A stretch of 64,000 bases of DNA from positions 159,288-223,287 of the forward strand of contig NVUJ01000001.1 in assembly GCA_002733135.1 (NCBI GenBank), in the 5' to 3' direction. Below are positions 1-64,000 of this stretch, one piece after another. The notes under the pieces were generated by a model that worked only from the letters and a program-made list of their open reading frames with translations, had not been told where the DNA came from and did not search any database. Position numbers and translations under genes: made by a program. The DNA is from Cycloclasticus sp. (GTDB taxonomy: Bacteria > Pseudomonadota > Gammaproteobacteria > Methylococcales > Cycloclasticaceae). Within the stretch, counting starts at the first letter, position 1, and every line of letters starts with the position of its first letter.

Positions 1-32
1 AATACGTGTATTTTCATATTAATTAGGGGGGG

Positions 33-54
33 CTTGACTACCTAACCTTTGTAA
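33..54 (+). promoter_or_regulatory. Candidate promoter/operator upstream of the dioxygenase genes
   Basis: TTGACT at 34-39 resembles a sigma70 -35 box, but no good -10 box sits at normal spacing. The motif CTTGA-CTACCTAAC-NN-TTGTAA covers this stretch and recurs in slightly altered form at 3663-3687, beyond the end of the three-gene cassette. TTAGG (23-27) and CCTAA (42-46) could pair as a short inverted repeat. A regulator site is possible, but nothing here identifies the regulator. Confidence 0.3.
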
Positions 55-94
55 TGTTTAAGTATACACGAGACCAATTTTAGAGAAGGGGCAA

Positions 95-1399
95 ATGACA
101 AAAAATATAAATGACTTAATGCAGGCGGGTCGCGTTCATCGTACAGTTTATACAGATGAGAAAATCTTTGCGATTGAACAACAAAAAGTGTTTGGTGAAA
201 CCTGGGTGTACCTTGCACACGCGAGTGAAATAAAAGAACCCAATAGTTTTGTTGCCAGAAAAATGGGTTTGCGTTCGGTTATTGTTACACGGGATAAAGA
301 ACAAAAAATTCATGTGTTGCTTAACCGATGTACGCACAGAGGCGCCACCGTTTGTCGTGAAAAAAAGGGTGATAAAACGCCTTTTTTCACGTGTCCTTAT
401 CACGGTTGGACATTTCGAAACACAGGTGAATGCGCGGCTATCCCACATGATGATGCCTATGGTGCAGATTTTGACAAAAGCAGCTTTAACTTAAAACGAA
501 TTCCTTATGTGTCGGAGTATAGGGGGTTTATATTTGCCACGTTAAATCCTGTAAAGGGCAAAAAAGGAATCAAAGACCACCTAAAGTCAGCAGCAGACCG
601 AATTGATGAATGGATAGATCATAACGGTGGTGAGCATAAAGCCATTCGAATCAGTGGGGCGCAGCAATTTACCGTGCATGCAAATTGGAAATGTTTGTAC
701 GACAACGCAGGCGATGGCTATCACCCTGAATTTTCGCATCAGTCATTATTGCAAATGACGCAACAACGATACGGTTCGGGAATGGACTTGGATTATTTCA
801 GTGGTGGTATTGATTCAACACCGATGTATTCACAGGATTTAGGAAATGGCCATACGTTCTTAGATCAGCGCCCTTGTATGTACGAAGCATCTGCGTTTGA
901 CAGGCAAAGACCACAGCCCGGTCGTGAAGCAATAGTTGAGCAACTGACTGCTGAGGTGGGTGAAGATAAGGCCCGAGACTATTTTGAAATGGCGACGGGC
1001 GCGGGGATGAACTTAAATATCTTTCCCAACCTATTATTTATTGGCAACCAACTACAGGTTATTACGCCCCTATCCGTCGGCTTATCCGATATGACGTGGT
1101 ATTCAACGACCATAGACAATGTACCTGCCGCCGTTAATACGCTTCGATTACGCACACAAGAGGACTTTACCGCCTTTGGTGAGCCGGACGATACGGCAAA
1201 TTTTGAAGCCTGTTTTAAAGGTATGCAAGAACGTGAAATTGATTGGATAGATATCAGTCGGCATTTAGAGACAGGTGTTGATACAACAGACGAAAATGGC
1301 ATTGTAACGTCGGTTATTTCATCCGATATTCATATGCGCGCTTACTACGCAGAATGGAAAAAACTGATGCAGTCTGATGATCAGTCACTTTTAGGGTAA
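95..1399 (+). CDS. Rieske aromatic ring-hydroxylating dioxygenase, alpha (large) subunit
   Basis: This is the catalytic subunit of a non-heme iron oxygenase that inserts O2 into an aromatic ring. The N-terminal Rieske [2Fe-2S] domain shows CxH (Cys79, His81) and CxxH (Cys100, His103). The mononuclear iron motif D-x2-H-x4-H is at Asp207, His210 and His215, in order DGYHPEFSH. At 434 residues it has the usual length. The beta subunit follows 4 bases after the stop, so the two are co-transcribed. Family features (CTHRGATVCR) look like the benzoate/anthranilate/aniline-type oxygenases, but the substrate cannot be read from sequence. The glutamine-synthetase-like gene downstream favours an aniline-type or other amine substrate (inference). 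No ferredoxin or reductase gene is present in the window. The start has a good GAAGGGG ribosome site. Confidence 0.93.
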   Translation: MTKNINDLMQAGRVHRTVYTDEKIFAIEQQKVFGETWVYLAHASEIKEPNSFVARKMGLRSVIVTRDKEQKIHVLLNRCTHRGATVCREKKGDKTPFFTCPYHGWTFRNTGECAAIPHDDAYGADFDKSSFNLKRIPYVSEYRGFIFATLNPVKGKKGIKDHLKSAADRIDEWIDHNGGEHKAIRISGAQQFTVHANWKCLYDNAGDGYHPEFSHQSLLQMTQQRYGSGMDLDYFSGGIDSTPMYSQDLGNGHTFLDQRPCMYEASAFDRQRPQPGREAIVEQLTAEVGEDKARDYFEMATGAGMNLNIFPNLLFIGNQLQVITPLSVGLSDMTWYSTTIDNVPAAVNTLRLRTQEDFTAFGEPDDTANFEACFKGMQEREIDWIDISRHLETGVDTTDENGIVTSVISSDIHMRAYYAEWKKLMQSDDQSLLG

Positions 1400-1403
1400 A
1401 GAT

Positions 1404-2000
1404 ATGATAGATAAAAATAAAACAATTCCAAATTCTAATTACTTAGATAACGCTTACTATCAGCAGTTGATGGTATTAAATGAAGACTGGCAGTTAAACG
1501 GAGCTGTGCCCGTTGCCGAACAACCAACAGCAACAGACAAACAAGCGTGTGAAGCACTTGTTTTTGCTGAAGTGCGGTTAGCAGACGACCTGCGCTTGGA
1601 ACAATGGCTAGATTGCTATAGCGATAAGTGTGTGTATTGGATACCTGCTAGCTATCCTACGGCTGATCCGCGGCAAGAAATCACCTTGGAATTTCACGAT
1701 AAACGACGTTTACAAGATCGTGTTGCGCGTATACGCACGGGTGTTGCCTATTCCATGCACCCAGTTATTCGTACGCGACACGTGTTAGGAAATATTGAGT
1801 ATTGGCGCGGTGACGATAACGAAGTACGTGCTAGAGTCAGCTTTATAATGGATGCATTATTTAACGAAAAGCACCGAACGCTATCGGGATGGGTAGGTTA
1901 TTCATTGGTGAATGAAAATGGTGAATGGAAAATTGCAGTTAAACAAATTAATTTAATTGATGCGGACTGTTTACAGGAAAATAATACGTTTTTCTTATAA
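1404..2000 (+). CDS. Aromatic ring-hydroxylating dioxygenase, beta (small) subunit
   Basis: This is the structural subunit of an alpha3beta3-type dioxygenase, with the SnoaL-like cone fold. It has 198 residues, slightly longer than the usual 160-190 because of a roughly 35-residue N-terminal extension before the conserved part. Typical beta-subunit features follow: a YxDKCVYWIPASY segment near residues 70-85, a RRxxDRVxRIRTG segment near 100-115, and a C-terminal half with RTRHVLGNI and GWVGYSLV. It begins 4 bases after the alpha subunit and clearly forms one complex with it. The beta subunit carries no metal ligands. There is no sign of frameshift. Confidence 0.92.
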   Translation: MIDKNKTIPNSNYLDNAYYQQLMVLNEDWQLNGAVPVAEQPTATDKQACEALVFAEVRLADDLRLEQWLDCYSDKCVYWIPASYPTADPRQEITLEFHDKRRLQDRVARIRTGVAYSMHPVIRTRHVLGNIEYWRGDDNEVRARVSFIMDALFNEKHRTLSGWVGYSLVNENGEWKIAVKQINLIDADCLQENNTFFL

Positions 2001-2114
2001 AGCTTAGCTAAGTGGTTGGTGTTTTTCCGCACACTTCTGCGAAAATTATGCACTTTGGGTATAAAGCATTTTGGATAAATGTCTCTTAGAAAAAAATGAA
2101 TAAAGGGGAGCAAC

Positions 2115-3587
2115 ATGAGTAAGCAAAACATAGTGTCATCTATCGGCTTAGATGGCTTTATTGGCAAACATAAACTGTGGAATAAAGAACAAAAAAAAGC
2201 GGCTGAAAATCTTATTCAGCGTTTAAAAACCGAGGATATTACGTACGTTCGGGTAACGTATTGTGACCAACACGGTTTAACCCGCGGAAAAATGCTTCCA
2301 CTTAAGCAGTTTATATCGGTGTTAGAAAATGGCTTGGCCGCCACCCATGCACTATTTGCAATGGATTCGGCAAACAATATTTTTTTACCGGTGTTCAGTG
2401 ACGATGGTGGTTTTGGTAATGCCGAAATGGGCGGTGCAGGCGATATGATTATGGTGCCAGACCCTGCAACTTTTCGCGTGCTTCCATGGGCCGATAAAAC
2501 GGGCTGGGTATTATCTGACTTATATTTAAAGTCGGGTGCGGCGATGCCGTTCTCACCCAGAGCGATATTGGCTTCTCAGTTGCAGAAACTGCATGCAAAA
2601 GGTTATGAATTATTAATCGGGCTAGAAGTTGAGTTCCATGTATTTAAAATTGATGATCCGCAGCTAACTATGCAGGCATCAACCCAACCTCCCGAGCCAC
2701 CTAGCGTATCGCCTTTGGCGCATGCATATCAATATCAAGGTGAACAAAATTTAGATGAAGTGGCGCCGATACTGGAACTTTTTCATCAAAGTTTGCAAGC
2801 GCTAGACCTGCCCATTCGTTCGCTGGAAGATGAGTGGGGCCCCGCGCAGTGCGAAATAACAATGGAACCGTTACCTGCTATGCAAGCAGCAGATGCGATG
2901 GTGTTAATGCGCTCAACGTTGAAGCAAGTCGCACGTCGGCAAGGCTATTTAGTCACCTTTATGTGTAAGCCCGCGTTACCCAATGTGTATTCATCAGGCT
3001 GGCATTTGCATCAATCTTTGGTTGATATAAAAACGGGCGAGAATATTTTCGCCACAAGTAAAAAAGACGAATTTGTGTCACTCATTGGGCAGCAATATAT
3101 CGCAGGGTTAATAGAGCATGCGCGGGCGTGTACGGCCTTTTCAAACCCAACGATTAATGGTTACAAACGCATGAATTCCAACGCGCTAGCGCCCAATCGT
3201 GCGGTCTGGTCTGTGGATAATAAAGCAGCGTGTTTAAGGCTAGCCAATGCGGGCGACCCATCGGTACATATTGAGAATCGCTCTGGCGAGCCAGCGGCAA
3301 ACCCGTATTTATTTTTTGCCTCTCAGTTGGCGGCTGGTATGGATGGGATTAGTAAAAAGCGTGACCCAGGCCCGCCATTAAATGACCCGTATGCGCAAAC
3401 AGACAAGACTCCGTTACCAGCGAGCTTGATGGAAGCCATAACCGCACTAGACGAATCAAAATTACTCAGAGATGCGATTGGTGACACGTATATTGGCTAT
3501 TATCTCGGCCTTAAACGGCATGAAATTCACCGATTCTTATCGACCGTGACGGACTGGGAGCATAAAGAGTATTTTGAACGTTTTTAG
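2115..3587 (+). CDS. Glutamine synthetase-like ligase (possible gamma-glutamyl-amide synthetase)
   Basis: A 490-residue type III/GlnA-like protein. It shows an N-terminal beta-grasp part (DQHGLTRGKMLP), the WGPAQCEITMEPLP segment that matches the PGQxE region of glutamine synthetases, the GWHLHQSL stretch near residue 295 matching the ATP-site GSGxHxHxS motif, and the ENRSGEPAANPYL segment matching the glutamate-site ExRxxxxxANPYL. It is therefore probably an active ATP-dependent glutamate-amine ligase rather than housekeeping GlnA. Known relatives glutamylate aniline (TdnQ/AtdA1) or isopropylamine (IpuC). It lies 114 bases after a dioxygenase beta subunit in the same direction and has its own GGGGAG ribosome site. 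That context suggests gamma-glutamylation of an aromatic or alkyl amine before ring oxidation (inference). Polyamine or ethanolamine ligation remains possible. Confidence 0.85.
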   Translation: MSKQNIVSSIGLDGFIGKHKLWNKEQKKAAENLIQRLKTEDITYVRVTYCDQHGLTRGKMLPLKQFISVLENGLAATHALFAMDSANNIFLPVFSDDGGFGNAEMGGAGDMIMVPDPATFRVLPWADKTGWVLSDLYLKSGAAMPFSPRAILASQLQKLHAKGYELLIGLEVEFHVFKIDDPQLTMQASTQPPEPPSVSPLAHAYQYQGEQNLDEVAPILELFHQSLQALDLPIRSLEDEWGPAQCEITMEPLPAMQAADAMVLMRSTLKQVARRQGYLVTFMCKPALPNVYSSGWHLHQSLVDIKTGENIFATSKKDEFVSLIGQQYIAGLIEHARACTAFSNPTINGYKRMNSNALAPNRAVWSVDNKAACLRLANAGDPSVHIENRSGEPAANPYLFFASQLAAGMDGISKKRDPGPPLNDPYAQTDKTPLPASLMEAITALDESKLLRDAIGDTYIGYYLGLKRHEIHRFLSTVTDWEHKEYFERF

Positions 3588-3599
3588 TCTATTTAGAGG

Positions 3600-3627
3600 C
3601 AAAAAAAAGCCTACTAGAAAGTAGGCT
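3600..3627 (-). terminator. Rho-independent terminator for the MFS gene
   Basis: Read on the minus strand, the hairpin AGCCTACTTTCTAGTAGGCT is followed directly by eight T residues. It lies about 160 bases beyond the MFS stop codon. On the plus strand the hairpin is preceded by the A run and followed by GAAG, so it is a weaker stop for the ligase gene. Confidence 0.75.
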
Positions 3628-3662
3628 GAAGTAGGTTATTAAACCTGAGGAGGTCGGGTTGT

Positions 3663-3687
3663 CTTGAGAACTACCTAACAGTTGTAA
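3663..3687. repeat. Second copy of the CTTGA..CTACCTAAC..TTGTAA motif
   Basis: CTTGA-GAA-CTACCTAAC-AG-TTGTAA repeats the motif at 33-54 with a 3-base insertion and a 2-base difference. The copies are in the same orientation about 3.63 kb apart and bracket the three-gene cassette. Meaning unknown. Confidence 0.4.
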
Positions 3688-3788
3688 ATATAGGCTAATT
3701 CTAATATTTGTCTATGAATATAGTTGAAAAAAGTGCGTATGCGCACTTTATAGTTTAATAGTGCTTTGGCACCAATCCCTAAGTCACT

Positions 3789-4991
3789 TTAATGGGCGCG
3801 TATTTTCATCCAAATAAGGCTTATCAATACAATGATTAATGCTGGGATGATGCCAAGGTTCACCAATGTCCAACCAAATGTAAATTGTAAATATCCAGCA
3901 GAAAGAGAGGCTAATGCAGCGGTTGAGAAAACGATAAAATCATTCAAGCCTTGAACTTTAGCTCGCTCTTCAGGGCGGTACGCCTCAGTAAGCAAAGTGG
4001 TGCCGCCAACAAACAAAAAATTCCAGCAAACACCCAGTAAAATGAGCGCCAGCCAATAGTGGTTTAAACCGTGCCCCATCAAGTTAATGGCGACACAAGC
4101 AAATCCAAACATCACGCCAGCAGTTAGTACCATGAATAGGCTAAAGTGGCGGATTAAATACCCAGTAAAAAATGAAGGTATAAACATGCCCAGTAAATGC
4201 CATTGGATAACGAAGGCGGTGTTAGCAAAGGTGTGGTTATGGTGCATCATGGCCAAGGGTGTGGCGGTCATCACCAATGACATGACGCCGTAACTTAACA
4301 TGCCGCAAATAACCGCAACAATAAACGTGGGTTGTTTGATAATTATCCATAATGGGCGAGGTTGTTGTGAAGTGTCTTCTCCTTTGTCATCAACGTGTTT
4401 AGTATTCGTTGAAAGCCCACTCAACACGAGCAGCATGATGATATACGCCCCAATAATGGCTGCATAACTGCCTGCAAATTGTGCATCAACAACCCAATCT
4501 TTGGCGAAACTAGCCAGATTAGGCCCAACAAATGCGGCCACTACACCGCCAAGCATCACATAAGAAATAGCCCGGCTTTTATACTCTTCGGTCACACTAT
4601 CAGCGGCCGCAAAACGGAAATAATTCCCTACGCTATTAAACACACCAATTAGACCAACGCCTACAACAAACAACCAAAATTCATGAATGATGATGGCATA
4701 GCTGGCAATTGCCCCTGCACCAACACCTATTATAGTGGCGAGCATAAAGCCTTTTTTTCGACCTATTTTTTCAAGTAATAACGAAGACGGTATACTGCAT
4801 AACATGGTTGTAATAAACATCACCGCAAGCGGTAGCGTTGCTAGCGATTTATCATCGGCTAATGAATAACCGACTAAAGCTGCGCAAGTAACATTTAATG
4901 AAACGGAACTGACCATTAGCCCTTGGGCAATAGAGAAAATGGATGTGTTGCGTATAAACGATGACATGTTAGGTAGCGTAAGCAGTTTCAA
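3789..4991 (-). CDS. MFS family transporter
   Basis: A 400-residue inner membrane protein with about twelve hydrophobic segments. The loop between segments 2 and 3 carries LLLEKIGRKKGFM, the diagnostic MFS motif (GxxxDRxGRR-like). A charged, hydrophilic central loop (THVDDKGEDTSQQPRP region, near residue 200-212) separates the two six-helix halves. The closest look is to YfcJ/UhpC-like drug or metabolite facilitators, but the substrate cannot be assigned. It is convergent with the dioxygenase/ligase cassette and lies 39 bases downstream of ettA on the same strand, so read-through from ettA is possible. Involvement with the aromatic cassette is not supported by orientation. Confidence 0.85.
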   Translation of the reverse strand: MKLLTLPNMSSFIRNTSIFSIAQGLMVSSVSLNVTCAALVGYSLADDKSLATLPLAVMFITTMLCSIPSSLLLEKIGRKKGFMLATIIGVGAGAIASYAIIIHEFWLFVVGVGLIGVFNSVGNYFRFAAADSVTEEYKSRAISYVMLGGVVAAFVGPNLASFAKDWVVDAQFAGSYAAIIGAYIIMLLVLSGLSTNTKHVDDKGEDTSQQPRPLWIIIKQPTFIVAVICGMLSYGVMSLVMTATPLAMMHHNHTFANTAFVIQWHLLGMFIPSFFTGYLIRHFSLFMVLTAGVMFGFACVAINLMGHGLNHYWLALILLGVCWNFLFVGGTTLLTEAYRPEERAKVQGLNDFIVFSTAALASLSAGYLQFTFGWTLVNLGIIPALIIVLISLIWMKIRAH

Positions 4992-5030
4992 AGCTCATAA
5001 AAAAGTGAGGCGCTGTAATCGCTTGTATGG

Positions 5031-6698
5031 CTAGCCAGATAGTTTTTTGTATTTAATCCGTCTGGGTTGATTAGCCTCAGCACCTAAACGACGTTTCAAA
5101 TCAGCTTCATACTCCTCATAATTACCTTCAAACCATACCACTTTACTGTCGCCTTCAAACGCGAGCATGTGGGTAGCGATGCGATCTAAGAACCATCGGT
5201 CATGAGAGATGACAACGGCGCAGCCAGGGAAGCTAAGTAGCGCTTCTTCTAATGCACGCAGTGTTTCAATATCTAAATCATTGGTCGGCTCATCGAGCAA
5301 CAAGACGTTGCCGCCTGCTTTGAGTACTTTGGCTAAATGTACGCGGTTACGCTCACCACCGGACAAGTCGCCCATACGTTTTTGCTGATCGGAACCTTTA
5401 AAGTTAAAGCGACCGACGTAAGCGCGTGATGGGGTTTCGTAGGTGCCAACGGTTATCACATCGCTGCCTTCTGAAATTTCCTCGAACACGGTCTTGTTGT
5501 CGTTTAAGCCGTCGCGTGATTGGTCAACGTGAGCGAGTTTGACGGTTTCGCCGATTTTAATCTCGCCGCCACTGGCGTCTTCCATGCCGCCCATCATCTT
5601 AAACAAGGTCGATTTGCCCGCACCATTCGCACCGATAATGCCGACGATGCCACCTTGTGGCAGGGTGAAATTAACATTATCAAATAACAAGCGATCACCA
5701 AAGGCTTTACTGATATTCACGGCTTCTATAACGGAGTCGCCTAATCGCGGCCCAGGTGGTATATAAATTTCCTGTGTTTCGCTGCGTTTTTGGAAATCTT
5801 TTGATTGCAGTTCGTCAAATCGAGCCATCCGTGCTTTGCTTTTAGCGTGACGACCTTTTTGGTTGGAGCGTACCCATTCCAGTTCTTTTTTAATAGAACG
5901 TTTTTGAGAAGCTTCCGCTTTTTGTTCTTGTTCAAGGCGTGCATCTTTTTGCTCTAGCCACGATGAGTAATTGCCTTCCCAAGGAATGCCTCGCCCACGG
6001 TCAAGTTCTAAAATCCAACCCGCGACATTATCTAAGAAATACCTGTCATGGGTAACGGCAACAACGGTGCCGGTAAAGTCGTGCAAGAAGCGTTCTAGCC
6101 ACGCAACGGATTCAGCATCCAAGTGATTGGTAGGTTCATCCAGTAATAACATATCGGGTTTTGATAGTAGCAATTTACACAGCGCAACACGGCGTTTTTC
6201 ACCACCGGATAATTTGCTAACATCGGCGTCCCAAGGCGGAAGGCGGAGTGCGTCGGCGGCAATTTCCATGGTGCGATCGGTGTCGTGGCCATCACCCGCT
6301 TGCAATATATTTTCCAGTTCGGCCTGTTTTTTTGCTAGTGCATCAAAGTCTGCATCAGGTTCTGCGTAAGCGGCGTACACCTGGTCTAACTCAGCTTGGG
6401 CGTTGGTGAAATCACCCAGTGCTTCTTCAATGTTGCCGCGCACGTCTTTACTTTCATCCAACTGCGGCTCTTGCGACAGATAACCAATTTTAATGCCGGG
6501 TTGTGGGCGAGCTTCGCCTTCAATGTCGGCATCCAGTCCCGCCATGATTTTAAGCAACGTGGATTTACCTGAACCGTTTAAGCCCAAGACGCCAATTTTT
6601 GCGCCGGGGTAAAAAGATAAATAAATATCCGTCAGAATTTTGCGCTTAGGGGGCACGACCTTGCTAACGCCGTTCATGGTGAAAATGTATTGGGCCAT
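5031..6698 (-). CDS. ettA: Energy-dependent translational throttle protein EttA (ABC-F)
   Basis: A soluble ABC-F ATPase of 555 residues, the family's usual length. It binds the ribosomal E site and gates entry into elongation according to the ATP/ADP ratio. Two ABC domains are visible: Walker [10 protein letters not shown] and GANGAGKST, signature LSGGEKRRV and LSGGERNRV, and Walker [12 protein letters not shown] and [11 protein letters not shown]. The linker holds the ArgX-rich [17 protein letters not shown] stretch typical of the P-site tRNA interaction motif. The length, the N-terminal [19 protein letters not shown] and the linker all fit EttA rather than Uup or YheS. The MFS gene follows on the same strand. 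Confidence 0.95.
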
Positions 6699-6734
6699 AG
6701 TGTTAAGGTGCTTCAGTTAAATCGTGAGGTGGTT

Positions 6735-7127
6735 CTAGATAGATGACTGGTCGTTTTGTGTGCTATTCGATATGGCGGGTTTATTAGACTGCATAATAAG
6801 CAGCGCAGCCAATAAATAACCAAGATTTAGTACGCCAGTCCACTTTAACCAGTGGGCTTCAGTTAAAAAGAAAAACCCGATTGGGCAAAATGATACAAAG
6901 AACATTAGTAATATGACAGCTCCATGACCGCGTATTGATGCGATAACAGTGACTATAGCAAGTATGCTCATGATAAAAGCACCCGTTAGACTGGTTCCGG
7001 ATAGCGATAAAACACTAGTTGGTCCCCACATTGCGTAATTCCACAATAAACAAACACCAACACCCGAGAGAATGCCTGTACATTGTCCGATAAGGTAAGC
7101 TAGTTTGCGTAATTTCGAAAGAACCAT
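6735..7127 (-). CDS. Small integral membrane protein, function unknown
   Basis: A 130-residue protein with four predicted membrane helices (about residues 18-35, 48-66, 72-90 and 98-114), a basic N-terminus (KLRKLAYLIG) and a polar C-terminal tail. I recognise no family or catalytic motif. It lies 36 bases upstream of ettA on the same strand and could be co-transcribed with it. It is divergent from the secreted protein and cytochrome oxidase genes across a 180-base gap. The uninterrupted frame, length and helical pattern support a real gene, but function is unknown. Confidence 0.65.
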   Translation of the reverse strand: MVLSKLRKLAYLIGQCTGILSGVGVCLLWNYAMWGPTSVLSLSGTSLTGAFIMSILAIVTVIASIRGHGAVILLMFFVSFCPIGFFFLTEAHWLKWTGVLNLGYLLAALLIMQSNKPAISNSTQNDQSSI

Positions 7128-7156
7128 AAGGTTAAAAGGTTAGAAAATTAATTGTA

Positions 7157-7197
7157 GGTAGCGTACTGGATTTAACAGACAGCGTAAACCCGCTACC
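7157..7197. repeat. Inverted repeat in the divergent intergenic region
   Basis: GGTAGCG (7157-7163) and CGCTACC (7191-7197) are exact inverted copies 27 bases apart in the gap between two divergent genes. It could be a looping operator or chance. The rest of the 7128-7307 gap shows only A/T-rich sequence without a strong promoter. Confidence 0.3.
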
Positions 7198-7307
7198 AAT
7201 AGCTTTACTTGATTTGTTTAGAACGAAAGTTGCCCTAAATAGCCTGTTTCCATAGATGCTGTTAAGCTGATAATGAGACAAGTTGTATTTTTAAAGCCTT
7301 AGAAAAA

Positions 7308-7925
7308 ATGGCGAATCATAAAAAAATTCTCTTAATTATATCTCTAATATTTTGTTGCGAGCAGGCTGTTGCGCACGGTGGTGTTGGTATGGAAGATGAC
7401 CTGTGCATCATCAAGATAGGTTTTTTAAAGGCGCATTTTACTGGCTACCAACAGACGGATAATGGCTCAGAAGAGTTTTGCGAAGACGCTCCCAAAGTAG
7501 CTGATAGTATCTTCGTTGTTGAGTACTTGCATGATTTTTTAAAGCAAATGCAGGTTGATTTTCGTATTGTTAGAGATATAAACGGTGTTGGAAAGTTTGC
7601 TAGTTGGGAAGACATCATGAATATGCAGCCCTTGGGTCAACATACGGTTTATTATTTGCCGCCAATGCGTTATCCAGAGGGAGTGCTTAAGGCTAATTTC
7701 AAATTTCAACAAGCGGGGGATTATATCGGGGTCGTAACGGCCACTCACCCTGAAAAAGCGAAAATATATCATTCAGTGTTCTATTTTAAGGTAGGCGGGT
7801 TTGATGACACATATGCAATGATTATGGCTGGTCTTGCGTTATTTGCACTACTATTAGCTCGGATGTTTGGAGTGAGTTTTTTTCTACGAGCCTTTCAACG
7901 TTTAACCATTGTAAAGAAGAAATAA
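7308..7925 (+). CDS. Secreted, membrane-anchored protein with predicted mature N-terminal His, upstream of cytochrome oxidase
   Basis: A 205-residue protein of a family I do not know by name. Residues 1-22 form a signal peptide ending in the AxA cleavage motif (Ala20-Val-Ala22). Cleavage there would leave His23-Gly-Gly as the new N-terminus. The periplasmic part holds Met28, Cys33, Cys59, His76, His147 (THPEK) and His156 (YHSVF), and one hydrophobic helix near 169-193 with a basic end (KKK) anchors it in the inner membrane. It precedes coxB by 178 bases in the same direction. An exposed N-terminal His recalls CopC, PmoB and LPMO copper sites, so a role in copper delivery to the oxidase is possible (inference). 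Start chosen at the ATG after TTAGAAAAA; the ribosome site is weak. Confidence 0.75.
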   Translation: MANHKKILLIISLIFCCEQAVAHGGVGMEDDLCIIKIGFLKAHFTGYQQTDNGSEEFCEDAPKVADSIFVVEYLHDFLKQMQVDFRIVRDINGVGKFASWEDIMNMQPLGQHTVYYLPPMRYPEGVLKANFKFQQAGDYIGVVTATHPEKAKIYHSVFYFKVGGFDDTYAMIMAGLALFALLLARMFGVSFFLRAFQRLTIVKKK

Positions 7926-8103
7926 TGCCAATGGACTCACTTAGGGATAGAAACAAGCAGGCCGATTCCTTAAGTCGAAAATTGTAATTAAAAAATAGTG
8001 GTATAAATCGCAAATTCTCGATACTATTAAAAAAATCAAGTAGTTTAGACATAAAAAAATAGCTTCTAAAACTGTTGTTAAAATAGGGAGAGGGGTAGAG
8101 TTT

Positions 8104-9210
8104 ATGATATTTGCGATTGCTTTGGTCATCTTGGTCATTGGTTCTGTCCTGTTTCATTTTTTAAGTCCCTGGTATTTAACCCCTCTTGCTTCAAACTGGA
8201 GCACTATTGACGATACGCTTGATATCACTTTCTTGGTTACTGGTTTTGTTTTTGTCGTCGTTAATTTATTCATGGCCTATTGCGTGTATAAATTTCGTCA
8301 CAAAGAAGGCGCGCGGGCACATTACGAACCCGAAAATAAAAAGCTAGAAATTTGGCTCACAATAATCACTTCAATTGGTGTTGCTGCGATGCTGACGCCG
8401 GGGCTTTACGTATGGGCAGACTTCGTTAGCCCTCCTGAAGACGCCTCAATTGTGGAAGCTGTTGGTAAGCAGTGGCAGTGGAGTTATCGTTATCCTGGTG
8501 AGGACGGAAAACTAGGTTCTGTTGATACTCGACATACGACGACTAAGAACCCATTTGGAATGAACCCAGAAGACCCTAATGGCCAAGATGATGTGTTGGT
8601 TCTAGGTGATATGCATATACCTATTAATCGACCCGTTAAGATGCTACTACGTTCGCAGGATGTGCTGCACGATTTTGCAGTGGCCGAATTTCGAGTTAAG
8701 ATGGATTTGGTGCCAGGGCACGTTACTTCTTTATGGTTTACCCCTACTGTAGAGGGTAAATACGATGTTTTATGCGAGGAGTTATGTGGTGTTGGTCATT
8801 ACAACATGCGTAGTTATGTTGTGGTCGATACAAAGGCAGACTATGACATATGGTTAAGCAGCCAACGAACGTATGCGCAAACCGTGTCTGGTGATAATGC
8901 TGGCGCGTCAATGGAAGGGGTCAGTGCGAGTGAACAAGGTCGAATGCTTGCGATATCCCGCGGATGTGTGGCCTGTCACACCACAAACGGCACGCCGGGT
9001 ATTGGTCCAACGTGGAAAGGCTTGTTTGGCAAAACCGAAACACTGGTCGATGGCAGTAATGTTGTGGTTGATGAGGCTTACTTTATTGAGTCCATCGTTA
9101 GCCCGAATGCAAAAGTTGTAGAGGGTTATTCGCCAATTATGCCGCCTAGTAGCTTCACTGACGCTGAAATGAAAGCACTGATTGCCTACGTTAAGGACGA
9201 CTTAAAATAA
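8104..9210 (+). CDS. coxB: Cytochrome c oxidase subunit II with fused cytochrome c (caa3 type)
   Basis: This subunit accepts electrons and passes them to the CuA centre of the terminal oxidase. N-terminal hydrophobic helices lie near residues 2-22, 45-65 and 76-98. The cupredoxin domain has CuA ligands His189, Cys224, Cys228, His232 and Met235 (CEELCGVGHYNM). A C-terminal cytochrome c domain carries the haem motif CVACH (Cys288, Cys291, His292) with a likely axial Met346 (PIMPP). This fusion defines the caa3 type. At 368 residues it is longer than plain subunit II because of the haem domain. A strong GGGAGAGGGG precedes the start. Subunit I follows 45 bases later. Confidence 0.96.
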   Translation: MIFAIALVILVIGSVLFHFLSPWYLTPLASNWSTIDDTLDITFLVTGFVFVVVNLFMAYCVYKFRHKEGARAHYEPENKKLEIWLTIITSIGVAAMLTPGLYVWADFVSPPEDASIVEAVGKQWQWSYRYPGEDGKLGSVDTRHTTTKNPFGMNPEDPNGQDDVLVLGDMHIPINRPVKMLLRSQDVLHDFAVAEFRVKMDLVPGHVTSLWFTPTVEGKYDVLCEELCGVGHYNMRSYVVVDTKADYDIWLSSQRTYAQTVSGDNAGASMEGVSASEQGRMLAISRGCVACHTTNGTPGIGPTWKGLFGKTETLVDGSNVVVDEAYFIESIVSPNAKVVEGYSPIMPPSSFTDAEMKALIAYVKDDLK

Positions 9211-9255
9211 TGGATTTGTTTAATCAACACACAAAACAACTATGGAGATACTCTA

Positions 9256-11058
9256 ATGTCTAATGTTGCACATGATGCGCACGATTATGTGCCACCTGTT
9301 GAAATACCGGAGATGGAGCTGTATCACCCTAAAACTTGGCTAGGTAAATACATTTTTTGCCAAGACGCGAAGGTCATCGCTATCCAGTATTCTATTGTTG
9401 CGATAGGAATAGGCCTAGTAGCTCTTGTGATGTCTTTATTGATGAGGGTGCAACTTGGTTGGCCGGGAACGTTTGATTTTATTGACCCGGCTGGATATAT
9501 TCAACTGGTTACTATGCATGGCATGATTATGGTCGTGTATTTGTTAACGGCGCTCTTTTTGGGTGGTTTTGGTAACTACTTGATTCCGTTGATGGTCGGT
9601 GCCAGAGATATGGTGTTTCCCTTCGTTAATATGCTCAGTTTTTGGATTTACTTTATCGCTGTGCTGGTGTTAGTGGCGAGTTTATTCGTACCAGGTGGTG
9701 CGTCAGGCGCGGGCTGGACCCTATACCCGCCGCAAGCTATTTTGCCTGGCACCCCAGGCTCGGGAACCGGAATTATATTAATGCTAGTCTCGCTATCGTT
9801 GTTCATCGTGGGTTTTACGATGGGCGGGTTAAATTATGTAGTTACCGTATTACAGGCACGTACGCGCGGTATGACGTTGATGCGTATGCCTTTGACAGTC
9901 TGGGGTATTTTTATGGCGACTGTATTGGCTCTGCTCGCATTTCCAGCGCTGTTGGTCGCTTGTATTATGATGTTGCTTGACGCTACCATCGGCACCAGTT
10001 TTTTCATGCCCGCGGTTGTGTCGATGGGGCAACAACTGGATTATGAAGGCGGTAGTCCAATCTTGTTCCAACACTTATTCTGGTTTTTCGGGCACCCTGA
10101 GGTTTATATCGTTGCCTTACCCGCTTTCGGTATCGTGTCTGACCTTCTGTCAGTCCATGCACGTAAAAATATTTTCGGTTATCGTATGATGGTGTGGGCG
10201 ATTGTTATTATTGCCGCCCTTAGTTTTGTAGTTTGGGCGCACCATATGTATGTGAGCGGAATGAACCCATATTTTGGTTTCTTCTTTGCAACCACCACAC
10301 TGATTATTGCTGTTCCCACTGCCATTAAGGTCTACAACTGGGTGCTTACTTTATGGCGTGGAAATATTCGCTTAAACGTGCCGATGTTGTTTGCTATAGG
10401 GTTTATTTTTACTTTTGTTAATGGCGGTTTGACGGGTTTATTCCTCGGCAATGTGACCATTGATCTGCCACTTTCCGACACGATGTTTGTAGTGGCCCAT
10501 TTTCATATGGTGATGGCCGTATCACCCATATTGGTCGTGTTCGGTGCTATTTATCATTGGTATCCCAAAATAACGGGCCGTATGTTGGACGATACGCTTG
10601 GTAAATTCCACTTTTGGACGACCTTTCTTGGTACTTATGCCATTTACTACCCAATGCATTATTTAGGTTTTTTGGGTGTGCCACGTCGATACTATTCAAT
10701 CGAAGGTACAAGCTTTATTCCTGAATCAGCGGCTGATTTGAATGTAGCCATCTCCATTGCAGCCATCTTCGTGGGCGCTGTGCAGCTAGTGTTTTTATAC
10801 AATTTATTTGTGAGTTATTTCCGTGGGAAAGAAGCCGGCCCGAACCCATGGGAAGCTACGACGTTAGAGTGGCAAACGGCAGACACGCCGCCGAAGCATG
10901 GTAACTTTGGCGAAAAGTTACCATTAGTTTATCGTTGGGCTTACGACTACAGTGTGCCAGGTGCCGAACAGGATTTTATACCGCAAAATGTTCCACCTTC
11001 CGTCGGGGCACAAACGGTTGATGATGAAGATGAGGAAGATTATGAGCAACATAGTTAA
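9256..11058 (+). CDS. coxA: Cytochrome c oxidase subunit I (haem-copper oxidase, type A1)
   Basis: Catalytic subunit that reduces O2 to water and pumps protons. It has twelve or more helices. Haem a ligands are His88 and His417, the haem a3 ligand is His415, and CuB ligands are His280, His329 and His330. GHPEVY at 279-284 gives the Glu282 proton gate and the Tyr284 cross-linked to His280, the A1 hallmark. The D-channel entrance ARDMVFP retains its Asp. The usual Tyr after the HFH pair is Met418 here (HFHMVM). At 600 residues it is somewhat long, ending in a very acidic tail (DDEDEEDYEQ). Flanked by subunits II and III-like in one operon. Confidence 0.96.
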   Translation: MSNVAHDAHDYVPPVEIPEMELYHPKTWLGKYIFCQDAKVIAIQYSIVAIGIGLVALVMSLLMRVQLGWPGTFDFIDPAGYIQLVTMHGMIMVVYLLTALFLGGFGNYLIPLMVGARDMVFPFVNMLSFWIYFIAVLVLVASLFVPGGASGAGWTLYPPQAILPGTPGSGTGIILMLVSLSLFIVGFTMGGLNYVVTVLQARTRGMTLMRMPLTVWGIFMATVLALLAFPALLVACIMMLLDATIGTSFFMPAVVSMGQQLDYEGGSPILFQHLFWFFGHPEVYIVALPAFGIVSDLLSVHARKNIFGYRMMVWAIVIIAALSFVVWAHHMYVSGMNPYFGFFFATTTLIIAVPTAIKVYNWVLTLWRGNIRLNVPMLFAIGFIFTFVNGGLTGLFLGNVTIDLPLSDTMFVVAHFHMVMAVSPILVVFGAIYHWYPKITGRMLDDTLGKFHFWTTFLGTYAIYYPMHYLGFLGVPRRYYSIEGTSFIPESAADLNVAISIAAIFVGAVQLVFLYNLFVSYFRGKEAGPNPWEATTLEWQTADTPPKHGNFGEKLPLVYRWAYDYSVPGAEQDFIPQNVPPSVGAQTVDDEDEEDYEQHS

Positions 11059-11073
11059 CGCCTAAACTAGATT

Positions 11074-11745
11074 ATGACAATTAGTCTAATTTTTATGTCC
11101 GCCTTAATGCTCGTAGTAGCGTGGTGGATAATAAAACAAACGGTCAATACTCAACCGTGGGAAGCCAAAGCCGGTCACCCAGAGATTGGGAGGTTTAGCG
11201 GTCGCTCTTTACCTCAGCCTAATTCTAAGCTTGGCCTGTTTGTTTTTCTTGCCGTCGTTACATCCTTGTTTTCTTTGTTTATAAGCGCTTATATGATGCG
11301 CATGGAATTGGGTGATTGGCGCCCTTTGTCCGACCCTGGGTTACTCTGGTGGAACTCAGCTGCGTTAGTTCTTAGTAGTATAGCTTTGCAATGGGCGCTT
11401 ATTGCGACGAAAAAGAATCAGATCGAAACGGTGCGTAACGGCATGGTCTTAGGTGGTTTTTTTGCTATTGCTTTTATGGCAGGGCAATTAATCGCTTGGC
11501 AACAGCTGATAGCATCAGGGTATATAGCACAATCCAATCCCGCTAACGCCTTCTTTTATCTTATTACTGGCTTACACGCTTTGCATTTACTGGGCGGTCT
11601 AGTGGTGTGGAGCATGACCACAATAAAGTTGCTGGCAGGAGTCGAATTGGAACGGCTACGTTTGAGCGTAGAATTATGTGCGTTTTATTGGCACTTTTTG
11701 CTGGTGATATGGGTCATTTTATTTAGTTTGCTGTTATCAACTTAG
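11074..11745 (+). CDS. Cytochrome c oxidase subunit III-like membrane protein
   Basis: A 223-residue protein of the CoxC/heme-copper oxidase subunit III family with about six helices. It has the FFYLITGLHALHLLGGLV segment, matching the conserved subunit III stretch with paired His, and CAFYWHFLLVIWVILFSLL at the end, matching the final-helix YWHFVDxVWxxLF motif but with Leu-Leu replacing the acidic-site residues. A second, more canonical subunit III follows 16 bases downstream, so this is the divergent paralogue. It starts 15 bases after subunit I. Such paired subunit III genes occur in caa3 operons of methanotrophs and nitrifiers (knowledge of the family from memory). Confidence 0.85.
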   Translation: MTISLIFMSALMLVVAWWIIKQTVNTQPWEAKAGHPEIGRFSGRSLPQPNSKLGLFVFLAVVTSLFSLFISAYMMRMELGDWRPLSDPGLLWWNSAALVLSSIALQWALIATKKNQIETVRNGMVLGGFFAIAFMAGQLIAWQQLIASGYIAQSNPANAFFYLITGLHALHLLGGLVVWSMTTIKLLAGVELERLRLSVELCAFYWHFLLVIWVILFSLLLST

Positions 11746-11761
11746 AAGATAAGGATAAAAC

Positions 11762-12490
11762 ATGTCGAACGAAGCAGTGGTAGATGAAGCAGGACGTCCT
11801 ATTGCAATGGTAGAAGGTTTACCAGGCGTTGTCTCTGATTGGTCATCCGATCAACGAGCTTTCAAAAGAGTTCCTTGGGGTAAGGCGATGATGTGGATTT
11901 TCTTACTCAGTGACACGTTTATTTTTTCGATCTTTCTTACTAGTTACATGACGGTGCGGATGACCACTACTGTACCTTGGCCAAATACAAGTGAGGTTTT
12001 TGCGTTAACCGTATTTGGCGAACATATACCGCTTATCTTAATCGCCATCATGACGTTCATACTTATCAGTAGCAGTGGCACTATGGCGATGGCCGTTAAG
12101 TTCGGGTATGAAAAAAAACGTAAGATAACCACCTATCTGATACTGGCCACAGCTCTATTCGGTGCTTCGTTTGTTGGTATGCAAGTGTTCGAGTGGTCAA
12201 AGCTGATTTTTGAAGAGGGTGTTAGACCTTGGGGTAACCCAATGGGTTCAGCGCAGTTCGGAGCAGCTTTTTTTATGATTACAGGTTTCCATGGCTTTCA
12301 CGTTTCTGTTGGGGTGGTTTTACTGCTTATTGTGGCAAGGAAGGTATGGACTGGCGATTTGGAAAATATGCGACCGGGATTTTTTACCGGGCGAAAGGGT
12401 GGTTATGAAATTGTCGAAATTGTGGGCTTATATTGGCATTTCGTTGATTTAGTATGGGTATTTATCTTTGCGTTCTTTTATCTTTGGTAG
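11762..12490 (+). CDS. coxC: Cytochrome c oxidase subunit III
   Basis: A 242-residue membrane subunit that stabilises the oxidase and its proton-uptake path. About five to six helices are present. The first helix region carries WIFLLSDTFIFSIFL, where the SE/SD acidic residue is typical of subunit III. The conserved FFMITGFHGFHVSVGVVLL and the closing LYWHFVDLVWVFIFAFFYLW match the family strongly. A hydrophilic N-terminus of about 40 residues precedes the first helix. Ribosome site AAGATAAGGA is upstream. The gene sits between the III-like paralogue and subunit IV with gaps of 16 and 9 bases, so one transcript is expected. Confidence 0.94.
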   Translation: MSNEAVVDEAGRPIAMVEGLPGVVSDWSSDQRAFKRVPWGKAMMWIFLLSDTFIFSIFLTSYMTVRMTTTVPWPNTSEVFALTVFGEHIPLILIAIMTFILISSSGTMAMAVKFGYEKKRKITTYLILATALFGASFVGMQVFEWSKLIFEEGVRPWGNPMGSAQFGAAFFMITGFHGFHVSVGVVLLLIVARKVWTGDLENMRPGFFTGRKGGYEIVEIVGLYWHFVDLVWVFIFAFFYLW

Positions 12491-12499
12491 GGGGCTGAT

Positions 12500-12865
12500 A
12501 TGAGTGAAGCGACAGCAGAAGTGCAAGAGCATCCAATTGCTATTTATTTTTGGGTGTGGGGCTTATTGTTTGTGCTTAGTGCCATGTCTTACATGGTTGA
12601 CTATATGCAATTTCAAGGTTATCTCAGATGGTCTTTGATTCTCCTTTTTATGTTCTTAAAAGCAGGATTTATTATTGCTTTCTTTATGCATATGCGCTAT
12701 GAGCGCCTAGCCTTAGCGTGCGCAATATTAATACCAACGGGCTGTTTGTTGGTGCTAATTGGTTTGATGTCTTTTGAAGCTAACCATACCTATGATACAA
12801 GAGGCGCCTACCTAGATGCAGGCCCTGGCATTATGGTAGTACAAGAGAGTGAGAAGCCTCATTAA
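12500..12865 (+). CDS. Cytochrome c oxidase subunit IV (caa3/prokaryotic COX4-like)
   Basis: A 121-residue small subunit with three helices. The middle one, LILLFMFLKAGFIIAFFMHMRYE, is the signature of the prokaryotic subunit IV family (KxxxIxxFFMHLxxE). It lies 9 bases after subunit III as the last gene of the oxidase operon. No assembly factor genes (ctaA, ctaB, cox11, sco) are near it. Downstream, a 6-bp hairpin at 12877-12893 has no T run. Confidence 0.9.
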   Translation: MSEATAEVQEHPIAIYFWVWGLLFVLSAMSYMVDYMQFQGYLRWSLILLFMFLKAGFIIAFFMHMRYERLALACAILIPTGCLLVLIGLMSFEANHTYDTRGAYLDAGPGIMVVQESEKPH

Positions 12866-12876
12866 ATAGTAGATTG

Positions 12877-12893
12877 AGAAACAGGAGGTTTCT
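12877..12893 (+). other. Hairpin after the oxidase operon
   Basis: AGAAAC and GTTTCT form a 6-bp stem around AGGAG, 11 bases after the subunit IV stop. There is no T run, so this is not a clear terminator. It may protect the 3' end of the oxidase message or be chance. The rest of the 12866-13069 gap is A/T-rich and holds no convincing gene. Confidence 0.3.
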
Positions 12894-13069
12894 ACCTATT
12901 GCCTAGTTATATGCGTAGTGCATAGAGCTGGACTGATATTCGAATTGTCTTTTTACTTTGTTTTCACTTGTGTTTTTATGCTGATTTATAGCGTTATGGG
13001 CACTACATGATGTAAAATTGCCGGCTTTACCACAATAAGCAACTTTGAAAAAAAGCACGAGGCAACTGA

Positions 13070-14326
13070 ATGTACAACAAAAGCATGAAAATAGAAGGGT
13101 TCGATGACGCACTTTGGGCATCTATCCAACAAGAAGAACAGCGCCAAGAAGATCATATTGAATTGATTGCGTCTGAAAACTACGCAAGCCCCCGTGTGAT
13201 GCAAGCGCAAGGTTCTATGCTAACTAATAAGTACGCCGAAGGTTACCCAGGAAAACGTTATTACGGCGGTTGTGAGTACGTGGACATTGCTGAGCAATTG
13301 GCGATTGATCGCGTTAAAGAATTGTTTGGTGCGGATTATGCAAACGTGCAACCGCATGCAGGTTCACAAGCGAATGCGGCGGTTTATTTTGCATTACTTA
13401 AAGCAGGCGACACGATTTTAGGTATGAGCTTGGCGCACGGCGGTCATTTAACGCACGGTTCAAAAGTAAACTTCTCCGGTAAACTTTTTAATGCTGTTCA
13501 GTATGGTTTGAATGAAGCAACCGGCGAAGTAGATTACGATCAAATTCAAGCGTTAGCGAATGAGCACAAACCTAAAATGATTGTGGCGGGTTTCTCTGCG
13601 TATTCTCGCGTGATGGATTGGCAAAAATTCCGTTATATCGCGGATTCGGTTGGCGCGTATTTATTTGTGGATATGGCTCACGTTGCAGGCTTAGTAGCAG
13701 CGGGTGAATACCCAAGCCCAGTGGCTATTGCAGATGTCACTACATCAACCACACACAAAACATTACGCGGCCCACGCGGCGGGTTGATTTTGGCTAAAGC
13801 CAACCCTGAAATTGAGAAAAAATTAAACTCAATGGTGTTTCCTGGTACGCAAGGAGGCCCATTGATGCACGTGATTGCGGCTAAAGCGGTGGCGTTTAAA
13901 GAGGCACTATCACCAGAATTTACCGTGTACCAAAAACAAGTCAAAGTAAACGCAAGTGCCATGGCTAATACGTTTATTGAACGCGGTTACAACATCGTAT
14001 CGGGCGGCACAGATAATCACTTGTTTCTAGTGGATTTAATCGACAAAGGTTTAACAGGCAAAGTGGCAGAAGCGGCGTTAGAAGTAGCCAACATTACGAC
14101 TAACAAAAACTCTGTGCCGAATGATCCACAGTCTCCATTTGTGACCAGCGGCATACGTTTAGGTGCGCCGGCTATAACGACGCGTGGCTTTACCGAGCAA
14201 GACAGTAAAGACCTAGCCGGTTGGATGTGCGATATTTTAGACGACGTTGAAAATACCAACGTTCAACAAGCGGTTAAAGAAAACGTATTGGCTATTTGCC
14301 TGCGCCTACCTGTTTATGCAGACTAA
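13070..14326 (+). CDS. glyA: Serine hydroxymethyltransferase
   Basis: A PLP enzyme interconverting serine and glycine while charging tetrahydrofolate with a one-carbon unit; cytoplasmic homodimer. Visible motifs are [12 protein letters not shown] near the N-terminus, [18 protein letters not shown], the [12 protein letters not shown] stretch, and [16 protein letters not shown] containing the PLP lysine (the K in THKTLRG). The 418-residue length and N-terminal alignment [16 protein letters not shown] match the E. coli enzyme, so the ATG at 13070 is preferred over 13085; GAGG lies 7 bases upstream. nrdR follows after 12 bases, the usual gammaproteobacterial arrangement. Confidence 0.98.
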
Positions 14327-14338
14327 TTTTTAACCGAT

Positions 14339-14836
14339 ATGCAATGCCCTTTTTGTAATGACAGTGACACGCGGGTCATCGACTCCCGCCTTGCTGGCGA
14401 AGGCGATAGCGTGCGAAGGCGCCGTGAATGCCAGGCGTGTAAAGAACGCTTTACAACCTTTGAAACCGCCGAGCTTAATCTACCCAGAGTGATTAAAAGT
14501 GATGGCGTTCGCGAGCCGTTTTGGGAAGAAAAACTCAGTTCTGGCGTGTTACGTGCGTTAGAAAAAAGGCCGGTTAAAAGCGAAGACATTGATGCGGCAA
14601 TGAGTCGCATTAAGAAGAAGTTGTTGTCACTGGGTGAGCGTGAAATTCCGTCGATGAGAATTGGCGAGTTAGTGATGGAAGAGTTGAAACATTTAGATCA
14701 CGTGGCCTATGTTCGTTTTGCCTCCGTGTATAAAAGCTTTGAAGACATCAGCGAATTTAGAGAAGTGATTGATGCGCTAGAAAAAGGCGGAAAGAACGAG
14801 CAATTAACGCTGACGTCTGTTTCAACAAAGACATAA
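14339..14836 (+). CDS. nrdR: Transcriptional repressor NrdR
   Basis: A zinc-finger/ATP-cone repressor of ribonucleotide reductase genes. The N-terminal zinc ribbon has CPFC (Cys3, Cys6) and CQAC (with [17 protein letters not shown]), and the ATP-cone domain covers about residues 49-139. The length of 165 is slightly above the usual 150-160 owing to a short polar C-terminal tail. It sits 12 bases after glyA and 8 bases before ribD. No ribonucleotide reductase genes are in the window, so its targets lie elsewhere. Confidence 0.97.
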
Positions 14837-14844
14837 CAAGCGAG

Positions 14845-15957
14845 ATGACGTTCACGTCTAACGATAAAAAGTTTATGTCCCAAGCTCTAGAGTTGGCAGC
14901 ATTGGGTAGATACAGCGCCAAACCCAACCCATGTGTGGGTTGCGTTATCGTACAAGATAATCAAATTGTTGGTGAAGGCTGGCATAAAAAAGCCGGTGAA
15001 CCTCACGCAGAAGTTCACGCCCTAAAACAAGCGGGCGACTTGGCTAAAAACGCAACGGCTTACGTCACACTAGAACCTTGTAGTCATCACGGTAAAACGC
15101 CGCCTTGTGTGGATACCTTGATAGAAGCTGGAGTGTTGCGAGTTGTTGTCGCGATGCAAGACCCAAACCCTCTAGTTTCTGGCAAAGGCATTACAAAGCT
15201 TCGCGATGCAGGTATTGATGTATCTGTTGGCTTATTAGAAGAGCAAGCCATTGCCTTAAACACATCGTTTATCCATAAAATGACCACCGGCAAACCGTAC
15301 GTTATGAATAAAGTGGCGATGAGCTTAGACGGCAAAACCGCCATGGCATCAGGCGAAAGCCAGTGGATAACAGGCGCGGCCGCACGGGAAGATGTGCATC
15401 GTTTGCGCGCTCAAAGTGATGTTGTGCTGACGGGTGTTGGGACGGTTCTTGCGGATAACCCGCAATTAATGGCACGAGATGGTTTAGGTGACTTAGCGGT
15501 GCAACAACCAAAAATTGTGGTGCTAGATTCGCAACTAAAAACGCCGTTGGATGCTACGGTTATAACCAACGCTGCCCACACTACCATTCTCACGTGCAGT
15601 GATAACGAACAAGCAAAACAGGCGCTTGTAGAGGCAGGTTGTCAGGTGGAAGTGGTCGCAGCAGATGCAAAGGGCCAAGTGGATTTGCAAGCCGTTCAAA
15701 TTTGGCTTAACGAGCAACCTATTAATAGCGTGATGATTGAAGCGGGTTCGTTGCTAAACGGAGCCTGCTTGCAAGCGGGTATGGTTGATGAATTAGTTGT
15801 CTATATGGCGCCCAGCGCGTTAGGCTCAGATGCCCGTGGTGCGTTTTCAATGCCAACGGTGACGCAATTGTCAGACCGAATTCAACTGAAATATTCGCAA
15901 ATGGACACCGTGGGTGACGACATTAAGCTAACCTACGCGGTTAAAAGAGACGACTAA
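14845..15957 (+). CDS. ribD: Bifunctional riboflavin deaminase/reductase RibD
   Basis: Catalyses deamination and then side-chain reduction of the pyrimidine intermediate, the second and third steps of riboflavin synthesis. The N-terminal deaminase domain has the zinc site HAEVHAL and PCSHHGKTPPC. The C-terminal reductase domain starts near residue 150 (YVMNKVAMSLDGKTA) and continues to the end. The 370-residue length is normal. The stop TAA is directly followed by the ribE ATG at 15958, giving translational coupling. No FMN riboswitch lies upstream of this gene. Confidence 0.96.
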   Translation: MTFTSNDKKFMSQALELAALGRYSAKPNPCVGCVIVQDNQIVGEGWHKKAGEPHAEVHALKQAGDLAKNATAYVTLEPCSHHGKTPPCVDTLIEAGVLRVVVAMQDPNPLVSGKGITKLRDAGIDVSVGLLEEQAIALNTSFIHKMTTGKPYVMNKVAMSLDGKTAMASGESQWITGAAAREDVHRLRAQSDVVLTGVGTVLADNPQLMARDGLGDLAVQQPKIVVLDSQLKTPLDATVITNAAHTTILTCSDNEQAKQALVEAGCQVEVVAADAKGQVDLQAVQIWLNEQPINSVMIEAGSLLNGACLQAGMVDELVVYMAPSALGSDARGAFSMPTVTQLSDRIQLKYSQMDTVGDDIKLTYAVKRDD

Positions 15958-16611
15958 ATGTTTACAGGCATCATAGAAGCGATTGGCGAGATTCAACGGG
16001 TTGAGCAACAGCAAGGCGATGTTCGCTTAACCGTCTCAACAAAAGGTTTGAATCTTAGTGACGCCCAGTTGGGTGACAGCATTGCGGTGAACGGCGTGTG
16101 CTTAACGGCTATCGAATTAACGCCTAGGCAGTTTGTAGCTGACGTATCGAATGAAACCTTGTCGGCAACGACCATGGGTAATATAAAAGCCGGTTCCACC
16201 GTTAATTTAGAATGCGCCCTACAAGCGCAAACGCGTTTGGGCGGCCATATGGTGAGTGGTCATGTTGATGGCGTAGGTAAAGTCATCGAACGTAAAGCCG
16301 ATGCGCGTTCTGTTCGCTTTACCTTCGGAATGCCAAAAGAGTTAGCACGGTATGTTGCGCAAAAAGGATCTATCTGCATCGATGGTATTAGCTTGACGGT
16401 GAACACCGTTGACGATGCCTCTTTCTCAGTGAATATCGTGCCGCATACACTGAAAATGACAACCTTAGGTGACCGACAAATCGGTGATTCGGTCAACCTT
16501 GAAGTGGATGTGATTGCGCGTTATTTAGAGCGGTTAATGCTCGGTGGTGTAAAGACTGAGCAATCCGTAGATTTTAAACGGTTGTTGAATGATAACGGGT
16601 TTATTAAATAG
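15958..16611 (+). CDS. ribE: Riboflavin synthase, alpha subunit
   Basis: Dismutates two 6,7-dimethyl-8-ribityllumazine molecules into riboflavin and a pyrimidine that is recycled by RibH. Two tandem lumazine-binding repeats are visible: residues 1-95 (MFTGIIEAIGEI, GDSIAVNGVCLT) and 98-195 (GHMVSGHVDGVG, GSICIDGISLTV). MFTGII at the N-terminus is diagnostic. The 217-residue length is normal. It directly abuts ribD. The following 202-base gap (16612-16813) separates it from ribBA. Confidence 0.97.
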   Translation: MFTGIIEAIGEIQRVEQQQGDVRLTVSTKGLNLSDAQLGDSIAVNGVCLTAIELTPRQFVADVSNETLSATTMGNIKAGSTVNLECALQAQTRLGGHMVSGHVDGVGKVIERKADARSVRFTFGMPKELARYVAQKGSICIDGISLTVNTVDDASFSVNIVPHTLKMTTLGDRQIGDSVNLEVDVIARYLERLMLGGVKTEQSVDFKRLLNDNGFIK

Positions 16612-16813
16612 TAATCTATGCACGAAAGTCCTTTTACTCACATACGGCGTTAAAAAAGTGCTCTATTGGTCATGTACTCCAGTAAACTTCCTCTTTGCGC
16701 GCATTTTTGCCTTGCCTGAAAGTAAAATCATCTTCCGTGCAAAGATTTCTAATAATTTAAAAGCCAGTACGGCTAATCGGCTACAATACGCGCCACTGTA
16801 GAGAAAAGACCTT

Positions 16814-17917
16814 ATGAATAGTACACAAGAAATTATTGATGATTTAAAGCAAGGCAAAATCGTCATTATTATGGACGATGAAGACCGCGAGAATGAAGGC
16901 GACTTATTAATGCTCGCAGAACACGTGCGCCCACAAGATGTCAATTTCATGGCGAGCTATGGGCGTGGATTGATTTGTTTAACGTTAACAAAAGAGCGTT
17001 GCCAGCAATTGCGCCTGCCATTGATGGTGAATGACAATCAAGCGGCATTTTCAACTAATTTCACGATGTCTATTGAAGCCGCAGAAGGTGTTACAACCGG
17101 TATTTCGGCAGCGGATAGGGCGACAACTATTTTGGCGGCGGTGCAACCAGAGGCCAAGCCAACAGATATCGTACAACCGGGGCATATTTTTCCATTAATG
17201 GCGCAACCGGGCGGTGTGTTAAATAGAACGGGTCACACAGAAGCCGGTTGTGATTTAGCTAGATTGGCGGGTGGTGAGCCAGCGGCGGTTATTGTTGAAA
17301 TATTGAATGATGACGGTAGTATGGCGCGTCGAGATGACTTAAAGCAATTCGCTGAAAAGCACGAGCTTAAAATAGGCACAATTGCTGACTTGATTCACTA
17401 CCGCATTCGAAATGAAAAAAATGTTGAGCGAGTGAGTAGTTGTCAATATCCGACGGAATATGGCGATTTTAGACTACATGCCTTTCAAGACCAGATAGAT
17501 AACAAACTGCATTTGGCGCTAACGTATGGCAATGTGAACACAGATGAACCCGTGCTGGTTCGCGTCAATGCCAAAAGCACCTTGGCGGATTTATTACATG
17601 CGAAAGAGAGTGATCATTACCCGTTACCTAAAGCGATGCAAAAAATTGTAGACGAAGGGCGCGGCGCGTTGATTTTGATTCGTAACCAAGAAGATAATCA
17701 ATCTATTGTTGAATTCATTCATGAGCAAGAGTTGAAAGATAAAGGTGTTTCGCAAGCGGCGGCGCAGTCACCTATTGACCCAAGGACAGTGGGTGTGGGT
17801 TGTCAAATTTTATCTGATTTAGGTATTAAAAAATTGAAGTTACTCGGTTCACCAATGAAATATACGGGGCTTGGCGGTTTTGATATAGAAATCGTAGAGC
17901 ACGTCTCTTTGGATTAG
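16814..17917 (+). CDS. ribBA: 3,4-dihydroxy-2-butanone-4-phosphate synthase with degenerate GTP cyclohydrolase II domain
   Basis: The N-terminal half (about residues 1-205) is a complete RibB that makes the four-carbon unit of riboflavin: [12 protein letters not shown] near residue 20, the [14 protein letters not shown] stretch near 135-150 and the DHBP fold are intact. The C-terminal half follows the GTP cyclohydrolase II fold ([32 protein letters not shown]), but the zinc-binding SECLTGD...RCDCG region is missing and replaced by ordinary sequence near residue 255. That half is probably inactive, as in RibBX-type proteins. A separate RibA should exist elsewhere. Preceded by a possible TACAAT -10 box; no FMN riboswitch seen. 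Confidence 0.92.
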
Positions 17918-17971
17918 TTCGAACGAACACTGATATAATCCGCAAAACACAAAATTCACACAGGCTTGAAA

Positions 17972-18451
17972 ATGGCAGATGCAAAAGTAATTGAAGGCAA
18001 TATGACAGTACGCGATGCGCGTTTCTGTTTATTGGTTGGGCGTTTTAATAGTTTTATTGTTGACCAATTAGAAAGTGGTGCCATTGACACCTTGGTGCGG
18101 CATGGTGCGTCTATTCAAAACATTGACATAGTTCGCGTGCCAGGTGCCTTTGAAATGCCATTAGCGGCTCAACGAATTGCAGCAAAGCAGAAGTACGATG
18201 CTATTATTGGTTTAGGTGCTGTTATTCGCGGCGGAACACCACATTTTGAGTATGTGTCTGGTGAAGTAACGAAAGGGTTAGCAACCGTGTCGCTTCAAGC
18301 TAACTTGCCGGTTACATTCGGCGTGTTAACAGTCGATACCATCGAGCAAGCTATTGAAAGGGCAGGTACTAAAGCAGGTAATAAAGGCGTAGAAGCGGCC
18401 TTAGCTGCAATAGAGATGGTTAATGTACTTAAGGTGATAGACGCCGAATGA
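17972..18451 (+). CDS. ribH: 6,7-dimethyl-8-ribityllumazine synthase
   Basis: Condenses the RibD product with the RibB product to give lumazine; forms icosahedral or pentameric assemblies. Characteristic segments are [49 protein letters not shown] (with the catalytic His) and [19 protein letters not shown] six bases upstream could begin the frame, but ATG at 17972 is preferred because CAGG lies 7 bases before it. The 159-residue length is normal. Its stop overlaps the nusB start (ATGA), so the two are translationally coupled. Confidence 0.97.
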
Positions 18452-18897
18452 CATCAGCAAAAAGCAGTTCAAGGCAAGTAGCACTTCAAGCTCTTTATCA
18501 ATGGCAGGTAACAGGGCAAAACTTAGAAGAGCTTCAGCGTCAGTTTGAAGAAAACCCTGAAGTCCCTAAATTTCAAAAAAGTTACTTTCAACTCTTGTTG
18601 AATGGTGTTGTTGATCAATTGGGTGAAATAGATGAAGCGCTTAATAAATTTACCGACCGTGAGCTTGAAAAAGTAGACCCCATAGAAAAGGCGATTCTGC
18701 GTTTAGGTGCCTACGAATTAATGTTTAAGCCAGAAGTGCCTTATAGAGTGGCTATTAATGAGTTCGTTAATTTGGCTAAGAGTTTCGGCTCCGAAAAAAG
18801 TCATGCGTACGTCAATAGTATCTTAGATCAGTTGGCTAAAAAAAATCGTTCGGTTGAAATTAAGGCGAATTTTAAGCGTAAGAAAAAATCCGGCTAA
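18448..18897 (+). CDS. nusB: Transcription antitermination factor NusB
   Basis: A small all-helical protein that binds boxA RNA with ribosomal protein S10 in rRNA antitermination complexes. Conserved features include [14 protein letters not shown] at the N-terminus, [14 protein letters not shown] and [29 protein letters not shown]. The 149-residue length is normal. The start ATGA overlaps the ribH stop, and thiL begins 9 bases after. The basic tail KRKKKSG is unusual but short. Confidence 0.97.
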
Positions 18898-18906
18898 TTC
18901 AACTCT

Positions 18907-19884
18907 ATGCCATCGTCTGAATTTTCCATAATAGAAGAGTTCTTTGCGATAAATTCTGCACAAGGGATGATGCCAACATTGGGTATTGGAGATGATTGTG
19001 CGGTGCTCGATATTCCGAGTGATAAGCAGCTTGCGGTAAGTACCGATACCTTAGTTGAAGACGTGCATTTTTTATCGAATAGCGACCCAAGGCTTTTAGG
19101 TCATAAAGCATTAGCGGTTAATTTAAGTGATATTGCAGCAATGGGTGCAACGCCTACTTGGGTATCGTTGGCGATTACATTACCAGCGATAGATAAGGGT
19201 TGGTTGTCATCATTTAGCCAAGGTTTTTTTGCGTTAGCTAAAGAACACAGCGTGCAAATTATTGGTGGCGATACGACACGCGGCCCGCTTTCAATCACTG
19301 TGAATATTATGGGGCTGTTGCCCAATGGGCAGTGTTTAGCTCGATCTGGTGCAAAGGTGGGTGATGCTATTTATGTGTCCGGCACTATTGGTAATGCTGG
19401 CTTGGGGTTAAAAAAAGCTATTAAAGCCGATGTTGACCAAAAAGACCCAGATGTGGGCAGTTATTTAAAGCCAGAGCCATGTGTATCACTAGGAGAAGCT
19501 ATTTTAAGTATGGCAAATTCGTGTATTGACGTTTCAGACGGGTTGTCAGCTGACCTAAATCATATTCTTAAGGCGAGTCATGTTGGGGCAACGATTAGCC
19601 ACGAAGATATGCCCTTTACGCAATCAGTAAAAGAGTATATGGAAGAGAATAATGATGATTTATGGCCCTACTCAACAGGAGACGATTATCAGCTATGTTT
19701 TACAATGCCGCCACAAACATCGATAAGCGAACTAGCTACATATGACGTGACTAAGATAGGTGTTATTGAAGAGAAACAGGGTCTTAGGATTAAATTTAAC
19801 GACGGTAAACTTATAACGCTCAATAAAGGTTTTGATCATTTCCAGCCTGTGTCGGGTGAACTTGGTATATCAACCGCTGAATAG
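18907..19884 (+). CDS. thiL: Thiamine-monophosphate kinase
   Basis: Phosphorylates thiamine monophosphate to the active diphosphate cofactor. It is a PurM-like fold enzyme: GIGDDCAVL near residue 27, VSTDTLVEDVHF, KALAVNLSDIAAMGA, GGDTTRG and the CIDVSDGLSADLNHI stretch bind Mg and ATP. The 325-residue length is normal. It is part of the nusB-thiL-pgpA run, with gaps of 9 and about 20 bases. No other thiamine gene or TPP riboswitch is nearby. Confidence 0.97.
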   Translation: MPSSEFSIIEEFFAINSAQGMMPTLGIGDDCAVLDIPSDKQLAVSTDTLVEDVHFLSNSDPRLLGHKALAVNLSDIAAMGATPTWVSLAITLPAIDKGWLSSFSQGFFALAKEHSVQIIGGDTTRGPLSITVNIMGLLPNGQCLARSGAKVGDAIYVSGTIGNAGLGLKKAIKADVDQKDPDVGSYLKPEPCVSLGEAILSMANSCIDVSDGLSADLNHILKASHVGATISHEDMPFTQSVKEYMEENNDDLWPYSTGDDYQLCFTMPPQTSISELATYDVTKIGVIEEKQGLRIKFNDGKLITLNKGFDHFQPVSGELGISTAE

Positions 19885-19906
19885 TGGATTATGATTGGGT
19901 ATTCTT

Positions 19907-20401
19907 ATGGATAAAAACACCCCTACATTTAAACAACTGTGTGTGAACCCTATACATATGCTAGCGTTTGGCTTTGGTTCAGGGTTGGCTAAAAAAGCGC
20001 CGGGGACAATGGGTACGTTGGCTGCGATGCCCATATACTATTGCTTGTCGATGTATTTTATAAGTAATTATTTACAGGTGCTTTTAGTCGTTGTTATATC
20101 GGGTATATGGATATGTGGAAAAGCAGCGGATGATATTGGTGTGCATGATCACGGCGGTATTGTTTGGGATGAAATTGCGGGTTATTTGTTAACGATGTAT
20201 TGGGTTCCTTTTAGTGGGTTAAATATGTTGTTTGGATTTGTGCTGTTTAGGCTTTTTGATATTTTGAAACCATGGCCAATAAATTGGGCAGATAAGCAAG
20301 TAAGTGGCGGCTTTGGGATTATGTTAGATGATTTGATAGCTGGGATTATGGCTGCTGCCTGTTTGTATGGATTTAATTTATTCTTGTATACGGCTTATTA
20401 A
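19907..20401 (+). CDS. pgpA: Phosphatidylglycerophosphatase A
   Basis: An inner membrane phosphatase that converts phosphatidylglycerol phosphate to phosphatidylglycerol. The family signature is clear: GFGSGLAKKAPGTMGTLAAMP near residue 20 and VWDEIAGYLLTM near 85, with three or four hydrophobic helices and RLFDILKPWPINWADK. A TTG at 19895 is in frame, but the ATG at 19907 is preferred because it lies closer to the conserved start of the family. About 165 residues, normal. It ends the riboflavin/thiL operon. Confidence 0.95.
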   Translation: MDKNTPTFKQLCVNPIHMLAFGFGSGLAKKAPGTMGTLAAMPIYYCLSMYFISNYLQVLLVVVISGIWICGKAADDIGVHDHGGIVWDEIAGYLLTMYWVPFSGLNMLFGFVLFRLFDILKPWPINWADKQVSGGFGIMLDDLIAGIMAAACLYGFNLFLYTAY

Positions 20402-20425
20402 GCGTGGAAATAATCACAATTTAGA

Positions 20426-20454
20426 TTGTAAAGGCGCTGATGTTCTAGTATTAT
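20426..20454 (+). promoter_or_regulatory. Promoter of the initiator tRNA (and possibly the nusA operon)
   Basis: TTGTAA (20426-20431), 17 bases, TATTAT (20449-20454). A G+C-rich stretch (CCGCACC) follows, the kind of discriminator that responds to ppGpp. Transcription would begin near 20461, about 10 bases before the mature tRNA. Confidence 0.7.
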
Positions 20455-20470
20455 TCCGCACCTAAATGGA

Positions 20471-20547
<77 letters not shown>

Positions 20548-20560
20548 ACGTTTTAAAAGG

Positions 20561-20582
20561 TGCCCCATTTTGGGGTATTTTT
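20561..20582 (+). terminator. First terminator after the initiator tRNA
   Basis: CCCCA and TGGGG pair around TTT, followed by TATTTTT. It lies 14 bases after the tRNA. Confidence 0.65.
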
Positions 20583-20640
20583 GTTTGGCCTCTTATTAAT
20601 CTGTTGTTAGATTCATAAGTGTAAATCATAGTGATTAATT

Positions 20641-20660
20641 GGGCCGTCGGGCCTTTTTTT
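20641..20660 (+). terminator. Second terminator, 16 bases before rimP
   Basis: GGCC-GTCG-GGCC followed by seven T residues. The stem is short (4 bp) but all G:C. Its place so close to the rimP start suggests attenuation of the nusA operon. No clear promoter lies between it and rimP. Confidence 0.55.
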
Positions 20661-20676
20661 ATATGTAACGAATGGT

Positions 20677-21135
20677 ATGAATCAAGCACCAACGAAAATT
20701 TTACAACTCATTGAGCCTGCCGTCATAGGGCTTGGATATGAATTTGTTGGTGCAGAGTTTATTGGACAAGGTCGTGATGCTACCCTGTTGGTTTATATCG
20801 ATTCAGACAACGGTATTTTGGTGGGAGACTGTTCTAAAGTCAGCCATCAGATTAGTGGAATTATGGATGTTGAAGACCCAATCAGTGGCCAATATAGGCT
20901 TGAGGTTTCATCACCAGGCATGGAAAGGCCATTGTTCACCTTGGGTCACTTTGAGCGGTTTAAAGGTTCGATGGTCAAATTAGAACTGCGCCAAGCAACC
21001 GTTGAAGGTCAACGACGTTTTACCGGTGAAATATTAGATGTAAAAGTGGATGTCATTCATATACATGTGGATGATGAAGAGATTGAAGTCCCTTTTTCAA
21101 TGTTAAAAAAAGCAAGACTTGAAGTTAAATTTTAA
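20677..21135 (+). CDS. rimP: Ribosome maturation factor RimP
   Basis: Needed for 30S assembly. A 152-residue two-domain protein: N-terminal domain with LIEPAVIGLGYEFVGAEF, then YRLEVSSPGMERPLFTLGHFERFKG joining to a C-terminal SH3-like barrel. It is the first gene of the rimP-nusA-infB-rbfA-truB-rpsO-pnp series. The ATG at 20677 has no strong ribosome site, and the second terminator hairpin lies 16 bases upstream, so expression may depend on read-through from the tRNA promoter (inference). Confidence 0.96.
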   Translation: MNQAPTKILQLIEPAVIGLGYEFVGAEFIGQGRDATLLVYIDSDNGILVGDCSKVSHQISGIMDVEDPISGQYRLEVSSPGMERPLFTLGHFERFKGSMVKLELRQATVEGQRRFTGEILDVKVDVIHIHVDDEEIEVPFSMLKKARLEVKF

Positions 21136-21156
21136 AAATTATTTTTAGGGTTAAAA

Positions 21157-22659
21157 ATGGCTAATAAAGAAATTTTAATGGTTGTAGACGTTGTTTCGAA
21201 TGAGAAAGAAATTGAGCGCGAAATTCTGTTTGAAGCAATTGAGGCGGCTTTGGCAATGGCAACCAAAAAGATGTATAGCGAAGATATTGATGCGCGTGTT
21301 TCAATTGATCAAGAGACAGGTGACTATGAATCGTTTAGGCGTTGGGAAGTGGTTGAGGCGGATGAAGAATTTGAGAATGGCCTAGAAAAGCCAGATGCCC
21401 AAATTTTGCTTGAAGATGCAAAAAAATCTGACGCATCTTTGGACGTAGGTGACTTTATAGAAGAGCCAATTGCATCGGCTGAATTTGGTCGTATTGGTGC
21501 TCAAGCGGCTAAACAAGTTATTGTGCAGAAGGTACGCGAAGCCGAGCGCAAGAAAGTCTACGAGTTTTATAAAGACAAAGTGGGTGATCTAGTAACGGGC
21601 GTTATTAAGCGCATCGAACGCGGTAATGTGTTTGTTGATTTGGAAGGTACGGCAGATGCAATTATTCCTCGCGAGGAGATGATTCCTAGAGAACCTGTGA
21701 GAACAGGCGACAGAATCCGTGGTTACTTGAAAGAGGTAGAAGAAGTAATACGTGGCCCTCAATTAACGGTTACAAGAAGCGCGCCTGAACTTTTAATTGC
21801 TTTATTTAACCTAGAAGTGCCAGAAGTAGGCGATGGTTTAATCGAAATCTTGGGTGCGGCACGTGATCCAGGTTCAAGAGCTAAAATTGCAGTACGTACG
21901 CGTGACCAACGTTTGGATCCAGTGGGTGCTTGTGTAGGTATGCGTGGTTCGCGAGTTCAAGCGGTTTCAAATGAATTAGCAGGTGAGCGAGTCGATATTA
22001 TTTTATGGGATGAAAACGAAGCTCAATTTGTGATTAATGCCATGTCGCCTGCTGAAGTTGTATCTATTGTTATGGACGAAGACAAACACAGCATGGACGT
22101 CTCAGTTCGTGATGATAGCTTATCGCAGGCAATTGGGCGTGGCGGCCAAAATGTTCGTTTAGCCAGTGAATTAACGGGCTGGAAACTGAACGTGATGAGT
22201 GAAACGCAAGCAGACGAGCAAAGCGCATCTGAAACAGATGTTTTTGTTCAGCAGTTAATGGTGGACTTGGATGTTGATGAAGATGTTGCGTTGATTCTTG
22301 TCCAGGAAGGCTATACATCCATTGATGAAATCAGTTTTGTAGAGCTTGAAGACTTAGTTGCGATTGAAGAGTTCGACGAAGATATTGCTGAAGAAATACA
22401 GCAGCGTGCTAAAGATGCGCTATTGATTAAAGCGATTGCTTCTGAAGAAGTGTTGGAAGAACACGAGCCCGCGAAGGATTTATTAGAAATGGAAGGCATG
22501 GATCGCGAATTAGCATTTAAACTTGCAAGTAAAGAAGTCGTCACAATGGAAGACCTTGCGGATTTAGCGACAGATGAATTGCTAGACTTAGTCGACATTG
22601 GTGAAGAACGTGCGACTGTATTAATTATGAAGGCACGTGAACCTTGGTTCGCTGAATAA
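21157..22659 (+). CDS. nusA: Transcription termination/antitermination factor NusA
   Basis: Binds RNA polymerase and modulates pausing, termination and antitermination. Domains in order: N-terminal RNA polymerase-binding domain (1-125), S1 domain (about 137-200, GDLVTGVIKRIERGNVFVDL), KH1 and KH2 (about 205-345, with GACVGMRGSRVQAVSNELAGERVD and IGRGGQNVRLASELTGW) and two C-terminal acidic repeats (about 365-430 and 440-500), an arrangement typical of gammaproteobacteria. The 500-residue length is normal. Likely to feed back on the terminators in front of rimP. Confidence 0.98.
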   Translation: MANKEILMVVDVVSNEKEIEREILFEAIEAALAMATKKMYSEDIDARVSIDQETGDYESFRRWEVVEADEEFENGLEKPDAQILLEDAKKSDASLDVGDFIEEPIASAEFGRIGAQAAKQVIVQKVREAERKKVYEFYKDKVGDLVTGVIKRIERGNVFVDLEGTADAIIPREEMIPREPVRTGDRIRGYLKEVEEVIRGPQLTVTRSAPELLIALFNLEVPEVGDGLIEILGAARDPGSRAKIAVRTRDQRLDPVGACVGMRGSRVQAVSNELAGERVDIILWDENEAQFVINAMSPAEVVSIVMDEDKHSMDVSVRDDSLSQAIGRGGQNVRLASELTGWKLNVMSETQADEQSASETDVFVQQLMVDLDVDEDVALILVQEGYTSIDEISFVELEDLVAIEEFDEDIAEEIQQRAKDALLIKAIASEEVLEEHEPAKDLLEMEGMDRELAFKLASKEVVTMEDLADLATDELLDLVDIGEERATVLIMKAREPWFAE

Positions 22660-22684
22660 GTAAAGACTCTCTGGAGAAAGCAAA

Positions 22685-25231
22685 ATGGCAGATATTACAG
22701 TTCAACACTTGGCTAAAGTTGTTGGTACCACAGCAGAGAAACTGGTGGGGCAACTTAAAGACGCAGGTGTAAAAGGTAAAAAAACGTCTTCAACGTTAAG
22801 TGAAGAGGATAAGTTGAAGCTACTCGCTTATCTTAGGGAAAGTCACGGCAAAGGTAAAAAAGATATATCAGCGCCTAAGAAAATGACCCTGAAGCGTAAA
22901 ACGTCAGTTATCGAACTAAAGCAAAAAAGTAAAGGCAGAGGAGCGCCAAGCAGTACCGTTAGCATTGAAGTACGTAAAAAGAAAATATTGGGACGGTCAA
23001 CTGAGGAGCTCGCAACTGGATTAAGTTCAGACGAACTTGAAGAGGCTAAAAAAGCAGCTCAGGCACATCAACAATTGGTTGAGGAAAAAGGTGCTGTACG
23101 TGAAAAAGAACGAGCAAGAGTAGATAAAAAGCGCTTTGAAAAAGAACAGCTAGAGCTAGACAAGAAAGCTAAGTTGGAAGCTGTACAAGCAGCTGAATTA
23201 GCTACAAAAGCAGCTGAGTCGAACGAGAAAGAAGAGCCGGAAGATTCTGTGAAAACTGCTCAACAAGTCAAAAAAAGGGCTGCGGAAACTGAAGCGAAAA
23301 AAGCGCAAGCAGTTGCACGTAAACCAGATAAAAAGAAAGGTGGTTCAAAACCCACAGGTCGAATTTTACACGTAGACAAGAAACCACGTCGTAAAACTAA
23401 AGGTGCGAAAAAAGCACATCATATTCGACTTGAGTCTGACGACAAGCACGCATTTGAAGTACCAACTAAAACCATCACGTACAACGTAGAGATACCAGAA
23501 AGCATCATTGTTTCTGATCTTGCGCAACGTATGAATGTTAAAGCGGGCGAAGTAATTAAAACACTAATGGGCCTAGGGACAATGGCGACCATTAATCAAC
23601 CGCTAGACCAAGATACAGCGGTCATTGTGGTTGAAGAAATGGGCCACAAGGTGACGTTACGTAGTGATGAAGACATCCAAGCAGAGTTGTTAGCTGATGT
23701 TATTCAGCAAGATGGCGAGGAAGTACCTCGTGGTCCAGTGGTTACTATTATGGGTCACGTTGATCACGGTAAAACATCGTTACTCGATTATATTCGTGAA
23801 AGTAGAGTGGCTGCAGGTGAGTCGGGTGGCATTACTCAACATATTGGAGCTTATCGTGTGAAACAAGGCGACAGTATGGTGACGTTTATTGACACGCCAG
23901 GTCACGCCGCATTTAGTGAAATGCGTGCACGTGGCGCACAAATAACCGATTTGGTTATTTTGGTTGTGGCTGCTGATGATGGCGTGATGCCACAAACAAT
24001 AGAAGCGGTAGAACACACGCGAGCGGCGGGTGTGCCGATGATTGTAGCTGTTAATAAAATGGACAAAGAAGGCGCGCAGCCTGACCGCGTTAAGAATGAA
24101 TTAGCACAACTTGAAGTAACACCTGAAGATTGGGGTGGCGACACACAGTTTGTTAATATTTCTGCACTGACAGGTGACGGTGTTGATGAATTACTCGAAG
24201 GCATTTCGCTACAAGCAGAATTGCTTGAATTAAAAGCACCAGTCGATGTGCCTGCGATAGGTGTTGTCATTGAATCACGCCTAGATAAAGGGCGAGGACC
24301 AATCGGTACGATTTTGGTAAAGAAAGGGACTCTACGCTTGGGTGACTATATCGTTGCCGGTGAAGCGCATGGCCGTGTTAAGGCGATGTTTGATGAGCAT
24401 GGAAAGGCGCTGAAAGAAGCAACACCAGCAGTGCCTGTTGAAGTGTTAGGCCTATCAAGTGCCACAGAATCTGGCGTTGAAGTATATGCCGCACCAAGCG
24501 AGCGTAAAGCGCGTGAAATTGCCGAGTTCCGTCAAAATAGAACCAGACAAGCGAGGCAGGCTAAACAACAAGCTGTAAAACTTGAGCAAGCATTTTCCCA
24601 GATGGAAGAGGGTGATAGCGCCACACTGAATATATTAATTAAAACTGATGTGCACGGCAGTTTGGAAGCGTTAAAAGGCTCGTTAATAAACCTCTCAACG
24701 GATGAGGTGAAAGTTTCTGTTGTTGCGGGTGGCGTTGGTGGTATTAACGAAAGTGACGTGAATTTAGCCTCAGCGTCAGATGCGTTGATTATTGGTTTTA
24801 ATACGCGTGCCGATGCTAGCGCAAGACGCATGATTGAAAACCGAGGTGTGTCCGTTCGTTACTACAGTATTATTTATGATGTAATCGACGACGTTCGAGA
24901 TGCCCTGTCTGGTTTGTTAGCGCCAGAAATCAAAGAAAAAATTGTTGGGATTGCCACTGTGCGTGACGTCTTTAAATCACCTAAGCTGGGTGCAATTGCC
25001 GGCTGTATGGTGGCAGAAGGCTATGTTAAAAAAGACTTACCTATTCGTGTGTTGCGTGAAAGTGTGGTGATTTACGAAGGGCAGCTTGAGTCATTAAGGC
25101 GCTTTAAAGATGATGTGCAAGAAGTTAAGTCGGGCATGGAATGTGGTATTGGCGTTAAAAATTACAACGACGTTCAAGACGGCGATCAAATTGAAGTCTT
25201 CGAACGTATTGAAGTTAAACGTAAGCTGTAA
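22685..25231 (+). CDS. infB: Translation initiation factor IF-2
   Basis: The GTPase that brings initiator tRNA to the 30S subunit, encoded one gene cluster away from that tRNA. Domains: an N-terminal IF2_N module (1-50), a highly charged, Lys/Glu/Ala-rich linker (about 85-240), a second IF2_N (about 270-330), the G domain from residue 357 ([21 protein letters not shown]) and the C-terminal beta-barrels that bind fMet-tRNA. The 848-residue length is normal for this group. Possible internal start codons for a shorter IF2 form were not assessed. Confidence 0.98.
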
Positions 25232-25241
25232 TAATTGATTA

Positions 25242-25607
25242 ATGCCTAGAGAGTTTTTACGTTTTCAACGTGTTGAAAGGCAGCTTCAACGTGAATTGGC
25301 TGAGATTCTACAGCGGGATATTCGTGACCCTGATGTCGGCTTTGTGACCGTTAGCGGTGTGGAAGTTACGAAAGATATAGCGGTGGCTAAAGTGTTTATC
25401 AGCGTTTTAACGACAAAAGATAACGAAGACAAGCAATCTAGTGTGACCGCACTGAATCGAGCGTCTAATTATATTCATGGCATGGTGTCTAAACGTATGC
25501 GCATGAGGATGGTGCCTGAGTTAAGGTTCTTTTTAGACGAGTCTATTGAGCAAGGGATTAAAATGGATGCGTTGCTCAAAGCGACGAATCCAGATAACGA
25601 GAAGTAA
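25242..25607 (+). CDS. rbfA: Ribosome-binding factor A
   Basis: A cold-shock-related KH-like protein that matures 16S rRNA 5' ends. Conserved RVERQLQRELAEILQRDIRDPDVGFVTVSGVEVTKD (in part) and the ELRFFLDESIEQGIKMDALL segment. 121 residues, normal. It lies 10 bases after infB and 3 bases before truB. Confidence 0.97.
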   Translation: MPREFLRFQRVERQLQRELAEILQRDIRDPDVGFVTVSGVEVTKDIAVAKVFISVLTTKDNEDKQSSVTALNRASNYIHGMVSKRMRMRMVPELRFFLDESIEQGIKMDALLKATNPDNEK

Positions 25608-25610
25608 AAC

Positions 25611-26519
25611 GTGGCAAATCGTATCAAGAAAGGCCGTGATATTAGCGGTATTTTGATTTTAGATAAACCACTGAATATATCTTCTAACCGCGCTGTTCAA
25701 ATTGTTAAACGTTTGTATGGCGCAAAAAAGGTGGGCCATACCGGAAGTTTAGATCCGCTAGCATCTGGTGTGCTCCCCATTTGTTTAGGTCATGCTACGA
25801 AAGTGTCGCAATATCTACTGGCATCAGATAAAACGTATTTATTTACCATGAAGCTTGGGGAGACAACATCTACAGGTGATATGGAAGGTGACGTGGTTCA
25901 GCGTAAGCCCCTGCCAGATCTCAGCTCAGTAGATATTTCTGCTTTATTAAACGAGTTTATGGGTGTTATTCAACAAGTGCCGCCGATGTATTCTGCGCTA
26001 AAACATAATGGGCAACGCTTATATGCGTTAGCTAGGGCGGGCAAAACAGTTGAAAGGTCGTCCCGTGAAGTGACGATTAAATCGCTAACGTTAGAGTCAA
26101 TAACGGCAGATAGCTTAACGTTACAAGTATGCTGTACTAAGGGTACTTATGTGCGTACGTTGGCTGAAGACTTGGGTGAAGCATTAGGTTGTGGTGCGCA
26201 CGTTACTTTTTTAAGGCGAATTAGGACGGGATCTTTTGAGCTGGAGCTTTCAATGAGCATTGAGCAACTTGAAGCGGTGGCGGGCGATTATAAAGCGTTG
26301 GATGAGTTTCTTCAGCCACTGGATATGGCGCTACATAATTACCCTGTTATTACCTGTAGTGACAAATCTAAAAGTGATTTGTGCTTAGGTAGACAAGTAT
26401 GCATAGAGGGGTTAAGTGAAGCATCGTTGATTCGACTAAATGATATGGATGGCAATATCTTTGGTTTGGGAAAATGGGTGGCCGATAAACAATTGGCACC
26501 TGTTAGAATTTTCGTTTAA
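25611..26519 (+). CDS. truB: tRNA pseudouridine-55 synthase TruB
   Basis: Makes pseudouridine 55 in the T-loop of tRNAs. Catalytic Asp in GHTGSLDPLASGVLP near residue 48; also GILILDKP, YSALKHNGQRLYALAR and GTYVRTLAEDLGEALG. A PUA-like C-terminus completes the 302 residues. The start is GTG at 25611, 3 bases after the rbfA stop, a position that suggests coupling; no ATG fits in the conserved N-terminus. Confidence 0.97.
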   Translation: MANRIKKGRDISGILILDKPLNISSNRAVQIVKRLYGAKKVGHTGSLDPLASGVLPICLGHATKVSQYLLASDKTYLFTMKLGETTSTGDMEGDVVQRKPLPDLSSVDISALLNEFMGVIQQVPPMYSALKHNGQRLYALARAGKTVERSSREVTIKSLTLESITADSLTLQVCCTKGTYVRTLAEDLGEALGCGAHVTFLRRIRTGSFELELSMSIEQLEAVAGDYKALDEFLQPLDMALHNYPVITCSDKSKSDLCLGRQVCIEGLSEASLIRLNDMDGNIFGLGKWVADKQLAPVRIFV

Positions 26520-26548
26520 ATAACAGTCAATACATTCGCTTATACTGC

Positions 26549-26577
26549 TTGTTAGCGATTAGCCTGCGGAGTATAAT
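26549..26577 (+). promoter_or_regulatory. Promoter of rpsO-pnp
   Basis: TTGTTA (26549-26554), 17 bases, TATAAT (26572-26577). The -10 box is a perfect consensus. It gives a leader of about 35 bases before the rpsO start. Confidence 0.75.
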
Positions 26578-26618
26578 GCACCGTTTTTTTAAGATAAATT
26601 GTAATTGGAGTAAGTAAT

Positions 26619-26888
26619 ATGTCGTTCGGTACAGAACAAAAGCAAGAAATAGTTAAAGAATATGCGTTATCAGAAGGTGATACAGGATCTCCAGAGGTCC
26701 AGGTTGCTTTGTTAACGGGGAGAATCAATCATTTGACACCGCATTTTTCTGAGAACACAAAAGACCACCATTCGCGTCAAGGTTTGTTAAGAATTATTAA
26801 CCGTCGTCGTAAATTGTTAGACTACTTAAAAGGTAAAGACGTTGAACGTTACCGTGCACTGATTGCGCGTTTAGGTTTAAGAAAATAA
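26619..26888 (+). CDS. rpsO: 30S ribosomal protein S15
   Basis: A primary 16S rRNA-binding protein of 89 residues, the standard length. The conserved core includes [24 protein letters not shown] and the [26 protein letters not shown] end. Ribosome site GGAG lies 8 bases before the ATG. It has its own promoter and is followed by pnp after 23 bases. Confidence 0.98.
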
Positions 26889-26911
26889 TTTAATTAATAG
26901 GCAGACATATA

Positions 26912-28981
26912 GTGAATTCAGTAAAAAAAGAGTTTCAGTTCGGTAATCAAACAGTATCATTCGAAACGGGCGAAGTTGCTCGTCAAGCAGATGGTGCTGT
27001 ATTAGTTGAAATAGATGGCACGATTGTTTTAGTAACAGCTGTAGGCAAACGCGAAGGTGGTGAGAATAATTCGTTCTTCCCGCTAACCGTTAACTACCAA
27101 GAAAAAACCTACGCCGCTGGTAAAATACCAGGCGGCTTTTTTAAGCGTGAAGGCCGCCCAAGTGAAAAAGAAACACTGACGTGTCGTCTTATTGATCGCC
27201 CAATTCGTCCATTGTTTCCCAAAGGTTACAAAAACGAAACTCAGATTATCGCCACTGTTATTTCACTAAACCCAGAAGTTGATCCAGATATTCCTGCGTT
27301 ACTTGGCGCATCTGCTGCATTGGCGATTTCCGGCCTACCATTCGACGGTCCAATTGGAGCTGCTCGCGTTGGTTATATCAATGGTGAATATGCACTTAAC
27401 CCATCTAAAACAGCACTAGCTGATTCTAAATTAGATTTAGTTGTTGCTGGTACTGTGGATGCGGTTCTTATGGTTGAGTCTGAAGCAGACTGCCTACCTG
27501 AAGACGTTATGTTAGGCGCGGTTACGTTTGGTCACGAACAAATGCAAGCTGCTATCACAGCGATTAATGAATTAGCGACTGATTGTGGGAAGCCACGTAT
27601 GGAATGGTCGGCACCTGAGAAAGATCAAGCATTAGTAGAAAAAGTAGCTGGCCTAGCTAACGCAGGCATTGCGGATGCATACACTGTGCTAGTTAAGCTT
27701 GACCGCCAAGTTAAGTTAAAAGAAGTTCGTAACGAAGTATTGGCTCAATTAGAAGACGAAGACACTGACGAAGTAAAAGATATTTTCTCTTCACTAGAAA
27801 AGAAACACGTTCGTGAATTAGTGCTATCAACTAAGAAACGTATTGATGGACGTGACTTATCAACGGTTCGTGAAATTCACGTGCGTACCGGCGTATTACC
27901 ACGCGCACACGGTTCTGCATTGTTTACACGCGGCGAAACCCAAGCATTGGTAGTGGCTACCTTAGGTACAGACCGCGACGCTCAAATGATTGATGCGATT
28001 GAAGGTGAATACCGTGATCACTTTATGCTGCATTACAACTTCCCTCCATTTTGTGTAGGCGAAACAGGTTTTGTTGGTTCACCAAAAAGACGTGAAATTG
28101 GCCACGGCCGTTTAGCAAAACGTGGTATCCAAGCGGTATTACCTAGCCAAGAAGATTTCTCATACGTATTACGCGTAGTAGCTGAGGTGACTGAGTCTAA
28201 CGGTTCAAGTTCAATGGCGAGTACTTGTGGTACAAGTTTGGCATTGATGGATGCGGGTGTGCCGATGAAAGCACCGGTTGCTGGTATTGCGATGGGTCTT
28301 ATTAAAGAAGGTGATGACTTTGCGGTATTATCTGATATTTTAGGTGATGAAGATCACTTAGGTGATATGGACTTTAAAGTATCGGGTACAGAAGCTGGTG
28401 TGACTGCGTTACAAATGGATATTAAAATCCAAGGTATTACCCATGAAATTATGTCGACAGCGTTAGAGCAGGCCAAAGAAGGTCGTTTACATATTTTAGA
28501 AAAAATGAATGCTGAGTTATCTGAAGGCCGTGCAGAAATGTCTGATTTTGCACCACGTATTTTAACCATTAAAATTGACCCAGCAAAAATTCGTGACGTT
28601 ATTGGTAAAGGTGGCGTGACCATCCGTGCTATTACAGAAGAAACGGGTGCTTCGATTGATATTACAGATGAAGGTCTTGTAAAAGTCGCTTCTGTTGACC
28701 GCGAAGCGGGTGAAAAAGCGCTTAAGCGTATTGAAGATATTACTGCCGAAATTGAAGTCGGCAGAATTTACGAAGGTAAAGTCGTTCGCTTAATGGACTT
28801 CGGCGCATTCGTATCAATTTTACCGGGCAAAGATGGTTTGGTTCATATCTCGCAAATTTCAGAAGAACGCGTTGAAAAAGTGAGTGATAAATTAGCGGAA
28901 GGCGACGTTGTAAAAGTAAAAGTGCTAGAAGTTGATCGCCAAGGCCGTGTCCGTTTAAGTATGAAAGAAGTAACGGAATAA
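26912..28981 (+). CDS. pnp: Polyribonucleotide nucleotidyltransferase (PNPase)
   Basis: A phosphorolytic 3'-5' exoribonuclease of the RNA degradosome. Two RNase PH domains (about 10-230 and 310-545), then a KH domain (about 555-610, [25 protein letters not shown]) and an S1 domain (about 620-689, [26 protein letters not shown]). The 689 residues are slightly short because the C-terminal tail after S1 is almost absent. Start is GTG. Only 23 bases separate it from rpsO, which leaves no room for the long RNase III leader hairpin used for self-regulation in E. coli. Confidence 0.98.
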
Positions 28982-29011
28982 TTAGTTACTTTAATAACAT
29001 AGGTATTTGAT

Positions 29012-29476
29012 ATGAGCGAGAAACGCATTATTAAGAAATATCCTAATCGCCGATTGTATGATACGGCGATTAGTAAGTACGTCACGCTCAATGACGTTAA
29101 GCAGTTGGTGATTGACAAAGAGCACGTGCAAATAGTAGATGCCAAGACGAAAGACGATCTAACTCGAAGCGTTCTTCTGCAAGTTATTTTAGAGCAAGAA
29201 GAAGAAGGTAAGCCGATTATGAGTGCTGAAATGTTAGAGCAGCTCATACGTTTTTACGGGGATCCCTTTCAAAACAATTTTGCAAGCTATCTAGAAAATT
29301 CTGTGAAGCTAATTGCTGAACAACGTGCGAAGGTTAGAAGTAGCATTGAAAAAGTGTCTGACCCATTATCTTTAATGTCCAAACTTGCTAACCGTAATAT
29401 GGAAGTATTTAAAGAAATGCAAGATGGGCTGTTTTCTAAAATGTTAGACGGCTCGAGAACTGACAAAAAGAAGTGA
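29012..29476 (+). CDS. phaR: Polyhydroxyalkanoate synthesis regulator PhaR
   Basis: A 154-residue DNA/PHB-binding repressor. The N-terminal PHB_acc_N domain is very well conserved (RIIKKYPNRRLYDTAISKYVTLNDVKQLV, here in part), followed by the PHB_acc domain with MLEQLIRFYGDPFQNNFASYLENS. It lies 30 bases after pnp and before a strong terminator. No PHA synthase or phasin gene is present in the window, so its targets must be elsewhere. Confidence 0.92.
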   Translation: MSEKRIIKKYPNRRLYDTAISKYVTLNDVKQLVIDKEHVQIVDAKTKDDLTRSVLLQVILEQEEEGKPIMSAEMLEQLIRFYGDPFQNNFASYLENSVKLIAEQRAKVRSSIEKVSDPLSLMSKLANRNMEVFKEMQDGLFSKMLDGSRTDKKK

Positions 29477-29493
29477 AACAAATGATTACTTCC

Positions 29494-29520
29494 AAAAGCC
29501 TCATTAGTGAGGCTTTTTTT
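29494..29520 (+). terminator. Terminator after phaR
   Basis: A 10-bp perfect stem, AAAAGCCTCA with TGAGGCTTTT around TTAG, ending in a T run. It is a strong Rho-independent terminator for the pnp-phaR transcript. Confidence 0.9.
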
Positions 29521-29565
29521 ATGTCTTGCGTTTGTTCTTGAATCGCAAGTAGGTACACTAGGTTT

Positions 29566-31407
29566 ATGAAAGAAGTTGACATAAATGAGACTTTCGATAG
29601 TAAGCGTTTTTTAAAAAACCTTACTCAAAAGCCGGGCGTGTATCAAATGATTGACCGATATGATCATTGCATTTATGTGGGAAAAGCGAAAAATTTAAAA
29701 AAGCGTGTTTCAAGCTATTTTAAAAAGGACGACAAAGATATAAAAAAGAAAGTAATGGTGTCGCACGTACGGAGGATAGATACCATCATTACACATACTG
29801 AAGGTGAGGCCTTACTGCTAGAAAACCAACTTATTAAAAAATTAAAGCCGCGTTACAATATCTGTTTACGGGATGATAAAAGTTACCCACATATTTTTTT
29901 ATCGTCGCATCAAAAATTTCCAAGGTTATCACTGCAACGTGGTTCTAAACGAGCCAAAGGTCAATATTTTGGCCCTTACCCCAGTGTTGGTGCGGTACGA
30001 GAAAGCTTGCAATTATTACAAAAAATATTCCCTGTTAGACAGTGTGATGATTCGTTTTATAAAAATAGGTCACGTCCGTGTCTACAGCACCAAATAAAGC
30101 GTTGTTCAGCTCCATGTGTCGGCCTAGTGACAGAGGAAGAGTATCAGGAAGATGTTGCTCATACCGTGCGTTTTTTACAGGGCAAAAGTTCGTTATTGAT
30201 TAATGATTTGGTGGTTAAAATGGAAACCGCTGCGACTGCACTGAGTTTTGAGAAAGCGGCTCAATACCGTGATCAAATTGCTCACCTACGTAAATTAATC
30301 GAGCGTCAATATGTTAGTGGGCAAGGTGGTGATTTGGATGTGGTGGCGTGTGCGATAAAAGAGGGTGTGGCCTGTGTACAGGTATTTTTTATTCGCCATG
30401 GGCAACATTTGGGTAATCGTTCATTTTTCCCTAAAGTACCGTCAGGTAAAAATGAAAGTGATGTATTGAGCGCTTTTTTATTGCAATTTTATTTAGAGAA
30501 AAAAATGCCTAAAGCCATATTAATTAGCCATGTGTTGAATGAACAAGAGTTAGTCCAACAGGTTTTATCGGATAAAGCGGAAAGAAGGTTATCTATAACG
30601 GTAAAACCACGAGGGGAAAGGGCGCGCTGGTTAAACATGGCAAAAAACAATGCGCATATAGCACTTAAGCAAACATTAATTGGCCAGGAAAATACCCGCG
30701 ATAGGTTAAACAAGCTAGCAACATTGCTTGAGTTTGAGCATGAGATAAACCTTATGGAATGTTTTGATATCAGTCATACACAAGGCGATCAAACGGTGGC
30801 ATCTTGCGTTGTGTTTAATAACGAAGGTGCTTTAAAAGAAGCGTATAGGCGTTTTAATATCAACGATGTTACGGCGGGTGATGATTATGCGGCGTTGGCG
30901 CAGGCTACGTCACGTCGGTTTACTAGAAGCCTTAAGGGTGAGCAGCCGCTACCAGACGTGTTGATTATAGATGGAGGTAGGGGGCAAGTAAGTGCGGTTT
31001 CTGAAGCATTAAATGATATAGGTTGCACCTCAATCTTTATTATCGGTATTTCAAAAGGTAGTGATAGAAAAGTTGGTATGGAAAAAATATACCGTGGAGA
31101 TGATGGGCGCACGTTAATTTTACCGTCAGATGACCATGGGCTGCTCGTGCTTCAACAAATCAGAGACGAGGCTCACCGTTTTGCTATTAGTGGGCATAGG
31201 CAACAGCGTGGCAAGCTGAAAAAACAATCTACATTAGAGAAGATTCAAGGACTTGGCCCAAAAAAGAGGCAGCGCCTATTAAAACAGTTTGGCGGACTAC
31301 GTGAAATTAAATCGGCAGGCGTAGAGGATCTGTGTACCGTTGACGGGATTAATGAATCCTTAGCGCAACGTATTTATGACCGGTTTCATGATGGAGCGGC
31401 ATCATAA
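29566..31407 (+). CDS. uvrC: UvrABC system protein C
   Basis: Makes both incisions in nucleotide excision repair. Domains: N-terminal GIY-YIG nuclease (about 20-100, PGVYQMIDRYDHCIYVGKAKN), a Cys-rich linker with CDDSFYKNRSRPCLQHQIKRC, the UVR motif (about 210-245), the C-terminal RNase H-like nuclease (about 385-540, ECFDISHTQGDQTVASCVVF and DVLIIDGGRGQ) and two helix-hairpin-helix motifs. 613 residues, normal. It is followed by pgsA after 42 bases, the standard gammaproteobacterial order. Confidence 0.98.
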   Translation: MKEVDINETFDSKRFLKNLTQKPGVYQMIDRYDHCIYVGKAKNLKKRVSSYFKKDDKDIKKKVMVSHVRRIDTIITHTEGEALLLENQLIKKLKPRYNICLRDDKSYPHIFLSSHQKFPRLSLQRGSKRAKGQYFGPYPSVGAVRESLQLLQKIFPVRQCDDSFYKNRSRPCLQHQIKRCSAPCVGLVTEEEYQEDVAHTVRFLQGKSSLLINDLVVKMETAATALSFEKAAQYRDQIAHLRKLIERQYVSGQGGDLDVVACAIKEGVACVQVFFIRHGQHLGNRSFFPKVPSGKNESDVLSAFLLQFYLEKKMPKAILISHVLNEQELVQQVLSDKAERRLSITVKPRGERARWLNMAKNNAHIALKQTLIGQENTRDRLNKLATLLEFEHEINLMECFDISHTQGDQTVASCVVFNNEGALKEAYRRFNINDVTAGDDYAALAQATSRRFTRSLKGEQPLPDVLIIDGGRGQVSAVSEALNDIGCTSIFIIGISKGSDRKVGMEKIYRGDDGRTLILPSDDHGLLVLQQIRDEAHRFAISGHRQQRGKLKKQSTLEKIQGLGPKKRQRLLKQFGGLREIKSAGVEDLCTVDGINESLAQRIYDRFHDGAAS

Positions 31408-31449
31408 AAATGCTACCATGTATGAAAATGACAATGTTTCTGTAGCAGT

Positions 31450-32004
31450 ATGACTCTCAACATCCCCACCATTTTAACGTTACTGCGTATTGCCTCAATA
31501 CCGGTCATTATGGTGGTCTTCTACCTTCCTATTGAAGAACCAAGACTATGGTGCACATTGATATTTATTGTTGCCTCATTAACTGATTGGTTTGATGGTT
31601 TTTTAGCGCGAAAGCTTAATCTACAAACTGCATTTGGTGAATTCCTTGACCCCGTTGCAGACAAGCTAATGGTGGTGATATTGTTAGTATTGATTGTTCA
31701 AGGTGACCCCGCTATTTTTATTGCTATACCTGCTGCCATTATTATTGGTAGAGAGGTGTCTGTGGCTGCATTGCGTGAATGGATGGCTGAGTTGGGGCAA
31801 CGATCAACGCTACAAGTATCTTGGTTGGCAAAGTGTAAAACAGGTTTTCAAATGTTAGCGATTGTTTGTTTATTGTACAACTCAGATTTATACGGCGTGC
31901 CGGTACGTGCTGTTGGTTTAGGGGCTATTTATATAGCTGCTATTTTGACACTTTGGTCCATGTGGCAATACATACAACTCGCACTACCTAAATTTAAGAA
32001 ATAG
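31450..32004 (+). CDS. pgsA: CDP-diacylglycerol-glycerol-3-phosphate 3-phosphatidyltransferase
   Basis: Commits CDP-diacylglycerol to phosphatidylglycerol in the inner membrane. The CDP-alcohol phosphotransferase motif D-x2-D-G-x2-A-R-x8-G-x3-D-x3-D is present from about residue 42 (DWFDGFLARKLNLQTAFGEFLDPVADK). About five membrane helices, 184 residues, normal. Pairs functionally with PgpA (19907-20401). The tRNA-Gly and tRNA-Cys genes follow, as in E. coli pgsA-glyW-cysT. Confidence 0.97.
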   Translation: MTLNIPTILTLLRIASIPVIMVVFYLPIEEPRLWCTLIFIVASLTDWFDGFLARKLNLQTAFGEFLDPVADKLMVVILLVLIVQGDPAIFIAIPAAIIIGREVSVAALREWMAELGQRSTLQVSWLAKCKTGFQMLAIVCLLYNSDLYGVPVRAVGLGAIYIAAILTLWSMWQYIQLALPKFKK

Positions 32005-32017
32005 TAAGCATTCTAAC

Positions 32018-32045
32018 TTGACAGTTTTGCTGTTAAAGATAGAAT
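32018..32045 (+). promoter_or_regulatory. Promoter of the tRNA-Gly/Cys genes
   Basis: TTGACA (32018-32023), 16 bases, TAGAAT (32040-32045). The -35 box is a perfect consensus. It starts transcription just before the tRNA-Gly. Confidence 0.75.
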
Positions 32046-32056
32046 ACACGCCTTCT

Positions 32057-32131
32057 GCGGGAATAGCTCAGTGGTAGAGCACAACCTTGCCAAGGTTGGG
32101 GTCGCGAGTTCGAATCTCGTTTCCCGCTCCA
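32057..32131 (+). tRNA. glyW: tRNA-Gly (GCC)
   Basis: A 75-base cloverleaf with CCA encoded. Acceptor stem GCGGGAA/TTCCCGC, anticodon stem CAACC/GGTTG with loop TTGCCAA and anticodon GCC at 32089-32091, and T-arm GCGAGTTCGAATCTCGT. Nearly identical to E. coli glyW, with the D-loop one base shorter. Confidence 0.97.
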
Positions 32132-32137
32132 AATTTT

Positions 32138-32164
32138 AAGCCGTGTTTCCACCACGGCTTTTTT
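32138..32164 (+). terminator. Terminator-like hairpin between tRNA-Gly and tRNA-Cys
   Basis: AAGCCGTG and CACGGCTT form an 8-bp stem around TTTCCAC-type loop sequence, followed by TTTTTT. Only 12 bases remain before tRNA-Cys, so that gene needs read-through or a promoter inside this hairpin. It may instead be a processing signal. Confidence 0.7.
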
Positions 32165-32176
32165 ATCGCCCTCTTC

Positions 32177-32250
32177 GGCTGAGTGGCAGAGTGGTTATGC
32201 AGCGGCCTGCAAAGCCGTGTACAGCGGTTCGATTCCGCTCTCAGCCTCCA
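32177..32250 (+). tRNA. cysT: tRNA-Cys (GCA)
   Basis: A 74-base cloverleaf with CCA encoded. Acceptor GGCTGAG/CTCAGCC, anticodon stem GCGGC-region with loop holding GCA at 32209-32211, T-arm GCGGTTCGATTCCGC. The leuZ that follows cysT in E. coli is absent. Confidence 0.96.
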
Positions 32251-32399
32251 ATTTCTTATACTTTTTGTAACTGAATACGACGTTTTACGGTACAATTTTG
32301 TTATAAGACTTTTATGTGTATTACCCTCTATTTATCTTCATTTTGATGGCGTATGCGCGTTAATATCGCTAAATATTAATCTCTAAGGAAGACGTTAAA

Positions 32400-34622
32400 A
32401 TGAGTTCAAAGATAATCTACACACTAACGGATGAAGCGCCGCTATTAGCAACGTGTTCATTATTACCCATTATAAAAACATTTGCTGCATCAGCAAATAT
32501 TGATATTGAGTTAAAAGATATCTCTTTAGCCACACGTATATTAGTGGCTTTTTCTGATTTGTTGCCAGACGAGCAAAAAGCTGAAGACGCATTAGCTGAA
32601 CTGGGCAGGCTAACGCAAAACCCAGACACCAACATTATTAAACTACCTAATATTAGCGCTTCTATTCCTCAGCTAAAAGAAGCTATTCATGAACTTCAGG
32701 AAAAAGGTTTTGGTATTCCAAATTACCCTGAAGACCCACAAACCGATGAAGAAAAAGACGCACTTGTACGGTATGCGAAGACCTTAGGCAGTGCGGTTAA
32801 CCCCGTTTTGCGTGAAGGTAATTCGGACCGTCGTGCGCCAGCTGCGGTAAAGGCGTTTGCGCGTAAAAACCCACATTCAATGGGCCACTGGAGTCAGGCG
32901 TCTAGAACACACGTTTCACATATGCACTTCGGCGATTTTTATGCTGGAGAGAAAAGTTTAACGCTCGATAAAGCGTGTGATGTAAGCATTGAGTTTGTTG
33001 CTAAAGACGGCGCGGTGACCGTGTTGAAAGAAAAAACATCGTTGCTGAAAGGCGAAATCATCGACAGTATGCACATGAGCAAGAAAGAGTTGTGTAAGTT
33101 TCTTGAGGAAGAAATGAATGATGCCAAAGAAACCGGTGTTATGTTTTCGTTTCATGTAAAAGCAACGATGATGAAAGTGTCGCACCCGATTGTGTTTGGT
33201 CATGCCGTGAAGATTTATTACAAAGAAATGTTCGATAAGCACGAAAAGCTGTTCGATAAGATAGGCGTTAACGCAAACGATGGTGTAAGCAGTGTTTATG
33301 ACCATATTGAAAACCTGCCTGAGTCTATCAAAGAAGAGATATTGGCCGACATGCATGCGTGTTACGAAAGCCGCCCAGAATTGGCGATGGTCGATTCAGC
33401 AAAAGGAATTTCTAATTTACATACGCCTAATGAGGTGATTGTAGATGCCTCTATGCCAGCAATGATTCGCGCAGGCGGAAAAATGTGGGGTCCTGATGGC
33501 AAGCTTAAAGATACTAAAGCGGTAATGCCTGAAAGTACCTTCGCTAGGATTTACCAAGAAATTATTAACTTTTGTAAAACACACGGTGCATTTGACCCGG
33601 CCACAATGGGCAGTGTTCCTAATGTGGGCCTAATGGCGCAAAAAGCGGAAGAGTACGGTTCGCATGATAAAACCTTCGAAGTGCAAGGTGATGGCAATAT
33701 TCGTATAGTAGATGAGCACGGCGTTACGTTGCTTGAGATGGACGTGGAAGAGGGCGATATCTGGCGCATGTGTCAGGTTAAAGACGCGCCTATTCGAGAT
33801 TGGGTTAAGCTCGCCGTGTCACGTGCGCGTTTATCAGGTACCACCGCCGTTTTCTGGTTGGACGAATACCGTCCACACGAACATGAGCTCATTTTAAAAG
33901 TTCGGGAGTATTTAAAAGAATATGATTTATCTGGTCTAGATATTCAAATCATGTCCCAGCAACGCGCGATGCGCTTTACCCTCGAGCGAATTATTCGCGG
34001 TAAAGATACCATCTCAGTCACCGGTAATATATTACGCGATTACCTAACTGATTTATTCCCCATTTTAGAGCTTGGAACAAGCGCTAAAATGTTATCGGTT
34101 GTGCCGTTAATGAAAGGCGGCGGTTTGTTTGAAACGGGTGCCGGTGGTTCAGCGCCTAAGCACGTTAAACAGCTGATAGAGGAGAACCATTTACGATGGG
34201 ATTCGTTAGGTGAGTTTCTCGCCTTAGGCGCGTCTCTTGAAGACTTAGGTATTAAGCAAAATAATACCAAAGCACTTATATTGGCTAAAACGTTGGATCA
34301 AGCGACATCGAACTTATTAAGTAACGGTAAGTCGCCATCCCGCAAAACTGGCGAGCTTGACAACAGAGGAAGTCATTTTTATTTATCGCTGTATTGGGCG
34401 AAGGCGTTGGCTGAGCAAACTGAAGACGCTGAATTGCAAGCGCATTTCAAGCCGTTGGCGAAAGCGTTATCAGATAATGAAGAAGCAATAGTGAATGACT
34501 TGACAACGCATCAGTGGCACTCCGTTGATATTGGTGGTTATTATCGAACGGATAGAGATAAAACGGTTGCTATTATGCGCCCATCAAAATTATTTAATGA
34601 TACGTTAGCTTCGTTGGACTAA
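32400..34622 (+). CDS. icd: Isocitrate dehydrogenase, NADP-dependent, monomeric type
   Basis: Converts isocitrate and NADP+ to 2-oxoglutarate, CO2 and NADPH. At 740 residues this is the large single-chain form, unrelated in length to the 45-kDa dimeric Icd. Diagnostic stretches include [18 protein letters not shown] (substrate-binding Ser-Asp-Arg-Arg region, about 138-153), [28 protein letters not shown] and [15 protein letters not shown]-like [15 protein letters not shown] near 575. A good AAGGAAG ribosome site precedes the ATG. It stands alone, with a terminator downstream. The 32251-32399 leader is A/T-rich and shows no decisive promoter. Confidence 0.97.
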
Positions 34623-34642
34623 TTTATAAAATAAGTGGTAAG

Positions 34643-34676
34643 AGCCTAAAATCTTCATACTGGTTTCAGGCTTTTT
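34643..34676 (+). terminator. Terminator after icd
   Basis: AGCCT...AGGCT with added AAA/TTT pairing around a roughly 16-base loop, followed by TTTTT. Imperfect but positioned 20 bases after the icd stop. Confidence 0.6.
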
Positions 34677-34689
34677 AATTCAGTTTGAT

Positions 34690-35925
34690 TTATTTTCCTC
34701 TGGTTCGTAGTGATTGAACCGTAAAGTCTTTTTGTTTTACTTTCGTTGAATTAATAATTGTTTTCATTTTCAACGTTGTACAGTGATTAGCTTGGACGTC
34801 TATCATGGATATAAGCGTTGGGGCGGCAACACCTGACCCTTTGTTGTGTGCTAAGTGATAATCAGGATGTGAAAAAGCCCCGATGGCTAGTCGCCATATT
34901 TTATTATTTCTATCGTAATATCGTCCGGCAATGGGCACGAAAGTCTGTGCATCTATGTAATAAATGCGCTTTGATAACGGGTGTGAGTCGGATACCGGTT
35001 TTGCCTCTACAACGTAAGTTGTGCGTACTTGCCAAGGTACGTTGGGAAAACATTTTCCTTGCCCATGAAAGTCGCCAAATTGATAATCATCTGACGTCCC
35101 GGAGGAAGGGTAGTGCTCGTTATGCTTATAAAAGGGTGTTAGCAACTCCTTAGTGCCAATATAACGCCAGGTCATGTCGTTAATGCGACCGTTATAACCT
35201 AAGAAATCCTCAATCATGATGTCACTACCTAAAAATGCATCCGTAGTTTGTCCTGCTGGCAAGCGACGTACGCGCCTTTGAACGGACAGATATAACCAGG
35301 TTCTTTCACGAGCACTGTCATCTTCAAGTCGGTGAACAAGAAGTTGCGTGTTTTTTAGATCGAAAGGTTCTTTAGCATAAAGATAAATAGCATTAAAAAT
35401 TCCAGCAGGGTTTCTGGGCAGATTGGGCGTAGGTTCGATAGTTGTGCGGTGCTTGTAACGAAGCGTTTTGCCTATAAACGAAATTGAGCGTTCAACCTTG
35501 CCATCCTTCATGTTTTTATAATCCCATATAAATGGGTCTACAATCGATGTGTCGCCTCCATAGGCATAACGCATATTCCAAGCAATCTTTAACCCTGCCA
35601 GTGGATCGGAGGTATTCGGCTCATCAGCAAATGGAATGCCGCCCTTGTAATTGTTGATTTGACCGTTATCGTTGTTAATTTGTGCTGAACCTTGATGTTT
35701 TTTGGTCAGTGCAGTAAAAACCCCGTTTTGAGAAATATCAGTTTGTTCGCCTATCGTGATAGTCAGACTATTTTTACTAATTAAGTTTTTGACGGGCTCA
35801 TCAAGCAGGTGAATAAATTGGCTAACATTACTGTTATCAATAACGGTGCCGACTTTAGGTATTTCTACTGCAAGACTGCTATAAGACAAGCAAAGTAAAA
35901 TTAGTGTATTGATAAATGATTTCAC
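34690..35925 (-). CDS. DUF1329 family periplasmic/outer membrane protein
   Basis: A 411-residue secreted protein with a clear signal peptide (MKSFINTLILLCLSYSSLA) and the LolA/LppX-like fold expected of DUF1329. Segments of the family visible here include GGIPFADEP, AWNMRYAYGGD, the RTWLYLSVQRRVRRLP stretch and WQVRTTYVVEAKPVSDSHPLSKRIYYIDAQTFVP. DUF1329 members are common in hydrocarbon and aromatic degraders, often beside RND (MmpL-like) permeases and DUF1302 proteins. Here neither partner is adjacent. Function is unknown; lipid or hydrophobic ligand transport is a guess from the fold. It may be co-transcribed with the upstream GGDEF-like gene (127-base gap). Confidence 0.85.
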   Translation of the reverse strand: MKSFINTLILLCLSYSSLAVEIPKVGTVIDNSNVSQFIHLLDEPVKNLISKNSLTITIGEQTDISQNGVFTALTKKHQGSAQINNDNGQINNYKGGIPFADEPNTSDPLAGLKIAWNMRYAYGGDTSIVDPFIWDYKNMKDGKVERSISFIGKTLRYKHRTTIEPTPNLPRNPAGIFNAIYLYAKEPFDLKNTQLLVHRLEDDSARERTWLYLSVQRRVRRLPAGQTTDAFLGSDIMIEDFLGYNGRINDMTWRYIGTKELLTPFYKHNEHYPSSGTSDDYQFGDFHGQGKCFPNVPWQVRTTYVVEAKPVSDSHPLSKRIYYIDAQTFVPIAGRYYDRNNKIWRLAIGAFSHPDYHLAHNKGSGVAAPTLISMIDVQANHCTTLKMKTIINSTKVKQKDFTVQSLRTRGK

Positions 35926-36052
35926 GCTTACATTTTTGCGAATAATTAAGTTCGAATTAGACTGTTGGGCATTAAAGTAAGTAAACGTTTATGAATGAAG
36001 CAATAAAAAGTGTCAATTTTAGCGTGTTAATGTTGGGTAACAGAGTACTAAA

Positions 36053-36511
36053 TTAAACGATATTGTTTTTTGCGTAATCTACTAGAGCCTGATAGTTTTC
36101 ACCCTGCGTGGGAAATTGAGCAGCGCCAATTTTAGCGTTAAGCTTAATTAATGAGCCGTCTGATAAGACAATAGGCTCAGCTAGTTCATTTTTTAGTTTT
36201 TCAACGAGAATTGAAGCGTGTTGCTCGCTAGTTTCAATTGAGAGGTTTGCGAAGTTCATTCCGCCTAAGTGTGCATAGATATCAGACTCACGTGCTTTAG
36301 ATAGTAAACGATTACTAATGGCATCGAGCGCAAGATCATTTTGTGCAGTATTAATTTCTTCTACTTTAGAATCAAAGGTTATGAATAACATCGAGGCTTT
36401 TGCATGGGTGCGGGCACTAAATTCAAGTAATTGTTCAGTTAGCGCTATAAAGTCGGTCTCATTAGGTAAGTCTGAGATGGAGTTGTTATTGGTTGAAGAA
36501 ATTGAAGACAT
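36053..36511 (-). CDS. Degenerate GGDEF-domain protein
   Basis: About 152 residues with the overall nucleotide-cyclase-like GGDEF fold: AISNRLLSKARESDIYAHLGGMNFANL and KLNAKIGAAQFPTQGENYQALVDYAK follow the usual pattern of D-x-hydrophobic-R-lGG and the last helices. The active-site signature GG[DE]EF is replaced by GGMNF, and the Mg-binding Asp regions appear altered, so cyclase activity is unlikely. GTG at 36553 would extend the frame, but the ATG at 36511 has AGGT 7 bases upstream and is preferred. It is divergent from regB, with the RegA-box-like site between them. A c-di-GMP-unrelated scaffold or ligand role is possible. Confidence 0.7.
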   Translation of the reverse strand: MSSISSTNNNSISDLPNETDFIALTEQLLEFSARTHAKASMLFITFDSKVEEINTAQNDLALDAISNRLLSKARESDIYAHLGGMNFANLSIETSEQHASILVEKLKNELAEPIVLSDGSLIKLNAKIGAAQFPTQGENYQALVDYAKNNIV

Positions 36512-36614
36512 ATGAGTACCTATTTTTACAATATTGTGTATTAAATATGGCACGTTTTTTCGAATTTACTAGGGGTTCTGCAAAATAAATAAAAATCTTT
36601 ACAAGTGTGAGGTT

Positions 36615-36629
36615 GCGACATATTGACGC
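36615..36629. promoter_or_regulatory. RegA/PrrA/RegR box-like site
   Basis: GCGACATATTGACGC fits the RegR/RegA box GNGRCRTTNNGNCGC (recalled from the literature) at 10 of 11 fixed positions. It lies 62 bases before the regB start and 104 bases from the start of the divergent GGDEF-like gene. Confidence 0.55.
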
Positions 36630-36690
36630 AGGGGGTCGAAGCAATAATTGCATCCTGTTAAAGTAAGCGGACTGAATGTATTGAGTGCTT

Positions 36691-37971
36691 ATGTCTGATT
36701 TTTTTCCGAACATTACTTCGTCAGTAGCTGATGATAATCTAAAACGTTTACTTTCTTTGCGCGCGTTTAATATAAGCGGACAAATTATCGCAATATTGGT
36801 GGCGATTTATTATTTGGATATAACGTTACCCGTAAAACCTTTGGCTATCGTTTTAATCTGCTTGATTCTTCTGAGTGTATTTACGCTATCGTTACTCAAA
36901 AAACCAGAAAATATAACAGATAACCTTTTCTTTTTTCAACTAGCTGTTGATGTGGTTTCTTTAACGGCTATTTTATATTTTACCGGTGGTGCAACTAATC
37001 CCTTCGCGTGGTTTTTGTTGGTTCCGCACAGTATTGCGTCTACTTTATTGTCGCGTCGTTATGTTTGGTTTATGGCGGCTCTAACGTCTTTGTCTTACAC
37101 GGTGATTGTGTTCTTTTATCAGCCTTTAGTTCATCTTGATCACCTGATGGAAATGGGTATGGGTGGTCACTTTGCAGAACATGTTATGGGCATGTGGATT
37201 GGTTTTGTTTTGTCTACTATATTGATGGCTCACTTTGTTGCTGGAATGGCCGAATCACTGCGAAAAAGAAACGCCTTATTGTTCGAAATGAAAGAGCGTA
37301 TTCTTCGCGATGAGCGCCTTGTCGCTTTAGGCGCAATGGCTACAAGTGCCGCCCATGAATTAGGAACGCCGCTTGGAACAATGGACGTGTTGGCACATGA
37401 GCTAGAAGCTGAACTTCGTGGTTCTAATGCTCCGTCAGTTAGCGATAAGCTGTCTATTATTCAAGGACAAATTAAGCGCTGTAAAAAGGTGTTGTTGAGC
37501 ATTACGCAGACAGCGACATCTGATCGGCATGACTCGGGGCAGGTGTTACGAGTGGATAGTTATATTGCCAATGTTATTAACCGCTGGAAAGTTTCTAATT
37601 TGAATGTATCTTTGAACCAAGCACAAAAAGGCATCGAGCCAGTCCCTAACATTATTTCGGATGTGGAACTTACGCGGGCTTTGTGTAATGTGCTGGATAA
37701 TGCGGCTTATGCGTCAGCGAATTATGTCAGCATTGAATTAGATTGGGATGCTAGCAGTTTAAGTGTCGTTATAGACGACGAAGGTGATGGCATGAGCGAA
37801 ACACAGTTGGCTAAACTTGGAACACAAGAGGGGTCTTCAAAAGAAAATGGCTTGGGCATTGGGCTGTATTTAGCGAAAGAAATTATTCAACGAATGGGCG
37901 GCAGTATTCAATGGAGAAATCGTGAAAAAAAAGGCGTTCGAGTCAGTATCAATATTCCTTTGTTTGTTTAA
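36691..37971 (+). CDS. regB: Redox sensor histidine kinase, RegB/PrrB family
   Basis: An inner membrane histidine kinase. Six N-terminal membrane helices (about residues 20-180) carry GGATNPF at 99-105, the quinone-binding GGxxNPF motif of RegB. His222 lies in HELGTPLGTM, the H-box. Cys264 in IKRCKKVLL matches in position the redox-active Cys265 of Rhodobacter RegB. The ATPase domain shows N, G1 (DDEGDGM) and G2 (GLGIGLYLAKEI) boxes. A GTG at 36685 is in frame, but the ATG at 36691 is preferred. It is directly followed by regA. It is expected to sense quinone redox state or oxygen. Confidence 0.92.
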   Translation: MSDFFPNITSSVADDNLKRLLSLRAFNISGQIIAILVAIYYLDITLPVKPLAIVLICLILLSVFTLSLLKKPENITDNLFFFQLAVDVVSLTAILYFTGGATNPFAWFLLVPHSIASTLLSRRYVWFMAALTSLSYTVIVFFYQPLVHLDHLMEMGMGGHFAEHVMGMWIGFVLSTILMAHFVAGMAESLRKRNALLFEMKERILRDERLVALGAMATSAAHELGTPLGTMDVLAHELEAELRGSNAPSVSDKLSIIQGQIKRCKKVLLSITQTATSDRHDSGQVLRVDSYIANVINRWKVSNLNVSLNQAQKGIEPVPNIISDVELTRALCNVLDNAAYASANYVSIELDWDASSLSVVIDDEGDGMSETQLAKLGTQEGSSKENGLGIGLYLAKEIIQRMGGSIQWRNREKKGVRVSINIPLFV

Positions 37972-38523
37972 GTGGCTAATGCAATGACAGATACCGATAA
38001 ACGTTTGTTAATAATTGATGACGACGAAATTTATTGCACTGTGTTGCGAGATGCGTTTACAAGGCGCGGTTTTAACGTTGAAGTTGCATATAACGAACAA
38101 CAAGCAATACAGCAGATAGAAAATTTCGAGCCTGAATTAGCCGTGGTGGATTTACGTTTAGAGCAAAGCTCGGGTTTGCACTTAATAGAGCGGCTTAAAG
38201 AAAGTGATGAAAACACAAAGATTATTATGTTGACCGGTTTTGCGAGTATTGCAACGGCGGTGGAGGCGGTTAAGTTGGGCGCAACTCAGTACATTACTAA
38301 ACCAGCCAATGTCGATGAAATTCTAGCAGCTTTTGAGCAAACAATACCCGATACAGAGATAATGCCAGCTGCTCAGCCGCTCTCTGTTAAGCGATTAGAG
38401 TGGGAACATATGCAAAAAATATTGCTTGAGTGTGATGGTAATGTTTCTGAAGCGGCTAGGCGGCTTAAAATGCACCGCCGTACTTTACAAAGAAAATTAG
38501 CTAAACACCCTGTTCGGCAGTAA
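37972..38523 (+). CDS. regA: Response regulator RegA/PrrA/ActR family
   Basis: Partner of the RegB-like kinase. Receiver domain 1-130 with acidic pair near residue 17 (IDDDE), phosphoacceptor Asp60 (VVDLRL) and Lys near 113 (ITKPA). A Fis-type helix-turn-helix closes the protein: NVSEAARRLKMHRRTLQRKLAKH, a segment nearly identical to other RegA proteins. It directly abuts regB; the GTG start at 37972 could be replaced by the ATG at 37984 (Asp56 in that case). 183 residues, normal. Known RegA targets are respiration, carbon and nitrogen genes. Confidence 0.93.
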   Translation: MANAMTDTDKRLLIIDDDEIYCTVLRDAFTRRGFNVEVAYNEQQAIQQIENFEPELAVVDLRLEQSSGLHLIERLKESDENTKIIMLTGFASIATAVEAVKLGATQYITKPANVDEILAAFEQTIPDTEIMPAAQPLSVKRLEWEHMQKILLECDGNVSEAARRLKMHRRTLQRKLAKHPVRQ

Positions 38524-38525
38524 TT

Positions 38526-39410
38526 TTACAAGCCTCGCAGCCACTTTGGTATGAGTTTTGTTTCATCATCAGCGGCTAAGTTTAGCTGCTTGAGCAAGGC
38601 GTCTCTATCATCAGGCAAAATGCCTTTTAGTGGCAGCGCGTTTGATGCGTGGTTTGAGCGAAATACAACGGCTTGTTTGGGCGCTATTAAAGAAATCAGC
38701 AATGCTTGTTCTTGTAGAAGGTCGGCATCTGTTTGAGCTGTATACTGCCAACCTTGTCGGGCGAATTTGTCCAAAAATTCAGATTCAATTTCTCCCTCTA
38801 AGGTGAGTTGTAAAGTTGATAAATAGGTGAGAGCCAAATCATTAACCAACTCGGCCGTTTGTTGAATATGCTCTTGCCAGTGGTGTTTGCCGCCGAGCCC
38901 TAAGATAACGGTAGCGGATACATCCATACCGGCATCTAAAGCCTTTGTTAGCCCAGTTTTCATTTTTTCTGGAGTGGCACCTTTGGTGATGCATTTCAGT
39001 AAAGTAGCGTTGCCTGTTTCAATGCCGTAATACAAAAGCGTTAAGCCGGCCTTTTTTAAAGCCAATAGTTCAGCTTGAGTTTTTGTCAGCAAGTTGTTCG
39101 GTAGTGCGTAACTGCTAACGCGCTCTAATTGCGGAAAGTGATGGTATAAGGCGCGCAATATTTCTAATAAGGTGTCGGTATCACGGTACAGCGCATCACC
39201 GTCGGCTAAAAAAACACGTCTTGTATGTGGTTGTGATTGCGCGATGGAGCTGATGTCGTTGAGCACCTGCTGCAGTGACTTTTCACTGAAGGTTTTGTCG
39301 CGATACATGGAGCAAAAGCTGCAACGATTAAAGCTACAACCTTCGGTTATTTGAAAAATAAGACTGTTTGCCTCAGATGGTGGGCGGTAGAGAGGGTAGC
39401 TATAATTCAT
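38526..39410 (-). CDS. Radical SAM protein, function unknown
   Basis: A 294-residue radical SAM enzyme with an N-terminal cluster motif C-x4-C-x2-C (Cys25, Cys30, Cys33 in EGCSFNRCSFC), which has one residue more than the standard CxxxCxxC. Further SAM-core features are VFLADGDALY near residue 67, SYALPNNLL and LLYYGIETGN (the GxxS-like part). This family of about 295 residues occurs in many gammaproteobacteria without an assigned substrate. No accessory cluster or B12 domain is visible. It is convergent with regA with only 2 bases between and divergent from the 4.5S RNA. Confidence 0.8.
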   Translation of the reverse strand: MNYSYPLYRPPSEANSLIFQITEGCSFNRCSFCSMYRDKTFSEKSLQQVLNDISSIAQSQPHTRRVFLADGDALYRDTDTLLEILRALYHHFPQLERVSSYALPNNLLTKTQAELLALKKAGLTLLYYGIETGNATLLKCITKGATPEKMKTGLTKALDAGMDVSATVILGLGGKHHWQEHIQQTAELVNDLALTYLSTLQLTLEGEIESEFLDKFARQGWQYTAQTDADLLQEQALLISLIAPKQAVVFRSNHASNALPLKGILPDDRDALLKQLNLAADDETKLIPKWLRGL

Positions 39411-39471
39411 AAGTAGTCACTTTCAGCTTGGTTCTTTTATTGATAAAGTCGTAAAACATCATTGTCTCTTC

Positions 39472-39500
39472 TTGATTGATTGAACGCAATCATGGACAAT
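39472..39500 (+). promoter_or_regulatory. Possible promoter of the 4.5S RNA
   Basis: TTGATT (39472-39477), 17 bases, GACAAT (39495-39500). Transcription near 39507 would give a leader of about 23 bases, close to the 24-base leader that RNase P removes from E. coli 4.5S RNA. The -10 box is weak. Confidence 0.4.
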
Positions 39501-39529
39501 TCCCATCCTGATTTACACCAATGAACAAT

Positions 39530-39645
39530 GGTGACTCATGTCGGTCCCCTCGCAACGTGAAGTCGTGAACTCCGCCAGGCCTGGAAGGGAGCAACGGCAG
39601 CGACGGAATCGTGTGCCGGGGTGTGGCTGGCATGAGTTACCACCC
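39530..39645 (+). ncRNA. ffs: 4.5S RNA of the signal recognition particle
   Basis: GGTGACTCATG (39530-39540) pairs with CATGAGTTACC (39631-39641) to close a long hairpin. The apical part has the conserved GGAA tetraloop (39583-39586) in CCTGGAAGGGAGCA, and the descending arm has GTGTGCCGGGGTGTGGCTGGCATG, which matches E. coli 4.5S RNA closely. The 3' tail ACCC also matches. About 116 bases. It lies 66 bases before dnaX, a common neighbourhood. Confidence 0.95.
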
Positions 39646-39711
39646 ATTCTTTGTTCATCTAAGCGTTTAAAATTCGCACAAATCCTCAGCGCTTTGTTAC
39701 CCTATCAAAAT

Positions 39712-41388
39712 ATGAGTTATAAAGTTTTTGCAAGAAAATGGCGTCCTTTGAATTTTGCCCAAGTTGTTGGGCAAGAGCACGTTGTGCAAGCGTTGGTGAA
39801 TGGCTTAGAGAGTGACCGTTTACACCATGCTTATCTATTTACGGGTACGCGTGGCGTTGGCAAAACAACGATTGCACGAGTGCTTGCCAAAGCGTTAAAT
39901 TGCCCAAATATTGATGGTGCTGAACCGTGCGGGAAATGTGAGGCTTGTTTAGAGGTTGATCAAGGCTGTTACCCTGATTTAATTGAAGTAGATGCGGCAT
40001 CTAGGACGGGTGTCGACGATACGCGCGACTTGCTTGAGAATGTTCAGTATTCACCTAGTCGTGGTAAATATAAGGTTTACTTGATTGACGAAGTGCATAT
40101 GTTTTCCAAAAGCAGCTTTAATGCGTTGCTTAAAACCTTGGAAGAACCACCCGATCACGTTAAGTTTTTATTAGCGACGACGGATCCTCAAAAAATGCCA
40201 GTGACCGTGTTGTCGCGCTGTTTACAATTTAACCTTAAACGATTAACACCTAGTCAAATTGAAGGGCAGTTTAAATTAATTCTTGATAGTGAAGGAAATG
40301 AATACGAGCCTCAAGCAACAGAGCTATTAGCGCGCGCTGCAGACGGTAGTATGCGCGATGGGCTCAGTCTATTAGACCAGGCCATTGTGCATGGCAATGG
40401 TGGCTTGCATGAGACCGATGTCATCGATATGTTAGGCAGCGTTGCACGCGAGCCAGTAGTTGATCTGCTGAAAGCTTTATTAACAAAACAAGGCAGCGAG
40501 GTTATTCAAAGCATTCAAAAACTAGATGAATTTGCCCCAGATTATGCTGAGGTGCTCCAATCGTTATTAACGTTTTTGCATCGGATTGCGGTATCTCAAA
40601 TAGTAGGTAATGACGAGGAGGGCGACGGCAATTCTTTAGTTGAATTAGTCGAAGCATTTACTAAAGAAGACGTACAGCTTTATTATCAGATTGCTTTAAT
40701 GGGCCAAAAAGATTTACCTTTAGCGCCAACACCGAAAATCGGTTTCGAAATGGTGTTGTTGCGTATGTTGGCATTTTCACCAACACAAATTGGACAAAGT
40801 GTCGAAAATTTAGATGTTCAAAAAACCGTTACATCGGCCGTAAGCCCGCGCCAAAAAGAGCCCTCGTTTGAACGCAAAAAAGCACCTAAAATAGTTGTTC
40901 CTGAAAAAAAAAGTCTTGAAAATATAGCTAAATTTAAAAAGGGGTTGGATGAGGACGAGTCATGCCATAAACCGGACGAGTTAGCCCGCACTATTGAGCC
41001 AGTTAAAGCAGATTTAGCTTGGGTTGAGGTAGTGCCGAAATTGGACTTAGACCCAATGACCTTACAGCTTGCGAATAATGCAACGTTGAGTAAGTTAGAG
41101 GAAAGTGAGTGTGAACTACAACTAATAGATGGGCACGTTTCGCTGAATAAAAAATCAGAACAGAATTTACAACGAGCGTTATCTAATTATTACGGACGCA
41201 AACTTCAGTTGACCTTAGTACAAGGTGGAGAGGATGTTGTCACACCTAATAGCATTGCAGATGGAAAAATAGCCCAAAGGCAGCGAGAGGCGGAAGAAGA
41301 AGTTCGGAACAACCCCATGGTAAAAAAAATCATGGACGTGTTTGACGCAACAATTATAGAAGGCTCAATTAAACCAATAGACAAATAG
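39712..41388 (+). CDS. dnaX: DNA polymerase III subunits tau and gamma
   Basis: Clamp-loader ATPase of the replisome. Starting at the ATG at 39712 (MSYKVFARKWRP, the family's universal start), the product is 558 residues. An upstream frame extension runs through the 4.5S RNA and is rejected. It has Walker A GTRGVGKTT, a zinc module CPNIDGAEPCGKCEAC, DEVHM and a SRC arginine-finger region. The C-terminal tau part holds the ATP-independent domains. Codons 399-400 lie in a run of nine A residues where slippage would yield a short gamma protein of 402-405 residues. ybaB follows after 18 bases. Confidence 0.97.
   Translation: MSYKVFARKWRPLNFAQVVGQEHVVQALVNGLESDRLHHAYLFTGTRGVGKTTIARVLAKALNCPNIDGAEPCGKCEACLEVDQGCYPDLIEVDAASRTGVDDTRDLLENVQYSPSRGKYKVYLIDEVHMFSKSSFNALLKTLEEPPDHVKFLLATTDPQKMPVTVLSRCLQFNLKRLTPSQIEGQFKLILDSEGNEYEPQATELLARAADGSMRDGLSLLDQAIVHGNGGLHETDVIDMLGSVAREPVVDLLKALLTKQGSEVIQSIQKLDEFAPDYAEVLQSLLTFLHRIAVSQIVGNDEEGDGNSLVELVEAFTKEDVQLYYQIALMGQKDLPLAPTPKIGFEMVLLRMLAFSPTQIGQSVENLDVQKTVTSAVSPRQKEPSFERKKAPKIVVPEKKSLENIAKFKKGLDEDESCHKPDELARTIEPVKADLAWVEVVPKLDLDPMTLQLANNATLSKLEESECELQLIDGHVSLNKKSEQNLQRALSNYYGRKLQLTLVQGGEDVVTPNSIADGKIAQRQREAEEEVRNNPMVKKIMDVFDATIIEGSIKPIDK
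40904..40912 (+). other. Nine-A slippage site in dnaX
   Basis: GAA AAA AAA AGT: nine A residues arranged in frame as A-AAA-AAA. A -1 shift (or one added A) meets TGA after two codons at 40917-40919; a loss of one A meets TAG after four further codons. Both give a protein truncated near residue 402, as expected for gamma. No strong hairpin follows. Confidence 0.7.
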
Positions 41389-41406
41389 AGATAGTCGGAG
41401 AAATAA

Positions 41407-41733
41407 ATGAAAAACCAATTAGGCGATTTAATGCAGCAAGCGCAAAAGATGCAGGAAAAAATGCTAGAAGCGCAGGAAAAACTTGCTGAGTTAGAAGTTA
41501 CCGGTGAAGCCGGCGCGGGTCTTGTTAAAATAGTAATGACGGGCAAGCACCAAGCGCGAAAGTTATCTATCGATAGCAGTTTAATCGCAGATAACGATCA
41601 AGAAATGTTGGAAGATTTAATTGTGTCGGCGATAAATGACGCTGTGCGTAAAGTCGATGATGCAAATAAAGACAGCATGTCTGGTATGACAGCGGGCATC
41701 CCATTACCGCCGGGGTTTAAATTACCGTTCTAA
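41407..41733 (+). CDS. ybaB: YbaB/EbfC family nucleoid-associated protein
   Basis: A 108-residue dimeric DNA-binding protein. The long N-terminal helix MKNQLGDLMQQAQKMQEKMLEAQEKLAE and the VTGEAGAGLVKIVMTGKHQ sheet are typical, with MSGMTAGIPLPPGFKLPF at the end. It sits between dnaX and recR (18 and 2 bases), the standard order. Confidence 0.96.
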   Translation: MKNQLGDLMQQAQKMQEKMLEAQEKLAELEVTGEAGAGLVKIVMTGKHQARKLSIDSSLIADNDQEMLEDLIVSAINDAVRKVDDANKDSMSGMTAGIPLPPGFKLPF

Positions 41734-41735
41734 CT

Positions 41736-42332
41736 ATGCAAGCAGAACCTATTCTTCAACAATTGATGCAAGCCTTACGGTGTTTACCGGGGGTTGGGAA
41801 AAAATCGGCTCAACGGATGGCGTTTCATTTATTAGAACGCGATCGTCAAGGTGCGTTTCAGTTAGCGCAAAGCTTAGCTGAGGCGGTTGATAAAGTCGGG
41901 AACTGTACTATCTGTCAAACCTTAACATCAACGGGCATTTGTAGCTTGTGCTCGGACGAACGTCGTGAACAACAGATATTATGTGTGGTAGAAACGCCAG
42001 TAGATGTTATGGCCATCGAAGGCGCTACATCGTATAAAGGATTGTACTTTGTTTTAAATGGTCGCCTATCGCCACTGGATGGACTAGGGCCCGCCGAAAT
42101 AGGGCTAGATAAGCTGGCAGAACGCATTAAGTTAGGCGAGATTAAAGAGATTGTTTTAGCGACTAACCCAACGATTGAAGGGGAAGCCACGGCACACTAC
42201 ATCAGTGAAATGGCTAAAAAACATCACGTTAAAGCAACGCGTATTGCACACGGCGTGCCGTTTGGTGGAGAATTAGAATATATTGATAGTGGCACGTTAT
42301 CACACGCGTTTAGCGGGCGTAGCGAAGTCTAA
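41736..42332 (+). CDS. recR: Recombination protein RecR
   Basis: Works with RecO and RecF in gap repair by loading RecA. It has an N-terminal helix-hairpin-helix (LRCLPGVGKKSAQRMAFHLL), a zinc finger CTICQTLTSTGICSLC (about 57-72) and a Toprim domain (LCVVETPVDVMAIEGA, LNGRLSPLDGLGPAEIG). 198 residues, normal. It lies 2 bases after ybaB, and hinT follows after 11 bases. Confidence 0.97.
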   Translation: MQAEPILQQLMQALRCLPGVGKKSAQRMAFHLLERDRQGAFQLAQSLAEAVDKVGNCTICQTLTSTGICSLCSDERREQQILCVVETPVDVMAIEGATSYKGLYFVLNGRLSPLDGLGPAEIGLDKLAERIKLGEIKEIVLATNPTIEGEATAHYISEMAKKHHVKATRIAHGVPFGGELEYIDSGTLSHAFSGRSEV

Positions 42333-42343
42333 AGGAGCGTGAG

Positions 42344-42688
42344 ATGAGTGATTGTTTGTTTTGTAAAATGGTGAACGGTGATATAGCGCCAGATATTGTG
42401 TATGAAAACGATGCGGTGCTAGCCTTTAGAGATATTAATCCGCGCGCCCCGACGCATATTTTGATTATCCCAAAAAAACATATCCCAACATTAGCTGATA
42501 TGACAGAAGATGACACCATGCTGATGGGTGAAATAATGCAAGCTGCAAAAAAAGTAGCTGAACAGGAGGGTATAGCTGATTCGGGGTATAGAACAGTGTT
42601 TAACTGCAAACAAGATGCGGGACAAGAGGTGTATCACATCCACTTGCACGTATTAGGTGGTAGGGCGATGCAGTGGCCGCCGGGGTAA
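42344..42688 (+). CDS. hinT: HIT-domain purine nucleoside phosphoramidase (HinT)
   Basis: A 114-residue histidine-triad hydrolase acting on adenosine phosphoramidates and aminoacyl-AMP. The triad HxHxH is in YHIHLHVLGG near residue 100, and DCLFCK is at the N-terminus. It is convergent with rsgA, with a single base between the stops. Confidence 0.93.
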   Translation: MSDCLFCKMVNGDIAPDIVYENDAVLAFRDINPRAPTHILIIPKKHIPTLADMTEDDTMLMGEIMQAAKKVAEQEGIADSGYRTVFNCKQDAGQEVYHIHLHVLGGRAMQWPPG

Positions 42689-42689
42689 C

Positions 42690-43601
42690 CTAATAGGCTA
42701 GCTTATCCCTTAATTTGAGGTACCTCAAATAACGTTGCTCAGACACGTTACCGTTGGCCACATTGTCTTTTACGGCACACTTCGGCTCTTTTACGTGCAA
42801 GCAGTTTGAATACTTGCATTGTTCTGCCAATTCACGAATTTCTCGAAAGCCATATGCTAAGTTTTGTTCGGTTATATTTGCTAAACCAAAAATATTCACC
42901 CCGGGGCTATCAATAATATCGCCACCTTCTGGCAGCTTATAGAGGGTTGAAGACGTGGTGGTGTGTTTCCCCAAACCTGAAGCGGTTGAGAGCGTTTTGG
43001 TTTGTAATTCCAAATCGGGTAGTAAAGCGTTGGTGATGGTGGATTTCCCAACACCAGATTGCCCCACCAAAAGGCTGGTTTCGTTTTGTAATCGTTTTCT
43101 TAACGCGTCTAAGCCGGACAACTCCTTTGCGCTAACCTCTAATACTTCGTAGTTAAGGTCTTTATAAATTTGTATCAATTTATTGGTTTCTTCTCGTGCG
43201 CTCGCGTCCAATAAATCTATTTTGTTTAACACGATGAGTGGGGCAATGTCTTGGAACTCGCAGGCCACAAGGTATTGGTCAAGTAGGAGAGGGTCTATAT
43301 TGGGCTTAACCGCAAGAATAACGACAATTTGATTAAGGTTTGCTGCAACCGGCCTCGTCTTGCCGTTTTTTGCTGGACGAGAAAGAAGAGATTGTCTTTC
43401 AAGTATTTTTTCAACGCGACCAGCGTTGTGTTCAGTGCGCATCCATTCAACGTAGTCACCAACCGCAGGTTGTTCTAATTGTGTTCGCTTCATGCAGCGG
43501 GCGGTTTTTCCTTCGTCGTCCTCGACAATAAGCGCCTTACCCAAATGCGCGACAACACGCCCTTTTAAAATGGTTTGTGTTACTGTTTTAGCTTGGCTCA
43601 A
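42690..43601 (-). CDS. rsgA: Small ribosomal subunit GTPase RsgA
   Basis: A circularly permuted GTPase that checks 30S maturation. Order: OB-fold (about 12-75), G domain with the permuted order G4 NKID, G1 GQSGVGKST near residue 180, G3 DSPGVN, and the C-terminal zinc motif CKYSNCLHVKEPKC. 303 residues, normal. The small cytochrome c gene lies 4 bases upstream on the same strand and the M48 protease before that. Confidence 0.96.
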   Translation of the reverse strand: MSQAKTVTQTILKGRVVAHLGKALIVEDDEGKTARCMKRTQLEQPAVGDYVEWMRTEHNAGRVEKILERQSLLSRPAKNGKTRPVAANLNQIVVILAVKPNIDPLLLDQYLVACEFQDIAPLIVLNKIDLLDASAREETNKLIQIYKDLNYEVLEVSAKELSGLDALRKRLQNETSLLVGQSGVGKSTITNALLPDLELQTKTLSTASGLGKHTTTSSTLYKLPEGGDIIDSPGVNIFGLANITEQNLAYGFREIRELAEQCKYSNCLHVKEPKCAVKDNVANGNVSEQRYLRYLKLRDKLAY

Positions 43602-43605
43602 ATGA

Positions 43606-43881
43606 TTATTTAAATTGGTAGAAGTCTTTGTTTAAGTACGTCACAACGTCTGCAATATCATCATCGAACCACTGCGTTCCTAATGAGAAATCGCAACGTT
43701 TTACACGTCTCGTTAATGCGGCTAAATCGTGCACTTTGCGTAGTTTAGAGGTGTATTTATCTGTTGTGTGGCAGGCCAAACAATTCTCTGCGTGTAATGT
43801 TCGTCCATTATCAATATCGGCAGCATAGGCGATAGGTGATAGTAAAAAATAAACGCTTACAACGAATAATAAGTTTTTCAT
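43606..43881 (-). CDS. Small periplasmic cytochrome c
   Basis: 91 residues: signal peptide 1-20 cut after Ala18-Tyr-Ala20, then one haem motif CLACH (Cys34, Cys37, His38). There is no methionine in the mature chain, so the sixth haem ligand cannot be Met; His50 in KVHDL, Cys63 or an open site are candidates. The closing WFDDDIADVVTYLNKDFYQFK resembles the C-terminal helix of a small class I cytochrome family. Ribosomal or oxidase roles are not evident. It lies 4 bases before rsgA and 15 bases after the M48 gene on the same strand. Confidence 0.85.
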   Translation of the reverse strand: MKNLLFVVSVYFLLSPIAYAADIDNGRTLHAENCLACHTTDKYTSKLRKVHDLAALTRRVKRCDFSLGTQWFDDDIADVVTYLNKDFYQFK

Positions 43882-43896
43882 GGCATGCCTCTTAGT

Positions 43897-45150
43897 TTAC
43901 AAAGCCGTCTTACTTAGGCTTTTAAGATGATTAATCCTAACACTAGCGGGTGGGTGACTATGGTAAAAGTTTGAGTAAATAGGATCGGGGGTTAGGGTGC
44001 TAGCATTTTCGCGGTACAATTTTACAAGTGCTTGAATAAGGTGTTCTGGTTTTGCCATGGTGCTAGCAAAGGCGTCAGCTTCAAACTCAAATTTACGTTG
44101 GAAATGACTGCCGATTGGCGATAAAAATGTCGTGAATATGGGTGTTACCAAAATGAATAATAGTAGTGCAATGGCATCATTAATCATCACCATACCTAAA
44201 CCATCAAAAAACCAAGTTTGTTGTTTTAACCAACCCAGCAGCGCAAAGCCTAGTAGGGTTATCACCGTTGATGCAAGCATGTGCTTAACAATGTGTTTGC
44301 ATTTGAAATGCCCTAACTCGTGTGCTAGTACGGCTTCAATTTCATCTGTGTTCAGTGACTCAATGAGTGTGTCATAAAACACGATGCGTTTGTTATTGCC
44401 AATACCCGTAAAGTACGCGTTGCCATGGCCTGAGCGTTTAGAGCCATCCATCACATAAATGCCGTTGCTTTTAAAGCCGCAACGTTCAAACAAGCTTTGA
44501 ATGCGAGTTTTTAATTGCTCGTCTTCAAGTGGCGTAAATTTATTGAATAATGGTGCGATAACGGTTGGTACGAGCCATGTCATAAAAAAAGTAAAGGTGA
44601 GGGTTAGTAACCAAGCATATAGCCACCAATATTCACCCATTTTCCCCATCACGAGCAATAAGGCATAGAGTATCGGAATGCCGATAATGAGCATGAGCGA
44701 CACTTGTAAGAACTGATCTTTAACAAACTGCTTAGCCGTCATGCGGTTGAAGCCAAACTGTTGTTCAATTTTGAAGGTTTGGTATATGTCTATAGGTAGC
44801 TCAATAAGGTGGGAAATAATAAACACCGACATGATGATGGCAACACCGGCCCATAAGTCATTCGCTATTTGTGCTTGAGAGACATCAACGAGGATATTAA
44901 TCACGCCGCCAAGCGTAAGCATGACTAATAGTCCACTGCCAAGGATGTTGCTTATTGTGGCAACTTGAGTTTTAGCTAAGGTGTAATCCGCCGCTTTTTG
45001 GTGAGCGTCTAAATCAATTTTACCTTTGAAATCTTTTGGCACATTGTTGCGATGAAGCGTAATGTGAAACATTTGGCGTTTGTTTAACCAAAGTTTTAAT
45101 AATAGAGAAGCGACTAAAAAAAATAAAAATATATAGCTAAATTGGTTCAT
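43897..45150 (-). CDS. M48 family zinc metallopeptidase (Ste24/CAAX protease-like)
   Basis: A 417-residue multi-pass inner membrane protease. The zinc motif HELGH is in VLAHELGHFKCKH, and the third ligand Glu is in FEFEADAFA near residue 355. The N-terminal half has the Ste24-type helices and the KDQFLQVSLMLIIGIPILYAL segment. It probably clips membrane or exported proteins. Substrate unknown. It is divergent from orn across a 53-base gap and upstream of the cytochrome c and rsgA genes. Confidence 0.93.
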   Translation of the reverse strand: MNQFSYIFLFFLVASLLLKLWLNKRQMFHITLHRNNVPKDFKGKIDLDAHQKAADYTLAKTQVATISNILGSGLLVMLTLGGVINILVDVSQAQIANDLWAGVAIIMSVFIISHLIELPIDIYQTFKIEQQFGFNRMTAKQFVKDQFLQVSLMLIIGIPILYALLLVMGKMGEYWWLYAWLLTLTFTFFMTWLVPTVIAPLFNKFTPLEDEQLKTRIQSLFERCGFKSNGIYVMDGSKRSGHGNAYFTGIGNNKRIVFYDTLIESLNTDEIEAVLAHELGHFKCKHIVKHMLASTVITLLGFALLGWLKQQTWFFDGLGMVMINDAIALLLFILVTPIFTTFLSPIGSHFQRKFEFEADAFASTMAKPEHLIQALVKLYRENASTLTPDPIYSNFYHSHPPASVRINHLKSLSKTAL

Positions 45151-45203
45151 AAATTCATTAAGATGTAAGTTGTATTTATATTCACAGTATTAAAGGTATT
45201 TAA

Positions 45204-45746
45204 ATGTCACAAGATAAGCAAAATTTAATCTGGATCGATCTAGAAATGACAGGCTTAGAGCCTGCAACAGATTCTATCATTGAAATAGCGACGATTGTGA
45301 CAGATAAAGAATTGAATATATTGGCAGAAGGCCCCGTGTTAGCAGTTCGCCAAACTAAAGAAAAGATGGATGCAATGGATGCTTGGAACCAAAAACATCA
45401 TGGTCAATCGGGTTTAATTGATCGTGTGCTGAATAGCCCATTAAATGAGAATGATGTTGAAAACGAAACAATAGCCTTTTTGGAAAAGTGGGTGCCTAAG
45501 GGTGCATCACCTATGTGTGGCAATAGTATCTGCCAGGACAGGCGTTTTATGGCTAACTACATGCCCGTGTTGGAAGCATATTTTCATTACAGAAATTTAG
45601 ACGTGAGCACGTTAAAGGAACTAGCAAGTCGTTGGGCGCCGGAGATTATCAAAGGCTTTAAAAAGAAAGCCTCCCATCAAGCGTTGGACGATGTCATCGA
45701 GTCGATAGAAGAACTTAGGTATTACCGAGAAACGTTTATTAAGTAG
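45204..45746 (+). CDS. orn: Oligoribonuclease
   Basis: A DEDDh 3'-5' exonuclease that degrades dinucleotides, including pGpG from c-di-GMP. Acidic residues are in [11 protein letters not shown], near 100-115 (CQDRRFM), and the [11 protein letters not shown] end holds the His-Asp pair. 180 residues, normal. Its 3' end overlaps that of queG on the other strand by 8 bases. Confidence 0.97.
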
Positions 45747-46821
45747 TTACCTCATGAAGGGCAGCTACATGTTGTTCAATAGCCCATCGCACGTGTTCAT
45801 TGATAATTGGGTTTGGGTGATTTTCTCTTTTGTTTAAAGCCACTAAAATATCGGGATCATATGATGCGTTACCCAACGCAACAGCGATGTTTCTTATCCA
45901 ACTCACGTAGCCAATTCTACGAATGGCTGATCCTTCCGTGTTACGTAGAAAATCTTCCTCAGACCAACTAAATACGTCTAAAAGGCTCGCCGTATCGAGT
46001 TGATGTCTTGTCATAAAATCTTTTTCAACGGTTAAGTTGGCGAATCGATTCCATGGGCACACCTGTTGGCAATCATCACAACCATAAATATGGTTACCCA
46101 TTAAGGGGCGTAAGTGTTCGGGAATGGCGCCTTGGAGTTCGATTGTTAGATACGAGATGCAACGTCTAGAATCAACAACATATGGCGCAACAATGGCCTG
46201 TGTCGGGCATATGTCGATGCAGTCTGTACAATGCCCACAATGGTCCTTGATGGGTTGGTCAACGGGCAGTGGTAGGTCGACGTATAGTTCGCCGAGGAAG
46301 AACCACGAGCCGGCTTCTTTATTGATTAGATTACTGTGTTTTCCAATCCAACCTAAGCCCGCTTTTTCCGCAATGGATTTTTCCATCACCGGAGCAGAGT
46401 CGACAAAAGCACGGTAACCAAAAGGGCCGATTAGTTCTTCAATCAGGGTAGCCAGTTGCTGAAGTTTTTTTCTAATAACCTTATGGTAATCACGTCCAAG
46501 TGCGTAGCGAGAAATATATGCCCGAGCAGGGTCTGCCATTAACTCATTTGTGATGGACATCGATTCTGGTAAATAATCCATACGGCAAGATATAACGCGC
46601 ACCGTACCTGGATGCAGTTCATTAGGGCGCGTACGTTTTGTGCCGTGCTTATGCATATAGTTCATCTCGCCATGGAAACCGGCATCGAGCCAGTCGGCGA
46701 GCTGCTTTTCAGCCTCAGACAATTCCGTGTCTGAAATACCAACTTGCTGGAAACCCAGCGATTGTCCAAGCGTTTTTATTTCTTGCGCTAGGTCGTGGAA
46801 GTCGGTGCTGTTTGCATTCAT
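45739..46821 (-). CDS. queG: Epoxyqueuosine reductase QueG
   Basis: Performs the last step of queuosine synthesis in tRNA, using cobalamin and two [4Fe-4S] clusters. Two ferredoxin motifs are visible: [15 protein letters not shown] (about 194-208) and [11 protein letters not shown] (about 248-258), and a C-terminal HEAT-like repeat follows. 360 residues, normal. It is divergent from nnrD by 39 bases, the common gammaproteobacterial arrangement. Confidence 0.96.
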
Positions 46822-46860
46822 CTGCGGTAGGATACATTAAAAATAAATTAGAATTTGTGT

Positions 46861-47700
46861 ATGCTTAATTCAACGCCCAAAGAAGCAAGCCCTCTAACAA
46901 TTGAAGAGCTGAAGAAAGCACTCTCTCCGCGCCAAAAAAATGCACATAAAGGTGATTTTGGGCATGCGCTATTGATTGGTGGAAATCAAGGCTACAGCGG
47001 AGCTATACGTCTATCAGCCAGTGCTGCATTGCGAATAGGTTCAGGGTTGGTAAGCGTTGCTACCCGTGAAGAGCATGCCGCCTTAATAACAATGAGTCAG
47101 CCAGAACTCATGTGTCATGGTGTTAATACAGCCAGTGAATTAAAGAGGCTTATTAATCGCTCGACTGTATTAGCTATTGGGCCAGGGTTGGGGCAAACGA
47201 AATGGTCTTATAAGGTTTTTGAAACGGCGCTCGAGTCCCCGTTGCCAATAGTGGTGGATGCTGACGGCTTAAACCTGTTAGCAAAAGAACCACGTGTAAA
47301 TAACAACTGGATTTTAACGCCTCACCCAGCAGAGGCGGCGCGATTGTTAACGTGTACAACCGCCGAGATTCAAGCTAATCGGATTCAGGCAACTATCCGG
47401 TTGCAAAAACAGTATGGTGGTGTAGTCGTTTTAAAAGGGGCCGGTAGCTTAATATACGACGGCCAACAACTAGCTATCTGCAATGCAGGTAACCCTGGTA
47501 TGGCATCGGCTGGTATGGGCGATGTTTTGACAGGCGCAATCGCAGGATTAATGGCGCAGGGTTTTAGTCTTATGGACGCAACAAAATTTGGCGTTCTGAT
47601 TCATGCCACAGCTGGCGACCGAGCAGCAAAGAAAGGTGAAAGAGGACTAATGGCTAGCGATTTAATGCAATATATACGTGATGTCGTTAATGAATATTAA
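46861..47700 (+). CDS. nnrD: ADP-dependent NAD(P)H-hydrate dehydratase
   Basis: Repairs hydrated NAD(P)H. The ribokinase-like domain is complete: PRQKNAHKGDFGHALLIGG at the start, ILTPHPAEAARLL and GNPGMASAGMGDVLTGAIAGL near the end. The 279 residues lack the N-terminal epimerase (NnrE) domain found in the fused YjeF of E. coli. ATG at 46861 is preferred over the in-frame TTG at 46855. It overlaps tsaE by 20 bases or fewer, depending on the tsaE start. Confidence 0.94.
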   Translation: MLNSTPKEASPLTIEELKKALSPRQKNAHKGDFGHALLIGGNQGYSGAIRLSASAALRIGSGLVSVATREEHAALITMSQPELMCHGVNTASELKRLINRSTVLAIGPGLGQTKWSYKVFETALESPLPIVVDADGLNLLAKEPRVNNNWILTPHPAEAARLLTCTTAEIQANRIQATIRLQKQYGGVVVLKGAGSLIYDGQQLAICNAGNPGMASAGMGDVLTGAIAGLMAQGFSLMDATKFGVLIHATAGDRAAKKGERGLMASDLMQYIRDVVNEY

Positions 47701-48106
47701 AAACGAAGAGGCGATGTTAAAAGCCGGTAAGGAATTGGTTGCACAATTGAAACCTGGCATGTTGATTTTTTTAATCGGTGATTTAGGTGCAGGTAAAACA
47801 ACCTTCGTTCGCGGTGTTTTAAATGGTATGGGCCATATGGGCTCGGTAAAAAGCCCTACGTATAATTTGGTTGAGGAATACAACGTTGATAACCGGCAGG
47901 TATTCCACTTTGATTTGTATCGCTTGAGAGACTCGGAGGAATTGGAGTACATGGGGATACGTGATTATTTAAACGAGCAATCTATTTGTTTTGTTGAATG
48001 GCCAAATAAAGGTGCAGGCTTGTTGCCCAAGCCCGACTTGCAAGTTGAGATAACGATTAATGGATGTGAGCGAGAATTACTCTTATCGTCAAATATGAAA
48101 GTATAA
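47681..48106 (+). CDS. tsaE: tRNA threonylcarbamoyladenosine biosynthesis ATPase TsaE
   Basis: A P-loop ATPase that supports t6A formation with TsaB and TsaD. Walker A GDLGAGKTTFVRG near residue 34, SPTYNLVEEYN and HFDLYRL are diagnostic. GTG at 47678, ATG at 47681 or ATG at 47690 could start it; none has a clear ribosome site, and all lie within the end of nnrD, so coupling is likely. Order nnrD-tsaE-amiC-mutL matches E. coli yjeF-tsaE-amiB-mutL. Confidence 0.95.
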   Translation: MSLMNIKNEEAMLKAGKELVAQLKPGMLIFLIGDLGAGKTTFVRGVLNGMGHMGSVKSPTYNLVEEYNVDNRQVFHFDLYRLRDSEELEYMGIRDYLNEQSICFVEWPNKGAGLLPKPDLQVEITINGCERELLLSSNMKV

Positions 48107-48113
48107 AAAATAC

Positions 48114-48143
48114 TTGACAAACATGTAGTTATACAACTATTCT
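48114..48143 (+). promoter_or_regulatory. amiC promoter with palindrome between -35 and -10
   Basis: TTGACA (48114-48119), 18 bases, TATTCT (48138-48143). The spacer contains the inverted repeat TAGTT-ATAC-AACTA (48126-48139). A dimeric regulator could bind there. No repressor gene is adjacent. Confidence 0.65.
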
Positions 48144-48178
48144 CGAAAAATAATGAGTTTATTCACCTGAAAAACTCA

Positions 48179-49516
48179 ATGCTTATGAAAAAATTCACAT
48201 ACATTCAAGGTTCTATCGCAATCATATTTGGCATTTTGATGATGTTAGTTAGTTCTACATGTTCTGCGGTGGGCGTGAAGAAAGTTGAGTCATTACGTTT
48301 TTGGACGGCGCCTGACCATACGCGGTTGGTTTTTGGCATCACATCACCGGTCAGTCATAAAGTATTTGTTTTAGATAATCCACCACGAATAGTGTTAGAT
48401 ATAGAAAATGTAACTTTTGACACCGAATTACCTTCTTTTTCAGCCGGGCATAAAGTTGTAAGCTTGTTAAGGCAAGCAGCACGTAATAAAAATGATTTAC
48501 GCGTGGTTATTGACTTGAAAGAAACGGTTAGGCCGAAAAGTTTTGTATTAAAGCCAAATGCAGATTATGGGCATCGTTTAGTGGTCGATTTGTATCCGAA
48601 GAGCCAACAGACTAACAATTCTCCTGTTGCCATAAAAAAAGCTTCTAATACGCCACAAAATAAAAAATGGGTGGTAGCAATTGATGCGGGACACGGTGGA
48701 GAAGATCCTGGTGCTAAAGGCTATAGAGGAACACGGGAGAAAACAGTCGTTTTGGCTATTGCCAAAAAGTTAGCGGCGCAAGTTAATAAACAGCCGAATA
48801 TGAAAGCATACTTGGTTCGTTCGGGTGACTATTATATTGGCTTACGTCAACGCATGGAAAAAGCCCGTAAGGCTAGAGCCGACTTATTTGTCTCAATTCA
48901 CGCGGATGCTTTTAGAAACCAACAAGCGAAAGGTTCGTCTGTATATGTTTTGTCTAATAGGGGCGCGAGTAGTGAGGCGGCTCGGTGGCTAGCAGACAGT
49001 GAAAATGCAGCTGATTTAGTTGGCGGCGTAAGCTTAGATGATAAAGATGACATGCTTGCCTCTGTGTTGCTCGATTTGTCACAAAATGCTACGGAAGATG
49101 CGAGTGCAACGTTTGCTGGCGAAGTCTTGAAAAACTTAAAAGGTGTTGGGCATGTGCATAAAAAACAAGTCCAGCGTGCTGGTTTTATGGTGCTAAAGTC
49201 GCCAGACATCCCTTCTATATTGGTTGAAACGGCGTTTATTTCTAATAGACAAGAAGAAGCTAATCTTCGTAGTTCGAAGCATCAAACAAAAATTGCTACC
49301 GCCATTATGCGAGGCGTTAAAGCCTACTTTACCCAACAACGTGTCCCTGCAAGGCCAACGACACGACTGGCAAAAACGACGTATAAAATTAAAAGAGGCG
49401 ACACATTGTCTGCTATTGCTCAACGTTACCAAATATCTCTTGTGTCGTTAAAGAAAGCGAATGCAATGCGAACCAACCGTATTCGAATTGGGCAGGTTAT
49501 TCAGATACCAAGTTAG
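48179..49516 (+). CDS. amiC: N-acetylmuramoyl-L-alanine amidase AmiC/AmiB type with AMIN and LysM
   Basis: Cuts septal peptidoglycan for cell separation. A hydrophobic export segment covers about residues 10-30. Then come the AMIN domain (about 35-135), the Amidase_3 domain (about 165-390, VVAIDAGHGGEDPGAKG with zinc His, SIHADAF, ILVETAFISN with the catalytic Glu) and one C-terminal LysM (about 398-445, YKIKRGDTLSAIAQRYQIS). The AMIN plus LysM architecture fits the AmiB/AmiC group of gammaproteobacteria. ATG at 48179 or 48185 possible. mutL follows after 63 bases. Confidence 0.94.
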   Translation: MLMKKFTYIQGSIAIIFGILMMLVSSTCSAVGVKKVESLRFWTAPDHTRLVFGITSPVSHKVFVLDNPPRIVLDIENVTFDTELPSFSAGHKVVSLLRQAARNKNDLRVVIDLKETVRPKSFVLKPNADYGHRLVVDLYPKSQQTNNSPVAIKKASNTPQNKKWVVAIDAGHGGEDPGAKGYRGTREKTVVLAIAKKLAAQVNKQPNMKAYLVRSGDYYIGLRQRMEKARKARADLFVSIHADAFRNQQAKGSSVYVLSNRGASSEAARWLADSENAADLVGGVSLDDKDDMLASVLLDLSQNATEDASATFAGEVLKNLKGVGHVHKKQVQRAGFMVLKSPDIPSILVETAFISNRQEEANLRSSKHQTKIATAIMRGVKAYFTQQRVPARPTTRLAKTTYKIKRGDTLSAIAQRYQISLVSLKKANAMRTNRIRIGQVIQIPS

Positions 49517-49579
49517 TTTTTTTCGATACAATGCGTGTACTCTATACGCAAGTTCCCCTTAGTTTAGTATCGAAATTTA

Positions 49580-51367
49580 ATGTCCATTAAGCAATTACCA
49601 CCACAACTTATTAACCAAATCGCGGCTGGCGAGGTCATTGAGCGACCAGCATCCGCCGTTAAGGAATTAATTGAGAATGCGTTAGATGCAGGAGCATCGC
49701 AAGTACGTATTGAAGTGGAAGAGGGCGGTTCGCGTTTAATACGCGTTAGTGACAATGGCTCAGGCATTGATAAGTCAGATTTAGGGTTGGCGATGTCTAG
49801 GCACGCAACCAGTAAAATCGCATCATTGCACGACCTTGAATCTGTGTTGAGCTTTGGGTTTAGAGGTGAGGCTTTGCCGAGCATGAGTTCTGTTTCTCGT
49901 TTAACGCTGACGTCCAGGCAAGCAAACGATAGTGCAGGTTGGTTTGTTAAAGCGGACGGCACAGAAGAAGAGTTAGACCCAACACCTACAGCGAGTTCAA
50001 TTGGTACTTGTGTTGAGTTACGCGATCTTTTTTATAACACACCAGCGAGACGGAAGTTCCTAAAAACCGATAAAACGGAATTTGGCCATATAGACAAAGT
50101 GATTAAACGCATGGCGTTAAGCCGCTTTGATGTTGGCTTTAATGTGGTGCACAATCAGCGACAAGTTGTGGATTTAAAACCAGCGATATCAAATGCAGAA
50201 AAAGACCGTCGTGTTGACATGTTGTGTGGCGATGGCTTCGTGGAACAGTCACTTGAAATTGACGTCATTAATGGCGATTTAGCGTTACAAGGTTGGGTTG
50301 GGCTGCCAACGTATTCAAGGTCGCAAGCAGATATGCAGTTTTTTTACGTTAATAGCCGTTTAATACGCGATAAATTGATAAATCACGCCGTTCGCTTAGC
50401 CTATCAAGACGTATTATTTCACGGTCGTCATCCTGTTTATGTTTTATATCTAACGATTGATCCGACGTTGGTGGATGTGAACGCGCATCCCGCCAAGCTG
50501 GAAGTGAGGTTTCGTGAAAGCAAAGCAGTCCACGACTTCGTCTATCGCCGAATTAAGCAATTACTATCGGATACTCGGCCTGTTGATCATTACTCGGTTA
50601 AAACTATTCAGCCTCCTCTAGACGTAACTAACGTTCATTACGATGATATGCAGCAACAGCATATGCCGTTGACTATCGCAGAACCTTCTTCTAATTACGC
50701 TGGTAATTCGTCATACAAAATGCCATCGATGTCACCCAGCCACCGTGCGTATGAGCTTGCAACACACGGCGATGGTGATGCTGTGCCACCAATGGGTTTT
50801 GCCGTAGCGCATTTACATAACACCTATATTCTTGCGGAATCTGAAAAAGGGTTAATTCTGGTGGATACGCATGCCGCACACGAGAGAATCGTATACGAAA
50901 AGCTCAAAAAGCAATTTGATACGGGCAATATGGTGAAACAGCCGTTGTTAATTCCTCAAAAAATTCAGTTATCAGATGAAGAGATGGTGGTGTTTGAAGA
51001 ACACCAATCTATGTTGGATGGTTTAGGTATGGAGTTAAGCGCGTCAGGACCAAATACCCTTTTGGTACGCACAATCCCTGTTTTGTTAGCTTCAGATGAT
51101 GCGGAGATTATAGTGCGGCATGTGTTGCAAGATTTAGCACAAACGGGCGATTCTAAGAGCGTACAAGATGCGTGTAATACCATATTGGGCAATATGGCGT
51201 GCCATAGCTCTATTCGGGCCAACAGGCGGTTAACAAACATTGAAATGAACGCTTTATTACGCGATATGGAACAAACGGATAATAGTGGGCAGTGCAACCA
51301 CGGTAGACCTACGTGGGTGTTGCTGAATGTGCGGCAATTAGATGCGTTGTTTTTAAGAGGTCGGTAG
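49580..51367 (+). CDS. mutL: DNA mismatch repair protein MutL
   Basis: Links MutS recognition to downstream repair. The GHKL ATPase is complete: QIAAGEVIERPASAVKELIENALDAG at the start, DNGSGI, FGFRGEAL and TRDLFYNTPARRKFLK-type ELRDLFYNTPARRKFLK. The 595 residues end in the dimerisation domain with HAAHERIVYEKL and the CHSSIRANRRL and CNHGRPTW stretches. It lacks the DQHAxxExxxYE endonuclease motif in canonical form; DTHAAHERIVYEKL resembles it in sequence, so endonuclease status is uncertain. miaA follows after 3 bases. Confidence 0.97.
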   Translation: MSIKQLPPQLINQIAAGEVIERPASAVKELIENALDAGASQVRIEVEEGGSRLIRVSDNGSGIDKSDLGLAMSRHATSKIASLHDLESVLSFGFRGEALPSMSSVSRLTLTSRQANDSAGWFVKADGTEEELDPTPTASSIGTCVELRDLFYNTPARRKFLKTDKTEFGHIDKVIKRMALSRFDVGFNVVHNQRQVVDLKPAISNAEKDRRVDMLCGDGFVEQSLEIDVINGDLALQGWVGLPTYSRSQADMQFFYVNSRLIRDKLINHAVRLAYQDVLFHGRHPVYVLYLTIDPTLVDVNAHPAKLEVRFRESKAVHDFVYRRIKQLLSDTRPVDHYSVKTIQPPLDVTNVHYDDMQQQHMPLTIAEPSSNYAGNSSYKMPSMSPSHRAYELATHGDGDAVPPMGFAVAHLHNTYILAESEKGLILVDTHAAHERIVYEKLKKQFDTGNMVKQPLLIPQKIQLSDEEMVVFEEHQSMLDGLGMELSASGPNTLLVRTIPVLLASDDAEIIVRHVLQDLAQTGDSKSVQDACNTILGNMACHSSIRANRRLTNIEMNALLRDMEQTDNSGQCNHGRPTWVLLNVRQLDALFLRGR

Positions 51368-51370
51368 GTC

Positions 51371-52309
51371 GTGGCAGTATTACCACGCGCCATTTTGTTG
51401 ATGGGGCCTACGGCCTCGGGTAAAACGACTTTGGGTATTGAATTGGCCAAGGCATTAGATGGTGAAATTATTAGTGTGGACTCTGCCTTAGTCTATAAAG
51501 AGATGGATATCGGTACTGCCAAGCCAGACATGGATGAGCGACAGGGCATAAAACATCATTTAATCGATATATTGGACCCCTGCGAGGTTTTTTCTGCCGG
51601 ACAGTTTCGTGAAGAGGCGTTAAAGCTTATACACAACATTATAGAGTCAGGTAAAACACCCATTTTAGTCGGTGGAACCATGTTGTACTTCCACGTTTTA
51701 TTAAACGGTATCGCAAAACTACCTGACGCAGACCAAGAGATTCGTCAACGTATTGATGCCCAAGCTAAATCAGAAGGGTGGTTGGCTATACACAAAAAAT
51801 TGGAGACTGTGGACCCTGTTGCAGCCAAGCGGATACATCAAAATGATGCGCAACGAATTCAGCGCGCTTTAGAAGTGTATTTAGTCTCAGGGCGTAGCCA
51901 AACAGAATTAATACGCGAGCAACAATCCACAGAACTGCCGTTTCAACCCGTTAAGTTGATAATCGCCCCCACTGATCGTGCCGAGCTACATGAAAAAATA
52001 GCGCTAAGATTTGATTTAATGTTGGCTAATGGGTTTATGCAAGAAGTATCGTCCTTGTATGAAAGAGGGGATTTAGATGCATCGATGCCTGCGATTAGAT
52101 CAGTAGGTTACCGTCAAGCTTGGGCGCATATTGGTGGCGAATATGATCGGGCTACCATGCGAGAAAAGGCTATTATCGCGACTAGGCAACTGGCTAAGCG
52201 GCAGTTTACCTGGTTAAGGCAACAGGACGACGTCACTTGGCTTGCAACAGGTGATGAAATTAATAAAAGCACCGTTTTAGCGCAATTTGGTTCAAAAAAC
52301 ACGAATTAG
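51371..52309 (+). CDS. miaA: tRNA dimethylallyltransferase MiaA
   Basis: Attaches the isopentenyl group to A37 of tRNAs reading UNN codons. Walker A MGPTASGKTTLGIELA near residue 12, DSALVYKEMDIGTAKP, GGTMLYF and YRQAWAHI are typical. The start is GTG at 51371, 3 bases after mutL. 312 residues, normal. hfq follows after 152 bases with its own leader. Confidence 0.96.
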   Translation: MAVLPRAILLMGPTASGKTTLGIELAKALDGEIISVDSALVYKEMDIGTAKPDMDERQGIKHHLIDILDPCEVFSAGQFREEALKLIHNIIESGKTPILVGGTMLYFHVLLNGIAKLPDADQEIRQRIDAQAKSEGWLAIHKKLETVDPVAAKRIHQNDAQRIQRALEVYLVSGRSQTELIREQQSTELPFQPVKLIIAPTDRAELHEKIALRFDLMLANGFMQEVSSLYERGDLDASMPAIRSVGYRQAWAHIGGEYDRATMREKAIIATRQLAKRQFTWLRQQDDVTWLATGDEINKSTVLAQFGSKNTN

Positions 52310-52343
52310 ACTTGAAATAACGCAAGAAGGGCTCCATATTTCT

Positions 52344-52357
52344 ATCAAGCGCTTGAT
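52344..52357. promoter_or_regulatory. Perfect 14-bp palindrome in the hfq leader
   Basis: ATCAAGCGCTTGAT is a self-complementary sequence with no loop, 104 bases before the hfq start. It suits a DNA-binding dimer better than an RNA hairpin. Confidence 0.45.
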
Positions 52358-52440
52358 GGTAGTATTAAAAACCAGGTGTTAGTTACTGTTGTAACGAAAT
52401 AAATGATTGGAAGCAGTATTTTTTAATAAGGTATTGCACG

Positions 52441-52455
52441 AATAATAATAAGGAG
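52441..52455 (+). promoter_or_regulatory. ARN-type Hfq-binding repeat at the hfq ribosome site
   Basis: AAT-AAT-AAT-AAG followed by GAG gives four A-R-N triplets (52441-52452) overlapping the ribosome-binding AAGGAG (52450-52455). The ATG is at 52462. The distal face of Hfq binds ARN repeats, and E. coli Hfq limits its own translation. Self-control here is inference. Confidence 0.4.
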
Positions 52456-52461
52456 CACTTC

Positions 52462-52695
52462 ATGTCTAAAGGCCATAACCTGCAAGATACATTTCTAAAC
52501 ACATTAAGAAAAGAACACATACCCGTCGCTATTTTTTTGGTGAATGGTATTAAGTTACAAGGTCAAATCGATTCGTTTGATCAGTACATCGTTATTCTTA
52601 AAAATGCCGTTAACCAGATGGTGTATAAGCACGCTATTTCAACAGTTGTGCCCGCTAGAGCGGTTAGCATGGCTAGAAATGATGAAGAAGAGTAA
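52462..52695 (+). CDS. hfq: RNA chaperone Hfq
   Basis: Hexameric Sm-like protein pairing small RNAs with mRNAs. Sm1 (about 12-40, [32 protein letters not shown] in part) and Sm2 ([13 protein letters not shown], with the invariant YKHA and the proximal-site His) are both intact. At 77 residues it is a short form, missing the flexible C-terminal tail of E. coli Hfq (102). hflX follows 38 bases later. Confidence 0.97.
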
Positions 52696-52733
52696 CTGAA
52701 TTTGCGCGCAATCCTTGTGGTTAGCAATTTTTA

Positions 52734-53999
52734 ATGGAATTATTTGACCGCCCAGATTCGGGTGAAAAAGCACTTGTCGTCCACTTAGCCATTAATCACA
52801 GCTTTTCAGAAGATGACTTAGCTGAATTTATTCAATTGGTCATTTCTGCAAATGTAGAACCGGTTGTTACGGTAAAGGGATCGCGTCGCGCTCCTGACTC
52901 CAGATTTTTTATTGGTAAAGGCAAACTGGATGAAGTAAAGCACCTGCTGCATGAAACGTGCGCGGATGTGGTGCTATTTAATCATACGCTTAGCCCAAGC
53001 CAACAAAGAAACTTAGAAAAAGAGCTAGAGGTTCGTGTATTAGATAGAACGAACTTAATTTTAGATATTTTCGCCCAACGGGCGCAATCGTTTGAAGGCA
53101 AACTTCAAGTTGAGTTGGCGCAACTTCAGCATTTATCTACGCGTTTAATCAAAGGCTGGACCCATCTTGAAAGACAAAAAGGCGGTATTGGTTTACGTGG
53201 CCCAGGTGAAACTCAGTTAGAAACAGATAGGCGTTTAATTGGCCAACGAATTCGTCAAATTAAATCACGCTTGCTTAAAGTCGCTAAACAACGAGAGCAA
53301 GGCCGGCGAAGTCGCCAGCGTGCAGATGTACCCACTATCTCGTTAGTCGGTTATACCAATGCGGGTAAATCAACGCTATTTAATGCACTCACTAATTCAT
53401 CTATTTATGCCGCAGATCAGCTCTTTGCAACGCTTGATCCCACACTTAGGCAAGTAAAGCACGTGGATTATGGTGAATTTGTGTTGGCTGATACGGTAGG
53501 GTTTATTCAAGATTTGCCGCATGAATTGGTGGCGGCCTTTCGTTCGACATTGCAAGAAACTATTGAAGCCGACTTGTTGCTTCACGTGGTTGATGCGAGC
53601 AGCCCTAATCGACAAGAGCAAATGAGAGAAGTAAATACGGTTCTAAAAGCTATTGGTGCTGATAAGATTCCACAAATGATGGTGTACAACAAAATTGATC
53701 AGTTACCAGCGGTTAATCCACATATCGATCAAGATGAGGCATATAAAATAACCGCTGTTTGGCTGTCCGCTATTAAAAAAGAAGGATTGAATCTTTTATT
53801 AGAAAGCTTGTCTACAACGTGTCACCAGGAAAATAACAGACTAACGTTAACGCTAAAACCGAATCAAGCTAAATTGAGGGCTGCCTTGTTTAAGAACGCG
53901 CAGATTATTAGTGAAGATGTGCAAGAGAATGGTGATTGGCTTTTGGATGTAAATATTCCAAATAGGTTTCAGTATTTATTAAATGAAATAGACGAATAA
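52734..53999 (+). CDS. hflX: Ribosome-associated GTPase HflX
   Basis: Splits and rescues stalled 70S ribosomes. An N-terminal HflX domain (about 20-185, with SRRAPDSRFFIGKGKLDEVK and QVELAQLQHLSTRL), then the G domain from about residue 201 (LVGYTNAGKSTLFNALT, DTVGFIQDLPH, NKID). 421 residues, normal. The ribosome site before the ATG is weak. It lies in the hfq-hflX-hflK-hflC series. Confidence 0.96.
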   Translation: MELFDRPDSGEKALVVHLAINHSFSEDDLAEFIQLVISANVEPVVTVKGSRRAPDSRFFIGKGKLDEVKHLLHETCADVVLFNHTLSPSQQRNLEKELEVRVLDRTNLILDIFAQRAQSFEGKLQVELAQLQHLSTRLIKGWTHLERQKGGIGLRGPGETQLETDRRLIGQRIRQIKSRLLKVAKQREQGRRSRQRADVPTISLVGYTNAGKSTLFNALTNSSIYAADQLFATLDPTLRQVKHVDYGEFVLADTVGFIQDLPHELVAAFRSTLQETIEADLLLHVVDASSPNRQEQMREVNTVLKAIGADKIPQMMVYNKIDQLPAVNPHIDQDEAYKITAVWLSAIKKEGLNLLLESLSTTCHQENNRLTLTLKPNQAKLRAALFKNAQIISEDVQENGDWLLDVNIPNRFQYLLNEIDE

Positions 54000-54034
54000 T
54001 TGGGGCAACTTGGTGCAATATTCCTTGCTAACAA

Positions 54035-54046
54035 GTGGCTAGCCAC
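54035..54046. promoter_or_regulatory. Perfect 12-bp palindrome before hflK
   Basis: GTGGCTAGCCAC, in the 94-base gap between hflX and hflK. Could be an operator. No matching regulator is adjacent, and this could be chance. Confidence 0.3.
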
Positions 54047-54093
54047 CTAGAATTAACAATTGGCACAAAACAAATTAACTTGAGGTTTTAACT

Positions 54094-55296
54094 ATGTCTT
54101 GGGATGACTCAGATAACGATAAAAAGAAAGACCCGTGGAGTGGTCGAAAGAAAGAGCAGCAAGGTCCTCCAGACCTTGATGAAGTGATTCGTTCTATGCA
54201 AGAGAAGTTAGGGTTCTTGTTTGGTGGTGGACCAAAAAACCCGAAGAACTCTGGCGGTAACAAGACATCTAGTGCAGGGCCTTCGGGTTCTAATATAACA
54301 ATGCTTGTTGTTATAGCGGCTTTAGTATGGCTAGCCTCAGGTATTTATATCGTAGATGAAGGTAACAGAGGTGTTATTTTACGCTTTGGAAAATACTACG
54401 AAACGACGATGCCCGGCCCTCACTGGCGTTTTCCAGGCCCAATAGATAGCGCGACGATTGTCAATGTGGATCAGCAACGCTTCATTGAAGTGGGTTATCG
54501 TTCGGGTGCTAATCAGCAAGCATCTACTGGCGTTAGAAAAGAAGCGCTTATGTTGACAGAAGATGAGAACATTATTGACGTGCAATTAGCGGTTCAATAC
54601 AAAGTAAAAAATGCGCAAGATTATGTGTTTAATGTTCGAGCCCCCGAAGTCACTCTAAAGCAGTCAACTGAAAGTGCGTTAAGAGCAGTTATTGGTAAGA
54701 GCAAAATGGACTTTGTATTAACTGAAGGTCGTAGTGATGTAGTGGCTAAAGTGGAAACAGCACTTCAAGCAATGTTAGATGATTATGGAACAGGGCTTAT
54801 TGTTTCGACCGTTAACTTGGTTGAAGCCCAACCCCCTGAGGAAGTGCAAGGCGCATTCTCTGATGCCATCAAAGCGCGTGAGGATGAACAACGTTATATT
54901 AACGAATCTCAAGCGTATTCAAATGAGGTGATTCCAAAAGCACGTGGTAAAGCATCAAGAATAGTGCAAGAAGCTGAAGCGTATGAACAACGCGTTGTTT
55001 CAGAAGCAGATGGTGATGCATCACGATTTACTCAACTGTTAGTTCAATACGAATTGGCGCCAGAAGTAACGCGTAAACGTTTGTATTTGGAAACCATGGA
55101 AGACGTTTTAGGTAATTCTAGAAAGGTTATTATGGATGTTAAAGGGGGTAATAATTTAATGTATTTACCGATAGATAAATTAATGGAGTCTTCACCAGCA
55201 ACGTCGAACCGTTCTATAACACCACCAGAAAGAACCACGCCTGCTAACACAGGTCGAGATACCAGTTACAGAGATAGAGCAGGGAGAGGTAGATAA
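54094..55296 (+). CDS. hflK: FtsH protease modulator HflK
   Basis: An inner membrane SPFH/band 7 protein; with HflC it cages FtsH. The N-terminal 65 residues are hydrophilic and Gly/Pro/Lys-rich, then one membrane helix (about 68-88), then the SPFH domain (GNRGVILRFGKYYETTMPGPHWRFP onward) and a coiled coil rich in Ala/Glu. 400 residues, normal. The hflC ATG overlaps its last base region (55296), so coupling is tight. Confidence 0.96.
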   Translation: MSWDDSDNDKKKDPWSGRKKEQQGPPDLDEVIRSMQEKLGFLFGGGPKNPKNSGGNKTSSAGPSGSNITMLVVIAALVWLASGIYIVDEGNRGVILRFGKYYETTMPGPHWRFPGPIDSATIVNVDQQRFIEVGYRSGANQQASTGVRKEALMLTEDENIIDVQLAVQYKVKNAQDYVFNVRAPEVTLKQSTESALRAVIGKSKMDFVLTEGRSDVVAKVETALQAMLDDYGTGLIVSTVNLVEAQPPEEVQGAFSDAIKAREDEQRYINESQAYSNEVIPKARGKASRIVQEAEAYEQRVVSEADGDASRFTQLLVQYELAPEVTRKRLYLETMEDVLGNSRKVIMDVKGGNNLMYLPIDKLMESSPATSNRSITPPERTTPANTGRDTSYRDRAGRGR

Positions 55297-56153
55297 TGAA
55301 AATCAATCCATTAATTATGATCGGCTTAATCGTCGTTTTATTGGTAGGGTCAGCCAGTGTGTTTACTGTTGACCAACGTGAAAAAGCTATTGTTTTCCGT
55401 CTAGGTGAAATTGTTCGTACGGACCTTGCACCGGGCTTACATTTTAAGTTTCCTTTCATCAATAACGTAAGAAAATTTGATGGCCGGATACAAACGCTAG
55501 ACTCTAGGCCTGAACGATTCTTAACGTCAGAAAAGAAAAACGTAATTGTTGATACCTTTGTTAAGTGGAAAATTGCTGATGTCGATAACTTTTATCGAGC
55601 AGTGGGTGGTGATCCTCGTCAGGTAGATACACGATTGAATCAATTTATAAAAGAAGGCATGAGAGCGGCGTTTAGTAAGCAAACTATTTCAGAGTTGATT
55701 TCTGTTGGTAGAGATAAAATTCGTATAGGCCTTGTAAAAGATATGGATACATTAGGCGAAGGCTTAGGCATTAATATTGTTGACGTTCGAATTAAGCGAA
55801 TTGACTTGCCTGACGAAGTGAGTGCGTCTGTCTACAAAAGGATGGAGTCTGAGCGTGAGCGTGTGGCGCGTGATTTTAGGTCTCGTGGTAAGGAAGCGGC
55901 AGAAAGAATTAAGGCGAACGCTGACAAAGAAGGCGAGATTATTCTTGCGACGGCTTATAAAGAGTCACAAGAATTACGTGGTAAAGGTGATGCGCTAGCA
56001 GCTAAAACGTATGCGGATGCTTACAATAAAGATAAAGAATTCTTTGCGTTTTACCGCAGCATGGATGCGTACCGTAAAAGTATGGGTTCGGGTAACGACT
56101 TGATTGTGCTTGAGCCAACGTCAGACTTTTTTAAATATTTTAAGAACCAGTAG
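55296..56153 (+). CDS. hflC: FtsH protease modulator HflC
   Basis: Partner of HflK. An N-terminal membrane helix (about residues 5-24), the SPFH domain with TVDQREKAIVFRLGEI and GLHFKFPF, and a C-terminal coiled coil with the VARDFRSRGKEAAERIKANADKE stretch. 285 residues, slightly short compared with the 330 of E. coli. It begins at the hflK stop. Confidence 0.96.
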   Translation: MKINPLIMIGLIVVLLVGSASVFTVDQREKAIVFRLGEIVRTDLAPGLHFKFPFINNVRKFDGRIQTLDSRPERFLTSEKKNVIVDTFVKWKIADVDNFYRAVGGDPRQVDTRLNQFIKEGMRAAFSKQTISELISVGRDKIRIGLVKDMDTLGEGLGINIVDVRIKRIDLPDEVSASVYKRMESERERVARDFRSRGKEAAERIKANADKEGEIILATAYKESQELRGKGDALAAKTYADAYNKDKEFFAFYRSMDAYRKSMGSGNDLIVLEPTSDFFKYFKNQ

Positions 56154-56182
56154 CGCATAAACCAACAAGATAACTTGAAATA

Positions 56183-56371
56183 GTGGCTTGGCAAGAACTG
56201 TTTACAGCAGTGGCTTTGGTGCTCATTTTGGAGGGGGTTATTCCTTTTATGAGCCCAGATATATTGCGCAAAACCTATCAGCGGTTAGCAGAAATGGGTG
56301 ATCAAACGGTCCGTATCTCTGGCCTCGTCAGTATGATAGCTGGCGTATTGCTATTAACGTTAGTACGTTAA
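56183..56371 (+). CDS. DUF2065 small membrane protein
   Basis: 62 residues with two hydrophobic helices: AWQELFTAVALVLILEGVIPFM at the start and ISGLVSMIAGVLLLTLVR at the end, joined by SPDILRKTYQRLAEM. DUF2065 members lie after hflC in many gammaproteobacteria (YjeT of E. coli). Start GTG at 56183, 29 bases after hflC. Function is unknown; association with the HflKC/FtsH complex would fit its position (inference). Confidence 0.85.
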   Translation: MAWQELFTAVALVLILEGVIPFMSPDILRKTYQRLAEMGDQTVRISGLVSMIAGVLLLTLVR

Positions 56372-56384
56372 GGTTAACTAACAA

Positions 56385-58899
<2,515 letters not shown>

Positions 58900-58920
58900 A
58901 CAAAATTCAGTATTAATAAA

Positions 58921-58948
58921 AAGGCTCTACGAAAGTAGGGCCTTTTTT
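58921..58948 (+). terminator. Terminator after purA
   Basis: AAGGCTCTAC and GTAGGGCCTT pair (one G:T) around GAAA, with six T residues. It lies 22 bases after the purA stop. Confidence 0.9.
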
Positions 58949-59069
58949 ATGCATATAAGTAACTGTTTTATGAAAAATTGGGTATAAATAAAAGCTGAGC
59001 TTTATATTCTAATGATGGTTAGAAAAATGTATGATGGAAAGAATAACAAATAAATCTGCGGAGAAAAGT

Positions 59070-60689
59070 ATGTCAAATATGGAAAACTACCCAGAGGTTA
59101 AGGCGAGTTTTAAATTAGAAACACCAGAAGTATATAACTTCGGTTTTGATGTTATCGATAAACGAGCTGCGGAAGCAGATAAACTCGCTTTTATAGAAGT
59201 TGATGGTTCAGGCGAAAATATTAAGCGTCATAACTTCAGCGACTTACGGGATATTTCTAACCAATTTGCTAATGGTCTGCTTGATATGGGCGCTGAAAAA
59301 GGCGAGTTGGCCTTTGTGATGATTCCACGTATTTCTGAGTGGTATGCCATTATGATTGGCTGTTGCAAATTAGGTGTGGTCACTATGCCCGGCACTAATT
59401 TATTAACCCCTAAAGACATTGAGTACCGCATTAATCGTTCAAAAGCGACGATGGCGATTGTGACATCGGAGAATGCCGATAAAGTGGATGCGATAAAAAG
59501 CAAATGCCCAACGCTTGAAACGTTAATCGTTATTGGCGATGACCGAGAGGGATGGCATACATTCAAACAACTGACTGAAAATTTTGATACCGCATTAGAC
59601 AAGGCCAAATTAGCACCGAGTAAATCGTCAGATTTAATGATGATTTACTTTACGTCAGGCACGACTGGTATGCCAAAAATGGTAGCAAGAGACAACGCTT
59701 ATGCCCATGCGCATACCATTACCGGCAAATACTGGATGGATTTACAAGAGAATGACATTCATTGGACGCTCTCAGATACAGGTTGGGCAAAAGCCGCGTG
59801 GGGTATGTTGTATTCACCGTGGCAAATGGGCGCAGCAATGGTGTTGTTTAACGGCACAGGGTTTGAGGCAGAATTACATTTGAATTTAATTGAAAAACTG
59901 GGGGTAACGACGTTTTGTGCACCACCAACAGTCTACCGTGTGTTCGCGCAATTGGATTTAGCTCAATATAATTTAAGCTCTATTCGCCATGCGATTGGTG
60001 CAGGCGAACCACTTAACCCCGAAGTGATTAAAATTTGGAAAGAGGCCACGGGTTCTGATATTTATGATGGCTATGGACAAACAGAGACGATTAATATCGT
60101 AGCCAACTACCCTTGCATGCCGGTTAAACCAGGCTCGATGGGCAAACCCGTTCCCGGTGTTAATGTACAAATTGTTGATGAAGATGGCGATATTTGTGCA
60201 GTAGATACCGTCGGTAGCATTGCTATTGAAATCACCGATCCATTACAGCCTGGTATGTTCCCCGGTTATTGGGAAAATGATGCAGCAACGGCTAAATGCT
60301 TTATAAACGGCTGGTACCACACCGGCGATAATGGCACGGTGGATGAAGATGGCTATTTTTGGTTTGTTGGTCGTTCAGATGACATTATTACCTCGTCAGG
60401 CTACAGAATTAGCCCATTTGAAGTTGAAAGTTCATTGTTAGAACATCCAGCGGTGCTTGAGTCTGCCGCCATTGGCAAGCCTGATGAGGCGCGTGGTGAA
60501 ATTGTAAAAGCGTTCATTATTTTGGCCGAAGGCTATAAAGGTACCCCCGAGCTAACCAAAGAAATTCAAACATTCATGAAACAACACACCGCGCCGTATA
60601 AATACCCGCGCGAAATTGAATACGTCGAATCGTTGCCGAAAACCATTTCGGGAAAAATCAGACGTATTGAATTAAGGCAAAACTGTTAG
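59070..60689 (+). CDS. AMP-forming acyl-CoA synthetase (short/medium-chain or aromatic)
   Basis: Activates a carboxylic acid with ATP and CoA. Motifs: YFTSGTTGMPKM (A3), YGQTE (A5), YHTGDNGTVDEDGYFWFVGRSDD (A7-A8 region) and the C-terminal GEIVKAF...TISGKIRRIELR with the catalytic lysine. Architecture fits the ACSM-like medium-chain group and the benzoate-CoA ligase relatives. ATG at 59070 has GGAG 7 bases upstream; an upstream in-frame ATG at 59031 lacks one. It precedes icmF by 9 bases, so the two are co-transcribed. Its acid may be isobutyrate, butyrate or isovalerate (inference). Confidence 0.93.
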   Translation: MSNMENYPEVKASFKLETPEVYNFGFDVIDKRAAEADKLAFIEVDGSGENIKRHNFSDLRDISNQFANGLLDMGAEKGELAFVMIPRISEWYAIMIGCCKLGVVTMPGTNLLTPKDIEYRINRSKATMAIVTSENADKVDAIKSKCPTLETLIVIGDDREGWHTFKQLTENFDTALDKAKLAPSKSSDLMMIYFTSGTTGMPKMVARDNAYAHAHTITGKYWMDLQENDIHWTLSDTGWAKAAWGMLYSPWQMGAAMVLFNGTGFEAELHLNLIEKLGVTTFCAPPTVYRVFAQLDLAQYNLSSIRHAIGAGEPLNPEVIKIWKEATGSDIYDGYGQTETINIVANYPCMPVKPGSMGKPVPGVNVQIVDEDGDICAVDTVGSIAIEITDPLQPGMFPGYWENDAATAKCFINGWYHTGDNGTVDEDGYFWFVGRSDDIITSSGYRISPFEVESSLLEHPAVLESAAIGKPDEARGEIVKAFIILAEGYKGTPELTKEIQTFMKQHTAPYKYPREIEYVESLPKTISGKIRRIELRQNC

Positions 60690-60698
60690 GAGTAAAGC

Positions 60699-63600
60699 AT
60701 GTCAGCAGCACAAGAAAGCGTTATCGACCCACACAAAATAGTTAAATACAAAGCCAAGAACCACGTGCGCTTTGTAACGGCCGCCAGCTTGTTTGACGGC
60801 CACGATGCGGCGATTAATATTATGCGCCGTATTTTGCAATCAACAGGTGTGGAAGTCATTCACTTAGGCCATAACCGCTCTGTGCAAGAAGTAGTAAACG
60901 CGGCGATTCAAGAAGACGTGCACGGTATAGCCATTAGCTCGTATCAAGGAGGCCACGTTGAATACTTTAAGTACATGATTGATCTGCTGAAAGAAAAGGG
61001 CGCGTCGCACATTAAAATATTTGGCGGTGGCGGTGGCGTGATTGTGCCGGAAGAAATTGCCGAGTTACATGCTTACGGCGTATCGCATATCTTCTCACCG
61101 CATGATGGCCAAACGATGCAATTACAAGGCATCATCAATGAGATGATTGAAACTTCGGATTATGATTTGGCGACGAAAGATATTCCCTCAAATTTTGATG
61201 ATTTAACGGCGAATGAATACAAAAATCTAGCGCGTTTAATCACGGGTTTAGATGAAAAAACCGTCTCAGATAAACAAATCATTGCGCTATCAGAAGGCGC
61301 GGCTAAATTTGCTAAAACACCCGTATTGGGCATTACCGGCACAGGCGGTGCGGGCAAGTCATCATTAACGGATGAATTGATACGACGTTTTACATTGGAG
61401 TTGCCAGCGTTAAAAATCGCTATTATTGCAATTGACCCAACCAAACGTAAAACCGGTGGTGCATTACTCGGCGACCGTATTCGCATGAACGCGATTAACC
61501 ACCCGAATATTTATTTCCGTTCTATTGCCACACGTAACACGCAGGGCGAAGTACCAGAAGCGTTGCCTAATATTATTAACGCCTGCAAAGTGTCGGGCTT
61601 TGATTTAATCATCGTTGAAACGCCGGGCATTGGTCAGGGTGATGCGGGCATCGTGCCGTACGTGAATACATCCATGTACGTGATGACACCAGAATTTGGT
61701 GCGGCCAGCCAACTAGAAAAAATTGATATGTTGGACTTTGCTGATTTGGTGGTCATTAATAAATTCGACCGTAAAGGCAGTGAAGACGCGTACCGCGACG
61801 TGAGAAAACAGTATCAACGTAACTTCGAATTATTTATGACGCCAATGGAAGACATGCCGGTATACGGCACCATTGCCTCAAAGTTTAACGACGACGGTGT
61901 CACCGCTTTATACCAAGGTTTATTGAAAACATTTGAAAACAAAGAACTAAATACTTGGGAAGGTGAGTTTTTTGCACCCGTCGAACTTAAACGTTCAACA
62001 ACCAGCAGTTCTATCATTGCTGCAGAACGCCAACGTTATTTAGCCGAAATTGCTGAAGCAGTTCGTGATTACCACAAAACCATTAAAGAACAGGTAACGA
62101 TTGCAAGAGAGCGTCAACAACTTAAAGAGGCCCAGCGTATGTTGGGAGATGAGGTCGTCGTTGAAGGTGCATTTAGCAAACAAATTGCTAAACGTGAAGA
62201 CGCATTAGACCCGCGTTGTAAGCGTTTACTGGAAGTATGGGAAGACATTAAATCAGCCTATAAAAAAGATACCTATATTACGAGTAGTCGGGGCAAAGAG
62301 TCTAAAACAAACATTGCCACGTATTCGCTGTCTGGTACGCGTATTCCAAAAGTCTCAACACCTGTTTATGAAGATGATGGGGAGCAATTGCGGTTCTTAT
62401 TAAAAGAGAATGTGCCGGGTAATTTCCCGTACACAGCGGGTGTGTTTGGCTTTAAGCGAGAAGGCGAAGATCCAGCGCGTATGTTTGCGGGTGAAGGTGA
62501 CCCATTCAGAACCAACCGCCGTTTTAAATTACTGTCTGAAAACTCCGATGCGACCCGTTTATCAACAGCGTTTGATTCAGTGACGTTGTATGGAAATGAC
62601 CCGGGCGTGCGCCCTGATATTTACGGCAAAGTCGGTAACTCAGGCGTATCTATCGCTACCTTGGATGATATGAAAGTATTGTTTGATGGCTTTGATTTGT
62701 GTGCGCCAACCACGTCGGTTTCATTAACCATTAATGGCCCTGCGCCAACCTTGTTGTCATTCTTCTTAAACACAGCGATTGATCAACAATGCGTAAAGTT
62801 TGAGGCGGAAAAAGGGCATTACCCGAACGACACAGAGCGAAACGAGATTAAAGACTGGGCATTAGCCAATGTGCGAGGAACAGTTCAAGCTGATATCCTT
62901 AAAGAAGACCAAGGCCAAAATACCTGTATCTTCTCAACAGAATTCAGCCTGAAAATGATGGGTGATATTCAACAGTATTTCATACGAAAAAAAGTGCGGA
63001 ATTTCTATTCAGTGTCTATCTCGGGCTATCACATAGCCGAAGCAGGCGCGAACCCTATCTCACAATTAGCCTTTACCTTGTCAAACGGATTTACCTACGT
63101 AGAAACCTATTTATCTCGCGGTATGGATATTGATGATTTCGCGGCCAATTTATCATTCTTCTTTTCAAACGGCATGGACCCAGAATATACCGTGATGGGC
63201 CGTGTGGCGCGTCGTATTTGGGCGGTGGCCATGCGCTTTAAATACGGTGCGAATGAACGTTCACAAAAACTAAAATATCATATTCAAACTTCAGGTCGCT
63301 CACTTCATGCGCAGGAGATGGATTTTAACGACATCAGAACCACGCTACAGGCCTTAATAGCGATTAATGATAACTGTAATAGCCTTCACACTAATGCGTA
63401 CGATGAGGCGATTACAACGCCTACAGAAGAATCGGTTCGCCGCGCGATGGCAATTCAACTGATCATCAACAAAGAATACGGTTTAGCAAAGAATGAAAAT
63501 TCATTGCAAGGCTCGTTTATTGTTGATGAATTAACCGACTTAGTAGAAGAAGCCGTATTACGTGAGTTTGAAAGAATCTCAGAACGCGGTGGAGTGTTAG

Positions 63601-63974
63601 GTGCGATGGAAACAGGTTATCAGCGCGGAAAAATTCAAGACGAATCGATGAATTATGAAATGATGAAGCATACGGGTGAACTCCCGATTGTAGGTGTCAA
63701 TACATTTAGAAACCCAAATGAAGATAGCACTGAAACAACGATAGAGTTGGCACGTTCTACAGAAGAAGAGAAACAAAGCCAATTAAGCCGCTTGAACACC
63801 TGTCATAAAGATAATAAAGATAAGGCAGCTCAATCATTAAAAGCGCTTCAAGAAGCAGTGCAAAGTAATGAAAACGTTTTTGACGTATTAATGGAAGCAG
63901 GGCGTTATTGTTCCCTAGGCCAAATTACCGATACCTTCTTTGAAGTGGGTGGTCAATATCGACGTAATATGTAA
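60699..63974 (+). CDS. icmF: Fused isobutyryl-CoA mutase IcmF
   Basis: An adenosylcobalamin enzyme that interconverts isobutyryl-CoA and n-butyryl-CoA. Domain order: B12-binding (about 20-160, DGHDAA with the axial His, SSYQGG), MeaI-type chaperone GTPase (about 200-420, [12 protein letters not shown] from residue 211, NKFD), a linker, and the TIM-barrel mutase (about 540-1091). The specificity residues Phe596 (ARMFAGEG) and Gln740 (EDQGQNTC) occupy the places of Tyr and Arg in methylmalonyl-CoA mutase and match the Phe/Gln pair of IcmF. 1,091 residues, the normal length. Related isovaleryl/pivalyl activity is possible. The final 26 bases of the window hold no gene. Confidence 0.95.
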
Positions 63975-64000
63975 GTAAAGGCTTCGGTTTGTATATGCTA

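Follow-up and report, generated by a model that had tools for sequence, protein, structure and literature searches.

Four adjacent genes at the left edge of the analysed Cycloclasticus sp. DNA form, as we believe with good confidence, an aromatic-amine oxidation cassette of the AtdA/Tdn/Npa kind. Judged from their sequences, they would very probably tag an aniline-like aromatic amine with glutamate and then oxidise it to a catechol. No description of this cassette was found in the literature searched.

Organisation of the cassette

The window, i.e. the whole stretch of 64,000 nucleotides that was analysed, corresponds to C2:159288-223287 (contig NVUJ01000001.1) of genome G000, a 1.76-Mb assembly in 24 contigs with a completeness of 83%. 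The ORF list placed a Rieske dioxygenase alpha subunit, a beta subunit and a glutamine synthetase (GS)-like ligase on the + strand, and their Pfam matches were all over cut-off (Rieske, 72.9 bits, and Ring_hydroxyl_A, 40.7 bits, for alpha; Ring_hydroxyl_B for beta; Gln-synt_C, 293.6 bits, for the ligase). The original prediction of a complete alpha with CxH/CxxH and D-x2-H-x4-H motifs, a complete beta and a co-directional 490-residue GS-like protein with intact ATP- and glutamate-site segments was thus confirmed. It had also reported the glutamine amidotransferase-like partner as missing, which turned out to be an edge effect: the start codon of this gene is base 17 of the window, on the minus strand and 77 bases from the alpha start, and the gene runs off the left edge. 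The sequence upstream of position 1, whose inspection had been proposed, contained this amidotransferase and, over 20 kb, no reductase. The amidotransferase gene, with 13 undetermined bases in the assembly, has an open frame and retains the catalytic C, H and E. On the right, the ligase is followed by a convergent MFS gene. Promoter and terminator scans of the cassette gave totals no higher than in shuffles, and no LysR-type regulator was located beside it.

Table 1. Features of the cassette and positions in the window
Feature	Position	Strand	Evidence
Divergent class I glutamine amidotransferase-like gene, 234 aa	start 1..17; whole gene L005:18600-19304, ~690 bases past left edge	-	PF00117, 66.5 bits; catalytic GICLG and QFHPE kept; divergent in 6/6 cassettes
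Divergent intergenic region amidotransferase/alpha, 77 bases	18..94	.	promoter match not above chance
Rieske dioxygenase alpha, aniline/naphthylamine dioxygenase clade (AtdA3/TdnA1/NpaA3-like), 434 aa	95..1399	+	ORF, Pfam, motifs, tree
Ring-hydroxylating dioxygenase beta, 198 aa	1404..2000	+	PF00866, 84.9 bits; 42-44% to beta of chloroaniline/naphthylamine clusters
GS-like ligase, predicted gamma-glutamyl-arylamide synthetase (AtdA1/TdnQ/NpaA1-like), 490 aa	2115..3587	+	Pfam, PDB match, tree, residues, fold
Terminator-like hairpin and T run, between ligase and convergent MFS gene	3608..3627	-	scan total equal to shuffled expectation

Phylogenetic placement of the oxygenase and the ligase

The alpha ligands C79xH81, C100xxH103, D207, H210 and H215 were all invariant in a 10-sequence alignment. 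Chloroaniline and naphthylamine clusters were the best plasmid matches of this subunit (48-53%), the next group being at about 36%. In a tree built from public genomes and plasmids, a GS-like gene, scored by tblastn, adjoined all 27 alphas of the clade that contains the window alpha (support 98/96) and, within the flanks examined, not one of the 34 that fall elsewhere. The window alpha adjoins the npa/dca group of naphthylamine and chloroaniline oxygenases (100/95). The placement in a non-amine oxygenase clade, named in the original prediction as one of the outcomes that would speak against it, did not occur. An assignment to the benzoate/anthranilate type (BenA/AntA-like) was rejected, as the tree separates the two and the BenA model gave 215 bits for a cut-off of 781.

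In its tree, the ligase belongs to an amine-ligase clade of 28 members (100/100) that is separate from PuuA, GlnA and GlnT, although the ligase shares the GS fold and the metal-site residues with these three; the other anticipated contrary outcome, a clustering with PuuA, was likewise not observed. A PuuA-like identity was rejected on this placement and on the gamma-glutamylputrescine model, which scored 260 bits for a cut-off of 650. The best match of the ligase among PDB sequences was NpaA1 (8wwu), which acts on 1-naphthylamine, with 416 bits, the next one having 210. The structure model (pLDDT 84.5) superposed on NpaA1 with a Foldseek TM of 0.92; the true GS proteins within the 50 matches listed reached 0.74-0.79. 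Metal residues (E171, E173, E240, E247, H297 and E387) and phosphate/glutamate residues (R352, R375 and R389) are present, and T77 and L358 replace the ammonium-site residues D50 and E327 of E. coli GlnA, both of which are absent from NpaA1 too. A separate GlnA is encoded in the genome.

A PuuA-type polyamine ligase standing by chance beside a benzoate/anthranilate-type oxygenase, with no common pathway, would account for the fact that the two model scores just given are the top NCBIfam scores of these proteins. They are nevertheless far below their cut-offs, both trees contradict this explanation and the genes stay linked in at least three genomic settings; we regard it as extremely improbable.

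Inside its clade the ligase branches deeply, its nearest relative being on an uncultured Acetobacteraceae contig, and a grouping with the npa/dca ligases was rejected (p-AU 4.6e-5), the branch falling outside that subgroup. This deep position is one of the points that count against the aromatic-amine cassette. We do not claim a mosaic cassette with different histories for alpha and ligase, as the alpha data allow a matching deep position (p-AU 0.11). The disagreement of the trees is genuine on the ligase side and not compelling on the alpha side, and a single deep lineage is therefore the simpler reading.

The amine pocket of the ligase

Positions were compared in NpaA1 numbering, which was checked against the residues in PMC11335346. 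The acidic amine site of NpaA1, E232/E234, is kept in the ligase as E238 and E240, and W235 and F86 of the tunnel as W241 and F94. Two tunnel residues differ, F75 being replaced by M83 and M81 by I89, which also counts against the main reading, and the hydrophobic loop reads ATHALFAMD instead of VAIGPFFFD in NpaA1. V201 of NpaA1 corresponds to Y207, and AtdA1 has a tyrosine there too; the V201Y exchange made NpaA1 more active on aniline as well as on 1-naphthylamine (PMC11335346). The M81 position is a tryptophan in AtdA1, going with a loss of naphthylamine activity (PMC11335346), and the window ligase has isoleucine and not this tryptophan. The pocket thus fits an aromatic amine and may admit bicyclic amines, and the substrate would be an aromatic amine, possibly a polycyclic one. 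The original prediction that the cassette oxidises aniline or another amine is supported as regards the amine pathway by the placement of both alpha and ligase, aniline itself staying a candidate substrate.

The same chemistry could also serve a naturally occurring amine other than aniline, such as a biogenic arylamine or arylalkylamine, with aniline types only as side substrates. The loop unlike that of NpaA1 and the F75 to M exchange would fit, as would a lineage that is old and chromosomal rather than a recent xenobiotic plasmid, and the use of ligases of this family with an unrelated Rieske oxygenase of the LigXa type. We consider this rather unlikely, since alpha groups with the naphthylamine/chloroaniline oxygenases and the ligase retains F94, W241 and both acidic residues.

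Conservation across the genus

Orthologues of alpha (87-91%) were detected in 6 of the 18 genomes of the genus and those of the ligase (81-91%) in the same six, the other 12 members searched having neither; many Rieske oxygenases are encoded per genome in this genus. No match to the ligase turned up among viral contigs. Amidotransferase, alpha, beta and ligase are adjacent in all six carriers, the amidotransferase being always divergent and the ligase of G006 being cut by a contig end. The gene order is the same in the five genomes other than G000. We found the cassette in at least three chromosomal settings: adjoining glpK/glutaredoxin/cysK genes in G000 and G007 (beside glutaredoxin/cysK in G006), surrounded by aldehyde dehydrogenase, DapA-family, ketopantoate-reductase-like and flavin-reductase-like genes in G010 and G012, and surrounded by putative acyl-CoA dehydrogenase genes, as read from the sequence, in G002. 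That the four genes relocate together speaks for a common function.

The cassette genes are under purifying selection, with dN/dS values relative to G007 of 0.043 for alpha, 0.040 for the ligase and 0.14 for the amidotransferase, many of the comparisons other than that with G007 being saturated at synonymous sites. The values of about 0.04 for alpha and ligase, together with the same-order orthologues in five other genomes, indicate that the cassette is not a chance arrangement.

The amidotransferase

A class I amidotransferase-like gene, as in the AtdA/Tdn/Npa systems, is present in 6 of 6 cassettes. By NCBIfam, the one that starts in the window belongs to the PRK07053 subgroup, whereas the naphthylamine/chloroaniline clusters have the PRK09065-like type, a further point against the main reading. 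In the tree it stands apart from the AtdA2/TdnT type, a one-clade topology not being rejected (p-AU 0.34-0.50), and it may have been recruited independently. Related amidotransferases occur elsewhere in the cassette-less genomes G003 and G014 (L187:4296-5021 and L188:6272-6967, 47% and 38%), so the subgroup exists on its own too.

Electron supply and ring cleavage

No FNR-type or Reductase_C-type reductase was found in the 64-kb window, in the 20 kb upstream or in the examined flanks of the orthologous cassettes, and the original statement that the reductase (TdnB) is missing was right for the neighbourhood. The cassette is therefore without a dedicated cluster reductase (AtdA5/TdnB), which, like the lack of a neighbouring LysR-type regulator, weighs against the main reading; other clade members are also without a recognisable one, and elsewhere in the clade at least two types of electron-transfer partner occur (the FNR type, or a ferredoxin with a Reductase_C type), some members having none nearby. 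As no reductase is nearby, electrons are probably supplied in trans. The sole FNR-type reductase of G000 is BenC-like (C2:101977-103050, 57 kb away), with 228 bits, below the cut-off of 430. It adjoins an FA_desaturase-family membrane protein (L056:4977-7177, i.e. C2:101977-104177), a layout like that of an XylMA/AlkB-type monooxygenase. In Cycloclasticus pugetii, ferredoxin and reductase are described as often being common to several oxygenases (PMC11099662).

The lack of a local reductase in all six genus cassettes, with one FNR-type reductase only in the 83% complete G000, would also be expected of a non-working remnant, in which the oxygenase stands idle and ligase and amidotransferase do no more than conjugate amines and set them free again, for tolerance and not for catabolism. 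The dN/dS of alpha places the oxygenase under selection and the electron-transfer partner varies across the family, so that we hold such a remnant to be quite improbable and retain the four-gene amine oxidation cassette.

No intradiol dioxygenase was found in the genus, and contig C4 carries a BphC-like extradiol dioxygenase with HpaH/HpaI-type downstream genes; on these grounds, extradiol (meta) cleavage is the most likely fate of the diol. The C4 region (L007, C4:80001-100000) contains two HcaE-like alphas with betas, the BphC-like gene, an HsaD-like hydrolase, HpaH, HpaI and aldehyde dehydrogenases, one of which (L007:742-1958) appears split into ORFs of 317 and 84 aa; a 483-aa version is intact beside the G010 cassette.

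Proposed pathway

Aniline-type systems combine an ATP-dependent gamma-glutamylation, dioxygenation of the conjugate and an amidotransferase that controls the toxic conjugate (PMC4539516, PMC11335346). By homology, structure and residues, the ligase would join, with ATP, the gamma-carboxyl of glutamate to the aromatic amine. Alpha-beta would then dioxygenate the gamma-glutamyl-arylamide with release of a catechol-type diol. Excess gamma-glutamyl-arylamide would be hydrolysed by the divergent amidotransferase-like enzyme, a role that AtdA2 is described to have. Electrons would come from a reductase encoded elsewhere and common to other oxygenases, the best candidate being the BenC-like one, and the diol would most likely enter the meta route. 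A more far-reaching reading, which we hold to be less likely than not, is a marine, chromosomal and anciently separate line of amine dioxygenases that would act on polycyclic or petroleum-derived aromatic amines, with a shared reductase and an independently recruited amidotransferase as gamma-glutamyl-arylamide hydrolase.

Comparison with known systems

GS-like ligases of this kind serve at least two unrelated Rieske oxygenases, as indicated by a second pairing in which a LigXa_C-type (PF19301) single-subunit Rieske oxygenase lies beside a GS-like ligase (L011:4607-7431, L190, L192, L193, L194). These oxygenases, from Methylobacterium nodulans and four gammaproteobacterial loci, are 58-62% identical and their ligases are 40-49% identical to that of the window; no paper on this pairing was found in the literature searched. 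A Nostoc plasmid and Bacillus genomes likewise carry aniline-type alpha, beta and ligase genes (L013, L067, L068), with no AtdA2-like amidotransferase or reductase recognised nearby, the Bacillus ones having a Peptidase_C26-like gene.

Soil or waste isolates are the source of most characterised systems cited here, which are often plasmid-borne. If the cassette is an ancient, chromosomally encoded form of the system in hydrocarbon-degrading marine bacteria, aromatic amines would be a regular natural marine substrate, for example from crude oil, and its separate-branch ligase could be used for testing how the amine pocket sets the substrate range.

The cassette has the alpha clade, the GS-like ligase family and the beta gene after alpha in common with the AtdA/Tdn/Npa systems. 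The npaA1A2A3A4A5 cluster for 1-naphthylamine of Pseudomonas sp. JS3066 (PMC11335346) has the same ligase, class I amidotransferase and Rieske alpha and beta, with 48% identity for alpha and 42% for the ligase, whose fold and most pocket residues are alike except at the V201, M81 and F75 positions. Its genes lie on one strand in the order ligase-amidotransferase-alpha-beta-reductase, whereas the cassette has alpha-beta-ligase with a divergent amidotransferase and no reductase. With the tdnQTA1A2B/atdA kind, as on pLME1 (L010), identities are 53% for alpha, 45% for the ligase and 42% for beta, and the enzyme set is the same bar the reductase; the pLME1 cluster, unlike the cassette, is plasmid-borne, with a LysR regulator, its own reductase and an amidotransferase of another subgroup. 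Actinobacterial clusters (Corynebacterium occultum pCOCCU, Gordonia, Cryobacterium and others) show a similar order, alpha-beta-(amidotransferase)-ligase, and a PRK07053-type amidotransferase in the one scanned, but they are three-component systems with their own ferredoxin and Reductase_C-type FAD reductase, and their alpha and ligase are in another branch. The Acetobacteraceae contig (L061) is the closest relative outside the genus in both trees and has the identical order alpha-beta-ligase, yet it shares only 48% (alpha) and 51% (ligase) identity and shows no recognised amidotransferase or reductase over its 7.7 kb. The cassette differs from the known systems by the ligase in last position, by the divergent amidotransferase of another class I subgroup and by the deep branching of the ligase. 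The pathway itself would very probably be a known one, here in a new lineage, with its genes in a different order and without a reductase nearby, and not a new kind of system.
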